Source: Paraphotobacterium marinum (GTDB taxonomy: Bacteria > Pseudomonadota > Gammaproteobacteria > Enterobacterales > Vibrionaceae). Taken from it: a DNA stretch of 64,000 nucleotides. The stretch is taken from NCBI RefSeq assembly GCF_002216855.1, contig NZ_CP022355.1:992001-1056000 (forward strand), read 5' to 3'. Each line of letters opens with the position of its first letter. Within the stretch, counting starts at the first letter, position 1. This document shows, piece by piece, positions 1 to 64,000 of this stretch. The notes under the pieces are model-generated. The model saw only the letters and a list, made by a program, of their open reading frames with translations, searched no databases and was not told the DNA's origin. The translations under genes and the position numbers were made by a program.

Positions 1-339
1 ATGCCAAAAATAAAAATATTACCTCACGAAGAACTTTGTCCTATGGGTGCTGAATTAGATGCGAATAAAGGAGACACTGTTCTTGATGTGGTTTTGAAAA
101 ATGGGATTAAGTTAGAACATGCTTGTGAAAAATCTTGTGCATGTACTACTTGTCATGTCATTATTAAAAAAGGTTTTGATTCACTAGAGGAAAGTAGTGA
201 GCTTGAAGATGATATGCTTGATAAAGCGTGGGGACTTGAACCAGAATCAAGACTTGGTTGTCAAGCTAAAATAGAGGATCAAGACTTAACAGTCGAAATC
301 CCCAAATATACAATAAATTTAGCCGCAGAAAATCATTAA
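1..339 (+). CDS. fdx: ISC-type [2Fe-2S] ferredoxin
   Basis: 112-aa electron-transfer ferredoxin of the ISC iron-sulphur assembly system, cytosolic. The four cluster cysteines are visible as ACEKSCACTTC (residues about 41-51) plus a later C in RLGCQAK (about 87). Length matches the adrenodoxin-like Fdx of enterics (about 111 aa). The ATG is the first base of the window, so the upstream context (hscA is expected) cannot be seen. iscX follows after 14 bp and pepB after that, the usual end of the isc operon. Identification is firm from the motif and neighbours. Confidence 0.95.
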   Translation: MPKIKILPHEELCPMGAELDANKGDTVLDVVLKNGIKLEHACEKSCACTTCHVIIKKGFDSLEESSELEDDMLDKAWGLEPESRLGCQAKIEDQDLTVEIPKYTINLAAENH

Positions 340-353
340 AAAGGAGCATACTG

Positions 354-554
354 ATGAGCTTACAATGGATTGATTCACTTGACATTGCAATAGAGCTTTC
401 GGAAAAATTTCCAGAAGTTGACCCAAGAACGATAAGATTTACTGATCTAAGAGAATGGATAATTGAATTAGAAAAATTTGATGACGATCCTAACCATTGT
501 AGTGAAAAAATATTAGAAGCAATTCAAATGTGCTGGATTGATGAAATTGACTAA
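354..554 (+). CDS. iscX: Fe-S assembly protein IscX
   Basis: 66-aa acidic protein of the IscX/YfhJ family, thought to act as an iron-dependent regulator or iron donor for the cysteine desulphurase IscS. The family signature is seen as W-x-D near the N-terminus, the central DLREWI segment, FDDDP and the C-terminal ILEAIQMCWIDE. Length equals the E. coli protein. A purine-rich AAGGAG sits just before the ATG. It lies between fdx and pepB as in other Gammaproteobacteria. Confidence 0.95.
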   Translation: MSLQWIDSLDIAIELSEKFPEVDPRTIRFTDLREWIIELEKFDDDPNHCSEKILEAIQMCWIDEID

Positions 555-597
555 TTTTTTCATATTTAGATAAATAATAATATTGAGGCTATATAAT

Positions 598-1890
598 ATG
601 TCTGTAGATAGAATTTTTATAAGACTTACAGAAAATAATACATGTCCTAAATGGGGAGAAACAACTCACTTATCATTTAGTGATGATGCAATCATAATTC
701 ACGTATCGGACTCTGACACTAAAAACATAATTCAAAAGTCTGCAAGAAAAATAGATAATTTAGGGATTAAAAATGTTTATCTCGAAGGTGGCGAGTGGCA
801 ATTAGAAGAAATATGGGCTTTTTTTCAAGGTTATAATAACCCTAAAAATAATAATCAAATGGAATGGAATCAACTTGAACAACAGGAACAAAATGAGCTA
901 TTAAATCGAATCAGTGTAAGTAAATGGTCTATGGGATTAATAAACCAAAGTCCAAGTGAATTGTTCCCAGCAAGATTAGCTAATGAAGCCGCGGAGTTTA
1001 TTAAAAATATTGCTCCAAACGATGTTTCATATAAAGTGATTAAAGGTATTGATTTAGTTGATGAAGGTTGGAACGGCGTTTATTCTGTTGGAAAAGCATC
1101 TGATAACTCGCCTTGTATGTTAATATTAGATTACAATCCTTCTGGAAATGATGATGAAGAGGTTTTTGCCTGTCTTGTTGGGAAGGGAATTACTTTTGAT
1201 AGTGGAGGTTATAGTATTAAACCATCAGCTGGCATGTTAACGATGAAAGCTGATATGGGGGGAGCAGCATTAGTTTCTGGTGCATTGGCCTTAGGAATTT
1301 TAAGGGGCTTGAAAAAAAGAGTTAAATTAATACTATGTTGTGCTGAAAACATGGTTTCTGGTAATGCTCTTAAATTAGGAGATATTATTGAATATAAAAA
1401 TGGCGTAAGTGTTGAAGTTTTAAATACTGATGCAGAAGGTAGATTAGTGCTGGCTGACGGTTTGATTTACGCTAACTCTCAAAATCCCAAATATATTATT
1501 GACTGTGCTACTCTTACTGGTTCTGCAAAGGTTGCGCTAGGTAATGATTACCATGCGATCTTTAGCTATGACCATGAATTATCTCAAAAATTACTATTTT
1601 CTGCTAGTGAAGAAAAAGAAGGGTTTTGGCCGCTGCCATTGGCAGATTTTCATAGGAATAGGATTTCATCTTCTTTTGCTAATATCGCAAATGTCCCGAG
1701 CACTAATCCAGGACCGGGCCATTCTGTTGCCGCAGCATTTTTGTCTTATTTTGTAGATGATTACAAAAAAAATTGGTTACATGTAGACTGTAGTGCTACA
1801 TACAAAGCCTCGGCTTCTGATAAGTTTAGTATCGGGGCTACTGGAATTGGTATAAGAACAATAGCGAATTTTTTACAAAAATTGAATTAG
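598..1890 (+). CDS. pepB: Peptidase B (M17 leucyl aminopeptidase family)
   Basis: Dinuclear-metal cytosolic aminopeptidase of family M17. The signature NTDAEGRLVLADGL and the upstream metal/lysine block (GKGITFDSGGYSIKP) are intact. The frame is open from a TTG at 583, but ATG 598 is preferred because TGAGG at 584-588 is a well-spaced ribosome binding site for it, giving 431 aa, close to enteric PepB. Position directly after iscX is diagnostic for pepB rather than pepA. The next gene in the usual order, sseB, is absent and ndk follows after 12 bp. Confidence 0.93.
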   Translation: MSVDRIFIRLTENNTCPKWGETTHLSFSDDAIIIHVSDSDTKNIIQKSARKIDNLGIKNVYLEGGEWQLEEIWAFFQGYNNPKNNNQMEWNQLEQQEQNELLNRISVSKWSMGLINQSPSELFPARLANEAAEFIKNIAPNDVSYKVIKGIDLVDEGWNGVYSVGKASDNSPCMLILDYNPSGNDDEEVFACLVGKGITFDSGGYSIKPSAGMLTMKADMGGAALVSGALALGILRGLKKRVKLILCCAENMVSGNALKLGDIIEYKNGVSVEVLNTDAEGRLVLADGLIYANSQNPKYIIDCATLTGSAKVALGNDYHAIFSYDHELSQKLLFSASEEKEGFWPLPLADFHRNRISSSFANIANVPSTNPGPGHSVAAAFLSYFVDDYKKNWLHVDCSATYKASASDKFSIGATGIGIRTIANFLQKLN

Positions 1891-1902
1891 AAGGATGAAA
1901 TG

Positions 1903-2327
1903 ATGGATAAACAGCAAAAAACTTTAGGAATAATAAAGCCGGACGCTGTAAAAAGAAACAAAGTTGGGGAAATAATTTCAAAAATTGAAAAAATAATTTT
2001 AAAATTGTTGCAATAAAAACAGTACATCTAAATTATGAACAAGCTAAAAGTTTTTATGAAGAACATACTGGTAAACCTTTCTTCAATAATTTAATTGAAT
2101 ATATGGTTTCAGATCAGATATATGTTTTTGTTTTAACAGGTCCAGAAGTTGTTAATCAATTTAGAGCTTTGATCGGCAAAACTAACCCTTCTGAGGCTGC
2201 GCTAGGAACAATTAGAGCTGAGTTTGGCATAAATAACACGGAAAACTCTATTCATGGATCAGACAGTGAGCATTCCGCTGAGCAGGAGATAGCTTTCTTT
2301 TTTTCAAATCCCGAAATCATATCTTAA
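1903..2327 (+). CDS. ndk: Nucleoside diphosphate kinase (one-base frameshift)
   Basis: Transfers the gamma phosphate between nucleoside triphosphates and diphosphates via a phospho-histidine. The first part (KQQKTLGIIKPDAVKRN) runs into a stop in the frame starting at 1903. The rest, containing the active-site region SIHGSDSEHSAEQEIAFFF, continues in another frame. Adding one A to the six-A run at 1988-1993 restores a full-length protein of about 142 aa. AAGGATG upstream serves as RBS; an in-phase ATG at 1900 is an alternative start. All catalytic residues appear intact, which argues against a long-dead gene. Confidence 0.88.
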
Positions 2328-2405
2328 TTTTAAAAAATTAGCATATTTTACAAATTATTGATAAAATGTGCTTGTTTTAGGTTGTTTTGTAATTGGGTAG
2401 TATCA

Positions 2406-3521
2406 GTGTCAAGTTCAAAAGTAAATTTATTAGATTTTAACCGTCAATCTCTCCGTGACTTTTTTGTTAATCAATTAGATGAAAAGCCATTTAGAGCTGA
2501 ACAAGTTATGAAGTGGATATATCATTTTCATTGTTCTGACTTTTCTAAAATGACAAACTTAAGCAAAAGCTTAATCAGTAAATTAGAATCTAAAGCTTGT
2601 ATAGAGGCACCTCAAATATCAAAAGCACAATACTCTAGTGACGGAACAATAAAATGGGCTATTAAAGTTGATGGAAACCAAGATATAGAAACAGTCTATA
2701 TCCCTGAAAATGACCGTGCTACGTTATGTATATCTTCTCAAGTTGGCTGTGCTCTTGATTGTAAGTTTTGCTCAACTGGTAAGCAAGGTTTCAATAGAAA
2801 TCTTCGTGTATCTGAGATCGTAGGACAGATATGGAGAGCGACAACTGAAATTAAAGATAAAATTAAAACATCTCGAAAACCAATAACAAATGTTGTCATG
2901 ATGGGAATGGGTGAACCATTATTAAACTTAAATAATTTGATCCCAGCTCTAGAAATTATGCTTGATGATTTAGGTTATGGTTTATCTAAAAGAAGAGTAA
3001 CAGTTTCAACTTCAGGAGTAGTTCCAGGTCTTGAACAAATGATTGGTAAAATCGATGTGGCTTTGGCCATTTCTCTTCATGCGCCTACTGATGAATTAAG
3101 AAATTCATTTATGCCAATCAATAAAAAATATAATATTGATTTATTTTTGAGTACGGTAAAAAGATATATTGATAGCTCTAATGCTAATAGAGGAAAAGTT
3201 ACTGTTGAGTATATTTTGTTAGATCATATTAATGATGGCCCAGAAGAAGCCATAGACTTAATTAATCTTTTAAAAGATATACCATGTAAAATTAACCTAA
3301 TTCCTTTTAATCCCCATCCAGGTTCTGATTATGATAAACCAAGTAATTCAAGAGTGGATAGGTTTCAAAAAACACTGATGAAACATGGATTTACTGTCAC
3401 TATTAGAAAGACCCGTGGTGATGATATTGATGCTGCTTGTGGTCAGTTAGCTGGTGATATTTTAGATAAAACAAAACGTGCTTTAAAGAATAAAAAACAA
3501 ATTCAAATCAAAGAATTATAA
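2406..3521 (+). CDS. rlmN: 23S rRNA A2503 / tRNA A37 C2-methyltransferase
   Basis: Radical-SAM methyltransferase that makes m2A2503 in 23S rRNA and m2A37 in some tRNAs. The cluster motif C-x3-C-x2-C is seen in [10 protein letters not shown] (about residue 110), the glycine-rich MGMGEP follows, and the C-terminal [10 protein letters not shown] carries the second catalytic cysteine. The frame opens at 2358, but GTG 2406 gives an N-terminus ([11 protein letters not shown]) that matches family members, so 371 aa is preferred. In many vibrios a pilF gene follows; here rodZ is next, 41 bp on. Confidence 0.94.
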
Positions 3522-3562
3522 ATAGTCTAAGATTAATTTAGAATGCAAAAATGATAGATTAA

Positions 3563-4402
3563 ATGAACTCATTACATGAAGAACTTCTAAAGGTTGAATT
3601 TAAGATTTTAAGAGAGTCAAAAGGGATTAGCCAATTGGAAATTGCGCATAAGTTAAGAATTAACTTAAGTGTAATTAAAACCATTGATGATAAAGCCTTT
3701 GATAAAAGTAACTTAGATGTTTATTTGATAGGTTATATGAAGGCTTATGCAGGAATTTTAAATATACAGGTTTACACACAAGAAAAAAATAATTTAGTAA
3801 GTAGTCCTGATTTGCGTGATTTTTCAAATAGAAATAAAAAAATTAATTTTAACTTTTTCTTGTTAATTTTTGTTTTAATTATTTTCTTGTCCATTCTCTT
3901 TTTATATTTTCAAAGATTAGAAGAGCAAAACAAGCGTAAAAACATTGAATTAAACAATGCACAACCCATTTCACTCAAAAAAAAATTAGTTGTACCAACG
4001 ATTGATTATGATGCTGTTAAACATTTGTTCAAAATAAATGATAATCACATACTGAAGATGTATAATAGTCCTTTATACAATAAATTAGAATATAAAAAGT
4101 TTTCGAACAAAAATATTGATTATTTTAAAAAAATTACCAGTCCAGATGAAGTAGAGATACTTTTTTCAGGAAATTGCTGGGTTGAGATTTATGATAAAAA
4201 CTTAAAAAAACTTTTTTTCGGATTACAAAAACAAAAACAAACTCTTATTGTAAGTGGATCACAACCATTGAAATTTATTTTTGGAGCACCAGGTAATGTC
4301 AAAAAAATGTTTTTCAAAGGAAAAAAGGTTGATTTAAATAAGTTTAATCCAAATAAAGTTGCAAAGTTTTCTTTACCGAATGAAGAGCTAATAGATGATT
4401 AA
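3563..4402 (+). CDS. rodZ: Cytoskeleton protein RodZ
   Basis: Inner-membrane protein linking MreB to the wall elongation machinery. Visible layout: N-terminal Xre-type HTH (about residues 12-75, [18 protein letters not shown]), a lysine-rich linker, one membrane span (about 96-114) and a periplasmic DUF4115-like domain at the C-terminus ([17 protein letters not shown]). At 279 aa it is shorter than the E. coli protein (337 aa); the shortening is in the periplasmic linker. It overlaps ispG by 8 bp, as expected for the rodZ-ispG pair. Confidence 0.93.
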
Positions 4403-5504
4403 TAAAAATAATATTGTTAGAAGAAAGTCCAAAAAGATATATGTTGGCAATGTTCCTATTGGTGGAGATGCCCCTATTGCAGTTCAATCAATGACAAATA
4501 CCAAAACAACAGATGTAATGGCAACTGTCAAACAAATTCAAGATCTTGCAAAAGCTGGAGCTGATATTGTGAGAGTATCTGTTCCTACAATGGAAGCAGC
4601 TGAAGCGTTTAAACTAATAAAAGAACAAGTTAAAATTCCACTTGTCGCTGATATCCACTTCGATTATAGGATAGCTTTGAAGGTTGCGGATTATGGTGTA
4701 GATTGTCTTAGAATAAACCCCGGAAATATTGGAAAAGAGGAACGTATTAGAGCTGTTATTGATAAGGCTTTTGAAAAAAACATACCGATAAGAATTGGAG
4801 TAAACGGAGGTTCTTTAGAAAAAGATATCCAATCTAAATATGGAGAGCCAACAGCAGAAGCATTAGTTGAGTCAGCGATGAGGCATGTTGATATTTTACA
4901 AAAATATAACTTTGATAATTTTAAAGTTAGTGTTAAAGCGTCGGATGTTTTTTTAGCAATTGATGCGTATAGATTACTCGCAAAAAAAATTGATCAGCCT
5001 CTACACCTTGGTATAACAGAGTCAGGTGGCTTAAGATCTGGTTCAATTAAATCAGCTGTTGGACTAGGTATTCTTCTATCTGAGGGGATAGGAGATACTT
5101 TAAGAGTTTCTTTAGCTGCAGATCCCGTGCATGAAATAAAAGCTGCATTTGATATTCTTAAATCTCTGAAAATTAGAGCTAGAGGAATAAATTTTATTGC
5201 ATGTCCAACTTGTTCAAGACAAGAGTTTGATGTTATAGGTACTATTAATACTTTAGAAGAAAGGCTCGAAGACATTACTGTACCAATGGATGTATCCATA
5301 ATAGGTTGCGTTGTTAATGGACCCGGTGAGGCTGAAGTTTCGGATTTAGGAATTGCGGGTAGTAATAATAAAAGCGCATTTTATGAAGATGGAAAACGTC
5401 AGCGCGAACGATTTGATAATGGCGAAATTATTGAACGGTTAGAGAAGAAAATTCGTGCAAAGGCAAGCATGATTTCAAATAAATTAAATATAAAAGAATA
5501 TTAG
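4395..5504 (+). CDS. ispG: (E)-4-hydroxy-3-methylbut-2-enyl-diphosphate synthase
   Basis: Penultimate [4Fe-4S] enzyme of the MEP isoprenoid pathway, reducing MEcPP to HMBPP. Near-identity to enteric IspG is evident: the TIM-barrel start [17 protein letters not shown] and the cluster cysteines in [13 protein letters not shown] and [11 protein letters not shown]. At 369 aa it is full length. The start overlaps the 3' end of rodZ. It works in the same pathway as dxs, and upstream of ispA, both found further along in this window. Confidence 0.97.
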
Positions 5505-5514
5505 TGAGAATGAC

Positions 5515-6788
5515 GTGAAGAACATATACCAAGCAATTCGAGGAATGAATGATATTCTTCCAGACAAAATAAAATATTGGTCGTTTTTAGAAAATAAAAT
5601 TAGAAGGATGATGATGGAACATAATTTCTTTGAAATTAGAACCCCATTACTCGAAAAAACACAGTTGTTTCAAAGAAGTGTCGGAGAGTCAACAGACGTG
5701 GTTGAAAAAGAAATGTATTCTTTTAATGATAAAAGTAATGAAAATATATCGCTAAGACCAGAAGGAACAGCTGGATGTATTAGAGCAGTAATTCAGCATG
5801 GTCTGATTCATAATCAAGAACAGAAGCTTTGGTATATGGGGCCGATGTATCGATATGAAAGACCACAAAAAGGAAGATATCGACAGTTTCATCAGTTTGG
5901 TGTGGAAGTTTTTGGTATTGAGGCTCCCTATATTGAAGTTGAAATACTAGGTATGTTAAATAACTTTTTATAAATCTTGGTTTAGGTGACTTTGTAAAAC
6001 TTCAAATAAATACAATTGGTAATACAGAGTCTAGAGAGGCCTATAAAAAGGCACTCAAGACTTATTTTTTACAGCATATTGATTTTTTGGATGAAGATTC
6101 AAAACGCAGAGTTTATTCTAATCCACTACGTATTTTAGATAGTAAAATTAAAACCACACAAAAAATTGTCGAAAATGCTCCTAAATTTCATAGTGTACTT
6201 ACAGAAAATGATAAAAATGAGTTTGAATTAGTGTGTGCTTCTTTGAAGGAGATAGGAGTTTCATTTGAAGTTAATGAACGTTTAGTTAGAGGGTTAGATT
6301 ACTATAATGGTGTTGTTTTCGAGTGGGTTACAGACGCATTAGGTGCGCAAGGAACTGTTTGTGGTGGTGGACGATATGATGGTCTTGTTGAGCATCTGGG
6401 AGGTTCTAAAACACCTGGTTTTGGATTCGGACTTGGTATTGAAAGATTAGTCTTAATGCTTGAATCAATTGATGTGAATGTAAATTTACCAACAATAGAT
6501 ATATTTGTTATGACACAAAATGAATCAAATAAGCGGACAGCATTAAAGCTCTATTTTGATATAAAAAACAACTTTCCTGATAAACGAGTTTTCTTTAATC
6601 ACAATAACGTTAGCTTTAAAAGGCAGTTTAAAAAAGCTAACTCTATGGGAGCTAACTTTGCTGTAATTATAGGTGACTCTGAAATATCAAACAAAAGAAT
6701 AACTTTAAAAAATCTTATGGACGGCAATCAAAAAGATTATCCAAAAAATACATTTATGAGTGAGTTAAGGGAACAATTGGAGGCTTAA
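5515..6788 (+). CDS. hisS: Histidyl-tRNA synthetase (one-base frameshift)
   Basis: Class II synthetase charging tRNA-His. GTG start at 5515 gives [16 protein letters not shown]. Motif 2 ([22 protein letters not shown]) and the histidine A-motif ([11 protein letters not shown]) are clear. The frame stops at 5971-5973, then resumes in another frame through to 6788. Adding one T to the five-T run at 5965-5969 restores [12 protein letters not shown] and a full-length enzyme. No cell can lose HisS without a second copy, so this break is either an assembly error or is read through by slippage. Confidence 0.93.
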
Positions 6789-6790
6789 AG

Positions 6791-7407
6791 ATGGAAGTAT
6801 ATACAACAGAAGATCAACAAGTTGATGCGATAAAGAGATGGTGTAAAAAATATCTAAAGTGGGTCGTGGTTATATTGGTTATAATTTTTGCCGCAATTCT
6901 TGTTAAAACCTTTTATCATCAAAGTGTATCAAAAGATAACTTGATTTCTGTGGATAATTTTGAAGTAATTCATAAAAAGCTCCAGAGTGATGAAGTTAGT
7001 AATGGTGTTATAAAAAACGCAAAAAATTATATTGAAAATAATAAAAATGAATATTCATCATTACTAAATTTAAATCTTTCTAAAGTATATGTGGAAAGGC
7101 AGAACTATAATGAGGCGATAAACTCTCTTAATTGGATTATTCATAATTCATCAGATGTTAATTTACTCAACATAGCTAAAGTACGGCTGGCAAGATTATA
7201 TATTTTTAACTCTCAATTTGATTTAGCTAAAAATATCATTGGGACAATTAAATCTGAAAGTTGGAAGTTACAAAAAACTATTTTAATGGGTGATTTATAT
7301 ACAAAAGAAAACAAGTTTGATTTAGCAAAAAAAGAGTATCTAAAGGCTAAAAAATTAATCCAAATGTTCCATTAATTAATATAAAAATCAGTAATTTAAA
7401 TAAGTGA
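6791..7407 (+). CDS. yfgM: Inner-membrane TPR protein YfgM (C-terminal frameshift)
   Basis: Ancillary SecYEG translocon protein: short cytosolic N-terminus, one membrane span (about residues 22-40, KWVVVILVIIFAAILV) and a periplasmic tetratricopeptide region. It starts 2 bp after hisS, as in enterics. The frame ends at 7375, but adding one A to the six-A run at 7349-7354 extends it to the TGA at 7405-7407 with a C-terminus (INPNVPLINIKISNLNK) that resembles YfgM homologues better. The natural end is therefore probably 7407. Identity rests on TPR character and on position. Confidence 0.85.
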
Positions 7408-7414
7408 GTTGATA

Positions 7415-8575
7415 ATGTATAAAATAAATGCACGGATAACCCCTTTATTTTTGTCTTTAAGCTTGATTTTATTCGGGTGCTCTTCTGAAAAACCAGCTCA
7501 TGAAATGTCACCATTACCAGTCGTTCAAAATCAATTCCAAATTAAAAATAATTGGAATAATAATATTGGAGATGGGTTCGGTAAATACTATTCTCAACAA
7601 AGCCCTGTTGAACAAAATGGAATCATTTACGTAGCCGATCGAAATGGAACGGTTGAGGCTATTGACGCTAACTCAGGAAAAGAAATTTGGGAACAGGAAT
7701 TAAACTCTGATTCAGATGCTAAGCTTTCGGGTGGGATAAGTTTAGGTCAAAATGATTTATATATTGGAAGTGAAAGTGCCAAACTGTATTCTTTAAATTT
7801 AAAGTCAGGGAAAGTTAAATGGGTTATTGATACAAATAGTTCAGTTATTTCCAAACCAGTTGTTTATCAAGATTATGTTCTTGTTAATACAGATGGAGGC
7901 AACTTACAAGCTTTTGATAAGAATAACGGAAAAGAAATTTGGAACATAAAAACTTTTGAGCCTCCATTTTCTTTAAGATCTGCAAGCTCTATTACTATTC
8001 ATGATAATAAGGTTTTTTGGGGTATGTCTAATGGCATGGTGGGAGTTGCAGAGTTAAAAACAGGAAATTTATTAAAACAAATACCAGTTGGAACACCAAT
8101 TAATCAAACCCAAGTTGGTCAATTAATGGATGTGGATGCAACGCCGAAAGTTGTTGGAAATAATTTATATATACTTGGATACAACGGTGATTTGAACTCA
8201 ATAAATTTATCAACTTATAAGTTTAATTGGAAAATTAAAACTTCATCAGCAAAAGATTTTGTTATAAAAGGGTCGAAAATCATCTTTGTAACATCTAGTG
8301 ATGAAGTCCGATGTGTAGACTTGACATCCGGAAAAGACGTTTGGAAAAACTCCCAATTGGAGTATAGATTTTTAACTTCGCCAAGTATATTTAAAGACAC
8401 GTTGATGGTTGGTGATATGGAAGGTTATCTGCATTGGATAAACATTAACACAGGCTTAATTGTAGCTCAAAAAGACTACGACTCAAAATTTTTGGTCCCG
8501 CCTTTGGATACTAAACAAGGTATTATTGCTTTTACTAGTAACGGTGACTTAATAAACGAACAAATAATTAATTAA
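7415..8575 (+). CDS. bamB: Outer-membrane assembly lipoprotein BamB
   Basis: Beta-propeller lipoprotein of the BAM complex, which inserts outer-membrane proteins. A signal peptide with lipobox is seen (SLSLILFGC, cleavage before Cys). PQQ-like blades repeat through the chain (for example IDANSGKEIWEQEL, LKSGKVKWVIDT, DKNNGKEIWNIK). About 386 aa, close to E. coli. A TTG at 7409 lies in frame; ATG 7415 is preferred as it gives a charged n-region (MYKINAR). der follows after 8 bp. Confidence 0.95.
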   Translation: MYKINARITPLFLSLSLILFGCSSEKPAHEMSPLPVVQNQFQIKNNWNNNIGDGFGKYYSQQSPVEQNGIIYVADRNGTVEAIDANSGKEIWEQELNSDSDAKLSGGISLGQNDLYIGSESAKLYSLNLKSGKVKWVIDTNSSVISKPVVYQDYVLVNTDGGNLQAFDKNNGKEIWNIKTFEPPFSLRSASSITIHDNKVFWGMSNGMVGVAELKTGNLLKQIPVGTPINQTQVGQLMDVDATPKVVGNNLYILGYNGDLNSINLSTYKFNWKIKTSSAKDFVIKGSKIIFVTSSDEVRCVDLTSGKDVWKNSQLEYRFLTSPSIFKDTLMVGDMEGYLHWININTGLIVAQKDYDSKFLVPPLDTKQGIIAFTSNGDLINEQIIN

Positions 8576-8583
8576 GGTAAAGT

Positions 8584-10020
8584 ATGGTACCAGTAATAGC
8601 TTTAGTCGGTCATTCGAATGTAGGTAAATCAACACTATTTAATCGCTTAACAAAGTCAAGAGATGCTTTAGTTGCTGATTTTCCCGGATTAACTCGAGAT
8701 AGAAAATATGGGAAGGCAAATTTTAATAACTTTGATTATATTGTTATTGATACCGGTGGTGTAGATGGAGATGAGATTGGTATTGATTCAAAAATGTCTG
8801 AACAAACTCGACTTGCTATTGAAGAAGCTGATTTCGTTTATTTCTTAGTTGATGCAAAGTTAGGTATGAGTGTAAGTGATGAATTGCTTGCAGACTTCTT
8901 AAGAAAAAAGAATAAACCCTGTGCATTAGTAATAAATAAAACTGACTGTGTAGATTCTGAACAGATTGAGCATGAATATTATAGAATAGGAATTGATGAA
9001 AAGTTCTTAATTTCAGCTGCTCATAATAGGGGATTAAATAGGTTAATCAGTAAAACTTTAACTCCTTTTTTTGAATCTGAGATTGATGATGTTGAGGCTA
9101 TGAAAATTAATTCAGATTCTACATTATTAGATGGTAGCCAAGAAGATAGCCTTGAAGAAAGACCTATTAAAATTGCCATAATAGGTAAACCAAACGTTGG
9201 GAAGTCGACGTTGATTAATAGAATACTGGGGGAAGAACGTGTTGTCGTATATGATGCGCCTGGAACCACTAGAGATTCTATTTACATTCCACTTGAAAGA
9301 AATGATACTAATTATATCCTAATTGATACTGCAGGTATCAGAAGAAGGAAAAATATAAAACAAAAAGTTGAAAAGTTTTCAATCGTTCAAACTTTAAAGT
9401 CAATAGAGGATTCCAATGTAGTTGTGTTTGTAGTAGATGCTCGGGAAAATATTACTGATCAAGATCTTAGTTTACTAGGATTTAGTCTAAACTCCGGTCG
9501 TTCCATAGTTATTGCTATCAATAAGTGGGATGGATTATCACAACAAAAAAAAGAAAGTATTAAGAGTGAAATTGATCGTAGATTAGGTTTTGTTGATTTT
9601 GCTAGAATTCACTTTATTTCTGCGCTACATGGTACAGGAGTTGGAAACTTATTTGCATCCATATCAGAAGCATTTGACTCTAGTACCAAACGTGTAAGTA
9701 CATCAATGCTAACAAAAATTTTAAAAATGGCCACAGACGATCATCAGCCTCCATTAATTCGTAGTAGGAGAGTTAAGCTTAAATATGCTCATGCAGGTGG
9801 TTACAACCCACCAATTATTGTTATTCATGGTAATTTAGTTAAAGAGTTACCTGACTCCTATAAGAGATATTTAATGAATTATTTTAGAAAAACACTTGAG
9901 ATTGTTGGTACACCAATAAAAATACAATTTCAAAATAGCGAGAACCCCTACGAGAAAAACCTTTCAGATAGAAGAAAAAGAATTTTAAGACATCTACAAA
10001 ATAAAAAATCAAGAGGATAA
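8584..10020 (+). CDS. der: Ribosome assembly GTPase Der (EngA)
   Basis: Double-GTPase factor for 50S subunit maturation. Two G domains are visible: [15 protein letters not shown] with DTGG near the N-terminus and [15 protein letters not shown] (about residue 203) with DTAG and NKWD, followed by the KH-like domain ([19 protein letters not shown]). 478 aa, full length. Its stop codon is embedded in a perfect inverted repeat (10012-10037). Confidence 0.97.
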
Positions 10021-10037
10021 ATCTAAATTTATCCTCT
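10012..10037. repeat. Perfect 11-bp inverted repeat over der stop codon
   Basis: AGAGGATAAAT, loop CTAA, ATTTATCCTCT. The left arm contains the TAA of der. No T-run follows on the + strand, so it is not a canonical intrinsic terminator; it may stabilise the 3' end of the der mRNA. Confidence 0.6.
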
Positions 10038-10152
10038 ATTACGGAATTATTATCTACTTAAAATCGAAATGCAGATTATGTAACTTATGCTTTCGGTGGT
10101 TTTAGTTATAAATGTTCTATTTTTATTTTTCTTGAAATTATACTATTGAAAA

Positions 10153-10239
10153 TAAAAAATGAATCTTTATGAAAAAGGTCACTTTATAAAAGTATTAGAA
10201 TTTTCTTCACTTTCCTTGTTTATTTAGATTCATTTTTTA
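10153..10239. repeat. 14-bp inverted repeat with 59-bp spacer
   Basis: Left arm TAAAAAATGAATCT (10153-10166) and right arm AGATTCATTTTTTA (10226-10239) are exact reverse complements. The arms are AT-rich and the spacer codes for nothing obvious. It could be a structured RNA end, a remnant of a small mobile element, or chance in AT-rich DNA. Confidence 0.4.
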
Positions 10240-10987
10240 ACCTTTCAAATGTGAGGTTTTTTTATTGATAAAATCAATAGTACGAATGTTATTGATTATC
10301 TAATTAATGATTTTGACGATAAATTTTCTACGTTATTCAATATCAAAAGATATGGTTAAGTTGAGTGTTCCTTAGATAACTTTTAAAAAAATTAGAATAA
10401 ACAAAGACTAGATATGTAGATATGGTTGAAATAGAAAAAGTTGGAATTGTTCTAAATAATAGAAATGATGATTTTTTGGGATTGTTTAATATTATATTGA
10501 ATAAAAAAAATCTTCCTACATCCTCTTTTGAAGTGAGCAATAAATTTTTAGATGTTGCTGTTTTTTCTTACATGCACAAAGTCCTAAATGAAAGAGTGTG
10601 CATCGAGAGTCTATACCCTAGAATTATAATCCTTGGATAAAGTAGGTAATTTTGTATAAAAAGGAAAAAGAGACCTATTAAAATAGTAGTTAAAACAGGT
10701 GAGATTATCGGGTGTATAGTAAATATATTACATGTTAGGGGGTTAGATGCCATCAAAAAAATACCAGTCTTGTATATCAAGTTACTATTTAAAATAATGA
10801 GAAAGATATCCAAGAAGCAAGGTGGGTGATAAAAGGATAAAATTTTTTATGAATAAAGTTTAATAATTATTTGAGTTCTTTTTTATCATCAGTAATCAAT
10901 TTCTCCTTCATACTAAAAAATGTTTCACTAACTTTTGTAGATGATAAAGAAACATCTTTTGTGCAAACCAAACAATATAGTAATTTT

Positions 10988-11023
10988 TAAAAAAGACAAA
11001 AATAAAGCCGGACTTATCCAGCT
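10988..11023 (-). terminator. Intrinsic terminator of the mechanosensitive channel gene
   Basis: Read on the minus strand: AGCTGGA, loop TAAG, TCCGGCT (11023 to 11006), a 7-bp stem with one T-G wobble, followed by a T-rich run (TTATTTTTG...TTTTTT). It lies about 75 bp past the stop at 11097 and in the right orientation. Confidence 0.7.
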
Positions 11024-11096
11024 AAATACATGTTATAAATACTTGTTGTTTCTTCATATCTATGGCATGAGAACTTTTTTTATAATTTTTGTTATG

Positions 11097-12350
11097 TTAG
11101 TTCAATTTTGATTCAACGTACCCGGAAATATTTTGGAAACTTTTAAGCTCAAAGAGTTCTAGGGAAGCTAGCAAATGGTCAAAAATATCAGACTGAATTC
11201 CCTCATAATTAATCCAATTAGTATCATTGGTGAATATATATAATTGGATTGGTAATCCAATTGGAGTTGGATCTAAGTGTCTAACTAAAAATGTGAAATC
11301 GAACTTTATATCATCTCTACTTTTTAGGTATGCTTCAATATAAGCCCTATAGAGTCCAACATTTGTTAATTGTCTGCCATTGATTACATGTGAAGTATCT
11401 ATTTTATTTTGGTTATTCTCGCTAGATATTTCTTTGTTTTTGGCAAAAATAATAGGTTTAAGTAATTCAATCTTTTCTAACTTTATTAATAACTCTTCGG
11501 AACAAAATTTAATGGTATCTATATTAATATATATGGAACGCTTAATCCTTCTACCACCGGAATCAGACATACCTCTCCAGTTTTGAACACTTGCGCTTGT
11601 TAACGATGTCGTTGGGATTGTTGCTATTGTTTTATCGAAGTTCCTGATCTTGACTGTATTTAAATTAAGTTCAATTACGTCGCCATCAACATGTTGTGAG
11701 GGTACAGTAATCCAGTCACCAACTCGCACCATATCCATTTGGGAGACTTGTATGCTTGAAACAAGGCCCATTAATGAGTCTTTGAATACTAATAAACCAA
11801 TACCACCTAATGCACCTATACCAGCAATCAGAGATAGTAGACTTTTATCAATTACAATTGATATGGCCATTATAGTGGCAAAAACTGCAATAATAATTTT
11901 AACAACTTGTACATATACATGCATGGGTTGCTTTTCGAGGGACTTTACCTTATGTGGTAATTGCTTAAAACCGTCCAAACATCTAAAGAAAAAGACAGAC
12001 ACAACAAAAAGCAAATAAAGTTCAGCGGCAACTTGAATACCATTGACTAAATTATTTAAAGGTAATTTCTGGCTAGAGATTAAAGGGGAAGCCTTTAAAA
12101 AAACCAATCCAGGACCAATATGGGATAGCACTTTTATGACATCTTCATTAATAAAAAGTCCTAACAGCATACTTTTGGTTCTGGAAATTATTTTAGTAGC
12201 AATGGAGACAATATATTTTTTTAAAATGTAATTTACCAATAAGCTAATAATACAAATTCCAAAAAATATTATTATTGCTGAAAGGTATAGTGCAATATTA
12301 TCACTAATTGATAAGTATTGTATGAGCCAGTTTGTAATTTGTGCATTCAT
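11097..12350 (-). CDS. MscS-family mechanosensitive channel (YbdG-like)
   Basis: 417-aa inner-membrane channel opening under hypo-osmotic stress. Several N-terminal membrane spans (about residues 20-42, 95-120, 130-170) precede the MscS pore helix and beta domain: GIGALGGIGLLVFKDSLMGL, then VRVGDWITVPSQHVDGDVIE and NWRGMSDSGGRRIKRSI. The last segment is typical of the YbdG/miniconductance subgroup rather than of MscS itself. It stands alone on the minus strand between der and xseA, with a terminator downstream and an AT tandem repeat upstream. Confidence 0.88.
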   Translation of the reverse strand: MNAQITNWLIQYLSISDNIALYLSAIIIFFGICIISLLVNYILKKYIVSIATKIISRTKSMLLGLFINEDVIKVLSHIGPGLVFLKASPLISSQKLPLNNLVNGIQVAAELYLLFVVSVFFFRCLDGFKQLPHKVKSLEKQPMHVYVQVVKIIIAVFATIMAISIVIDKSLLSLIAGIGALGGIGLLVFKDSLMGLVSSIQVSQMDMVRVGDWITVPSQHVDGDVIELNLNTVKIRNFDKTIATIPTTSLTSASVQNWRGMSDSGGRRIKRSIYINIDTIKFCSEELLIKLEKIELLKPIIFAKNKEISSENNQNKIDTSHVINGRQLTNVGLYRAYIEAYLKSRDDIKFDFTFLVRHLDPTPIGLPIQLYIFTNDTNWINYEGIQSDIFDHLLASLELFELKSFQNISGYVESKLN

Positions 12351-12370
12351 TTATTATTCCTTTATGATGA

Positions 12371-12423
12371 TGTTTATATATATTTTTTATATTTTTTATA
12401 TTTTTATATTTTTATATTTTTAA
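12371..12423. repeat. Short AT tandem repeat, unit ATATTTTT(T)
   Basis: About five head-to-tail copies of an 8-9 base unit ATATTTTT(T) upstream of the channel gene. The copies differ in T-run length. Such a tract is prone to length change and could affect promoter spacing of the minus-strand gene. Confidence 0.7.
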
Positions 12424-12483
12424 AGATAATATTTAATTTAAAGATTATTATCAAGATAGATTTTTATACTTAAAATTATCATC

Positions 12484-13815
12484 TTAATTAATTTGGATAA
12501 CTTTAGATACAATTTTTCCATCTTTAATGGTTGTTTCTATGTGTTCTCCACAAATAACATCTTTCTTAGATCTAATGACTTTTCTTTCGGAGTTAACTGT
12601 AATGGAATAACCTTTTTTAAAAATATCCAAAGGATTTAAGTGTGATAAGTGGTTTAATTTTTGATGACTCATATTTTTCTTTAAATCAACTATCTGAGCT
12701 AGAATTGAATTTAAAAGTATTTCTTTTTGTTGAAAAGAGTAGCCATACTTATTTATTTTTGAAACTACAATCTTATGATCTAATTCTAGATTTTTTGCTT
12801 GTATTTTATTAGTTAATTCTATGATTTTATTTAATATTAAATTATTTAGCTTCTCTGCAATATAATCATTTTTTTGAAAATTATTTTGAATGATTCTCGT
12901 GGGGTTTAAGCTATTTATTTGTTCACTTTTTTTTTCTAAACATAGATACTTTTCTTTTAACTTATTGGAAACAAGTCGTTCAATTTGATTTACTTTTCCG
13001 AAAATATCTGTAACTAATTTTACAATATCAACAGATATTATTTCTGCAGCAACAGAAGGTGTAGCTGCTCTCAAATCACAAATATAGTCAGTTATGGTGG
13101 TGTCAATCTCATGACCTACGGCAGAAATTATAGGTTTCTTGAAAGAAAATATTCTTCTGGCTAGTTTTTCACTATTAAATGACCATAAGTCTTCAAGACT
13201 TCCACCTCCACGAGTGATAATATAAACATCGCAAATATTCTCTTTTTCAGCTAATGCAATGTTATTTAGTAATGATTGTTCAGATTTCTCTCCTTGAACA
13301 ATTGAAGAGTATAGATAAATTTCAAGAGAGGGATTTCGTCTCTTTAGCACATTCAATATATCATGAATGGCTGCACCAGTTTCTGAAGTAAAAACTCCAA
13401 CTTTACCAATATTTTTCGGTAATGCTTTTTTATGAACTTTATCAAATAACCCTTCACTTGAAAGCTTTGTTTTTAATATTTCATATTGTCTTTTTAGTAA
13501 ACCCTCACCAAATGGCTTCATTTTTTCAATGATCAACTGATAATCACCTCTAGCAGAATATAACGTCACTTTTGCTAAAACCATTATTTGATCACCATTA
13601 ATAGGTTCAAATGATAAAAATTTATTTGAAGTTCTAAACATTGCACATTTGACTGAAGAAGTTGAGTCTTTTAATGAGAAATACCAATGCCCTGATATCG
13701 GCTTTGAAAGATTTGAAATTTCGCCAGTTAAATAAATGTGGTCAATATTATTTTCTAAAATTCTTTTTACAAGATTATTTAGTGATGAAACGGTATGTAT
13801 TTTTGTACTGTCCAT
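12484..13815 (-). CDS. xseA: Exodeoxyribonuclease VII large subunit
   Basis: Catalytic and DNA-binding subunit of ExoVII, degrading single-stranded DNA from both ends. Visible parts: N-terminal OB fold (HIYLTGEISNLSKPISGHWYFSLKD), the catalytic core with ITRGGGSLEDLWSFN and SAVGHEIDTTITDYICDLRAATPS, then a long coiled coil and C-terminal tail (DIFKKGYSIT). 443 aa, near full length (E. coli 456). Divergent from guaB as in enterics. Its partner XseB is encoded at 29710-29916. Confidence 0.96.
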   Translation of the reverse strand: MDSTKIHTVSSLNNLVKRILENNIDHIYLTGEISNLSKPISGHWYFSLKDSTSSVKCAMFRTSNKFLSFEPINGDQIMVLAKVTLYSARGDYQLIIEKMKPFGEGLLKRQYEILKTKLSSEGLFDKVHKKALPKNIGKVGVFTSETGAAIHDILNVLKRRNPSLEIYLYSSIVQGEKSEQSLLNNIALAEKENICDVYIITRGGGSLEDLWSFNSEKLARRIFSFKKPIISAVGHEIDTTITDYICDLRAATPSVAAEIISVDIVKLVTDIFGKVNQIERLVSNKLKEKYLCLEKKSEQINSLNPTRIIQNNFQKNDYIAEKLNNLILNKIIELTNKIQAKNLELDHKIVVSKINKYGYSFQQKEILLNSILAQIVDLKKNMSHQKLNHLSHLNPLDIFKKGYSITVNSERKVIRSKKDVICGEHIETTIKDGKIVSKVIQIN

Positions 13816-13940
13816 GAACTTTTTATTTAAAAAATCACATTGTTTAGTATTATACTTTTTTATAAATTAATGACTAGCAAATTTTAATTTATTAAAGTAT
13901 AATTCTTCGGCAATATTATATACTTTAATGAGATATTGCC

Positions 13941-15401
13941 ATGTTACGAATAAAAAAAGAAGCACTCACTTTTGATGATGTTTTACTAGTACCCGCACAT
14001 TCAGAAGTCTTACCAAATGATGTTCAATTGTCAACAAGATTGACCCAAACCATTAATTTAAACATACCAATGGTCTCTGCAGCTATGGATACTGTCACGG
14101 AAGGTAGATTTGCAATTGCTCTAGCACAAGAAGGTGGAATTGGCTTTATCCATAAAAACATGTCAATCAAACAACAAGCCCAAGAAGTAAAAAAAGTTAA
14201 GCATTTTGAAGCTGGTGTAGTAAAGAAACCTATCGTTGTGAACCCAAATAATACAATTTTTGAAGTGAAAGAGTTAACACAGCGTTTTGGTTTTGCCAGT
14301 TTCCCTGTTATTGAAAATAATAAGTTAGTTGGTATTATAACAGGAAGAGATGTTCGTTTCGTACAAGATTTATCGATTACAGTTGATAAAGTCATGACCC
14401 CTCGCTCTCAATTAGCTACTGCTCCAGAAAATGCTTCGAGAAAAGAAGTTGAGCAAGTCATGCAAAATTATAGAGTTGAAAAAGTTCTTTTAGTTGATAA
14501 AAATGATTCATTGAAGGGCATGATTACAGCAAAAGATTTCCAAAAAGCTGAAAATAAGCCTAATTCATGTAAAGATGAATTAGGTAGGTTGAGAGTGGGT
14601 GCTGCTGTTGGTGCTGGAAAAGGGAATGAAGAGCGAATTGAAGCACTTGTGAATGCGGGTGTTGATGTGCTATTAATTGATTCGTCACATGGGCACTCAG
14701 AAGGTGTTCTCCAAAGAATTCGGGAAACAAGAGCAGCATACCCCAACCTTCAAATTATTGGTGGTAATGTTGCAACCAAAGAGGGAGCTGAGGCACTTAT
14801 AAATGCTGGAGTAAACGCGGTAAAAGTTGGTATTGGCCCTGGTTCTATTTGCACAACTAGAATAGTGACTGGAGTAGGAGTTCCTCAAATAACAGCTATT
14901 TCAGATGCGGCTGAGATTGCACAAAAATATGATATCCCCGTCATTGCTGATGGTGGGATCAGGTTTTCAGGAGATATGTGTAAGGCTATTGTTGCTGGAG
15001 CATCGTGTGTAATGATGGGTTCAATGTTTGCTGGCACCGAAGAATCTCCAGGGGAAATTGAATTATATCAAGGTCGTTCTTATAAATCTTATCGAGGAAT
15101 GGGATCTTTGGGAGCCATGAGTCAAGGTTCTTCAGATAGATATTTTCAATCTGATAATGCTTCGGATAAATTAGTTCCGGAAGGTATTGAGGGTAGGGTT
15201 GCTTATAAAGGTATGCTGAAAGAAATTGTCCATCAGCAAATAGGTGGATTAAGATCTTGTATGGGACTTACAGGCTCAGCAACAATTGAAGATCTTAGAA
15301 CAAAAGCAGAATTCGTGAAAATTTCTGGTGCAGGGATAAAAGAATCTCATGTTCATGATGTGACAATTACAAAAGAAGCTCCAAACTATCGTCTTGGGTA
15401 A
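13941..15401 (+). CDS. guaB: IMP dehydrogenase
   Basis: NAD-dependent oxidation of IMP to XMP, the committed step to GMP. 486 aa. The barrel is split by a CBS pair (about residues 90-200). The catalytic loop [15 protein letters not shown] holds the active cysteine. The flap [16 protein letters not shown] and the C-terminal [11 protein letters not shown] are intact. It is followed by guaA after 23 bp, forming the guaBA operon. A TATAAT-like box lies about 45 bp upstream (about 13897-13902). I saw no PurR box here, unlike purL. Confidence 0.98.
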
Positions 15402-15424
15402 GGTATAATTTAAGAGAATAATTA

Positions 15425-17011
15425 ATGAAAAATGTTGATAATATTTATAAAGATAAAATTTTAATTTTAGATTTTGGTTCACAATATACTCAATTAATTG
15501 CTAGAAAAGTTCGAGAAATAGGTGTTTATTGTGAGATATGGTCTTGGGATGTAGATTCTGAAGATATTAAAAAATTTAATCCAAATGGAATAATTCTATC
15601 TGGGGGACCGGAGAGTGTCACAGAAAACAATTCTCCTAGAGCATGTAATTATGTCTTTGAAGCAAATATACCTGTTTTAGGAATTTGTTATGGGATGCAG
15701 ACGATGGCAAAACAACTTGGAGGTGAAGTTGAATCTTCTTCAGATAAAAGAGAGTTTGGTTATGCTCAAGTTAAAGTGACGCAAAAATGTTCATTAATTA
15801 AAAATATTGAAGATGCTGTTTCAAGTGATGATTATGGACTTCTAGATGTGTGGATGAGTCATGGAGACAAAGTAAAGTCAATTCCAAGTAGTTTTAAGAA
15901 AATTGGTGAAACTTCTAGTTGTCCTTACGCGATCATTAGTAATGAGGAAAAAAATTTTTTTGGTATTCAATTCCATCCTGAAGTAACTCATACAAAGCAA
16001 GGTAAAAGAATATTAGAAAATTTTGTTATTGATATATGTCAATGTGAGAAACTGTGGAGTTCGAGTTCAATTATTGATAATGCAATTAAACAAATCAAAG
16101 AAACAGTTGGCAACGATGAAGTTATTTTAGGATTATCTGGTGGAGTAGATTCTTCAGTTGTAGCAATGCTTGTTCATAGAGCAATTGGTAAAAGGTTAAC
16201 CTGTGTTTTCGTTGACAATGGTTTATTACGCTTAAATGAAGCAGATCAAGTTATGGATATGTTTGGTGATCATTTTGGTCTGAACATAAAGAAAATCGAT
16301 GCTGAAAATATGTTCCTAGACTCTTTGAAAGGAATAAATGATCCTGAGGAAAAGAGAAAAGCAATTGGACATACTTTTATAGATGTCTTTGATAGAGAAT
16401 CTAAAAAAATTGAAAATGCTAAATGGCTTGCTCAAGGAACAATTTATCCAGATGTAATTGAATCAGCAGCATCAAAGACAGGTAAAGCCCATGTAATTAA
16501 ATCACATCATAATGTTGGTGGTTTGCCAGATGATATGGAATTAGGTCTTGTCGAGCCTTTAAAAGAATTATTTAAAGATGAGGTTAGAAAAATTGGTCTT
16601 GAGCTTGGTTTACCACACAGCATGTTGTATAGACATCCGTTTCCTGGTCCAGGTTTAGGGGTCAGAGTTTTAGGTGAAATTAAAAAAGAATATTGTGAAC
16701 TTTTAAGAAAGGCAGATCATATTTTTATAGAAGAATTAATAAAAAATGAGTTATATCATAAAGTTTCGCAAGCTTTTGCAGTATTTTTACCAGTAAAATC
16801 TGTTGGAGTTATGGGTGATGGAAGAAAATATGATTGGGTTATATCTTTGAGAGCTGTAGAAACTGTTGATTTTATGACTGCTCATTGGGCTCAATTACCT
16901 TATGATTTTTTAGGACACGTATCCAATAGAATAATTAACGAAGTTTCCGGAATTTCAAGAGTTGTATATGATATTTCAGGTAAACCACCAGCCACTATTG
17001 AATGGGAATAA
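15425..17011 (+). CDS. guaA: GMP synthase (glutamine-hydrolysing)
   Basis: Amidates XMP to GMP. N-terminal class I glutaminase with [15 protein letters not shown] and the H/E pair in [11 protein letters not shown]-pyrophosphatase P-loop [11 protein letters not shown] (about residue 236); C-terminal dimerisation domain ending in the family's [10 protein letters not shown]. 528 aa, full length. Second gene of guaBA. Confidence 0.98.
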
Positions 17012-17097
17012 CTTGATTATCCAGTTAATTAGTCATAGTTTGTTAGAATTTGTTATTGAGCAAGGATAGTGAAAAATAAAAAATTATGAATTAGACT

Positions 17098-17131
17098 GTA
17101 AATAAAAAAGGCTTTCAACTGAAAGCCTTTG
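17098..17131 (-). terminator. Strong hairpin with minus-strand T run
   Basis: AAAGGCTTTC, loop AACT, GAAAGCCTTT: a perfect 10-bp stem (about 17107-17130). On the minus strand it is followed by TTTATTT, the layout of an intrinsic terminator reading leftward. On the + strand only TTT follows, so it is a poor terminator for guaA. No protein gene on the minus strand ends here, which suggests a small transcript (next entry). Confidence 0.65.
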
Positions 17132-17214
17132 AAAGAATCAAGGATAAATAAATTCTTTATACATACGCTTGTAGCTAATAAATTAGCTTTGGTCGACAAG
17201 CAATATTTAAGACA
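17102..17214 (-). ncRNA. Candidate small RNA in the guaA-tadA gap
   Basis: A minus-strand TATAAT box (17227 to 17222) would start a transcript near 17214. It would contain a short GCTAAT/ATTAGC hairpin (about 17175-17188) and end at the hairpin plus T run described at 17098-17131, about 110 nt in all. I do not recognise the family and saw no convincing -35. The remainder of the 306-bp gap (17012-17317) shows no gene. Confidence 0.3.
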
Positions 17215-17317
17215 TTAAAAAATTATAAAAGTTCCATCTAATATTAATAATATGTTATTTTTTTATTAAAATGTCATGTTATTGTTTTATTTTGTTAAAT
17301 AAATGTAAATAATTGTT

Positions 17318-17779
17318 ATGAATCATCACTTTTTTATGAAAAAAGCATATAAATTAGCTGAATACGCAAGATCTCTAGGGGAGGTTCCCGTAGGAGCTGT
17401 ATTGGTTGAAAATAACGAGATTTTTTCTGAAGGCTGGAACTTTTCAATTTCTTCGAATGATTGTACCGCACATGCTGAAATTATGGCACTTAGAAACGCA
17501 TGTTTAAAAAAGAATAACTATAGATTGAATAAAAATTTTTCATTATATGTGACTTTAGAACCATGTAGCATGTGTCTTGGGGCATTAATACATAGTAGAA
17601 TCGGTAAGATTATTTATGGAGCAAGTGATCCTAAGACTGGGACACTAGGAGGTAAATTAAATTTACTTAATGAGGGGGTCTCTAATACAAAAATAGAAAT
17701 TATTCATAATATTGAACAAGAATTATGTAAAAATATCCTTCAAGATTTTTTTCGCGCAAGAAGAAAAAAAACTAAGTAG
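17318..17779 (+). CDS. tadA: tRNA-specific adenosine deaminase
   Basis: Converts A34 to inosine in the tRNA-Arg(ACG) anticodon. The zinc site is intact: H and E in TAHAEIMALRNA and the two cysteines in LEPCSMCLGALIHSRI. 153 aa, within the family range. Monocistronic. As TadA and the RibD deaminase are distant relatives, its intact zinc site is a useful local contrast with the eroded one in ribD. Confidence 0.95.
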   Translation: MNHHFFMKKAYKLAEYARSLGEVPVGAVLVENNEIFSEGWNFSISSNDCTAHAEIMALRNACLKKNNYRLNKNFSLYVTLEPCSMCLGALIHSRIGKIIYGASDPKTGTLGGKLNLLNEGVSNTKIEIIHNIEQELCKNILQDFFRARRKKTK

Positions 17780-17966
17780 GAAATTCATCTTGATTTAAAA
17801 AGTGAAAAATCCTTTCTCGGGCAAGACATTTTTTGTGATTATGTTTAAGCATTTTCCTTCTGTTGTTTAGACAGGTTCTTCTTATAAATAAAGAATTTTT
17901 TTTCATAAATTTTAAATTTTTTAAATAAACATCATTCAATAATAGCTTTAAAATATAATAATGCAA
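17772..17966 (-). CDS. Small basic hypothetical ORF, doubtful
   Basis: 64-codon frame with a basic, cysteine-containing C-terminal part (FIRRTCLNNRRKMLKHNHKK). An internal ATG at about 17906 would give 44 aa. Its stop overlaps the tadA end tail-to-tail by 8 bp. No good RBS is visible, and the 5' end of the longer version overlaps the purL promoter and PurR box. It may be a small real protein or a random open frame; I recognise no family. The rest of the 305-bp tadA-purL gap holds the purL promoter region. Confidence 0.2.
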   Translation of the reverse strand: MHYYILKLLLNDVYLKNLKFMKKNSLFIRRTCLNNRRKMLKHNHKKCLARERIFHFLNQDEFPT

Positions 17967-17976
17967 ACGGTTGCGT
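17954..17976 (+). promoter_or_regulatory. purL promoter -10 with PurR operator
   Basis: TATAAT at 17954-17959 is followed at once by ATGCAAACGGTTGCGT (17961-17976). This matches the 16-bp PurR palindrome (core GCAAACG.TTGC) at nearly every position. An operator overlapping the transcription start is the usual arrangement for purine repression. It lies about 110 bp before the purL ATG. Confidence 0.85.
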
Positions 17977-18084
17977 TTTCATTTACATCTATGTATAAGA
18001 TCATCTATAATAAGGTCCTCAAAGAAAACGTGATTAAAACAATCATTTTAAATCTAATTCAATGACCAGAAGAGAATTATTTGC

Positions 18085-21000
18085 ATGAAAGTAATATATG
18101 GCTCGATAGCATTATCTGATTTCCGCATTACAAAACTATTAAATAAGTGTAAAGAATTAAAAGTGCCTGTTGAAAATATACAAGCCCGTTACGTACATTT
18201 TATTGATATTGAAGAAACACTTAGTGAAAATGAACATATAAAACTAGAAAAGCTTTTATGTTACGGAGATAAATTTAATTCTGTTTCAAATGATGATGAT
18301 TCTCTTTTTGTATTACCCAGATATGGAACTATTTCACCATGGTCATCAAAAGCAACAGATATAGTGCATAATTGTGATTTAACAAAAGTTAGAAGAGTTG
18401 AAAGAGGCATTCAATATGTAATTCACTCGAAGGGCTTAAATGATTCAGAAAAAAACAAATTAAAAAACCTATTACATGATCGAATGATCGAAACTGTTGA
18501 GTTTGAAATTGATAATGCACAAAAACTTTTTGATGTTGAGCGACCTAAACCATTATCGGAAATTCAGCTGTTAGAAAAAGGTAAAGGCGTTCTTTATGAA
18601 ACAAATAAATCAATGGGCCTAGCACTTGCTGAGGATGAAATAGATTATTTGTATGATAAATTTATCAAAATGAATAGGAATCCAACCGATGTGGAGTTGA
18701 TGATGTTTGCTCAAGCAAACTCAGAGCATTGTCGTCATAAAATTTTTAATGCTAAATGGTCTATAGATGGCGTAGAGCAAGATAAGTCACTGTTTCAAAT
18801 GATTAAAAATACCTACAATCAAGATAATGATTATGTTTTATCTGCTTACAAAGATAATGCTGCCGTCATGAAAGGTTCAACTGCAGGTAGATTCTTCCCA
18901 GATAGTTCTAGTCATTCATTTGGTTATTCAAATGAAAATGTTGAAATATTGATGAAAGTTGAAACTCATAATCACCCAACTGCAATTTCACCATGGCCTG
19001 GAGCAGCTACAGGATCAGGTGGAGAAATTAGAGATGAGGGTGCGACAGGTGTTGGTGGAAAGCCCAAAGCAGGCTTAGTTGGATTTAGTGTCTCAAATTT
19101 AAATATTCCTAACTTTATTCAACCTTGGGAGTCGGATTTTGGTCGACCTGATCGAATTGTGAGCCCACTTGATATTATGATTGAAGGACCTCTGGGAGGT
19201 GCTGCTTTTAATAATGAATTTGGTAGAGCTAATATTTTAGGTTACTTCAGAACATATGAAGAAAGAGTTAATTCTTTTAATGGGCTAGAAGTGAGAGGAT
19301 ATCATAAGCCTATCATGATTGCCGGAGGACTAGGAAACATTCGTACGGAAGACATTCAAAAGAAATGGACAACTATTCCACTTGGTTCTAAGGTTATCAT
19401 TCTAGGTGGTCCTGCAATGAATATTGGATTAGGCGGTGGTGCAGCATCATCGATGTCATCTGGAACATCAGATCAACTATTAGACTTTGCTTCTGTACAA
19501 CGTGATAACCCTGAAATGGAAAGAAGATGTCAGGAAGTGATTGATCGATGTTGGCAACTAGGTGATAGAAACCCAATATGTTTTATCCATGATGTGGGAG
19601 CTGGAGGAGTTTCAAATGCATTACCCGAGTTGGTAAATGATGGAAACCGAGGTGGTGCATTTCAATTGAGAGATATTCCGAATGATGAACCTAGTATGAG
19701 TCCTTTAGAAGTTTGGTGTAATGAATCGCAAGAAAGATATGTATTGGCTATTGAAGAAAAAAATTTATCAATATTTGATGATATTTGTAAAAGAGAAAAA
19801 GCTCCATATGCCGTTGTAGGAGATGTCACTGAAACTAAACAACTATTATTACAAGATAGTGAATTTTCAAATAACCCTGTTGATCTTTCATTAGATATAT
19901 TATTAGGTAAACCACCAAAACTTGAAATATCAGTTGACACTCTTAAACCAGCAGGAGATGAATTAGATACTGATAACTTATCGTTGAAAGAAACTGTAAA
20001 GAGAATACTAACTTTACCAGCAGTAGCAGATAAATCTTTTCTTATTACTATTGGAGATAGAAGTGTTTCTGGGATGGTTGCAAGAGACCAAATGGTAGGA
20101 CCTTGGCAAATACCTGTTTCAAACTGTGGAGTTACAGCAGCAAGTTTTGATACTTATCATGGCGAAGCTATGGCCATAGGAGAAAGAGCTCCGGTAGCAT
20201 TATTAAATTTTGAAGCATCTGCAAGGTTAGCTGTTTCTGAAGCGATTACAAACATAGCTTGTTCCGATATTGGAGATTTTAAGCGAATTAACTTATCTGC
20301 AAACTGGATGTCAGCAGCCGACCATCCTGGCGAAGGTGCTGGATTATATCGTGCAGTTGAAGCAATAGGGGAACAGCTTTGCCCAGAGTTAAATTTAACA
20401 ATACCTGTTGGTAAAGACTCAATGTCAATGAAAACACAGTGGCAAGAAAATGGAGAAATAAAAGAGGTTACATCTCCTTTATCGCTAGTGATAACAGCAT
20501 TTGCAAGGGTAAAGGATATTAGAAATACAGTAACTCCAGAACTGAACCCAGATATAAAAGATACAAGTTTATGGCTCATTGATTTAGGCGAAGGTCGTAA
20601 TCGTCTGGGGGGATCTGCACTTGCTCAAGTTTACAAAAAATTAGGTACTGAAACCCCAGATTTAAATAATCCGTCACTGTTGAGAGGTTTTTTTAACACA
20701 ATTCAATCTTTGATTAAAAATGAAATACTTTTATCTTATCATGACCGAAGTGATGGTGGTTTATTCGTTACTTTGTCAGAAATGAGTTTTGCAAGTAGAA
20801 TTGGTATAGATATAGAAATCGGTTATTCTGAAAGTAATCCAATTGAGGAACTTTTTAATGAAGAGCTTGGTGCTGTCATTCAAATAGAAAACTCAAAAGT
20901 TGACTTAGTTAAAGATATACTGAAAAAAAATGGACTTTTACATTGTTTTAAAAAAATTGGTCAAGCGAATACTTCTAGAGATATTAAAATATTTAGTCAT

Positions 21001-21978
21001 GGAGCCAAGATTTTTCAATCAAGTATAATAGAATTGAAAGCTTTGTGGTCTGAAACGTCATATCAAATTAAAATGCTTAGAGATAATCCAGAATCTGTTG
21101 CACAAGAAAAAGAAATTGATTTGGACTCTGATAATCCAGGTTTAAATTGTTCGCTCACATTTGATATAAAGAATAACAGCGTTCCTAGTTTATTAACTGG
21201 AAGTAAGCCCAAAGTAGCTATTTTAAGAGAACAAGGTGTTAATTCTCAGTCTGAAATGGCTGCAGCTTTTGATCGGGCTGGTTTTGATGCTGTAGATGTA
21301 CATATGTCAGATTTGATAAATGGTTCAAAGAATCTAAGTAAATTTAATGGATTAGCTGCTTGCGGTGGATTTTCTTACGGAGATGTTTTAGGTGCAGGGG
21401 AGGGATGGGCAAAAACAATTTTATTTAAAGATGAACTTGCTAAACAATTTGAAATGTTTTTCCATCGTGATAATACTTTTTCCCTTGGGGTATGTAACGG
21501 ATGTCAAATGATGTCTAATTTGAAAGATTTGATTCCTGGAGCTCATTTTTGGCCAAAATTTGTAAAAAATACTTCAGAACAATTTGAAGCACGATTTAGT
21601 CTTGTTAAAGTTAGAGATAATAAATCAAAATTATTTACCGATATGTCAGGTTCCACCATCCCAATTGTTGTTTCTCATGGAGAAGGGAGAGTCGAGTTTG
21701 CAAAAAAAGAACATTACGAACTGGCTCGAAAAGAGAATGCTATTGTTCTAAACTTTATAGACAACTATGGTAAAGTAACAGATAAATATCCTGCAAATCC
21801 GAATGGCTCTATGGATGGTGTGACTGGACTTTGTTCTCTTGATGGAAGAGCAACGATCATGATGCCACACCCAGAAAGAGTTTTTAGAACTGTAAGTAAT
21901 TCATGGCATCCTTCTGATTGGGAAGAAGATAGTCCTTGGATGAAAATATTTAGAAATGCTAGATTATCGATTAAATAA
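18085..21978 (+). CDS. purL: Phosphoribosylformylglycinamidine synthase
   Basis: Fourth step of de novo purine synthesis, FGAR to FGAM. 1297-aa single-chain form of Gammaproteobacteria. N-terminal PurS-like domain, then the ATP-binding synthetase halves ([20 protein letters not shown], about residue 296) and a C-terminal class I glutaminase with [10 protein letters not shown] and the closing [10 protein letters not shown]. Intact throughout. A PurR operator lies upstream. glnB follows after 24 bp, whereas mltF is the usual neighbour in enterics. Confidence 0.98.
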
Positions 21979-22341
<363 letters not shown>

Positions 22342-22356
22342 CTTTGAGGAATATTT

Positions 22357-22809
22357 ATGCATTGTCCTTTTTGTAAAAATAAAGAGACTAAAGTAGTTGA
22401 CTCTAGATTAGTGGATCATGGTTCACAGGTTAAAAGAAGAAGGCAATGCATGAAGTGTGATGGTAGGTTTACAACATTCGAAAGCGCTGAATTATTTTTA
22501 CCTTTTATTTTAAAAAGAAATGGCAATCGGGAGCAATTCCAAATAGAAAAATTAAAAAAAGGAGTTTTAAGATCATTGGAAAAAAGACCTGTAAGTACTG
22601 ATGTAATCGAAGGAATGCTAGCAGATATCTCCTTTGAATTAAGAGTTAAAGGTGAGAGAGAAATTGATTCGAAATTTTTGGGCATTCTTGTGATGGATGC
22701 TTTAAAAAAAATAGATCATGTTGCATACATACGCTTTGCATCAGTCTACTTATCATTTGAAGATATTGGTGAGTTTATTACAGAAATTAATAAATTAAAA
22801 AGTCACTAG
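22357..22809 (+). CDS. nrdR: Ribonucleotide reductase repressor NrdR
   Basis: Zinc-ribbon/ATP-cone transcriptional repressor of nrd genes. N-terminal CPFC (residues 3-6) and [12 protein letters not shown] form the zinc ribbon; the ATP cone follows ([20 protein letters not shown]). 150 aa, standard length. First gene of the nrdR-rib-nusB-thiL block. Confidence 0.97.
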
Positions 22810-22830
22810 AGATACTTAAGAATCTTACTT

Positions 22831-23886
22831 ATGTTAGATAATGTAATTAACAAATGTATTGAGCTGCTCAATTATAAAAAATTTTTTTCTAACAGAAACA
22901 AAGTTCTAATTCTTTTCACAAAAGAAAAAATAATTTATTTTGATATTGAAATAAATTTACAGACACTTATAGATAAAATTCCGGATAAATTATTAATACC
23001 TGGTTCCTTTGATGTTTTCCTTTCTTTAGAACCGACAAATAAAAAAGATGTTTTTACATTTAGTAGCTTTTTAAGTAACTTCAATGTGAGTAACATTTTT
23101 ATAGGGACATCTGTTGGAGGCAATGACAGAAAGTATAAGAAAGTCTTTTCTGCTGAAATTGATTATTATTATAAATCTTACCTTTTCACAATGAACAATG
23201 ACTCACCTTCAGTTACGCTTAAATTAGGTGTAAGTTTAGATGGAAAAATTGCTCTTGCTAATGGAGAAAGCAAATGGATAACGTCAAAAAAATCGAGAGC
23301 AGATGTTCAATTGTACAGGGCTAGTTGCGATGCATTAATATCATCAAGCACAACTATTATAAAAGACAATGCAAGCTTGAACGTAAGGATAAATGAGTTT
23401 CCTCAAATAGTTAGAATGGAAACTGATGAAAGTACTATAAATGAGCCAATTATTGTTATTTTAGATAGACAAAATAACTTAACACCCAATTTAAATGTTT
23501 TTAAAAAGAACAAAAATATTATTATTTTTAATTTAGTTAAAAATGATAATATTATAGACTCAAATATTATTCAAATTCAGATTCCAAGAGAATATTGTAA
23601 AGAAAATAAAATAGACTTGAGCTATGTACTCAAAACCCTTAAAGATTTCAATATAGATCAAGTTTTAATTGAATGTGGCTCAAAACTTGCTTCTTCATTT
23701 TTGAAACAAAGAAAAGTTAATGAATTAGTACTTTACCAGGCACCGAAGATTATGGGAGGGGATTCTTTTAGTATGTTTGGTCCTATGGGATATACTAATA
23801 TGAATGAAGTTATTAAATTGAGTATTTTAGATATTACTTTAATAGGGGAAGATCTAAAAACTGTCTATGAGGTTAAGTATGAGTAA
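22831..23886 (+). CDS. ribD: RibD: reductase domain intact, deaminase domain eroded
   Basis: RibD normally joins a zinc deaminase to a 5-amino-6-(ribosylamino)uracil-phosphate reductase. The C-terminal reductase half is good: [51 protein letters not shown]. The first 115 residues align in position with the deaminase, but its HAE motif and PCxxxxxxPPC zinc motif are gone; only a trace remains ([13 protein letters not shown], where the family has LEPCSHYGRTPPC). Length (351 aa) and reading frame are conserved, so this is divergence, not a frameshift. It overlaps ribBX by 8 bp. Confidence 0.88.
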
Positions 23887-24994
23887 AATTTCGCACCATC
23901 TGGATCAGATAAAATTTAGTTCAATTGAAGAAATTTTGGATGACTTCAAACAAGGCAAGATGGTAATAATGGTTGATGATGAAGACCGAGAAAACGAGGG
24001 AGATTTGATTGTTGCATCTGAAAAGATCTCGCCTGATAAGATAAACTTCATGAGTAAATATGGACGTGGTCTAATTTGTTTAACTTTGACTTCTGAAAAA
24101 ACTGATGCACTGAACTTGCCATTGATGGTTTCAAATAATTCTGAGCAATATGGTACAAATTTTACGGTTTCCATTGAAGCTGCTAAAGGTGTAACAACTG
24201 GAATATCGGCACATGATCGCGCGACTACAGTTTTAGCAGCGATTGATAATAATGCTACAGAGATGGATATTGTTATGCCAGGTCATATTTTTCCCCTTCG
24301 AGCACAACCAGGAGGTGTTCTAACACGTGCAGGGCACACAGAAGCTGGCTGTGATTTGGCTAGATTATCTGGATTAACTCCCTCTAGCGTGATTGTTGAA
24401 ATCCTAAATGATGATGGAACTATGGCTAGAAGAGACGATTTAATGAAATTTTCAAAGTTACATAAAATCAAGATAGGTACTATTGCTGATTTAATCGAAT
24501 ATAGAAATATTAAAGAAACTACTATTGAAAAAATTTCTGAAATTGATGTTGATACAATGCATGGTATTTTTTCGCTTCACACTTACAAAGATTTAATTGA
24601 TGGTCGTCTTCACTATGCCCTTAAAAAGGGAGATATAGGTTCCAATACATTGGTTAGAGTTCATTTGCAAGATACAATGGCTGATATTTTTCAAATAAAA
24701 AACTTTTCAGATAGTTTGTGGTCTCTTCAAAGCTCAATGAAAAAAATCTCTGAAGAAGGTGGGGTTTTAGTTTTTATTAGTAATGAACAAAAAGAAGCTA
24801 ATTTTTTAAATAAAGTTAAGAAAAATGAAATTAATAGTCGTACATGTCAACAAGTTTCAAGAAACATTGGAGTTGGTTCCCAAATATTGTCCGACTTAAA
24901 TGTTTCAACTATGAGGTTAATATCTTCCAGTGATCAAAAGTACCACGCTTTGTCAGGTTTTGGTTTAGAAATTACTGAGTATATAACTAAATAA
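23879..24994 (+). CDS. ribB: 3,4-dihydroxy-2-butanone-4-phosphate synthase, RibBX hybrid
   Basis: Residues about 10-200 are a full RibB domain ([18 protein letters not shown], GYxxH-type block [24 protein letters not shown]) making the four-carbon unit of riboflavin from ribulose 5-phosphate. The C-terminal half resembles GTP cyclohydrolase II but lacks its zinc cysteines ([14 protein letters not shown] in place of the CLTGD..GSLRCDCG stretch). That is the known RibBX variant common in Proteobacteria, so GTP cyclohydrolase activity is not expected here. ATG 23879 has GAGG six bases upstream; ATG 23867 is also in frame. Confidence 0.9.
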
Positions 24995-25061
24995 ATAATA
25001 TATTTTTAGTATTAAAATATGATAAGATGCATCCATTTTTATATTGAGGGGATAATAAGGT

Positions 25062-25526
25062 ATGAATATTATTGAAGGTGGTTTTATTAATAAAGAAGCA
25101 AAAGTTGCTATTGTCATAGCAAGATTTAATAGCTTTATCAATGAAAGTCTTTTGATAGGTGCCAAAGAGGTTTTGTTGAGACAAGGCTGTTTAGATGAAA
25201 AGAATATTACAATTGTCAAATGCCCTGGTGCTTATGAAATTCCTTTAATTACAAAAAAAATTGCAAAAACAAAAAAATATGATGCTATTATTGCTCTAGG
25301 TAGTGTTATTAGAGGAGGTACACCTCATTTCGAATATGTGTCCAGTGCTTGTAACTCAGGTTTAATGAATGTTGGATTGGAGCATGAAGTTCCAGTTGCC
25401 TTCGGTGTTTTGACTGTAGATTCAATAGAGCAAGCTATTGAAAGAGCTGGAACAAAAGCTGGAAATAAAGGTGAAGAAGCGGCTTTAAGCGCCCTTGAAA
25501 TGATTAGTGTCCTATCAAAAATTTAA
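25062..25526 (+). CDS. ribH: 6,7-dimethyl-8-ribityllumazine synthase
   Basis: Penultimate riboflavin enzyme, condensing the RibB product with the pyrimidine. 154 aa, full length. Substrate-binding segments are visible: [40 protein letters not shown] (with the catalytic histidine) and [24 protein letters not shown]. It lies 67 bp after ribBX with its own RBS (TTGAGGGGA), and nusB follows after 3 bp. Confidence 0.97.
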
Positions 25527-25529
25527 ATT

Positions 25530-26006
25530 ATGAGTAAAAGAATGAAACCTCAAGCTAGAAGAAATGCAAGACATTTTGCTACACAAGCAATATATTCATG
25601 GCAAATTACCCAAGATAATCCGGAATATATTAAAAATCTTTTTTTATCTAAAGAAAAGTTAGATGAAGAGCAGTATCATGAGTCTGAACCAAGCTTCACC
25701 GATAAAAATACAGACATTGACTATTTTGAAAAAATATTTTCTGGAGTGATTGATAATTACTCTAAGCTTGATAGTAAAATGATGCCATTTCTTTCAAGGC
25801 CAATTCAAGATTTAGATTTTATGGAATTAGCTATTTTAAGACTATCAATGTTTGAGTTATTATTTTGTAAAGATGTACCCTATAAAGTAGTAATTAATGA
25901 GTCAATTGAATTAGCAAAAACATTTGCATCGGATGATAGTCATAAATTTGTAAATGGCGTATTAGATAAAGCTATCATTTATACAAGAAAAGATGAAAGA
26001 GTTTGA
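25530..26006 (+). CDS. nusB: Transcription antitermination factor NusB
   Basis: All-helical RNA-binding protein acting with NusE/S10 at boxA in rRNA antitermination. Begins [20 protein letters not shown] and contains the conserved [18 protein letters not shown] and [16 protein letters not shown]. 158 aa. Overlaps thiL by 14 bp, as in the enteric ribH-nusB-thiL operon. Confidence 0.96.
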
Positions 26007-26945
26007 GTTAATCGAAAAGTACTTTAAAAATCAGAGTTTCTCTAGAAGTGACGTTCTAAAGGGGATTGGTGATGATTGTGCAGTTTTAAATCCTTCTTCT
26101 AAAATAGTTGTTTCAACAGATACTCTTGTAGAAGGAACTCATTTTCTTAAAAATATTACCCCTTATGATTTGGGGTATAAATCCTTAGCTGTTAATCTCA
26201 GTGATATTGCAGCAATGTGCTGTAATCCTAGTTGGGCCTTATTATCGATTACATTACCAAATATTTCTGAAATGTGGATGAGAGATTTTGTGCTGGATAT
26301 AAGGTGCTTTTAGAACAACATAATGTGCAGTTAGTAGGTGGTGATACCACTAAAGGCCCCTTAAGTATTACTTGGACAGTTATGGGTAGTAGTCAAAACA
26401 AAATTGCATTAAGATCATCTGCTAAAGTTGATGAACTAGTATTCGTTACTGGCAATATTGGTGATAGTTTTGTTGGTTTAGAGGTTTTATTAAATCACCC
26501 TACAGAAATGCAAGAAGAAGTTAAAGACTATTTTATTAGAAAGCATTTGCATCCTGTTCCTAGAATTGATTTAGCACAAAAATTAAGAACATTTATTTCT
26601 GCTTGTATTGATGTTTCTGATGGGTTGTATAGTGAACTAAGTCATATTGCTGAAAAATCAAACAAACATATTTGTATTGATATTGAAAAATTACCTACTT
26701 CTAAAAATTATAAAAAATTAGGCTATGGTGAAGAAATAGCTCTGTCTAGTGGTGAAGAATATGAGTTGTGTTTTACGGCACCAAAAGAGAACTTTCAAGA
26801 GATTCAAAAAATTTCTAAAATAACTAATATAAATATATCTTGTATTGGAACTGTCTGTGAAGGAAAAGGAGTAAGTTTTAAAAAAGATGAGAAAGAAATA
26901 AAATCCTTAAATTTAAAAACTTACGAGCACTTTTCTAGTTATTAA
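25993..26945 (+). CDS. thiL: Thiamine-monophosphate kinase (one-base frameshift)
   Basis: Phosphorylates thiamine phosphate to the active diphosphate. The first frame ([36 protein letters not shown]) ends at 26313; the second picks up with [20 protein letters not shown] and continues to 26945 ([29 protein letters not shown]). Adding one T to the four-T run at 26286-26289 gives [13 protein letters not shown] and a complete protein of about 317 aa. It converges on dxs, 9 bp away. pgpA, its usual downstream partner, is absent. Confidence 0.92.
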
Positions 26946-26954
26946 CATAATTTT

Positions 26955-28811
26955 TTATTTTTTTATAATACCTTCAGAATCTAAACCTAACTTTTTATAG
27001 ATTTGTTCCTGAGAACCTTGTTCAATGAAATTATCGGGGAGGCCTAATTGTAGAGTGGGTTTAATATTTTTTGTTGACATCATATATTCAATAACGGCTG
27101 ATCCAGCACCTCCTTTTATTACATTATCTTCAACGGTGATAATGTAGTCATGCTCTTTAATGACTCTATCTAACATAGCAGTATCTAAAGGTTTGACAAA
27201 TAGCATATCAACAAGCGTTGCATTTAATTTTACACAAACATTTTCTAGAGTATTTAGTAAACTACCAAAATTTAAAACTGCTATTTTAGTTCCTTCATGT
27301 AATGTTTGGGAAACACCTACTTCAAACTTAATTTTCTCTTTATACTTTTTATACTCCAGAGCTTTGCCTCTTGGGTATCTAATACAAACAGGGGATTTTA
27401 ATGTTAAACATAAATCTAATAAACCCAAAGTGGAAAATTTATCACTAGGTGTCAATATACATAAATTTGGGATGCATCGTGTAAATGATATATCAAACAT
27501 ACCCTGATGAGTGGGACCATCAGGACCAACAACACCAGCTCTATCAATTGCAAATATAACAGGTAGGTTCATAAGAGCCACATCATGAATAAGTTGGTCA
27601 TATCCACGCTGAAGAAAAGTTGAATAGATAGCAACAACTGGCTTTAATCCCCCAATAGCAAGACCCGCAGATAATGTCACAGCATGTTGCTCTGCAATGG
27701 CTACATCAAAAAATTGTTCAGGGTAATTTTGTGCAAAATCAACTAATCCTGATCCTTCTTTCATTGCGGGTGTTATTGCAACTATCTTATTATTTTTTGA
27801 AGCTTTATCACACAACCATTTCCCAAAAATCTCAGAATATGTTGATAGTATTTTGGACTCTTTTTTTGGTTTTTGTTTGATGTCTGAAGAGTTAAAGTTT
27901 GGGTTTACTGCATGATATCTAATAGGATCAATTTCAGCAGGTTTAAAACCTTTACCTTTTTTAGTTAAAATGTGAAGAAATTGTGGTCCCTTAAGTTTTT
28001 TTATTTTTGAAAAAATATTTACAAGTTCTAAAACGTCATGTCCATCTACTGGCCCAATATAATTAAAACCTAATTCCTCGAACATAGTTCCTGGGATTAC
28101 CATGCCTTTAATATGTTCCTCTGCCTTTTTTGCAAAGTGTTTGAGGGGAGGGATATTGTTTAATAGTCGTTTGCTATCTTCCCTAAAATTTGAGTATAAA
28201 TCTCCAGATAAAAAGCGATTTAAATTTTTATTCAATGCACCAACATTCTCTGATATTGACATCTCATTATCATTTAATATTACAAGATAATTTGGTTTAA
28301 TATCTCCAGCATGATTCATAGCTTCAAAAGCCATACCCGCAGTTATTGCACCATCACCAATTACACTGACGACTTTTCTGCCTTTTCCTTCTTTTTGAGC
28401 CGCTATAGAAATTCCAAGCCCTGCACTGATTGAAGTGGATGAATGACCCACAGATAATACATCGTAATCACTTTCCTCTCTCCAGGGAAATGGATGCAAA
28501 CCATTCAGCTTTTTTATAGTGTTAAGTTTACTTTTTCTGCCAGTTAATATTTTATGGGGATATGCCTGGTGCCCAACATCCCATAGTATTTGATCAAAAG
28601 GTGTTTCATAACAATAATGAAGAGCAACAGTTAACTCAATAGCACCTAAACCAGATGCAAAGTGTCCCCCGCCTTCATTTAACGTTTCTAATAGAAAGGT
28701 TCTAATTTCTTGACATAAATCAGGTAAAGATGAAAGGGGGATACATTTCAAATCATTTGAGTTATTAATCTTATCTAAAAGAGTATATGTGAAATTTGTA
28801 GTATTATTCAT
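26955..28811 (-). CDS. dxs: 1-deoxy-D-xylulose-5-phosphate synthase
   Basis: First enzyme of the MEP pathway, condensing pyruvate with glyceraldehyde 3-phosphate. 618 aa. The thiamine diphosphate motif is [18 protein letters not shown]; other landmarks are [34 protein letters not shown] and [10 protein letters not shown]. Starts 2 bp after ispA on the minus strand, giving xseB-ispA-dxs as in enterics. Confidence 0.98.
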
Positions 28812-28813
28812 TA

Positions 28814-29698
28814 TTATTTTTTTCGTTTCGAAAGTATTTTGATTAAATGTATTAACTTCTCTTTATTTCCAGGAAGTTGGTTTATTATAAACAAACATTT
28901 TTCTTGAAGTTCATTTGCATATACGATTGCCTCATCAAGCCCTAATAAAGATGGGAATGTGCTCTTATATATCTTTTGATCTGAGCCTTGCGGTTTACCA
29001 AGTTCGTCAGTTGTACTTGTAATATCTAAAATGTCATCTTGGACTTGAAAAAATAAGCCTATTGTTTCGCCAAAATGAGATAAAGAGTTTAAATATTTTT
29101 TACTTTCATCACCAGATACTATAGCTCCCATAAGAATAGAAGATTTAAAAAGTGCTCCAGTTTTAAGTTGGTGTATTTTTTTTAGAGTATTCAGATCAAT
29201 TGTTTTATTTTCGTTTAAAATATCTAATGATTGACCTAAACACATTCCTTTTGTACCTACTGAGTTAGAAAGCAATTCAATTAGTCTAATAATATAATGA
29301 GGCTTAATAGTAAGTTGTGTCAATATTTCAAAGCTTAATGCTTGAAGTGCGTCACCCGCAAGAATAGCGGTGGCTTGATTAAATTTTATGTGATTACTTG
29401 GCTGTCCTCTTCTGATATCATCGTCATCCATAGCTGGCAAATCATCATGTATCAAAGAATAGGTATGCATTAACTCAACAGAAATAGCAATTTTATCAAC
29501 GTTTGAAGAAGTAACTTGAAATAACTCGGCTATTAGATAGACCAATATGCCTCTTACGTGTTTACCTCCATTCAAACAAGAATACTTAATAGATTGAATT
29601 AACTCTTGATCCTGATTAGGCAATTGATTTAAAAAAAAACTCATATTTTCATGAATTTTTTTAGAATATATCTCAAAACTAAATGGTTGATTTTTCAT
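28814..29698 (-). CDS. ispA: Farnesyl diphosphate synthase
   Basis: Short-chain trans-prenyl transferase making FPP from DMAPP/IPP. 294 aa. First aspartate-rich motif in [20 protein letters not shown], second in [12 protein letters not shown] with the following [19 protein letters not shown]. Full length compared with E. coli (299 aa). xseB is 11 bp upstream. Confidence 0.97.
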
Positions 29699-29709
29699 AA
29701 ATGATAGCT

Positions 29710-29916
29710 TTACTCAGTTTGTTGATTCTTGATTTTATGAATTTTGAGTTCTGCTTCTTCTAATTTTTTTGATTAGATCTAGCTACAGCAATTCCTTCTT
29801 CATATTTTTTTAGAGATTCTTCTAAAGTAATATCATTTGACTCTAATTCCTTAATAATTGAGTCTAAATAATTTAAAGATTCTTCAAAGCTTAAATTTTC
29901 AATTTTCTTGGACATA
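29710..29916 (-). CDS. xseB: Exodeoxyribonuclease VII small subunit (one-base frameshift)
   Basis: A short minus-strand gene starting at ATG 29916: MSKKIENLSFEESLNYLDSI, then LESNDITLEESLKKYEEGIA, the classic XseB helical pair. As written the frame stops soon after ARSNQKN. Adding one T to the seven-T run at 29764-29770 (an A run on the coding strand) continues it as KKLEEAELKIHKIKNQQTE to the stop at 29710-29712, about 68 aa against about 80 in E. coli. It heads the xseB-ispA-dxs operon. The large subunit is at 12484-13815. Confidence 0.9.
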
Positions 29917-30066
29917 TTATACGCTTTTTTTTTTAATAAACTTTATTTTACAATAGACCGCGTTTGATAATCAAACTTTACTTTGTAAATTAAATAAAGT
30001 AATGATTCTTAGTTTATTTTATTTAGGGTATAATAATAGATAGTAATTTTTTGAGAAAAGCTCCCA

Positions 30067-31517
30067 ATGTATTTTATTATAAAACCTCACCCAGAAGTAT
30101 TTACTAAAAGCGAATCAGTTAGAAAACGATTTACTAAAATTCTTGAATGTAATATTAGAAATATTCTGAAAAGAAGACTAGCAAACGTTGCTGTGTATAA
30201 TAAAAGAACTCATATTGAGGTTTCAATTAAGCAATATGATACTAAAGTCATTGACTACTTATCAAAGATTCCTGGTATAAACTATTTTTTAGAAGTAGTT
30301 AAATTTAATTTTGATAATTTAGACGAAATATCTGAGATTTCTAATAAATTTTATAATGAGATAATTGAAAACAAAAGCTTTTGTGTAAGAGTTAAAAGAA
30401 GAGGTAATCATAATTTTTCGTCTACTGAAGTCGAAAGAAAAATTGGAAGTGACTTATTTCAGTCGGTTAAAAAAACTCGAGTAGATTTAAAGAAACCTGA
30501 AGTGGCTATAAACATTGAAATTGATGGCGATGAATTCAGTATAGTCAAAAGAAGATATAATGCTCTTGGTGGATTTCCATTAGGAACACAAGAAAGCGTC
30601 CTTTCTTTAATTTCTGGGGGGTATGATTCTAGTGCTTCGTCTTATCAACATATTAGAAGAGGTAGTAAAGTTCACTTTTGCTTTTTTAATCTTGGTGGCC
30701 CTGATCATGAAAGAAGCGTTAAAGAAGTCGCTCACTTTATTTGGAATGAATTTGGCTCGTCTGCAAAAGTAAACTTCATAACAGTTGATTTGAATCCAGT
30801 TATTGAAGATATTCTTGAGCATGTAAGTGATGGTTATATGGGAGTTGTTCTGAAAAGGATGTTTATGAAAATTTCGGGCGAAATCGCTAAGAAACTCAAA
30901 ATAGAAGCCTTAGTCACTGGTGAAGCACTTGGTCAGGTTTCTAGCCAGACACTGAGTAATCTAAAACTAATTGATCTTGCCACAGATAGATTAATTTTGA
31001 GACCTTTAATAACAAGTGATAAAGAAGAAATTATCAAACTAACAAAAATATTGGTACTGAAGAACTTTGCAAGTCAATTCCTGAATATTGTAGTATTATA
31101 TCTAAAAAGCCAACTATTAAAGCTGATTTTAATAAGTTAATCTTAGAAGAGTCTAAAGTCAAAGAGAATTCAATATCTCAATGTATTGAAGGTGCCAAAC
31201 TTGAGGACATCAGACAGGTAATTGCAACAAAAAATGATGGGTTTTCACCAGTCAACACAGTTAGTGTTTTAGATGAAAATGAAGATGTTTTATTGGACAT
31301 TAGAAGTAACAGTGAAATTGAATCAACACCACTTGACTTTGATTTTTCAAATATCCTTGAAATTCCTTTTTATAAATTAGTCAGTAAGTTCCCATCTTTA
31401 GATCAAAGTAAAAATTATGTTTTATATTGTGATAGGCAAGTAATGAGTCGCTTACAAGCTATACATTTGATTGAATCCGGTTTTAAAAATGTTGCAGTCT
31501 TTGAAAAAACAAAATAA
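30067..31517 (+). CDS. thiI: tRNA 4-thiouridine / thiazole sulphurtransferase (one-base frameshift)
   Basis: Makes s4U8 in tRNA and passes sulphur to ThiS for thiamine thiazole. Domains: ferredoxin-like and THUMP (1-165), PP-loop pyrophosphatase (LSLISGGYDSSASSYQHIRRG, about residue 180), and a C-terminal rhodanese with catalytic Cys in VLYCDRQVMSRLQAIHLIES. The first frame ends at 31140. Adding one A to the five-A run at 31044-31048 gives LTKNIGTEELCKSIPEYC and joins the rhodanese part, about 484 aa as in E. coli (482). Divergent from xseB, convergent with yajL. Confidence 0.93.
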
Positions 31518-31580
31518 CTATTACTATAGTTAAGTACCTGTATGTTGTACTTAGATTGATGACTTAAGCGTAAAAAACAA

Positions 31581-32197
31581 TTACTTTGGCATAATTCCAT
31601 AGTGCATATTTGGCCATACGATTAGGTTATCAGCTATTTTAGAAGCTTCTATTTTATTAATCTTAAGTTTTATAATTTCAAGAGCAAGCTCCATCACAGT
31701 ACCAGGACCTTGACTTGTTATGAGGTTATGAATTTTATCATATGTAACTCTTTTTTTTCTTAAATTATTTGTAGATATTTTATCCCAAAAACATGGAGAG
31801 CATGTAGATATCGCACTTTTAAAATAATCCATATTACTTTTAATGAAATATGCAGATGAACCGGATAAAGCTAGTAGTTTTTTTTCATAAATATGTTGCT
31901 TTAAAAACTCTTGTGATGCAATATTTGAAGCAGTATATTCAGAAAAAATCCACCTCCTGGTACACACACTAGATCAAAGCCTTCGTTTAACAATTCTAAA
32001 AGATGAGAATCAACTTGAACTTTATTTCCGTATAACCCCGTAAAACTTTCTCGTTTTGTTGGTCCATTATGTAAAAGCTTAACGCTAGATTTAGCTAATC
32101 TAAATATTGAACATAATGTTATCACTTCAAGCTCATCAGCATAGTCAGATACTATAATAGCAATATTTAATCTTTTTTTTAGTTCAGGTTCTATCAT
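31581..32197 (-). CDS. yajL: DJ-1/PfpI family protein YajL, catalytic Cys replaced (one-base frameshift)
   Basis: Homologue of YajL/DJ-1, which act on oxidised or glycated proteins. The start MIEPELKKRLNIAIIVSDYA, GFDLVCVPGGGF and TSQGPGTVMELALEII fit the family. The frame breaks at 31967 and is repaired by one extra base in the six-A run at 31943-31948 (GGGFFSEYTASNIASQEF). The nucleophile elbow, AAICASP-like in active members, reads LLALSGSSAYF here, with Ser where the reactive Cys belongs. The gene sits between thiI and panE as in E. coli and overlaps panE by 14 bp. Confidence 0.82.
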
Positions 32198-33092
32198 GGC
32201 CTATTCTTTCTTGTAATTGTTTAATTTTGTTATGATATGAAATAATTAAAGGTATTTCTAGGTTATGTTTATGTGCTAACTCAATAAAATAACCACTTAT
32301 GTAATCAGCTTCAGTTTTCCTATTATTAATTTTGTCTTGTAACATAGAAGAAGTGTTATTTTGGGTTTTTTGTATGACTTCATAAGTGATTGCCAAAATT
32401 TCTTCTAACTCGATGTTAAATTGTTCTTTTTCTAAAATATTTCGGCATTCAGTTGATAGATCTAAAATCAATTGATTATATTTTTTTTGTGCCAATGCAC
32501 CATTTTTGCAATCATTTACAGTAGTTATATAGTTAATAATCATATTTATACATAGTTTTTTTAACTGAATATTGTATATTTGAGGAGCTGAGTTCAATTT
32601 GATAAAGTTTAGATTTATTAAACGAGATATAACTTTTTGAGAATTATAGCTCTTATTAATGGCTCCAATCCACGAAAAATTATCCCCAGTATGTCGAACT
32701 GTATTTAAATTTAATTTCTGCGCAGCTAAACTGGTGACCATAATAAATTTTGAGTTATAAGGGTAAAGTTTGTTTAATTTTTCTCTAGATATTATACCAT
32801 TATGTACAAAAATCAGGTTGGTTTTATAAGATATATATTTTTGCAAAACATGCATAGATTTTAAAATTGCATGTGCTTTTAGACAAATAAAAATTGTATC
32901 ACTTTTGATTAGTAATGTGGAATTATTAGCTTTGAATGTGTGGGTTGTCTTTTTACCATTTAAATTTATTAAATGGCTTTGGATAATTGGATTATTAGTC
33001 TTATCCCATAAGTGAGGAAAATTTCCTATATTTACGAGTTTGTGAGCAAGTAAGCTACCAATTGCGCCATTACCAATAATTGAAATGTTCAT
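32184..33092 (-). CDS. panE: 2-dehydropantoate 2-reductase
   Basis: NADPH-dependent ketopantoate reduction for pantothenate/CoA. Rossmann motif MNISIIGNGAIGSLLAHKL; the family's lysine/asparagine region is recognisable around QLKKLCINMIINYITTV (the usual KLxxNxxxN), and the C-terminal EADYISGYFIELAHKHN fits. 302 aa, full length but fairly divergent. Located next to yajL as in enterics. Confidence 0.87.
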   Translation of the reverse strand: MNISIIGNGAIGSLLAHKLVNIGNFPHLWDKTNNPIIQSHLINLNGKKTTHTFKANNSTLLIKSDTIFICLKAHAILKSMHVLQKYISYKTNLIFVHNGIISREKLNKLYPYNSKFIMVTSLAAQKLNLNTVRHTGDNFSWIGAINKSYNSQKVISRLINLNFIKLNSAPQIYNIQLKKLCINMIINYITTVNDCKNGALAQKKYNQLILDLSTECRNILEKEQFNIELEEILAITYEVIQKTQNNTSSMLQDKINNRKTEADYISGYFIELAHKHNLEIPLIISYHNKIKQLQERIGHDRT

Positions 33093-33229
33093 AAAAGTTA
33101 AAATATTTAGTTTGAATGTTTGAAAAATTCATGAAAATCCTCTTGATCTTTTTTGCAAAGTTACATATAAAACTCAAAGGATTGTCATAATCATTTCCAT
33201 ATTTTAATGATATTTAACGAAGTACGTCA

Positions 33230-34326
33230 ATGAAAGAACTTAAAGAAATTACAAAAGAATTAGAGAAGTTAAACTTAAAACGATATCCAAATCAAGAACT
33301 CCTCAGAGCATGGGATGCTGCTGATGAACTCATTATTCAAAAAATGCAGACAATGGAATTAGAAGGATTAAAAATTATAATTGTGAATGATGCTTTTGGT
33401 GCTTTAACTAGATATTTTCAACACTTGGATGTGACAACATACATTGACTCATACTTAAGCTTAAGTGCTCTACGACTGAATAATCCGATAAAAAAATTTA
33501 AACTGATTTCTGAACTTGATGATATTAAAGAAAACTATGATTTAATTGTTATAAAAATTCCCAAAAATTTAAGTTTTTTACGAGAAATCCTAAACAAATT
33601 TTCATCATTGTCACCAAAGAGTAATTTTATTTCTGCAGGGATGGCTAAATATTTAACTCGAAATACTTATAATTTATATACTCATACATTTAAGGATGCA
33701 AATATTAGTCTAACTCAAAAAAAAGCAAAATTAATATTTAGTAGCAATGCTATCAAAATACAAAAAAGAAAATTAATTTTAAAGAGGTTTTAATAGATAA
33801 ATATCCTTACAAGGTCATAAATTATTCGAATGTTTTTTCTAGAGAAAAGTTAGATATTGGAACAAGGTTTTTGTTAGAAAATTTACCTCAAAATAATTAT
33901 AAGTATGTTTTGGATTTAGGATGTGGAAATGGAATATTAGGTATAAATTTGAAAAATAAACAGAGTGATTCGATCGTTTATTTTTCAGATGAATCAAAGA
34001 TGGCCATTCAAAGTGCTAATCAAAATTATAATTTATATTTTAAAGACAAAGCTCATTTTTTTTGGACACATAGTACTTTAGGTATTAAACAAAAATTTGA
34101 TTTGGTCATATGTAATCCTCCATTTCATCAAAATAATACAATAATGAAAGGGATAGCTATAAACATGTTTAAAGATAGCAAAAAAGTGCTTTTGCAATTT
34201 GGAGCTTTGAGAGTTGTGGCCAATAGACATTTGAATTATCATATTGTACTGAAAAAGATTTATGGCAATGTTAAGTTAATAAATCAAAATTCAAAATTTG
34301 TTATTTTAGAGTCAATCAACAAATAA
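33230..34326 (+). CDS. rlmG: 23S rRNA G1835 N2-methyltransferase RlmG (one-base frameshift)
   Basis: SAM-dependent methyltransferase. The degenerate N-terminal half has the RlmG-specific LLRAWDAADELIIQ and VNDAFGALTRYF. The catalytic half has VFSREKLDIGTRFLLENLP, DLGCGNGILGI, CNPPFHQNN and VANRHLNYH. The frame stops at 33793. Adding one A in the six-A run 33762-33767 (or the nearby four-A run 33769-33772) reads on through KINFKEVLIDKYPYKVINY into the catalytic half, about 366 aa. RlmG is favoured over RsmC because of these N-terminal motifs. Confidence 0.88.
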
Positions 34327-34351
34327 ATAATCTTGAGGAGCTTTATTAATT

Positions 34352-34660
34352 ATGAAAAAGCAAGAAAATTATATTCGTGAACAATTAACTAATGAGTTGA
34401 AGCCTTCTTTTTTACACATAGAAAATGAAAGCTATAAGCATAATGTTCCTGATGATGCAGAAAGCCATTTCAAAGTTATTGTTGTAAGTAATAATTTCAC
34501 AAAATTATCTCTAATTAAGCGACATAGGTTTATTAACGAATTATTAGGCGCAAAATTTTTCCAAAGTGTGCATGCGTTATCTCTTCACTTGTTTGATGAA
34601 AGTGAGTGGAAAAAAGAAAATATAAGTAATATTCAAACACCTGATTGTCAGCACAAATAA
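34352..34660 (+). CDS. bolA: BolA family protein
   Basis: 102-aa BolA, a partner of monothiol glutaredoxins in Fe-S trafficking and a stress/morphology regulator. The family core is clear: HIENESYKHNVPDDAESHFKV with the conserved histidine, and LIKRHRFINELLGAKFFQSVHALSLHLF. RBS TTGAGGAG upstream. Located between rlmG and nqrA, a known Vibrio arrangement. Confidence 0.95.
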   Translation: MKKQENYIREQLTNELKPSFLHIENESYKHNVPDDAESHFKVIVVSNNFTKLSLIKRHRFINELLGAKFFQSVHALSLHLFDESEWKKENISNIQTPDCQHK

Positions 34661-34754
34661 ATATGTGATTTATATCGTAATGGAATCAATAAATTAAGAT
34701 TGTTTTTGCAATAAATGTTAAATTTTTGTTAAGTTTATTTTAGATTTAACTATT

Positions 34755-36110
34755 ATGATTAAAATCAAGAAAGGTTTAGATATTCCAATAAAAGGCGAAC
34801 CAGAACAGGACATCGATGGGTACCTTAGTTCAAAATATTTTGGTTATTTAGGTACGGAATTTATTGGAATAAAGCCTGTATTAAAAGTTAAAGTTGGCGA
34901 TAAAGTTAATCAAGGTGATATATTATTTATTGACAAAAAAATACCAGAATTAAAATTTATTAGCCCATTTTCTGGCACAGTTGATTCAATAAATAGAGGC
35001 TATCAAAGATCTTTAGAATCAGTTGTAGTAAAAAAAGATGATAGTCAAAATTCGATAGTTCAAATACCCAATCATTCAATTACTTCAATACATAAATATG
35101 AAAAAAGTGAGTTGATTAAAATTTTGCTTGATACTAGCCTTTGGTTAGGGCTTAGAACAAGGCCATTCTCAAGAGTAACAAATCCTAATGACACAATTGA
35201 CATTATTTTTGTTAATGCAATTGATACAAATCCATTATCACCTAAGCCAAGTATTATTATTAATAAATATGAAAAAGAGTTTTTAATTGGGCTTGAAGTG
35301 GTTAGCCAAATTTGTAGTGAAAAAATTTTTTTATGTAAGGATACTGATATAATTCCTTGTCCTAAAAATGAAAAAATAAAAGAAGAGATTTTTGACGGAC
35401 CTCATCCTGCTGGGTTAGTTGGCACTCATATTCATTTTCTTTATGGTGCTGATTTAAATCACCCTGTTAGTCATATAAATTATCAAGATGTTATCAGTAT
35501 TGGATATTTATTTTTACATGGTCACTTATTGACAAAGAAAATAATTTCAATTGCTGGACCAACTGTAATTAAACCGGCACTTTATGAAGTTGATATTGGT
35601 TCTGGCTTGGATATCTTAGATCAAGTTCAGAACAATATTTATAAAAATCCTAAGTTAAGAATCATATCAGGTTCTATTTTAAATGGTATTAAAATGGAAA
35701 GTATTAAAAGTAATTTAGGAAAATATCATTTACAGTTATCTATACTAGAGGAAGGTAACCAAAAAGAGTTTTTGGGTTGGATTAAACCAGGTAAGAATAA
35801 ATTTTCTGTAACTAAGGCTTTTACAAGTCAATTTTTTAAAAATAAAAGATTTAACATTAATACATCAATGAATGGTAGTAAACGTTCTATGGTTCCAATT
35901 GGTAATTATGAAAAAATCATGCCGTTAGATATCGAGCCTACTTTATTTTTGAGATACTTACATGCAGAAGATATTGATAACTTATTAAAAATTGGAATTT
36001 TGGAGCTAGATGAAGAAGATTTAGGATTATGTAATTTTGTTTGTCCGGGTAAAGCTAATTTTAATAAAAAATTAAGGCACTGTTTAGATATTATTTATAA
36101 AGAAGTTTAA
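34755..36110 (+). CDS. nqrA: Na+-translocating NADH:quinone reductase subunit A
   Basis: Peripheral subunit of the sodium pump NQR. 451 aa starting MIKIKKGLDIPIKGEPEQ; the N-terminal biotinyl-lipoyl-like domain (KVGDKVNQGDILFIDKK) and later HPAGLVGTHIHFLYGAD are typical. First gene of the six-subunit operon; nqrB begins 112 bp on. The gap contains no gene, only the nqrB RBS (GAGGAG) within a short TCCTCGAGGA palindrome. Confidence 0.96.
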   Translation: MIKIKKGLDIPIKGEPEQDIDGYLSSKYFGYLGTEFIGIKPVLKVKVGDKVNQGDILFIDKKIPELKFISPFSGTVDSINRGYQRSLESVVVKKDDSQNSIVQIPNHSITSIHKYEKSELIKILLDTSLWLGLRTRPFSRVTNPNDTIDIIFVNAIDTNPLSPKPSIIINKYEKEFLIGLEVVSQICSEKIFLCKDTDIIPCPKNEKIKEEIFDGPHPAGLVGTHIHFLYGADLNHPVSHINYQDVISIGYLFLHGHLLTKKIISIAGPTVIKPALYEVDIGSGLDILDQVQNNIYKNPKLRIISGSILNGIKMESIKSNLGKYHLQLSILEEGNQKEFLGWIKPGKNKFSVTKAFTSQFFKNKRFNINTSMNGSKRSMVPIGNYEKIMPLDIEPTLFLRYLHAEDIDNLLKIGILELDEEDLGLCNFVCPGKANFNKKLRHCLDIIYKEV

Positions 36111-36222
36111 TTTTCAAAATTAAAACATAATTTATTGATATTAAATAACCCAGCCAATTAAATTTTCTTACATAGATTCTATACTTATTAAGTGAGATTA
36201 CATTTCCTCGAGGAGTTTTTTC

Positions 36223-37476
36223 ATGGGTTTAAAGCATTTTTTAGAATCAATTGAACATAAATTTGAGCCGGGCGGAAAGTATGAGCGTTGGTATTCACTT
36301 TATGAGGCTGTGGCTACAATTGCTTACACACCCGGTACAACAACTCAAACAAGTACTCATGCTAAAGATAACATAGACCTAAAAAGAATTATGATTGCTG
36401 TGTGGTTAGCTGTTTTTCCAACAATGTTTTACGGTTGGTACAACATCGGCAATCAAGCCATTTTTGATTTGTTTGCAAATAATGACTTAAATGCGATTTC
36501 CTCTATAATTTCTTCCAATTGGCACTTATATTTTATTGAGTTTTTGGGATTAGAGATAACTGAATCGTCTGGTTTTTTAGTTAAATTTTTAATTGGAGCG
36601 AGTTACTTCCTTCCAGTTTACTTAACTGTTTTTATTGTGGGAGGTTTTTGGGAAGTATGTTTTGCTACAATAAGGAAACATGAAATAAACGAAGGTTTTT
36701 TTGCTTCATCTATTTTATTTTCCTTAACCTTACCTCCAACAATACCTTTATGGCAAGCAGCATTAGGTATTTCATTCGGTATTGTTGTTGCCAAAGAATT
36801 ATTTGGTGGTACTGGAAGAAACTTTTTAAATCCAGCTTTAGCTGGAAGAGCATTTTTATATTTTGCTTATCCAGCTCAACTTTCAGGTGATACTGTTTGG
36901 AATGTGGTTGATGGATATAGTGGAGCAACTCCTCTCAGTCAGTGGGCTGCTGATGGACAAAATGGACTGATACACCATTCTACTGAAATGCCAGTAACAT
37001 GGTTGAATGCTTTCCTAGGAAATTTACCTGGTTCTATGGGTGAAGGTTCCACTCTTTTAATTATATTTGGAGGGGCTTTATTATTATATATGGGTATTGC
37101 TTCATGGCGAATTGTTTTGGGCACTTTCTTAGGGATGATTATTACAGCATCATTATTTAATTTAATTGGTTCGAATACTAATCCTATGTTTAACATGCCA
37201 TTTTACTGGCATTTAGTGCTTGGTGGTTTTGCATTTGGGATGATGTTTATGGCTACTGATCCCGTATCAGCTTCGTATACTAATAAAGGGAAAATATTTT
37301 ATGGGTTATTGATAGGGTTTATGTGCGTGATTATAAGAGTTCTAAATCCAGCATATCCAGAGGGAATGATGCTAGCAATCCTTTTTGCAAATCTTTTTGC
37401 TCCATTGTTTGATCATTTGATTCTTGAAAGAAATATTCGCAGGAGAATTTCAAGACATGAAGATGTTAAAAAATAA
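36223..37476 (+). CDS. nqrB: NQR subunit B, FMN-binding membrane subunit
   Basis: 417-aa polytopic inner-membrane protein. Carries the covalent FMN attachment motif [10 protein letters not shown] (Thr about residue 233), where ApbE links FMN by a phosphoester bond. Also seen: [20 protein letters not shown] and the C-terminal [14 protein letters not shown]. Forms part of the sodium path. nqrC overlaps its 3' end by 20 bp. Confidence 0.97.
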
Positions 37477-38233
37477 AGATTCAATCTCAAGTACTTTTAT
37501 TGTTGTAATATTATTATGCCTTGTTTGTTCAGTTATTGTTTCAGCATCGGTCTTGTTCTTAAAACCAATTCAGAAGGTTAATGCTGAAAGAGATATCCAA
37601 CAAAATATCTTAAAAGTAGCTAATATCCCATTCAATAAAAGTAATATATCAGATATATATAATACAAACATTATTGAAAAAATTTTAGATCTTCAATCTG
37701 GCGAGTTATCAGAAAAAATCACACCTGAGATTTATAATAAAGATTCCCTAGGTACAAATATTAAATACTCTAAAAAATTATCGGCTAAGCAAGATATTGC
37801 AAAAATAATTCGTAGAGAAAATTTTGCTAAAATTTATTTTGTTAAGAAAAACAATAAAGTTGATTCTATTATTTTGCCCATTCATGGTCTTGGTTTATGG
37901 TCAATGATGTATGCATTTATAGCAATTACTCCAGACGGAAAAAAGGTAAAAGGTATAACATTTTATAAGCAAGGAGAAACCCCAGGATTAGGAGGTGAGG
38001 TTGAAAACTTGAAATGGCAGGAACAATTCAAAGGAAAGACAATATATAAAAACAACTCAGTTGGCATCAAGTTAGTTAAGAAAATTCCTGATACTAAACC
38101 TAATAAATATTACGTAGATGCATTATCTGGAGCCACTTTAACTACCAATGGAGTTCAAAATACAATTGATTTTTGGTTTGGTAAGCTTGGTTATAAAAAA
38201 TTTATTGAGAATCTAAAAGAAGGAGATGTTTAA
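37457..38233 (+). CDS. nqrC: NQR subunit C, second covalent FMN
   Basis: One N-terminal membrane anchor (about residues 10-35, [17 protein letters not shown]) and a periplasmic FMN domain with the attachment motif [11 protein letters not shown] near the C-terminus. 258 aa from ATG 37457, which is preceded by CAGGAG; a frame-compatible TTG at 37424 is less likely. Shares the last base of its stop with the nqrD ATG. Confidence 0.96.
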
Positions 38234-38859
38234 TGGAAAACACTCTAAGTTATAGAAAACTTGCAATTGTACCAATTGTACAAAATAATCCAATTGCATT
38301 GCAGGTATTGGGAGTTTGTTCGGCCTTAGCTGTTACAACTAAAATGGATACTGCTTTTGTTATGTCACTTGCTGTAATTTTTGTCACAGCTTTTTCAAAT
38401 CTATTTGTTTCTGTAATCAGAAAAATTATACCTAATAGTGTAAGAATTATTATTCAAATGACAATTATTGCTTCTCTAGTAATATTAGTTGATCAAGTTC
38501 TAAAGGCTTATCTTTATGATATTTCAAAACAATTATCAGTTTTTGTTCCATTAATAATCACTAATTGTATTGTAATGGGACGAGCTGAGGGGTTTGCAAT
38601 GAAGTCTAAACCTTTGGAATCATTTGTAGATGGAGTTGGAAATGGTGTGGGTTATGGTTTTATATTAATTACTGTAAGCTTTTTTAGAGAACTCTTAGGA
38701 TCAGGTTCAGTATTTGGCTATGAGATTTTACCACTCGCAAAAAATGGTGGATGGTATGAGCCTAATGGACTTATGTTAACAGCACCATCAGCTTTTTTTA
38801 TAATTGGACTGATGATTTGGGTTATAAGAATATATAATCCTGAGCAGATTGAAAACTGA
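38233..38859 (+). CDS. nqrD: NQR subunit D
   Basis: 208-aa integral membrane subunit with about six spans, half of the NqrD/NqrE pair that holds an intramembrane [2Fe-2S] centre. Typical segments: [17 protein letters not shown] with the cluster cysteine and [17 protein letters not shown] with the second. Confidence 0.97.
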
Positions 38860-38869
38860 AAGGTGAACT

Positions 38870-39466
38870 ATGGAACACTATGTTAATATTCTTATTAAAT
38901 CAGTTTTTATTGATAATATGGCTCTAACCTTTTTCTTGGGTATGTGTACTTTTTTGGCGGTTTCAAAGAAAGTTTCCACTGCTTTTGGCTTGGGAATTGC
39001 TGTTGTACTTGTTTTAACTATTTCAGTACCAATTAACAATTTAATTTATGCTTATATATTAAAAGATAATGCTTTAATTCAAGGATTGGACTTAACTTTT
39101 TTAAGTTTTATCACTTTTATAGGCGTTATTGCAGCCCTTGTTCAGATTTTAGAAATGGTATTAGATAGGTTTTTCCCATCTCTGTATCACGCTCTTGGAA
39201 TCTTTCTTCCATTAATTACTGTTAACTGTGCGATATTTGGTGGCGTATCTTTTATGGTACAAAGAGATTATAACTTTTTAGAATCGATTGCTTTTGGTTT
39301 TGGTTCTGGTGTTGGGTGGATGTTAGCAATCGTGGTTTTAGCAGGTATAAGAGAAAAACTGAAATATGCTGACGTGCCTCCTGCCTTGAGAGGTTTAGGG
39401 ATAACATTTATTACAGTGGGTTTGATGTCGCTTGGATTTTTATCATTCTCCGGAATACAATTATAG
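38870..39466 (+). CDS. nqrE: NQR subunit E
   Basis: 198-aa membrane subunit homologous to NqrD, arranged as its inverted-topology partner. Cluster-type cysteines lie in [20 protein letters not shown] and [21 protein letters not shown]. Full length. Ten-bp gap from nqrD, 19-bp gap to nqrF. Confidence 0.97.
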
Positions 39467-39485
39467 AATTAAATGAGGTGTTAAT

Positions 39486-40709
39486 ATGGAAATCATTTAT
39501 GGTGTTTCTATGTTTATCTTAATTATTACGTTATTAGTGATGATAATTTTATTCGCAAAAAATTTACTTATACCATCTGGAGATATTGAAATTAATGTGA
39601 ATAATGATAAAGATAAATCTTTTAAAGCATCTCCAGGAAGTAAGTTATTATCTATTCTTTCTGACAAAGATATTTTTCTATCATCAGCTTGCGGTGGCGG
39701 CGGATCCTGTGGTCAATGCAAAGTGAAAATTTTAAATGGTGGAGGACAAATCTTACCAACAGAGTTAGAGCATATTAGTAGAAAAGAGGCTAAATGTGGT
39801 GAGCGATTGGCATGTCAGGTCAATGTTAAAAGCGACCTTGAGGTTGAAATACCTGAAGAAGTTTTTGGTGTTAAAAAGTGGGAATGTGAAGTTATTTCTA
39901 ATGATAACAAGGCTACTTTTATAAAGGAATTAGTCTTAAAAATACCTGATGGAGAAGATGTACCTTTTAAAGCAGGGGGATATATTCAGATTGAAAGTCC
40001 ACCACATGAAGTATTATATAAAGATTTTGATGTGCAGAAAGAATATATTGATGATTGGGAAAAGTTTAATTTATTCCAATTTAAGTCTAAAAGTTCAAGT
40101 GAAACAATCCGTGCTTATTCAATGGCAAATTACCCTGATGAAAAAGGATTAATAATGCTTAATGTCAGAATAGCAACTCCACCATTGAATAAACCTGAGA
40201 TCCCTCCTGGCATTATGTCCTCATATATTTGGTCATTAAAAAAAGGAGATAAAGTGACTATTTCTGGACCATTTGGAGAATTTTTTGCTAAAGAGACTAA
40301 TAATGAAATGATATTCATAGGAGGTGGGGCTGGGATGGCTCCGATGAGATCGCATATTTTTGATCAACTAAAAAGAATTAAAACGAAAAGAAAAATATCT
40401 TTCTGGTATGGTGCAAGATCTAAAAAGGAAATGTTTTATGTTGAGGATTTTGATATGTTGGCTAGAGAAAATAGTAATTTTTCCTGGCATGTAGGGTTAT
40501 CTGATCCTCTACCTGAGGATAAATGGACAGGATCTGTTGGTTTCATCCATAATATTTTGCTAGAAAACTATTTAAAAGATCATGATAATCCTGAAGACTG
40601 TGAATATTATATGTGTGGACCACCAATGATGAATAGTGCAGTTATAGGCATGCTTAAAGACCTTGGTGTTGAAGATGAAAATATTTTTCTAGATGATTTT
40701 GGTGGCTAA
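39486..40709 (+). CDS. nqrF: NQR subunit F, NADH-oxidising flavoprotein
   Basis: 407-aa entry subunit. N-terminal membrane anchor, plant-type [2Fe-2S] ferredoxin domain ([16 protein letters not shown] and ERLACQ), FAD-binding barrel ([10 protein letters not shown]) and NADH-binding domain ([31 protein letters not shown]). Ends with the family's DDFGG. Complete, so the NQR operon has all six subunits. Confidence 0.98.
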
Positions 40710-40711
40710 CG

Positions 40712-41741
40712 TTGAAGCTTGTACTCAAAAAATACTTTTTGTTATCGTTATTATTGATAGTTTGTGCATATGCATTTTATCATTTTTTTATGATAAAAAG
40801 CTTTATACTATATATGGTAATACTATGGGTACCACATTTAGTATAAAATATTATGCCAGAAATGCTCATGATAACGAAGATATCAGTAATAATGTTAATT
40901 CTATTTTAAGAGAAGTTAATTCTAAATTTTCTACTTACGACAAAGAGTCTGAAATCTCTAAATTTAATGCTTTAAAAAGTAACACACCATTTAAAATGTC
41001 CGCTGATTTTAAATATCTTATAAACAAAAGTTTTTCTCTTAATGAACTTACTGATGGTAGATATGATATTACTATTGATCCGTTATTGAAAGTATGGGGA
41101 TTTTACAGCAAACAAAAAAAATACCAACGGAAAATGAAATTAAAAAAACAATGCAATCAGTTGGAATCCAAAGATTAATAGTTAAAAATAATATTTTAAT
41201 AAAAAATACAGATAATGTAAGAATTAACTTGTCATCTCTTGCTAAAGGATATGCCGTTGACTTAATCTCAAATTATTTAAATCAAAATAACATCACTAAC
41301 TACTTAGTGGAAATTGGGGGGGAGATTAGAACTCTGGGAAAAAAAAATAATGGTTCTTGGATTGTTGGTGTCGTTAAACCCTATAGTAGTAAATATCAAT
41401 CGCAAATTAATTTTAAATTAAACGATCTCGCAATAGCAACATCTGGAACTTACCATAATTACATTATTTATGAAGGTGAACATTATTCTCACTTAATAGA
41501 TCCAATATCTGGCAAGCCCATAAATAATAATATTATATCTATGACCGTAATTACTCAATCATGCCTTGACGCGGACGGCTTAGCAACCGCTCTGGAGCTT
41601 ACTGGAGTTGAAAAAGCCTTGAAAATTGCAGATAGAAAAAATTTGCCTGTCTATATTATTTACAAACGTAATAACAAAATTAACACAATTGCATCAAAAT
41701 CATTTGAAAAATTTGTGAAAATAAATGGGGTAAAAGTTTAA
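40712..41741 (+). CDS. apbE: FMN transferase ApbE (two one-base frameshifts)
   Basis: Periplasmic, membrane-attached enzyme that links FMN to the threonines of NqrB and NqrC. TTG at 40712, two bases after nqrF, gives a signal-like start MKLVLKKYFLLSLL. That frame must gain one base in the A6 run 40727-40732 or the T7 run 40783-40789 to reach LYTIYGNTMGTTFSIKYYA. A second missing A in the eight-A run 41114-41121 joins GFYSKQKKIPTENEIKKTM to the rest (NLSSLAKGYAVDLI, SHLIDPISGKP, TQSCLDADGLATALE). Catalytic elements are present. Last base overlaps nqrM. Confidence 0.9.
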
Positions 41742-41950
41742 TGTTAGTGTTAGTAATAACTTTTTTGATTTTTTTAGTTTTTATTCTTTTAATGTCAGTG
41801 GGCTTTCTTTTTCAAAAAAAAACAATAATTGGAAGTTGTGGTGGATTATCAAAAATTGGTATTAAAAGAGTATGCGATTGTCCAAGTCCATGTAGTGAAA
41901 AAAAAATCAAAAATTGGAACAAACATAGAATAGAAATTAAGAATCTTTAA
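41741..41950 (+). CDS. nqrM: NQR maturation protein NqrM
   Basis: 69-aa DUF539 protein needed for iron delivery to the NqrD/NqrE centre. One N-terminal span followed by the four-cysteine motif SCGGLSKIGIKRVCDCPSPC. Directly downstream of apbE, overlapping by 1 bp, as in Vibrio. Confidence 0.95.
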   Translation: MLVLVITFLIFLVFILLMSVGFLFQKKTIIGSCGGLSKIGIKRVCDCPSPCSEKKIKNWNKHRIEIKNL

Positions 41951-42036
41951 TTATATTGTTTACAATAATATTCTTGCAGTCATTAAATATGTTTGCAATG
42001 AAATCTCTTTTTGACATGGAGATTTTCCTAGATATG

Positions 42037-42067
42037 ATTAAAAAAGTACATGTTATACCATGTACTT
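42037..42067. terminator. Terminator between nqrM and pepD
   Basis: AAGTACATG, loop TTATAC, CATGTACTT (42044-42067). On the minus strand it is followed by a T run, ideal for pepD, which ends at 42077. It probably also helps end the nqr operon on the + strand. Confidence 0.8.
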
Positions 42068-42076
42068 CATTTCAGA

Positions 42077-43540
42077 CTATAGTTTTTCAGGAATTCTTTT
42101 TAGAATGGCTGTTAATTGTTGCCAAAATAATTCTACAGATTTTATTTCAACTTTCTCACCTGGCGAATGAGGGTTTTTTATTGTTGGACCAAAAGAAATC
42201 ATATCTAGGTTTGGATATGGTTTTTTGAATAAGCCACACTCTAAACCAGCATGAATGACCATTAATTTTGGTTCTTTTTGATAAATCTCAAAGTAGGTGT
42301 CGTTAAAAATTTTTGCAATCTTTGATTTTGGATCAGGATCCCACCCAGGGTAATCACCACTAAACATCGCGTCAACACTAGCAAGTTTAGAGATTGATGA
42401 TAAATTTGATTTTATTCTACGAATACCACTTTCATTTAACGATCTAATTAAGAAAAGAAGTTCAATGTTACTTTCTGTTGAGTGAATAACACCTAAATTT
42501 AAAGAGCTTTCCACAACACCATCAAACTTTGAACTCATTTTTTGTACACCATTTGGATAAGCATTAATTAAATTTAATAACTTTATTTGGCTTTCCTTAG
42601 TTAACACACTTTTAACTTTAGGTCTTTCTTCTAGGTGAATTTCAAATTCTTGGTCATCTTGACTTAATTGTAATTTAAGAGCATCTCTAAAAGTATTTAT
42701 GCAATCAAATAACAGCTGTGCATGCTCCTCTGAGTAACCAAGATACACACTTGATTCACGAGGAATAGCATTTCTTAGGCTACCACCTTTAATATCGACT
42801 ATTCTTCCATTGAACAAATCAATATTGTTTAAAAGGAAATCATTCAACAATTGTATTGCATTACCTCTGTTATCATTGATATTTGCTCCTGAATGTCCTC
42901 CTTTAAGTTTAGATAGTGATAGTTCAATAAATTTGAGAGTATTGTTTTCAATACTTTCTCTTTCAATATTTATGTTTATTTTGCAATCAGATCCTCCTGC
43001 ACAACCAACAAATATATCTCCTTCCTGCTCGGAATCAGTATTTAATAGAATATCAGCATCTAAAAACTTGGGGTTTAAGTTATGAGCACCGGTCATGCCA
43101 GCTTCTTCGTTGACTGTAAATAAAAACTCAAGTGGGCCATGATCAATATTATTACTTGTCATGACTGCAAGACATGCAGCTAGTCCAATCCCATTGTCTG
43201 CCCCTAAAGTAGTTTCATTTGCAGTTACCCAGCCATCTTTAACAAAAGTTTCAATTTTATCAGTATGAAAATTATGGCTTGATGTTGTGCTTTTTTGAGG
43301 CACCATATCAAGATGTGCTTGTAGAGCAACGGTTTTTTTATTATAAAAACCTTTTGTAGGTGGTTTCTTAATATATAAGTTGCCTACATCATCTTGTTTA
43401 TGTTCCAAGTTATTTTCTGCAACAATGGTAAGAATATAATCTATTAATTTTGATTCATGCCCAGATGGATGCGGAATGGTGCATATTTGGGAAAAATAAT
43501 CCCAAACAATTTGAGGCTGTAGATTTAATAAAGAGTTCAA
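42077..43540 (-). CDS. pepD: Aminoacyl-histidine dipeptidase (M20C)
   Basis: Cytosolic di-zinc dipeptidase with broad activity including carnosine-type substrates. 487 aa. Metal-site motifs: LQAHLDMVPQK, TLGADNGIGLAACLAVM and NEEAGMTGAHNL, with the late HAGLECGLF. Starts at a TTG (43540); the homologous N-terminus LQPQIVWDYFSQICTIPHPS supports it. Single-gene unit with a terminator downstream. Confidence 0.95.
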   Translation of the reverse strand: MNSLLNLQPQIVWDYFSQICTIPHPSGHESKLIDYILTIVAENNLEHKQDDVGNLYIKKPPTKGFYNKKTVALQAHLDMVPQKSTTSSHNFHTDKIETFVKDGWVTANETTLGADNGIGLAACLAVMTSNNIDHGPLEFLFTVNEEAGMTGAHNLNPKFLDADILLNTDSEQEGDIFVGCAGGSDCKININIERESIENNTLKFIELSLSKLKGGHSGANINDNRGNAIQLLNDFLLNNIDLFNGRIVDIKGGSLRNAIPRESSVYLGYSEEHAQLLFDCINTFRDALKLQLSQDDQEFEIHLEERPKVKSVLTKESQIKLLNLINAYPNGVQKMSSKFDGVVESSLNLGVIHSTESNIELLFLIRSLNESGIRRIKSNLSSISKLASVDAMFSGDYPGWDPDPKSKIAKIFNDTYFEIYQKEPKLMVIHAGLECGLFKKPYPNLDMISFGPTIKNPHSPGEKVEIKSVELFWQQLTAILKRIPEKL

Positions 43541-43631
43541 CTTTCAAAATACCTTTTTTTAAATTACGTAATATAAAATAGAATACTTTCTAAAAAAATA
43601 TAATCAACTGGTATTTTAAGTGCTGTAGTAA

Positions 43632-43657
43632 TATAATCACTAAGTAAACGTTTGCTT
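43632..43657 (+). promoter_or_regulatory. Purine permease promoter -10 with PurR-like operator
   Basis: TATAAT at 43632-43637 is followed by AAGTAAACGTTTGCTT (43642-43657), 13 of 16 matches to the PurR palindrome with a perfect AAACGTTTGC centre. The layout is the same as at purL: operator just downstream of the -10. The target is a purine permease. Confidence 0.75.
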
Positions 43658-43703
43658 TTTGGGTATTACGTTTTTTTTTTAATTAAAATAGGTTTTTTTG
43701 ATA

Positions 43704-44996
43704 ATGTTAGAAAAAATTTTTAAATTAGCTGAGCATAAAACAAGTGTTAAAACTGAGGCAATTGCAGGTCTTACCACTTTTTTAACCATGGCATATATAA
43801 TATTTGTTAATCCATCCGTATTAGGTCAAGCTGGTATGGATAAAAGTGCTGTATTTGTTGCAACTTGTTTAGCTGCTGCAATTGGTTGTTTTATAATGGG
43901 ATTTTGGGCTAACTATCCAGTGGCTCAAGCTCCAGGTATGGGATTGAATAGTTTTTTTACCTATACTGTTGTAATAGGAATGGGATATACGTGGCAGGTC
44001 GCTTTAGCAGCGGTATTTTTGTCCGGTGTTTGTTTTATATTATTAAGCATCATTAGAGTTAGAGAATGGATTATTAATGCAATTCCATTGGCTCTTAGAA
44101 CTGGTATAGCTGCTGGTGTAGGCTTATTTATAGGCTTTATCGCTTTACAAGAATCACATATCATAATAGCAAATAAAAATACTCTTGTAAGTATCGGTGA
44201 TTTTACTGAGTTTGCTCCTGCAATGACAGCTTTAGGTTTTTTCTTAACTGTTGCTCTTGCTCATAAAGGGTTTAAACCGGCAGTAGTTTTTTCTATTTTA
44301 ATCATTACGTTAATTTCAATCATTTCTGGTCAAACACCATATACTGGATTAGTTTCATTACCACCAAGTATTGCCCCTACTTTTTTACAACTAGATTTTT
44401 CAGGTGCAATGACAGTAGGTTTGATCTCAGTTGTTTTTGCGTTTTTATTTGTAGACTTATTTGATACAGCTGGAACTTTAGTCGCAATCACAACTAAGGC
44501 TGGTCTGATCGATAAAAATGGTAAGTTACCAAGATTAAAAAAAGCATTATTAGCAGATAGTACCGCTACAACAATTGGTGCTGTTTTGGGGACATCGAAT
44601 ACAACATCATATATAGAAAGTGCTTCTGGTGTAGCGGCTGGAGGTAGAACAGGCTTAACTGCAGTTGTAGTAGGCATTCTTTTTCTGCTTGCATTGTTTT
44701 TTTCACCTCTTGCAGGAATGGTTCCTTCTTATGCAACTACAGGTGCATTATTATATGTTGCTGTATTAATGATGTCTGGTCTTGCTAATATTGATTGGGA
44801 GGATGTGACAGAAGCAGCACCTGTTGTCATTACAACATTAATGATGCCTTTAACTTATTCTATTGCAGAGGGTATTTCTTTAGGATTTATTTCATACGCT
44901 GCCATTAAAATCTTAAGCGGAAAAGCTAAAACAGTTAACATAAGTGTTTTTATTATCGCATTATTATTTTTATTGAAAGTTATATTCATATCTTAA
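43704..44996 (+). CDS. Purine permease, NCS2/AzgA type
   Basis: 430-aa inner-membrane nucleobase:proton symporter of the AdeP/GhxP (AzgA) branch. Ten or more hydrophobic spans. Family landmarks: EAIAGLTTFLTMAYIIFVNP at the start, APGMGLNSFFTYTVV, LFVDLFDTAGTLV and SNTTSYIESASGVAAGGRTG. ATG 43704 is preferred to an in-frame TTG at 43698. Substrate (adenine versus guanine/hypoxanthine) cannot be told from sequence. PurR-type control suggests a salvage role. Confidence 0.93.
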   Translation: MLEKIFKLAEHKTSVKTEAIAGLTTFLTMAYIIFVNPSVLGQAGMDKSAVFVATCLAAAIGCFIMGFWANYPVAQAPGMGLNSFFTYTVVIGMGYTWQVALAAVFLSGVCFILLSIIRVREWIINAIPLALRTGIAAGVGLFIGFIALQESHIIIANKNTLVSIGDFTEFAPAMTALGFFLTVALAHKGFKPAVVFSILIITLISIISGQTPYTGLVSLPPSIAPTFLQLDFSGAMTVGLISVVFAFLFVDLFDTAGTLVAITTKAGLIDKNGKLPRLKKALLADSTATTIGAVLGTSNTTSYIESASGVAAGGRTGLTAVVVGILFLLALFFSPLAGMVPSYATTGALLYVAVLMMSGLANIDWEDVTEAAPVVITTLMMPLTYSIAEGISLGFISYAAIKILSGKAKTVNISVFIIALLFLLKVIFIS

Positions 44997-45113
44997 TAAC
45001 AGATTGTATTTTAAAACATAACTCAATCAAGGAAGATTGTGTTAAAAAAAAATTGTAATAAATGTGAAAACTTTTTAGAATCAAGTTAAAAGAGTCAGAA
45101 GTAATTACAAATC

Positions 45114-46226
45114 ATGTTTGAAAATAAAACTGTTGTTATAAAATTTGGTACAAGTGTATTAACACAAGGTTCTAATCTATTGAGCAAACCTCATATTTTA
45201 GATTTTGTGAGACAAATTAAGAAATTAATTGATAATAAATTTAATATAATTATTGTATCATCTGGTGCGATTGCTGCTGGACGTGAGCATTTAAATTTCC
45301 CAACACTCTCAAATAAGATTGCATACAAACAGATGCTAGCTTCTGTTGGTCAAAGTCAATTGATGAGTGAGTGGGCTAAATATTTTTCAATATATGACTT
45401 GAATATTGGACAAATGCTATTAACTCGAGCAGATCTTGAAGATCGAAAGAGGTATCTTAATGCCAAAGATCTTTTAGATGAACTTATAGTGAATGATATT
45501 ATTCCTATCATAAATGAAAATGATGCAGTTGCGACGACAGAGATTAAAGTTGGTGATAATGATAATTTATCAGCCTCAGTTGCTGTGCTTGCTAATGCTA
45601 AGAAACTATTAATGTTAACTGATCAGTCAGGTTTATTTGAAGAAAACCCTACTAAAAATCCTGATGCAAAACTTATCAGAAGTGTCCATAAGATAGATCA
45701 CACAACGTATGCAATTTCACAAGGTTCCTCAACCAAGTTAGGAACAGGAGGAATGTTTACAAAAATTCAAGCAGCAGAAGTAGCTTGTCTTTCTGGTATA
45801 GAAGTCCAAATTGCCTCTGGTTTTGAAGAAAACATTATTTTAGATACAATATTAAGAAAGAAAAGCATAGGCACTACTTTTGAGCCTTCGACTTTGCCTA
45901 TTGAAAAAAGAAAATCCTGGATTCTATCTGGTCCTATAAGTAGTGGGGATATTTTTTTAGATGAGGGAGCAAATAGTGCTATTTTAAATAATGGTAAAAG
46001 TTTATTATCCAAGGGTATTATTTCAGTTAAGGGTACTTTTGAACGTGGGGATGTAGTAACTTTATTTTATAAAAATCAACAAATTGCGAAGGGTATCACC
46101 AGATATTCTAGCGTAGATGTGAAAAAAATAATGCAAAAACATAGTTCAGAAATTAAGAATATCCTCACATATAATTATGGTTCTGAAGTTATTCATAGAG
46201 ATGATTTAGTAATAACTAATAAATAA
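45114..46226 (+). CDS. proB: Glutamate 5-kinase
   Basis: First enzyme of proline synthesis. 370 aa: amino-acid kinase domain (VVIKFGTSVLTQGSN, IIVSSGAIAAGREHL, IINENDAVATTEIKVGDNDN, GTGGMFTKIQAAEVA) and a C-terminal PUA domain (SILNNGKSLL-like region, FERGDVVTLFYKN). Followed by proA after 9 bp. Proline synthesis is therefore kept in this genome. Confidence 0.97.
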   Translation: MFENKTVVIKFGTSVLTQGSNLLSKPHILDFVRQIKKLIDNKFNIIIVSSGAIAAGREHLNFPTLSNKIAYKQMLASVGQSQLMSEWAKYFSIYDLNIGQMLLTRADLEDRKRYLNAKDLLDELIVNDIIPIINENDAVATTEIKVGDNDNLSASVAVLANAKKLLMLTDQSGLFEENPTKNPDAKLIRSVHKIDHTTYAISQGSSTKLGTGGMFTKIQAAEVACLSGIEVQIASGFEENIILDTILRKKSIGTTFEPSTLPIEKRKSWILSGPISSGDIFLDEGANSAILNNGKSLLSKGIISVKGTFERGDVVTLFYKNQQIAKGITRYSSVDVKKIMQKHSSEIKNILTYNYGSEVIHRDDLVITNK

Positions 46227-46235
46227 GGATTAGGA

Positions 46236-47510
46236 ATGAATAAAGTTTTAGAAGTTGCTAAAAAAGCAAAAATTGCCACTAGGTCAATTTTAGCCTTGGA
46301 TTCTTCGCATAAAAAGGAATTACTAGAAGAAATTTCAAAAGATATCCTCATTAAAAAAGACGGGATTCTTGAAGCTAATAGTTTAGATGTTCATAATGCA
46401 ATTGAAAATAATTTGCCATCTCCTTTAATTGAAAGATTAAAGTTAGACCAACAAAGCTTAGAAATAATTTCTAATGATATTTTAAATGTCGCAGATCAAA
46501 ATGATAGCTTAGGTTTAACTGTAGAGAAAAGAAAGTTAAAAAACGGTCTTGAGTTATCAAAAAAAATTATTCCCATCGGAGTAATTGGGGTTATATATGA
46601 ATCCAGACCGAACGTTACAATTGATATTGCATCACTTTGTTTAAAAACAAATAATGTTTGCATTTTAAGAGGTGGAAAAGAAACGATAAATACAAATTTA
46701 TATCTTGTGAATATTATAAAAAATGTTCTTAGAAAATTTAATTTATCTGAAGATATTGTTCAGTATATTGGAGACACATCAAGAGACTCAATAAAAGAGT
46801 TACTTCAAATGGATGATTATGTTGATTTAATTATACCAAGAGGTGGTTCTCAATTACATGAACTGTGTAAAACAATTAGTAAAATCCCAGTTATTATAGG
46901 AGGATTTGGGGTTTCACACCTTTTTGTAGATAGGACTGCAAATATTGAAAAAGCCATAAATGTAATTATTGACTCTAAAACTGATAAACCCTCTGCTTGT
47001 AATTCATTAGATACCTTAATTGTACACAAAGATATAATAGAAGATGTTTTTATAAAGTTAGCTCCCGAAATCAATAAATATAAACTCAACACTTATTGTG
47101 ATGAGTTAACACGAAAAATGCTTTTAAAAAAAGGTGTAAATTCAAACTTAATATTCAAAATGACTGAAGAAACGTTAAACACAGAGTGGTTAAGTTTATC
47201 AATAAATGTATTGATTTTAGAATCTACGGAGAAAGTTGTGAGTCATATATTAAATCATAACGCTATTCACTCAGATTCAATCCTAACTGAAGATATCGAT
47301 AATGCTAATTATTTTGTTGATCATATTGATTCAGCAGCAGTGTATGTAAATTGTTCAACAAGATTTACGGATGGAGCTGCATTTGGGTTAGGAGCAGAAG
47401 TTGCAGTTTCAACTCAAAAAATTCATGCTAGAGGACCAATGGCTATTGATTCTCTAACAAGTTATAAGTGGGTTGGAAAGGGCAATTATTTGTGTAAATC
47501 AAATAAATAA
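46236..47510 (+). CDS. proA: Glutamate-5-semialdehyde dehydrogenase
   Basis: Reduces glutamyl 5-phosphate, the second proline step. 424 aa. Landmarks: IGVIGVIYESRPNVTIDIAS, CILRGGKETINTN, the catalytic cysteine in KPSACNSLDTLIVH, and RFTDGAAFGLGAEVAVSTQK. Complete and in operon with proB. Confidence 0.97.
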   Translation: MNKVLEVAKKAKIATRSILALDSSHKKELLEEISKDILIKKDGILEANSLDVHNAIENNLPSPLIERLKLDQQSLEIISNDILNVADQNDSLGLTVEKRKLKNGLELSKKIIPIGVIGVIYESRPNVTIDIASLCLKTNNVCILRGGKETINTNLYLVNIIKNVLRKFNLSEDIVQYIGDTSRDSIKELLQMDDYVDLIIPRGGSQLHELCKTISKIPVIIGGFGVSHLFVDRTANIEKAINVIIDSKTDKPSACNSLDTLIVHKDIIEDVFIKLAPEINKYKLNTYCDELTRKMLLKKGVNSNLIFKMTEETLNTEWLSLSINVLILESTEKVVSHILNHNAIHSDSILTEDIDNANYFVDHIDSAAVYVNCSTRFTDGAAFGLGAEVAVSTQKIHARGPMAIDSLTSYKWVGKGNYLCKSNK

Positions 47511-47594
47511 TTTAGGAAATTAGCATATTTCATTAAAAAATAAAAGATTCAATTTTTTAAGAAATTAGTTTATAGAAAAAATAAAAACACTTAT

Positions 47595-47738
47595 TTATTT
47601 TTTCTTTTTTGCTTTTCCCTGAACAGCCTTAAATCTTGGGTTTGTTTTGCATATAACATAAATTCTGCCTCTACGTTTAACAATTTGACAGTCTTTGCTT
47701 CTGTTTTTGGCACTTTTTAGAGAACTCAAAACTTGCAT
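47595..47738 (-). CDS. rpmJ2: Type B 50S ribosomal protein L36 (zinc-independent)
   Basis: 47-aa protein beginning [20 protein letters not shown] with the L36 core [21 protein letters not shown]. It matches the YkgO-type paralogue rather than the zinc-ribbon L36: the four-ligand zinc site is missing. Its ATG overlaps the rpmE2 stop (TAATG), so the two are translationally coupled. Ends in a lysine tail. Confidence 0.93.
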
Positions 47739-47998
47739 TACTTATTCGCCTTAATTGTATTGACACTAAATTGCTTTTTGAATCTTGCCACTCTTCCATC
47801 TTGTTTGGTAGATTTGCTTTTACCAGTATAAAAAGGGTGAGAGTGTGATGATACATCAAGGGTCATGTAAGGATATGTTTTTCCATCAAGTTCAATCGTC
47901 CTGGAAGTTTTCACAGTAGATCCGACTATAATATACTCGTTTACACCAGTATCATGAAAGGCAACTTGCCTATATTTAGGGTGAATATTCGGTTTCAT
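47738..47998 (-). CDS. rpmE2: Type B 50S ribosomal protein L31 (zinc-independent)
   Basis: 86-aa L31 paralogue of the YkgM type. Begins [20 protein letters not shown] and has [13 protein letters not shown]; the CxxC zinc motif of primary L31 is absent. In other Gammaproteobacteria this pair replaces the zinc-bearing L31/L36 when zinc is scarce, under Zur. Zur-like palindromes lie upstream (48024-48038 and 48052-48082). Confidence 0.94.
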
Positions 47999-48023
47999 TT
48001 TTATCTCATTATTAGTTGATGTG

Positions 48024-48038
48024 TGTTACATCATAACA
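48024..48038 (-). promoter_or_regulatory. Putative Zur operator for rpmE2-rpmJ2
   Basis: TGTTACATCATAACA, a palindrome with TGTTA/TAACA arms five bases apart, close to the gammaproteobacterial Zur core (TGTTATAATATAACA). It lies 26 bp before the rpmE2 ATG, where a repressor would block transcription. Confidence 0.6.
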
Positions 48039-48051
48039 TGCGTAAGATAAT

Positions 48052-48082
48052 AACGCAAATGATAAGCGTTATCATTTGCGTT
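48052..48082. repeat. Perfect 14-bp inverted repeat between the M15 gene and rpmE2
   Basis: AACGCAAATGATAA, loop GCG, TTATCATTTGCGTT. The arms contain the stop codon of the M15 peptidase gene. Its centre (AAATGATAAGCGTTATCATTT) also resembles Zur and Fur boxes, so it may be a second metal-regulator site upstream of rpmE2, or a hairpin closing the M15 transcript. No strong T run follows on either strand. Confidence 0.7.
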
Positions 48083-48754
48083 TAGAAAAGTATCGTTCTA
48101 TATAATTCTCATAGATAAACTTAATATTTTTTAATATTTCACCTTTTCCTAGAATATGGATATTATCAGACTCCAAAAAATTGCGAACTTCATTGAGAGA
48201 TAAAGATAGTTCGTAATTATGTGCAGTTTTAATATGTGAAATATGCCATGGCTCCATTTGCACACCATCGGTCAAATCTTGATAATATGGGTAATAAAAG
48301 CCAAATTGTTCGATATTTTCACGCAGCCATTTTGAAAAATATTTTTGGTATCCCTTTTGATAATTTTGTAAGGTTAAGTTTAATGCATTTCCTTGATTAG
48401 AATTATTGTCGTAAACATCAAGATCAGTTCCCCAGTGATGTCTACTAAGACCAGGTATTGCTGACCAATTTAAAATTAAAAAAATTTTTTTGTTGAGCTT
48501 AGTGAGGAGACATCAACAGGAACTTCATGTTCATCAAGACAGGGTCTTTTACCAGAAAATTTTTCATTCCAAATTATTAGCTGTCTTTCGAAGTTTCTGA
48601 ATGAACTAGCAATTTTCAAATCAAAACCATCAGCATTGGCCTTTTTTTTTAGTTGTTCATAAGAATAAAAAACATCCTTATTTAAATAATGTCCGTCTTT
48701 TTTTTCAAAATGATTAGTTGAAAAACCAAATAAAAGATCTCGACTAATAATCAT
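48072..48754 (-). CDS. M15-family D,D/L,D-carboxypeptidase (one-base frameshift)
   Basis: VanY/LdcB-like zinc peptidase that trims cell-wall peptides. The first frame gives [19 protein letters not shown] and stops at 48476. Adding one base in the adjoining A7/T7 runs at 48478-48491 continues through [20 protein letters not shown] to [20 protein letters not shown]. The M15 zinc signature SxHxxGxxxD and the later ExxWH are both present. No signal peptide is seen, so it may act on recycled muropeptides in the cytosol. Start overlaps the dapE stop (ATGA). Confidence 0.85.
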
Positions 48755-49886
48755 AGCATTACTTTTTCAATAATTTTATAATACATTTCATATAATGAAG
48801 TAAGATCGTCAGTTTTAACTTTTTCATTTAACTTATGGATGGTTTTGTTTACAGGACCTAGCTCAACAACTTGTGCGCCCATTTTTGCAATAAATCTACC
48901 ATCTGATGTACCTCCAGTTGTCAAAACCTTTGCATCTATATTATTTACTTCTTTCACAGCATCCTTTACTGCGTCTAAAAGAGGACCTGACTCTGTTAAA
49001 AAAGGAAGCCCATTAATTTGCCAATCAATTGAAAACTCAATGTCCAGATCGTTAATGACTCTTTCAATAGTATTTTTAATATTCTCAGCATCAGTTTCGT
49101 TACTGTGTCTTAAATTAAAACTTATTTCGCAGTCGCCTGGTATAACATTTGTAGCACCAGTGCCACCATTTATATTAGATATTTGAAAACTAGTTGGGGG
49201 AAAAAATTCATTGCCACTATCCCACTTTATTTCGGTTAATTTGTTTATTATCTTACTTGATAAATGGATAGCATTTTTCGCTAAATGGGGGTAAGCAACA
49301 TGTCCTTGGACACCTTTTACAATCAACTTACCAGAAACGGATCCTCTGCGACCATTTTTAATCACGTCACCCACAAAATTTGTACTCGATGGCTCACCGA
49401 CAATGCACATATCTATAAGTTCGTTTCTGGCCATTAAGGTATCAACGACCTTGGTAGTACCGTTAATAAATGGACCTTCTTCATCTGAAGTTATTAATAA
49501 ACCTAATGATCCATTAAAATTTGGATTATCTTTTACAAAGTTTTCTATTGCTACTAACATAGAGGCTAAAGAACCTTTCATATCGGCAGCACCTCTTCCA
49601 TGAATATAACCGTCAGACTCTACTGCTGCAAAGGGAGGGAAGTCCCATTGTTCTAGGGGACCAGTGGGCACGACATCAGTATGTCCGGCAAAAACAAGAA
49701 GGGGGCTTTTACTTCCTTTTCTTGCCCATAGATTTGTTGTGTCGTCAAAATCATATCTTCACATTTAAAACCTAATTTTAAGAGTTTATCTTTAAAGATT
49801 TCTTGACAGCCCAAATCTTTCGGAGTTATTGTGGGTCTTCTAATTAATTCTTTCGCTAGAGAAATTACTTCATTATTTTTGTTCAT
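48751..49886 (-). CDS. dapE: Succinyl-diaminopimelate desuccinylase (one-base frameshift)
   Basis: Di-zinc M20 enzyme making L,L-diaminopimelate for lysine and peptidoglycan. The N-terminal frame ([20 protein letters not shown]) stops out of phase; one extra base in the four-A run 49747-49750 gives [20 protein letters not shown] then [17 protein letters not shown]. Metal and catalytic residues are intact: [25 protein letters not shown] and NKTIHKLNE. About 378 aa once joined. Located next to yffB as in E. coli. Confidence 0.93.
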
Positions 49887-49889
49887 CAG

Positions 49890-50258
49890 CTAATCCACTT
49901 TATGTGTATTAAAAATTTCTTGGTATTTATCTTTCGAAAAACCTAGATACATTTGACCATTATACTTTAGTATTGGTCGCTTAATCATTGATGTGTGAGT
50001 CAAAATCAAATCAACAACATTTGTTTCATTTATATTATTTTTGACACTTTCATCGAGGTTTCTGTATGTTGTACCTCTCTTATTAATGAGACTATTCATG
50101 TCAAAATATTCTAAAAATTCATTAATCAAATTAGAATTAACTTTTTCTTTTTTATAATTATAAAAGGAGAAGCAAATTTGATTTTCTTCTAGCCATTTTT
50201 TTGCTTTTTTTACAGAATCACAGTTTGCAATTCCATACAGGATAATAGAATTTTTCAT
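49890..50258 (-). CDS. yffB: ArsC-like (Spx/YffB) family protein
   Basis: Thioredoxin-fold protein resembling arsenate reductase. Begins IILYGIANCDSVKKAKKWLE with a single N-terminal Cys, then INKRGTTYRNLDES and IKRPILKYNGQMYLGFS, matching YffB closely. Molecular role is not established. ATG 50258 is preferred to ATG 50273 because family members start just before the first beta strand. It precedes dapE by 3 bp. The 243 bp to cbpA hold only the two divergent promoters. Confidence 0.9.
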   Translation of the reverse strand: MKNSIILYGIANCDSVKKAKKWLEENQICFSFYNYKKEKVNSNLINEFLEYFDMNSLINKRGTTYRNLDESVKNNINETNVVDLILTHTSMIKRPILKYNGQMYLGFSKDKYQEIFNTHKVD

Positions 50259-50501
50259 GATTATAAGTCTCATTTTTATTAGAATAGCATAAACTAGTAA
50301 TGTATTATACTTTAACGAGAAATGACAAGTATTTTAATTTTATTTTTATTGAATTATTGTATTTGTATAAGTGAAAAGTAATTTAATTTTCCATTTTTCA
50401 TACTTTAAACTTACATTTCATACATAATAATATTGTAAAAATAAATAAATTATTTTATAAAAGATATAATATAAAATTAGACAAAAAAGAAGTATGGTTA
50501 A

Positions 50502-51428
50502 ATGAATTTTAAAGATTATTATAAAATACTGAATGTTTCTGAAGATGCTGATAAAAAAGCTATTAAAAAAGCTTATTTAGCTCTTGCAAAAAAGTATCAT
50601 CCAGATGTAAATAAATCTACTGATGCGGAAGAAAAATTTAAAGAAGTAAGAGAAGCTTACGATGTTCTAAAAGATCCTGCAAAAAAAGAAGAGTACGATG
50701 AAATTAGAAAATATGGTGGAGCAAACCAGGAGTTTACTCCTCCTCCAAATTGGGGAAGTTCAAAGTCACACCATCAAGACTTTACTGGCCATCATGATTA
50801 TTCTGACTTTTTTGATTCAATATTCAGACGCTCAAAAGAAGATTTTCAACAGCCTGGTTCAGACTTTGAAATAGAGTTACCTATATTTTTAGAAGCACTT
50901 GTTAAAAATGATAAACAAAAACTATCTTTTGAAATACCTAAAATACTACCTAATGGGCAAAGAGAGTTAGAAAAGAAAAATATTGAAATCACTATTCCAA
51001 AGGGTACTTTAGATGGAGATAAAATTAGATTAAAAGGTCAAGGTGGTTATGGAGTAAACTCCCCCAAAAGAGGAGATCTTTATGTAACCATAAAACTTGT
51101 TCCTCATCCACTCTTTGATGTAGCTAACAAGATAGATCTGGAAATAACAGTTCCTATAGCACCATGGGAAACAGTTTTAGGATCTCAGATTGAAATACCT
51201 ACCTTAACCTCAAAAATTAAATTAAATATTAAACCAAAAAGTGACATAAAAAATAAAATTCGTGTTCCAGGTAAAGGTTTGCCTTCTAAGAATAGTGTGG
51301 GGGATCTATTTATTAATTTGAAAGTTGTAACTCCACTACAAACTTCTGAAGAAGAAGATAAATTATGGAAAAAATTGTCAGATATTAGCAATTTTAACCC
51401 ACGAAATGAATGGAATGGAGGTAATTAA
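50502..51428 (+). CDS. cbpA: Curved-DNA-binding co-chaperone CbpA
   Basis: DnaJ-type (class II) co-chaperone and nucleoid protein. N-terminal J domain with HPD ([20 protein letters not shown]), G/F-rich linker lacking a zinc domain, then two C-terminal beta domains ([20 protein letters not shown]). 308 aa, full length. Followed at once by its inhibitor cbpM. Confidence 0.95.
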
Positions 51429-51430
51429 AG

Positions 51431-51730
51431 GTGACAAACGACCTAATAAATTTAAATGAATTGTGTGAGATTTTATCCATAGAAAAATCCCATGTTTACT
51501 CTATAATAGAGGTAGAGATTATTACACCATTTTACGATGAAAAAATTCAAGAACAACTCTTTGATACTCATATGATATGTTCTATAAAAAAAGCATATCG
51601 TTTATATGAACACTTTGAAATTGAATGGCCAATCGTTTCATTGATATATGACCTTATGGAAAAAAATGATTTATTGGAACAAGATAATCTTAGACTTAAA
51701 AGTAAGCTATTAAAGTATATTTCTGATTAA
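51431..51730 (+). CDS. cbpM: CbpA modulator CbpM
   Basis: 99-aa MerR-like helical protein that binds the CbpA J domain and inhibits it. GTG start 2 bp after cbpA. The pattern LNELCEILSIEKSHVYSIIE and EIEWPIVSLIYDLMEKNDLL matches CbpM. Converges with crr. Confidence 0.9.
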   Translation: MTNDLINLNELCEILSIEKSHVYSIIEVEIITPFYDEKIQEQLFDTHMICSIKKAYRLYEHFEIEWPIVSLIYDLMEKNDLLEQDNLRLKSKLLKYISD

Positions 51731-51768
51731 ACTTTAAACTGAAAAATTTTGGTTTAAATATAAATATA

Positions 51769-51807
51769 AAAAAGTGCTCTTAAATTTAAATATTAAACCT
51801 AAGAGCA
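51769..51807 (-). terminator. Intrinsic terminator of the pts operon (crr end)
   Basis: On the minus strand TGCTCTTA and TAAGAGCA (51807-51800 and 51782-51775) form an 8-bp stem with a 17-nt AT-rich loop, followed by a T run (complement of AAAAAA at about 51769-51774). It sits just past the crr stop at 51815. Confidence 0.65.
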
Positions 51808-51814
51808 TATATAC

Positions 51815-52321
51815 TTATTTTGAAATTTTAATTATGCTTGTTTTACCGACTTCTGCATTGCCTGTCATTTTTTGTATTTCTTTCATATCTTCAACATTTG
51901 ATATAACAACTGGCGTAATAACAGATTTAGCTTTATCCAATAAAATATCTAAATCAAACTCTATTATAGTGTCACCAACATTAACTGACTGTCCTTCTTT
52001 TGCAACTCGAGTAAATCCATCTCCTTTTAATTCAACCGTATCTATACCAAAGTGAACAAATAACTCAACACCATTTTCAGACTGAATTGAAAAGGCATGA
52101 TTGGTTTCAAAAATTTTTCCAATTGTTCCTTTCACTGGAGCAACCATTTTGTTTCCACTTGGTTGTATAGCTACACCATCTCCAACAATTTTTTCTGAAA
52201 AAACCACATCAGGAACCTCCTCTATTGGAACAATTTTTCCTGATAGGGGTGCAATTATTTCTAATTCTCCGCTTTTGGAGTCTTCTCCAACTAACTTTTT
52301 TAACTTATTAAATAATCCCAT
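51815..52321 (-). CDS. crr: PTS glucose-specific EIIA component
   Basis: Cytosolic phosphocarrier and regulator (adenylate cyclase activation, inducer exclusion). 168 aa from ATG 52321 (MGLFNKLKKLVGEDS), preceded by GGAG eight bases upstream; an in-frame ATG at 52333 is ignored. Active histidines are in GKIFETNHAFSIQS and VELFVHFGIDTVELKG. Last gene of ptsH-ptsI-crr. Confidence 0.97.
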   Translation of the reverse strand: MGLFNKLKKLVGEDSKSGELEIIAPLSGKIVPIEEVPDVVFSEKIVGDGVAIQPSGNKMVAPVKGTIGKIFETNHAFSIQSENGVELFVHFGIDTVELKGDGFTRVAKEGQSVNVGDTIIEFDLDILLDKAKSVITPVVISNVEDMKEIQKMTGNAEVGKTSIIKISK

Positions 52322-52343
52322 AAATATCTCCAAAGAAATTAGT

Positions 52344-54070
52344 TTAGCAAATAGATTTTTCAGAAATAAAGCTTTCTATTAAATCTTCTATTTCCTTTGA
52401 TGTAGATAAAGTAAGTGCTTTTTCTGCCATCACTTTCACATCGCTATAATTATTGTTTCTAATTATTTTTTTATTTTTGGTATAGATATACCACTCATGC
52501 TAAATTCATCCAACCCAAGGCCCAGTAATAAAAGAGTTGCTTGCTCATCTCCCGCAAGCTCACCACACATTCCAGTCCAAATATTCTCGTTATGTGAAGC
52601 ATCAATAACTTGTTTTATCATTCTTATCACTGATGGAGATAGTGGGTTGTACATGTTAGAGATATATTCATTTCCTCTATCTACAGCTAAAGTATATTGG
52701 GTTAGATCATTAGTACCGATACTAAAGAAATTAACTTCTTTGGCTAAATGATCTGCAATTGCAACAGATGCTGGTGTTTCAATCATAATGCCAATTTGAA
52801 TGTTCTGATCAAAATTAATTCCATCATTTTTTAGCTCAATTTTAAATTTTTCTAATTCTCTTTTCAATAACCTGATTTCCTCAACAGAAATAATCATTGG
52901 AAACATTATTAGTAGTTTACCAAAAGCAGATGCTCTCAAGATTGCTTTTAATTGTGCCTTAAGGATTTCTTTACGATCAAGACTAATACGAATGGCTCTA
53001 TAACCTAGAAATGGATTCATTTCTTTGGGTAAGTCTAAATGAGGTAAGTCCTTATCTCCTCCAATATCTAGAGTTCTAATAATTATTGGAGCACCATCCA
53101 TCTTTTCAGCAACCTCTTTATAAGCTTGAAATTGCTCATCTTCAGAAGGGAGTGAGTCTCTATCCATGAATAAGAACTCTGTACGATATAGACCAACACC
53201 ATCAGCACCATTTTTCAAAATACTGTTACAGTCTTTAACAGTTCCTATGTTACCCATGACTTCAATGAATTTCCCATCGAGCGTAACCGCAGGTAAATCC
53301 TTTAATTTTGATAATTCTTTTTGTTCTAAAATATATTCATTTTTAAAAGATTTAATTTTATGTAACTCTTCTTTTGATGGGTTAATTATGATCTCATTAT
53401 TTATTGCATCTATTGTGATTATGTCATTATTTTTAACGCAACTTGTTATATCTGTTGTACCTACAATCGCTGGTAACTCTAATGAACGAGCCATAATTGA
53501 AGTATGCGATGTTTTTCCACCGACATCTGTAATAAACCCAACAACGAAATTTAAATTAATTTGTGCAGTTTGTGATGGGGTAAGATCATTTGCGACAATA
53601 ACAACTTCCTCATCAATCTCATCTAAAGATAGAATAGGAATGTTTAAAATATTTCTAATTAATCTATCAGAAATATCCCTTAAATCAGTTGCACGTTCTT
53701 TTAAATATTCATCATCTAGTTGCTCAAGAGAAGATGCTTGTTCTTCCATGATGGAATATGTTGCAAAATCAGCGGATAATTTTTTATTTGAAATAAGCTC
53801 AATAATTTCAGTTTCAAGCTCCTCATCATCGACAAGTAATATATGTCCCTCAAAAATAGCCTCTTTTTCTTCTCCAAAAGTTTGAAGAGCCTTATATTTT
53901 ATTTTTTCTAATTGTTCTAAAGTTGTTTTCTTTGCAGATAAAAATTTTTGTTTTTCATGAACTATATCATTGTCTGATATTATGGACTTATTTAACTCAT
54001 ATTGAGCATCTTCTAAAAGAAAAACTTTTCCGAAACATACACCAGGTGATGCTATTATTCCACTTTTCAT
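52344..54070 (-). CDS. ptsI: PTS enzyme I (C-terminal one-base frameshift)
   Basis: PEP-protein phosphotransferase that phosphorylates HPr. The active histidine is in [20 protein letters not shown], and the PEP-binding domain is complete ([43 protein letters not shown]). As written it stops at 52463 after SIPKIKK, about 40 aa short. One extra base in the seven-T run 52466-52472 continues [18 protein letters not shown] to FISEKSIC and a stop at 52344, giving about 575 aa as in E. coli. 22 bp before crr. Confidence 0.95.
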
Positions 54071-54096
54071 AAATTCATAATTACCTTTTATGTAGA

Positions 54097-54354
54097 TTAA
54101 TGAAGTTCGCTCAGCAAATTAATTAGTGTGTCGAGAGCTAATTCCTCATCTTCACCATCAGCAGTAATCGTTATTGTACTTCCTTTACTGAGACCTAAAG
54201 TTTGAAGTTTGAAAAGACTTTTAGCACTAGCACTTTTTCCATTAGCTGTAATGGTAATACTTGATTTGAACTCTTTTGCTGATTTAACAAATTGTGCAGC
54301 GGGTCTTGTATGAAGGCCATTCTCAGATTGAATGATTGTTTCTTTTATTAACAT
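54097..54354 (-). CDS. ptsH: PTS phosphocarrier HPr
   Basis: 85-aa phosphocarrier. His15 lies in [13 protein letters not shown], and the regulatory serine region reads [18 protein letters not shown] 54354 with GGGAAAAG just upstream is preferred to the in-frame TTG at 54366; it gives the usual 85 aa. First gene of the pts operon; ptsI begins 26 bp downstream. Confidence 0.97.
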
Positions 54355-54454
54355 ATCTTTTCCCAATTTTTTAAATAAACTGAGATTATAATATTATAAT
54401 TGGAATAGATAACAAAATTTATTGTTTTAATAGTCGGATTATCTCACGTTTTTG

Positions 54455-54486
54455 TAAAAAAGTTCTATTAAATATAGAACTTTTTA
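54455..54486. terminator. Bidirectional-looking terminator between cysK and ptsH
   Basis: AAAAAGTTCTAT, loop TAAAT, ATAGAACTTTTT: a long stem flanked by an A run on one side and a T run on the other. It lies 16 bp past the cysK stop (minus strand) and so separates cysK from the pts operon. Confidence 0.85.
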
Positions 54487-54501
54487 GTGTATATTATTGA
54501 G

Positions 54502-55458
54502 TTAATTCTTTTTCTGAAAAAAATCAGCAAATAATGCAGAGCTTAAATATCTTTCTGTTGCGCTTGGTAAAATTGTGACTATTTTTTTATTAGGGAATTT
54601 CTTACCAACTTTTATGGCGGCTGCAACAGCTGCACCAGAAGAGATTCCTGCTAATATGCCTTCTTTTTTCATGAGGTTACGAGCCGTTTCGATTGCTTCA
54701 TTGGAACTAACGTGAACAACCTCATCAACTAAAGAAAGGTCTAAGTTCTCGGGGATAAATCCAGGACCAATACCTTGTATTTTATGAGGTGAGGGCTTCA
54801 TTTCTAATCCATTTAGCTTTTGAAATATTACAGGTGATTCTTCAGGTTCGACCGCGACAACATGAATTTTTTTACCTTTCTCATTTTTTATGTAGTTAGC
54901 AACACCAGAAATTGTTCCTCCTGTTCCTACGCCTGCAACAAAAATATCTATCTCTCCTTGCGTAGACTCCCATATTTCAGGGCCTGTAGTTTTGAAATGT
55001 ATTTCCGGATTAGCTGGGTTACTAAATTGATTCAGTCTATGAAATTTATTGGGAGAAGCTTTTACTAATTCATCTGCTTTTTGAAGAGCACCTGACATAC
55101 CAAGCTTACCATCTGTCAAGACAAGTTCGGCTCCCAATGCTTTGAGTAATTTTCTTCTTTCTAAACTCATAGTCTCGGGCATTGTTAGAAGTAATTTATA
55201 TCCTCTTGCTGAAGCAACAAAGGCTAAAGATATTCCAGTGTTACCACTTGTTGCTTCAATTAATGTCTTACTTTTATCTATAAGTCCTTTCTTTTCGGCA
55301 TCCCAAATCATATTTGAGCCAATTCTACACTTAACACTAAAACTAGGGTTTCTTGCCTCCATTTTAACAAAAATATTTTTCAAATCTGTAATATTATTTA
55401 ATTTTACAATTGGCGTATTTCCTATTGTAAAAGATGTATCCTCATATATTTGTTTCAT
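54502..55458 (-). CDS. cysK: Cysteine synthase A
   Basis: PLP enzyme making cysteine from O-acetylserine and sulphide. 318 aa. The PLP lysine is in [15 protein letters not shown], substrate loop in [13 protein letters not shown], phosphate-binding loop in [15 protein letters not shown], and [11 protein letters not shown] near the end. Full length. Preceded by cysZ on the same strand. Confidence 0.96.
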
Positions 55459-55536
55459 TGTCAGCCCTTAAAATTTCTTTTAAATTTACTTTATAGTATC
55501 GTAACTTATTATTTGTAAATAATTTTTGGTTATAAC

Positions 55537-56292
55537 TTATTCGAGAATTTCATTATCCTTCAAATTTTCAACCCATATTACAGTAGCACTGCAGATTGCC
55601 ACAGGCATAATAATTAAGTTGATAATTGGGATCACAGACAAAAAACTTATAACAATTCCAAATAAAAAGCTTTTAAATTTATGCTTTTTTAATATTTTTA
55701 TCATCAATTTAAAATTTATCTTATGATTATCAAAAGAGTAATCACAATATTGGATTGACATCATCCAAGCGTTAAAAATAATTAGTATTATGGGGCTAAG
55801 TGTTTGACCAAAACCGGGAATAAAAAAGGTAATTAATATTATGATAAATCTTGGAAAAAAATATTTGAGCTTTTGCAGTTCTCTGGAAGCAACTCTAGGT
55901 ATATCTTTTATTATATCTTGAAAAGAGACTGGCTGGATAGATTTGTTTTCAAGAATAGCCTCTGCTTTTTCAGCAAGAATTCCATTAAATGGAGAAGCAA
56001 TCCAATTAGCAATTGTACTAAAGAAAAAGGATACAATAAATAGAATTATTAAAAAAAACAATGGTACTAAAAGGTAATGAAGCCATGACAACCAAGAAGG
56101 TAAAATGGTTAAAAAGTAATTATAGTACCCACTGAATTTATAATAGATAAAAATACTTAAACCGATAAAAATTGATATATTTATTATCAAAGGAATTAAT
56201 ACAAAGTGTACGAGTTTATTTGAGAATGCAAGTTTGTAACCTTTTATAAATTGTCGATAAAGGTTTTCTTCTGTTGAAAACGTTTCTTTCAT
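55537..56292 (-). CDS. cysZ: Sulfate transporter CysZ
   Basis: 251-aa inner-membrane protein with about four long hydrophobic segments (residues about 25-50, 65-95, 145-175, 205-235). Contains the family segments GYKLAFSNKLVHFVLIPLI and ASPFNGILAEKAEA. Supplies sulfate or sulfite for cysteine synthesis. Divergent from zipA, adjacent to cysK, as in enterics and vibrios. Confidence 0.92.
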   Translation of the reverse strand: MKETFSTEENLYRQFIKGYKLAFSNKLVHFVLIPLIINISIFIGLSIFIYYKFSGYYNYFLTILPSWLSWLHYLLVPLFFLIILFIVSFFFSTIANWIASPFNGILAEKAEAILENKSIQPVSFQDIIKDIPRVASRELQKLKYFFPRFIIILITFFIPGFGQTLSPIILIIFNAWMMSIQYCDYSFDNHKINFKLMIKILKKHKFKSFLFGIVISFLSVIPIINLIIMPVAICSATVIWVENLKDNEILE

Positions 56293-56417
56293 TTTTTTCT
56301 AATTTAAACCAAAGTTTGTTGATTTGATATTTACATCTTATATAATTATTTTGTTGAGGTTAACTACTTTATGGCTCACTTAATACATAATTAATCATTT
56401 TTCGAAGAGTAAATCTA

Positions 56418-57206
56418 ATGGAATATATACGTTACATACTTATTTTTCTTTTTTTACTTGGGATTTTAGGAATCATTCTAAGTTCAGTAAAAAAAAATAA
56501 TAAGTTTGAAAAACAGTCTGACAGATTAGAAGAAAATAAAAAAACTGAAATATCTAATTCTCAGCTATCTTTGCTATATAAAAAAAGTGAAGAGTTTCTG
56601 GCAAGAAATATTGGAAACAAACTAAAAAAACTCAAAAATTATGAAGACACTATTAATTCTAAAAAAACTTCTTTAGGTGATACACTTGATGAAGAAAATC
56701 AAGATGAATCAGTTGTAGACGATAATAAAGATATTTCAAAAAAGGAAGCAATAAATAATAGCGAAAAAGCTGGTGAATGTAATGGAAGATATAATGAAGT
56801 TATAATATTGAATGTCCATGCAAACGAAGGAAAACTATTTTCTAGTTCTAAATTTTTACCAATACTTGAGAAACATGGACTAAAATTTGGTGAAATGTCA
56901 ATTTTTCATTACAAAGTTAGTTTAAAAGAAAAGCAATTAACACTTTTTAGTGTTGCTAATATGGTTTCTCCGGGAACATTTGAAGACTGTAACTCTCGAA
57001 TAATTAAAACCCCAGGACTATCTTTTTTTATGGAAATACCAAGTTTTGCTGATCCAGAGGAATGCTTTAATTTTATGTTACAATGCGCTCAACAAGTAGC
57101 TGATAGCTTAAGTGGGAATGTTCTTGATGAAGGACGAAATCTTTTAACTCCCCAACGTATTGAAAATTATAGAAAAAAAATAAATGAAATCAAACAAACT
57201 ACTTAA
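56418..57206 (+). CDS. zipA: Cell division protein ZipA
   Basis: FtsZ-tethering division protein. One N-terminal membrane span (residues 4-22, IRYILIFLFLLGILGIILS), a charged linker of about 90 residues, and a C-terminal FtsZ-binding domain (VIILNVHANEGKLFSSSKFL, KFGEMSIFHYK, TPGLSFFMEIPSFADPEECF). 262 aa, shorter than E. coli (328) through a shorter linker. Lies upstream of ligA by 8 bp. Confidence 0.94.
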   Translation: MEYIRYILIFLFLLGILGIILSSVKKNNKFEKQSDRLEENKKTEISNSQLSLLYKKSEEFLARNIGNKLKKLKNYEDTINSKKTSLGDTLDEENQDESVVDDNKDISKKEAINNSEKAGECNGRYNEVIILNVHANEGKLFSSSKFLPILEKHGLKFGEMSIFHYKVSLKEKQLTLFSVANMVSPGTFEDCNSRIIKTPGLSFFMEIPSFADPEECFNFMLQCAQQVADSLSGNVLDEGRNLLTPQRIENYRKKINEIKQTT

Positions 57207-57214
57207 GATTTATA

Positions 57215-59152
57215 ATGGCACTTTCAAAAAATCAAATCAAAATTCTAAAATCATCGTTTGATTTATTCGATATAGATCAAATAAACTCTGACTTAGAGAG
57301 CTTAAAATCGTTTGAAATTTTAAGTGAAGAAAAACAACTTTATATTTTAAAGGTATTAAACTTTTTATATAGGGGTGGTCACCCAGCATGTACTGATCAG
57401 CAATATAATCAATTTTTCAATTTTTTTAAAAAAAAATATCCGAACAATGATTTTATTTTAACTGTAGAACCTGAGCCGATAATTGGCGAGAAGTTAGTAA
57501 CATTACCTCAAAAGATGTTATCAACCGATAAGGCTTATAGTAAAGAAGAAATTATAAAGTGGATAGATCGCATCAGAAAAGCATCTGTTCAATATGGTCT
57601 GGATGAAAACAATATTGAATTTAAAGTTACAGCAAAACTTGATGGCTATGCAGCATTTGATGATGGAAATTCGCTCTATACAAGGGGTAATGGTTCTAAA
57701 GGACGAAATATATCTTTTGTTTTTGATAGAGGTTTATCAGTTTTCGGAGATGAACGAGGCTTAGGAGCGGGCGAAATTGTAATTAATAAGCATTATTTTA
57801 ATGAACACTTGGCAAATTATTTTGATAACACAAGAAATATTCAGGCTTCAATAATAGCAGAAAAGAATTTATCTCAAGTTATACAAAAGTCTATCATTGA
57901 CAGAGCTGCTATTTTTTACCCTTTTAAAGCCTTGCCTTCTTGGAGAGGAACTTCTACAGAATTAATTAAAAATTATGATTCTATTACTAAAAATGTTTTA
58001 AGTGACATTCCTTTTGAAACTGATGGTGTTGTTATAGAAATAACCAATCAAGGACTAAAAGACTTTTTGGGTTCTACAAGACATCACCATAGATGGCAAA
58101 TAGCACTGAAATCAAATGATGAATCAAGTTTGGTTGAAGTATTGAAAGTTATACCACAAGTATCGAGAAATGGTAAAAACACCCCAGTAGTAATTTTTAA
58201 TTCAATAAGATTATCAGGAGCTGAAATATCAAAGGCAACCGCACACAACTACTCTATGGTAAAAAAACTTGGAATCGGAGTGGGTTCAGAATTAGAAATT
58301 GTTCGTAGCGGATTAGTTATTCCAAAAATTGAAAGAGTAATTAAGAAATCAAGCCCATCTATACCTAATCATTGTATTTCATGTGGTTCTGTCCTTCATT
58401 GGATCGATGATAATTTATTTTGTTTAAATCATAACGGGTGTAGAGATCAAATTGAAAAAACAATTATTCATTTTTTTGAAACTCTTGGGAATAATGATGG
58501 GTTGGGTCCTGCTACAATTTCAACCTTTTATGATCATGGTATCCGTTCGATATATGATGTTTATTTGTTAGAAAATGACCCAGAAAAGTTATTTGCTATG
58601 GGCTTCAAGCAAAAATCTGCATTAAATATTATTGACGCTCTGAAGAAAAGTAGAAGGATTGAAATTGAAGATTGGAGATTTCTAGCTGCTTTTGGTATTA
58701 ATCGGCTTGGTTATGCGGCATCTGAACGCATTCTTGAATTATACGATATTAGTGATCTTTATAATTTAGATGAAAATGACTTGATTAAAATTGATGGCTT
58801 TGCAAAAAAAACTAGTCAGATTGTAATTAATGGCTTTAATTTAATCAAAGAACAATTTGACGATATTTATAAATTAAATTTTAATCTCAAAAGTTCCAAA
58901 TTAACTATTGATAGTGAATCAAAATTTTTACATAAGAACCTGGTTTTTACTGGAAAAATGGAAATTGGTTCGAGAGAAGATTTAGAAAAAATTGCTAAAA
59001 GCCTTGGCGCAAAAGTAACGAAGTCTGTTAGTTCTAAGACAGACTTTTTGATCCTTGGAAGTAAAGTGGGTCAGCGAAAAATTGATGCCGCTAAAACTCA
59101 CAATATTAAACTTTTAAGTGAAAAAGAATTTATGGAACTAACTTCAAACTAA
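57215..59152 (+). CDS. ligA: Divergent NAD-dependent DNA ligase
   Basis: 645 aa in the normal ligA position after zipA. The overall LigA order is visible: N-terminal Ia-like helix pair (YRGGHPACTDQQYNQFF), adenylation lysine in TAKLDGYA (about residue 144), LYTRGNGSKG, ETDGVVIEI, HHRWQIALK, a four-Cys zinc finger (HCISCG...FCLNHNGC), helix-hairpin-helix region and a C-terminal BRCT (NLVFTGKMEIGSREDLEKI). Several residues near-invariant in LigA differ: the Glu two before the Lys is Thr, TRGDG is TRGNG, RGEV is AGEI, VVIKV is VVIEI. The gene is open and full length. Confidence 0.87.
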   Translation: MALSKNQIKILKSSFDLFDIDQINSDLESLKSFEILSEEKQLYILKVLNFLYRGGHPACTDQQYNQFFNFFKKKYPNNDFILTVEPEPIIGEKLVTLPQKMLSTDKAYSKEEIIKWIDRIRKASVQYGLDENNIEFKVTAKLDGYAAFDDGNSLYTRGNGSKGRNISFVFDRGLSVFGDERGLGAGEIVINKHYFNEHLANYFDNTRNIQASIIAEKNLSQVIQKSIIDRAAIFYPFKALPSWRGTSTELIKNYDSITKNVLSDIPFETDGVVIEITNQGLKDFLGSTRHHHRWQIALKSNDESSLVEVLKVIPQVSRNGKNTPVVIFNSIRLSGAEISKATAHNYSMVKKLGIGVGSELEIVRSGLVIPKIERVIKKSSPSIPNHCISCGSVLHWIDDNLFCLNHNGCRDQIEKTIIHFFETLGNNDGLGPATISTFYDHGIRSIYDVYLLENDPEKLFAMGFKQKSALNIIDALKKSRRIEIEDWRFLAAFGINRLGYAASERILELYDISDLYNLDENDLIKIDGFAKKTSQIVINGFNLIKEQFDDIYKLNFNLKSSKLTIDSESKFLHKNLVFTGKMEIGSREDLEKIAKSLGAKVTKSVSSKTDFLILGSKVGQRKIDAAKTHNIKLLSEKEFMELTSN

Positions 59153-59173
59153 CTAATAATGAGAATAAATTAA

Positions 59174-60592
59174 ATGATTAAAACGAGATTTGCACCGAGT
59201 CCGACAGGTTTTTTACATTTAGGCGGTGCTAGAACAGCATTATACTCTTGGCTGTATGCCAAAAAAAACAATGGAAAATTTGTATTGCGAATTGAAGATA
59301 CTGATCGTGAAAGATCTACTTCGGAAGCTGTTGATGCAATTTTAGATGGAATGCGATGGTTAGGGTTAGACTGGGATGAGGGACCTTTTTATCAAACAGA
59401 TAGATTTGATAAATACAATAAAATAATAGATGAATTAATTGAAAAAGGTCTTGCTTATAGATGTTATGCTCCTAAAGATCTCTTGGATACTATAAGAGAA
59501 GAACAGCAACACAAAGGAGAAAAACCTAGATATAATCCTAAAGATCCCCGTGTAATTTCAGCAAATGAAAATATGGATGCAGATAAACCTCATGTAGTTC
59601 GTTTTAAAAATCCAAGTAGTGGATACGTAGAATTTGATGATGTAGTAAGAGGTAAAATCAAGATTGCAAACGACGAATTAGATGACTTGATTATTAGAAG
59701 AACGGATGGAAGTCCAACTTATAATTTTACGGTTGTTGTTGATGATATTGATATGAATATTACTCATGTTATACGTGGAGAAGATCATATTAATAATACA
59801 CCTCGCCAAATAAATATTTATCATAGCTTAAATGCCAACCCTCCAGTTTTTGCTCATTGCTCAATGATTCTTGGTGATGATGGTGCTAAGCTGTCCAAAA
59901 GACATGGCGCTGTTAGCGTATTGCAATATAAAGAAAACGGCTTTTTACCTGAAGCTTTAATTAATTACTTAGTGCGCTTGGGTTGGTCACATGGAGATCA
60001 GGAAATATTTTCCAAGGATGAGCTGATAGAATTATTTGATTTAAATGGAATTAATAAATCTGCTTCCGCTTTCAACACAACAAAGCTTTTATGGTTAAAC
60101 AATCATTATATAAAAACTCTTCCATTAAATAGAATAAAGAAAGAATTGCTTGGTTTAGTTCAAGATAACGATTTTATAATTATTGACGATCTTAAATTGG
60201 ATAAAATATTGTCAAAAGTTCGTGATAGAGCAAACACTCTCTTGGAATTAAAAGGCCACATCAGGTATTTTTATGAAAGTATTACTCAGTATGATGAAAA
60301 AGCTGCAAAAAAACACTTAAGGCCTGTTGCTAAGGAATATTTGGAAGTTTTTTCCCGAAAGTTGGATGAACTTAAGAATGATTCTTGGAATGAAGAAGCT
60401 ATACAAGAAGTTATTGATTCCACTTGTAAGGATTTGGATATAGGCATGGGAAAATTAGGAATGCCTTTGCGTGTTTCTTTAACAGGGCAAGGTCAATCCC
60501 CATCAGTGAGTTTTATAATGGAGTGTTTGGGAAAAGAAGAGAGTCTAAATAGAATAAGCAATGGAGTGAATTTTATAAAATGTAGATCTTAG
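59174..60592 (+). CDS. gltX: Glutamyl-tRNA synthetase
   Basis: Class I synthetase. 472 aa. HIGH motif in [24 protein letters not shown] equivalent in [13 protein letters not shown], and [13 protein letters not shown] is the gammaproteobacterial form. Full length (E. coli 471). 82 bp follow before the next gene, with a TATAAT-like box at about 60636. Confidence 0.98.
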
Positions 60593-60674
60593 TCGATCTT
60601 TTAATATGTTCAGCTGATAAAACAATAAACTAATCCTATAATCAATGAATTAAAGTATCTTATAAGATTGATTT

Positions 60675-61922
60675 ATGAATTTTTTTTTAACAGTTTTGAT
60701 TCATTCAGCTGATTTAGATAATGATGAGTTTATAGAATTCTGTAGGACTTTTAATATAAAGTTTGTTACATTTAACGATGTAACAAACATACCTAGTACC
60801 AATTTTAATTCAATTTATATCTCGACTAATTTTACTAACAAAGTGACTCAAAAAGAGCTTTTTAAGTTTATAAATACACATAAAAATTTACTTTTTTTTA
60901 AACAAATTCACATTGATGCTTTTTCAGAATTAAATACCATTGAAGTACCTAACAATATAAATTATATAGAATTCATTAAAATAATTTATGATGCTAAATT
61001 AAAGTTAAGGAGTTTCGAGTGTAACTTTGTGTTACAGAAAAACTTTAGATTTAGAAGTCTGGTTGGATCTAGTCCAGCTATACAAAAACTTCGAAGAGAT
61101 ATTGATTTAACAAAAAAAAATGCAAAACTTATTTTACTCCTAGGTGAGAAGGGTACTAATTTTGAAGGTATTGGCAGAAATATTCATTATAGATTGTATA
61201 AAGACTCTAAAAAATATCTATATTTGAATAGTGAAGAGCAATTGGAGTATGAATTAAAAAAAGAAAAATATGGTATTATTCAAGTTGAATACGACTTCTA
61301 TGTGAAAAGACAAGAAATTTTTGAACAATATAACCAACATAACTATGTAATAAATTCTAAAATTGATGGATGTTATTCTAACTTAAAATTAGATCAAATT
61401 ATAAAGATTCCTGCTTTAATGGATCGAAAAGAAGATATTCATTTATTAATGGATGAGTACTTTGAAAGATTTTTACATATTTATAATAAAAAATATTTTT
61501 ATGATGCTGAACTCTTAAATTTCATGAAATCTTATCATTGGCCAGGAAATGAATATGAGTTTACGGAGTTTCTTTCTCACCTCTTAAGTAATGTAAAAGA
61601 TGAACAATTAAACCTAACATGCTTACCAGTTGAATATTTAGCAGATTGGATATATTTTTCTCTTAATAATTCAAACAAAACACCTTTTGATATTTCAAAA
61701 CTTTTTTCAAAAAAAAATAAAGGCTTACGAGAATCTGTTGAAGAATACGAAATTAGCTATATTAAACAAGCATTAGTTGAATCGAATGGAGTTGTTTCCA
61801 ACGCAGCTAAACTTTTAGGGTTAAGAAGAACAACACTAATTGAAAAGATGAGGAAGTATCAAATAAAGGTGTTAAAAAATAAATATAATAACTCTTTTGT
61901 ATCTTTCAAAACAAATTTATGA
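60675..61922 (+). CDS. Degenerate FlrA/FleQ-type regulator lacking the sigma-54 ATPase core
   Basis: 415 aa. An N-terminal FleQ-like receiver remnant (1 to about 115) is followed by FRSLVGSSPAIQKLRRDIDL, the start of a sigma-54 AAA+ domain. The Walker A reads GEKGTNFEG instead of GExGTGKE, and about 70 residues that should hold GAFTGA and the Walker B D-E pair are missing or unrecognisable. The domain resumes at IPALMDRKEDIHLLMDEYF and YHWPGNEYEFTEF. The C-terminal Fis-type HTH is well kept (VVSNAAKLLGLRRTTLIEKM), and RRTTLIEKMRKYQ is typical of FlrA/FleQ. It cannot act as a sigma-54 activator; DNA binding may persist. Coupled by ATGA to the next gene. Confidence 0.78.
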   Translation: MNFFLTVLIHSADLDNDEFIEFCRTFNIKFVTFNDVTNIPSTNFNSIYISTNFTNKVTQKELFKFINTHKNLLFFKQIHIDAFSELNTIEVPNNINYIEFIKIIYDAKLKLRSFECNFVLQKNFRFRSLVGSSPAIQKLRRDIDLTKKNAKLILLLGEKGTNFEGIGRNIHYRLYKDSKKYLYLNSEEQLEYELKKEKYGIIQVEYDFYVKRQEIFEQYNQHNYVINSKIDGCYSNLKLDQIIKIPALMDRKEDIHLLMDEYFERFLHIYNKKYFYDAELLNFMKSYHWPGNEYEFTEFLSHLLSNVKDEQLNLTCLPVEYLADWIYFSLNNSNKTPFDISKLFSKKNKGLRESVEEYEISYIKQALVESNGVVSNAAKLLGLRRTTLIEKMRKYQIKVLKNKYNNSFVSFKTNL

Positions 61923-62398
61923 ATTCTTTTATATCCCTTAATTATGTAGTTATTTTAATTTTTTTAGTGTTAATTCTTATTGCTTCTTTAATATATAAAA
62001 AAAAATCATCATTAAAAATTAATGATAAAAACTCTCAATTTAGTTTATTAGAAATGGTGCATATTAATTACCGACATTGTTTTAAGCTTATAAAAAATGG
62101 TAATCAATTATATTTGTTTTATACAAATAAAAACAAAACTTTCTTTGTGATAAATTACTCTTTATTTGAAGAAGATATTTTATTAATTAATTCACTAAAT
62201 AAAGAAACTAAATATAATAAAAGAACCTATTTATCAATATTCCCTAAACCTCAAAATAAATTGTTACAAATAAAAAATTATTATTTCCTCAATAAAACTG
62301 ACTTTATATGTTCACTAACCCTATTTAAATTAGAAATAGATATTTTTATATCATTAACTAAAGTAAGTGTTATTTCTAAAAAAAGATACTTTGAATAA
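61919..62398 (+). CDS. Small membrane-anchored protein of unknown function
   Basis: 159 aa with one N-terminal span (residues about 8-27, YVVILIFLVLILIASLIY), a lysine-rich stretch, and a soluble domain rich in aromatic, Asn and Lys residues. Start overlaps the stop of the FlrA-like gene by 4 bp. The pattern of a span followed by FSLLEMVHINYRHCFKLIKN resembles FliO (a flagellar export protein) only weakly, and the C-terminal extension does not. I do not recognise it with confidence. It could be an eroding flagellar gene or a partner of the regulator. Confidence 0.6.
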   Translation: MNSFISLNYVVILIFLVLILIASLIYKKKSSLKINDKNSQFSLLEMVHINYRHCFKLIKNGNQLYLFYTNKNKTFFVINYSLFEEDILLINSLNKETKYNKRTYLSIFPKPQNKLLQIKNYYFLNKTDFICSLTLFKLEIDIFISLTKVSVISKKRYFE

Positions 62399-62489
62399 AA
62401 TTAATTTGCTTTATTTGAACTGGATTCAAAGATGTAATTCCTAAATGTAGTATAAAAATATATATGGATTTTAAAAATTAGGGATTCAT

Positions 62490-63116
62490 ATGCTTGAAGT
62501 AAAAAATATCAAATATAAAAGATATGATGAATGTATATTTCAGGACATTAATATGGTTCTTTCGCCTGGTGATTTGGCAGTCATTAGGGGTGATAATGGT
62601 TCAGGAAAAAGTACTCTTTTAGGTTGTATTTCAGGACTCCATTCTGTTAGTGATGGCAATATCTTTTGGATGGGAGAAAATATTATAAATATTTCCCATT
62701 ATTTTAATAATTTACATTTTATAGGCCATAAAAGTGGACTTAAACCAAATTTAACTGTTTATCAAAACTTAATTTTTTATGCATCGATTACAAATCCAGG
62801 AAAATCTGAAAATGAATTAAAAAAGATATTATATGATTCGTTTGTAAAAATAAATCTTGATATATCATGTCTTAATGAATGTCTTGGAAAATTATCATTT
62901 GGGCAACAACAAAAAGTTTCATTAACTAGATTATTTTTTTGTTTAAGGAAATTATGGATTTTAGATGAACCTCTTACAGGATTAGATTCTTTAAGTAGAC
63001 AAGTATTTTTAGAGAGTGTTGTGCAACATTTAAAATACAATGGTTCAGTTATTTTTAGTACACACCAAAAGATAGAAGAGCTTAATTGTGCCCATACAAT
63101 ATGGTTAGGTATATAA
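62490..63116 (+). CDS. ccmA: Cytochrome c biogenesis ATP-binding protein CcmA
   Basis: ABC ATPase that releases haem-loaded CcmE from CcmCD. 208 aa. Walker A GDNGSGKSTLL, signature LSFGQQQKVSLTR, Walker B LWILDEPLTGLD, H-loop STHQ. Begins the ccm operon; ccmB starts 1 bp after. Shows that the cell keeps c-type cytochrome maturation. Confidence 0.95.
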   Translation: MLEVKNIKYKRYDECIFQDINMVLSPGDLAVIRGDNGSGKSTLLGCISGLHSVSDGNIFWMGENIINISHYFNNLHFIGHKSGLKPNLTVYQNLIFYASITNPGKSENELKKILYDSFVKINLDISCLNECLGKLSFGQQQKVSLTRLFFCLRKLWILDEPLTGLDSLSRQVFLESVVQHLKYNGSVIFSTHQKIEELNCAHTIWLGI

Positions 63117-63117
63117 A

Positions 63118-63777
63118 ATGTATTGGATTAGTTTCTTAAAAAAAGAGTCAAATTTAGTTACTTCATCTAAAAATGATATTTTTATGCAAGCTGGCTTTTT
63201 TTTGACTTTTTTAGTTATTTTTGGCATTTCTTCAGGATTTGAGCAAACCGGAGATATGGTTAAAGTAGGATTAATTTGGTTTTTAATGATGTTTTTATCT
63301 CTTTTAAATAATAATCGTCTTTTAAAAGATGATTTTAATGATGGTTCCTTAATATATTTAATTCTATCCAATTACTCTTTACCAACTTCCGTTCTAATAA
63401 AGGTTCTATCAAATTGGTTTTTTTCTAATATTGTTTTATTTATTTCTATGCCTATTGTTATGCTGTTTTTAGGCTTAAACATGAATTTAATTATACCGAT
63501 TATAGTTAGTATTGTGCTTGGCTCATGTACTATTTCGTTATTATCAAGTATAGGAACTGCTTTAACTCTGTCTATTTCTAAAAACACTTTTTTGCTCTTT
63601 ATTATTATGCTTCCATTATATATACCTGTATTTTTATTAGGTTTAACAATGGTTAAACTTGCAAAATTTGAACTTTCATATTTGGGGGTTTTATATTTAA
63701 TGCTAGCTGTTTTAAGTGCCAGTATAGTTATTATTCCTTATTTAGTGGCAATTATAATACGTATTCATTATGATTAA
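63118..63777 (+). CDS. ccmB: Cytochrome c biogenesis membrane protein CcmB
   Basis: 219-aa membrane partner of CcmA with six hydrophobic segments. Begins WISFLKKESNLVTSSKNDIF and includes the conserved LLKDDFNDGSLIYLILSNYS and LSSIGTALTLSISKNTFLLF. Full length and intact. Confidence 0.93.
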   Translation: MYWISFLKKESNLVTSSKNDIFMQAGFFLTFLVIFGISSGFEQTGDMVKVGLIWFLMMFLSLLNNNRLLKDDFNDGSLIYLILSNYSLPTSVLIKVLSNWFFSNIVLFISMPIVMLFLGLNMNLIIPIIVSIVLGSCTISLLSSIGTALTLSISKNTFLLFIIMLPLYIPVFLLGLTMVKLAKFELSYLGVLYLMLAVLSASIVIIPYLVAIIIRIHYD

Positions 63778-63799
63778 TTTTTGGCGGGACAGGTATTTT

Positions 63800-64000
63800 A
63801 TGATTAAATATTTAACTAACCAATTCAAACCCGAGAAATTATATAACATCGTAGATAAATCAATAATATTTTTTGGTTTTTTTACTATTATTTTAATAAT
63901 TACAGGGACTGCTTGGGCATTACTTTATTCACCAAGTGATTATCAACAAGGAGAAACCGTTAGATTAATTTATATACATGTTCCTGCGGCTATTTTGTCT
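63800..64000 (+). CDS. ccmC: Haem exporter/lyase CcmC (partial, cut by window end)
   Basis: ATG at 63800 with GGACAGGT upstream; 67 codons lie inside the window: FKPEKLYNIVDKSIIFFGFF then GTAWALLYSPSDYQQGETVR and LIYIHVPAAILS, the highly conserved CcmC N-terminus. The remainder, including the WWD haem-handling loop, lies beyond the window. Confidence 0.93.
   Translation, partial: MIKYLTNQFKPEKLYNIVDKSIIFFGFFTIILIITGTAWALLYSPSDYQQGETVRLIYIHVPAAILS

Follow-up and report, generated by a model that had tools for sequence, protein, structure and literature searches.

A FlrA ortholog without its sigma-54 and ATPase parts in Paraphotobacterium marinum: a candidate regulator of the lateral flagellar system

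Downstream of gltX in the marine bacterium Paraphotobacterium marinum lies a gene for a protein of 415 aa that resembles FlrA of Vibrio and FleQ of Pseudomonas but from which most of the ATPase core is missing. This raises the question of whether the gene is in decay or is maintained for its DNA-binding end and, in the latter case, which genes it would regulate. The window, that is the whole stretch of 64,000 nucleotides analysed here, corresponds to C1:992001-1056000 of a genome of 2,593,992 bp in 3 contigs, and the G+C content of its final 4 kb is 25.6%.

An flrA ortholog at a shortened locus

The features of the window on which the argument turns are as follows.

59174..60592, forward strand: gltX, the upstream flank of the scar
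60675..61922, forward strand: flrA-like gene, 415 aa from an ATG start, a FlrA/FleQ ortholog without the sigma-54/ATPase engine
60675..61010, forward strand: N-terminal 112 aa, located where FleQ has its REC-like domain and too diverged for confirmation
61143..61169, forward strand: degraded Walker A motif GEKGTNFEG, residues 157-165, by alignment to relatives
61260..61400, forward strand: remnant of the AAA+ alpha/beta core, residues 196-242, with two blocks deleted
61401..61640, forward strand: AAA+ lid (SD2), WPGN kept (AAA_lid_14, E=1.8e-9)
61719..61868, forward strand: FlrA-type Fis helix-turn-helix (HTH), ...LGLRRTTLIEKMRKYQI (HTH_8, E=1.3e-11)
61919..62398, forward strand: 159-aa ORF, possibly a very diverged FliO, overlapping flrA by 4 bp (ATGA)
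62490..63777, forward strand: ccmA and ccmB, the downstream flank of the scar

The assignment of the ORF at 60675-61922 as an flrA ortholog is supported by its place in the tree, its locus position, its Fis HTH and its lid. In a tree of 24 rows the protein groups with 15 FlrA proteins (support 98/99) on a very long branch, and LafK-type, FlrC, NtrC-like, LuxO, TyrR-like and VpsR-like proteins all fall outside this clade. Alignment by hhalign against 17 FlrA sequences gives E=3.8e-31 over residues 121-398, and the solved structures closest to the protein include FleQ and FlrA, among others, so that the membership in the FlrA/FleQ family claimed from the sequence alone is supported. The two Pfam matches, HTH_8 and AAA_lid_14, are over their cut-offs, and that to Sigma54_activat is borderline and confined to residues 129-195 (18.8 bits, or 20.0 to 20.5 bits with neighbours, cut-off 20.2); the signature of the FlrA-type Fis HTH, RRTTLxEKMRKY, is present. 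The FlrA sequences used throughout come from the loci of 29 relatives, of which 18 entered the domain alignments, 17 the hhalign comparison and 15 the tree, with near-duplicates, partial pieces and non-FlrA proteins left out; full-length FlrA of the relatives has 480-525 aa, counted from the first start codon.

The surroundings of the gene are strongly shortened, as gltX, flrA, the possible fliO and ccmA lie within 1.9 kb here and are spread over ~57 kb in relatives. In all 19 tabulated Vibrionaceae genomes flrA (placed by its HTH match), fliO and ccmB are collinear on one strand, with 12-14 kb from flrA to fliO and 17-23 kb from fliO to ccmB (60 kb in one), and in 12 of the 19 gltX lies upstream and in line within 60 kb. 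These 19 were drawn from 26 genomes, from which the P. marinum genome itself (G000), G001 (no ccmB match), G010 (no FliO match) and four genomes of other families, one collinear (G061) and three not (G065, G069, G070), were set aside. In one relative (G051) a mechanical listing yields 63 ORFs of at least 60 aa in the 57 kb between gltX and ccmA, which by eye include flg, flagellin, flrABC, fli, flh and che genes. No flrBC genes follow the flrA-like gene at this locus, and the sole FlrC-like protein among the full-length bEBPs of the genome is the one of the lateral cluster. The best reading is that the flrA-like gene and one more ORF are the remnants of a deleted polar flagellar and chemotaxis locus of ~57 kb. 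In G010 no flagellar-looking ORF of at least 100 aa is seen beside ccmA, which suggests another loss of the locus.

The second ORF of this remnant, at 61919-62398, is possibly FliO. It has an N-terminal hydrophobic stretch and matches TIGR03500 with E=0.0025 and 17.8 bits, under the cut-off of 55.25; this is the only match to the family in the genome at E<=1, and a relative (G001) shows a chance match of similar E. Against the 65 proteins of a relative's locus phmmer ranks FliO first with E=0.11, and blastp ranks FlhA first. No support for FliO is given by hhalign, nor by a homemade profile of the relatives' FliO, by which the ORF ranks 5 of 80 window ORFs.

Parts lost, parts kept and signs of maintenance

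The Walker A motif reads GESGTGKEV in the relatives and GEKGTNFEG in the 415-aa protein, in which Phe163 takes the position of the lysine, so that its description as degraded is accurate. The reported shortening of the GAFTGA and Walker B region is equally clear: at 40 columns where the FlrA of 17 or more of 18 relatives is conserved, spelling GAIP, FTGA, RGRFELA, GGTLFLDEIGDMP and FREDLYRLNVFP, the protein has no residue. The first of the two blocks deleted from the core comprises GAFTGA and Walker B, and the second FREDLYYRLNVFP, including the arginine finger. Mapped onto FleQ, K180 falls on Phe163 and the sensor II residue R363 on Tyr294, while Walker B (with E246) and R300 lie inside the deleted blocks. 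The statement that the AAA+ core has been lost applies to the alpha/beta subdomain SD1, which is gutted, and has to be withdrawn for the lid SD2, which is kept. With the arginine finger, the Walker A lysine, Walker B and the sigma-54-contacting loop gone, the protein is not expected to hydrolyse ATP or to open promoters of the sigma-54 type. A role as an ordinary sigma-54 activator is thereby excluded, and an action without sigma-54 would follow from the missing residues.

Conservation is uneven along the remainder of the protein. Compared with 18 FlrA proteins, it keeps 2 of 6 conserved aligned positions in the N domain, 15/36 in the linker and Walker A region, 7/30 in the core remnant, 18/35 in the lid and 21/26 in the HTH; the HTH, with a mean identity of 54% and the FlrA recognition helix kept, was rightly called near-canonical. 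The N-terminal 112 aa fit a REC-like domain in length and place, but their mean identity to the 18 FlrA is 11%, and hhalign with this part alone matched nothing credible. The sequence-only reading had also called for a structure prediction; an AlphaFold model of the 415-aa protein, built from 6 homologs, is poor (mean pLDDT 48).

That a frame of 415 codons is open, as had been pointed out, has a chance of ~1e-18 at the local composition, and the five other frames over 60675-61922 hold 21-65 stops each. When the FlrA consensus was decayed neutrally to the observed identity over the 332 positions outside the HTH, 200 simulations gave a mean of 22.7 stops with a minimum of 12, and none of the 200 was free of stops, as compared to 0 stops observed. 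The identity of the HTH to the consensus is 0.54, against 0.23 expected and a simulated maximum of 0.40. The view that the open frame betrays selection is supported by the simulations and by the conservation of the HTH, with the limit that the simulations exclude a long neutral decay, not a recent death. The codon score of the whole gene lies about 7 sd over nucleotide shuffles, and that of each of six segments 2.1 to 3.1 sd, the core remnant having 2.1 sd; among 37 window genes the score is the fifth lowest, and the codon positions differ only weakly in G+C, least of all in the N domain. For an estimate of dN/dS no genome of the same genus or otherwise close was found in the family listing, and a scan of contigs gave five sphingomonad loci.

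A gene in late decay, whose job was lost with the polar flagellum and which died too recently to have gathered stops, would account for the loss of the polar locus and of all CheW domains, for deletions that took the parts needed for the lost job, for the extremely long branch in the tree, for the unrecognisable N domain and for a codon score that is low for the window. This is unlikely unless the decay is very recent, as it is countered by the absence of stops from 415 codons, where every neutral simulation had at least 12, by an HTH far better kept than the remaining protein and by the codon score of the core remnant, which still exceeds that of shuffles. Between the two outcomes that the sequence-only reading had left side by side, a repurposed DNA-binding regulator and a late decay, the first is favoured because of the open frame, the coding-like codons, the well-kept HTH and the FleQ-type boxes at the lateral promoter described below, and the second is disfavoured.

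Sequencing indels as the origin of the odd core are hardly credible. Other genes of the assembly are indeed split, namely rpoN near two T runs and uvrD-like, polA-like and fadB-like genes (names by eye; L043 208-1963 and 2156-4865, L042 15302-17416), as if the assembly had several small indels; by contrast, none of the six frames, as read, contains the residues missing from the flrA-like gene, and those on either side align in a single frame. The rpoN gene (C1:420252-420726) is read in two frames, with the breaks near T runs in the part for the DNA-binding domain, and these are either assembly indels or a recent lesion. A frameshift of rpoN as the cause was rejected as a main argument, given that other genes are split too and that the LafK-type and NtrC-like proteins look intact.

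FleQ-type boxes and the remaining flagellar system

The genome paper of P. marinum reports all flagellar genes to be present and no flagella to be seen by TEM (PMC5649133). These genes form the lateral set. A single FliP is encoded in the genome, in a lateral (Laf) cluster at C1 ~9-44 kb, where genes for a LafK-type regulator, MotY, fliEFGHIJ, fliMNPQR, flhBA, flagellin, sigma-28, the motor and flg proteins are recognised by eye. The best family of the flagellin is the lateral flagellin LafA (314 bits, under the cut-off of 365), the 298-aa protein adjoining LafK is closest to MotY, and fliN directly adjoins fliP with no fliO between. The LafK-type regulator (L002), whose name rests on its place beside MotY and fliE, has GAFTGA and looks intact; it belongs to the same superfamily as the 415-aa protein but groups with FlrC, not with FlrA (100/99). 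No FlhF over the cut-off and no CheW-domain match is found in the genome, so that a complete-looking lateral set stands beside an absence of CheW domains, possibly a flagellum without chemotaxis.

FleQ binds a box GTCAAT-N2-ATTGAC, with an RR contact, and tandem boxes are a typical feature of its sigma-70 biofilm promoters (PMC10723142); an alternative form of the box is GTCaNTAAAtTGAC, and in P. fluorescens the motif is described as a poor predictor of FleQ sites (PMC6120874). The strict box GTCAAN4TTGAC occurs four times in the P. marinum genome, as compared to three for a reversed-pattern control. One copy lies inside a phoH-like gene and one on contig C2, 30 bp upstream of a rhodanese-like gene (names by eye), and the other two lie together:

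C1:16791-16804 and C1:16844-16857: two strict boxes, 53 bp apart, in the divergent promoter of the lateral system

This site is located between motY/lafK, which run leftward with the start 93 nt off, and fliM, which runs rightward 240 nt off. A first-order Markov model of the 398-bp motY-fliM region yields a mean of 0.0004 sites, with one site in 84 of 200,000 runs and two in none.

Lateral-type fliM is found in 51 of 247 genomes of the family, P. marinum included, and the lateral loci of 29 of the 50 matching relatives were fetched, 28 of them usable (L103 is cut by a contig end). All 28 have motY in the same divergent position, and the equivalent promoter lacks a strict box in every one of them. 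The looser GTCAN6TGAC occurs in three relatives, always within motY, and boxes with one mismatch in five (one of which also has a loose box), within motY, beyond motY or at the start of fliM. A weighted scan of the lateral region finds no near-consensus sigma-54 promoter here and one each in 2 of the 28 relatives, so that no change can be read from its absence here.

In the window looser box matches number 22, against a shuffle mean of 35. Autoregulation was considered and rejected, with no box of up to two mismatches in front of flrA. Among the relatives, 13 of 25 loci (29 less L011, L023, L024 and L028) have GTCAN6TGAC within 320 nt after flrA, compared to a shuffle mean of 0.1, and in 9 of these 13 the site extends into a terminator-like hairpin, read by eye. 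Five flrA loci have the post-flrA box outside a hairpin, three more have a box upstream of flrA, and a box upstream of flhA is present in 3 of 19 relatives (19 usable of 20 fetched), all of one genus. As an operator of Vibrionaceae FlrA the box is only weakly supported.

Taken with the domain losses, the paired boxes suggest, tentatively, that the FlrA remnant has been maintained as a DNA-binding regulator that controls the lateral system. The polar locus would have been deleted, leaving flrA behind with one further ORF, and the sigma-54 and ATPase parts would have been lost while the HTH was retained and the protein kept as a DNA-binding regulator. In its most likely role the 415-aa protein would then bind the pair of predicted boxes between motY-lafK and fliM, so that lafK and the export genes would come under its control, and it may act as a repressor or a sigma-70 modulator, as FleQ does at its biofilm promoters with tandem boxes. 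We infer binding to the boxes, the direction of regulation and a response to c-di-GMP alike. Another protein could use the two lateral boxes, and the intact LafK-type regulator could suffice for the lateral system. The remnant may instead be a functional sigma-54-independent regulator with other targets, such as surface or metabolic genes that it would activate or repress with sigma-70, and the lateral boxes would belong to another protein; the strict box ahead of the rhodanese-like gene would fit this, as would the effect of V. cholerae FlrA on non-flagellar genes such as frhA (PMC6890996) and the loose predictive value of the FleQ motif (PMC6120874). This alternative is rather unlikely, since two of the four strict boxes in one lateral promoter are very improbable by chance. 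Very improbable in turn is that the protein modulates the LafK-type regulator by forming mixed oligomers through its lid rather than acting at DNA sites of its own: the lid is kept and an intact LafK-type protein is present, but the HTH is the best-kept part, and much of SD1, which forms the contacts of the AAA+ ring, is deleted.

Related regulators, c-di-GMP and meaning

With FlrA and FleQ the 415-aa protein shares its place in the tree, its locus, the Fis HTH, the lid and the residues matching R144, R185, E330 and R334 of FleQ; unlike them it lacks GAFTGA, Walker B, the lysine of Walker A and the arginine finger, and the polar target genes are gone. bEBPs that lack GAFTGA are already known, and with its lack of GAFTGA and its kept HTH the protein fits the description of a sigma-54-independent bEBP. 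VpsR and TyrR likewise have the architecture of the sigma-54 family without GAFTGA, and they act in sigma-70 mode. The genome also encodes a VpsR-like (L005) and a TyrR-like (L004) protein, named by eye, which fall outside FlrA in the tree, and the former keeps the P-loop GDSGVGK. Contig C2 of this genome (L044 4646-5950) encodes a second bEBP without GAFTGA, VpsR-like by eye. NtrC of Caulobacter and Rhodobacter is also a bEBP without the sigma-54 loop and yet regulates, with sigma-70; the deletion spans eight residues in Caulobacter and is larger in Rhodobacter, whereas most of the ATPase core is lost here, and ATP binding is essential for Rhodobacter NtrC (PMC10274813). The same source mentions a V. 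cholerae bEBP of the sigma-70 sort (PMC10274813).

FleQ contacts c-di-GMP through R138, R144, R185, R334 and E330 in cis and R151 in trans (PMC10723142). R144, R185, E330 and R334 are kept in the 415-aa protein as R127, R168, E261 and R265, while Gln121 stands, by distance, at the position of R138 and Pro134 at that of R151. The kept residues may be taken as a hint only, because about half of the conserved positions in the lid survive in any case and because R144, R185 and R334 have a role with ATP as well. The genome has two GGDEF matches, a REC-GGDEF protein with an intact GGEEF (C2:1073158) and a degenerate one, CsrD-like by eye. Two GGDEF proteins make up a small c-di-GMP network for a member of the Vibrionaceae. 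Since one protein with an intact GGEEF exists, sensing of c-di-GMP by the 415-aa protein is possible. That the polar activator, its ATPase engine lost, has become a c-di-GMP-sensing regulator of the sigma-70 type, rewired in cis to the lateral promoter, is an unlikely extension of the reading as a regulator of the lateral system.

In V. parahaemolyticus the loss of the polar flagellum turns on the lateral flagella in liquid, and LafK is able to replace the polar regulator, while in A. hydrophila a mutation of flrA is described as without effect on the lateral flagella (PMC4481668). Because of this response in V. parahaemolyticus, silent lateral flagella in P. marinum would call for an extra brake, for which the 415-aa protein is a candidate. 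In the open literature searched, none of the titles listed concerns the flrA-like gene of P. marinum. An ortholog maintained despite the loss of the arginine finger, the Walker A lysine, Walker B and GAFTGA would reveal the half of FlrA/FleQ that can be dispensed with and, if its link to the lateral promoter is true, would exemplify how regulation is rewired from one flagellar system to another. If the c-di-GMP-sensing regulator also proves true, one lineage would have only lateral flagella, governed by the half of its old polar switch that binds DNA.
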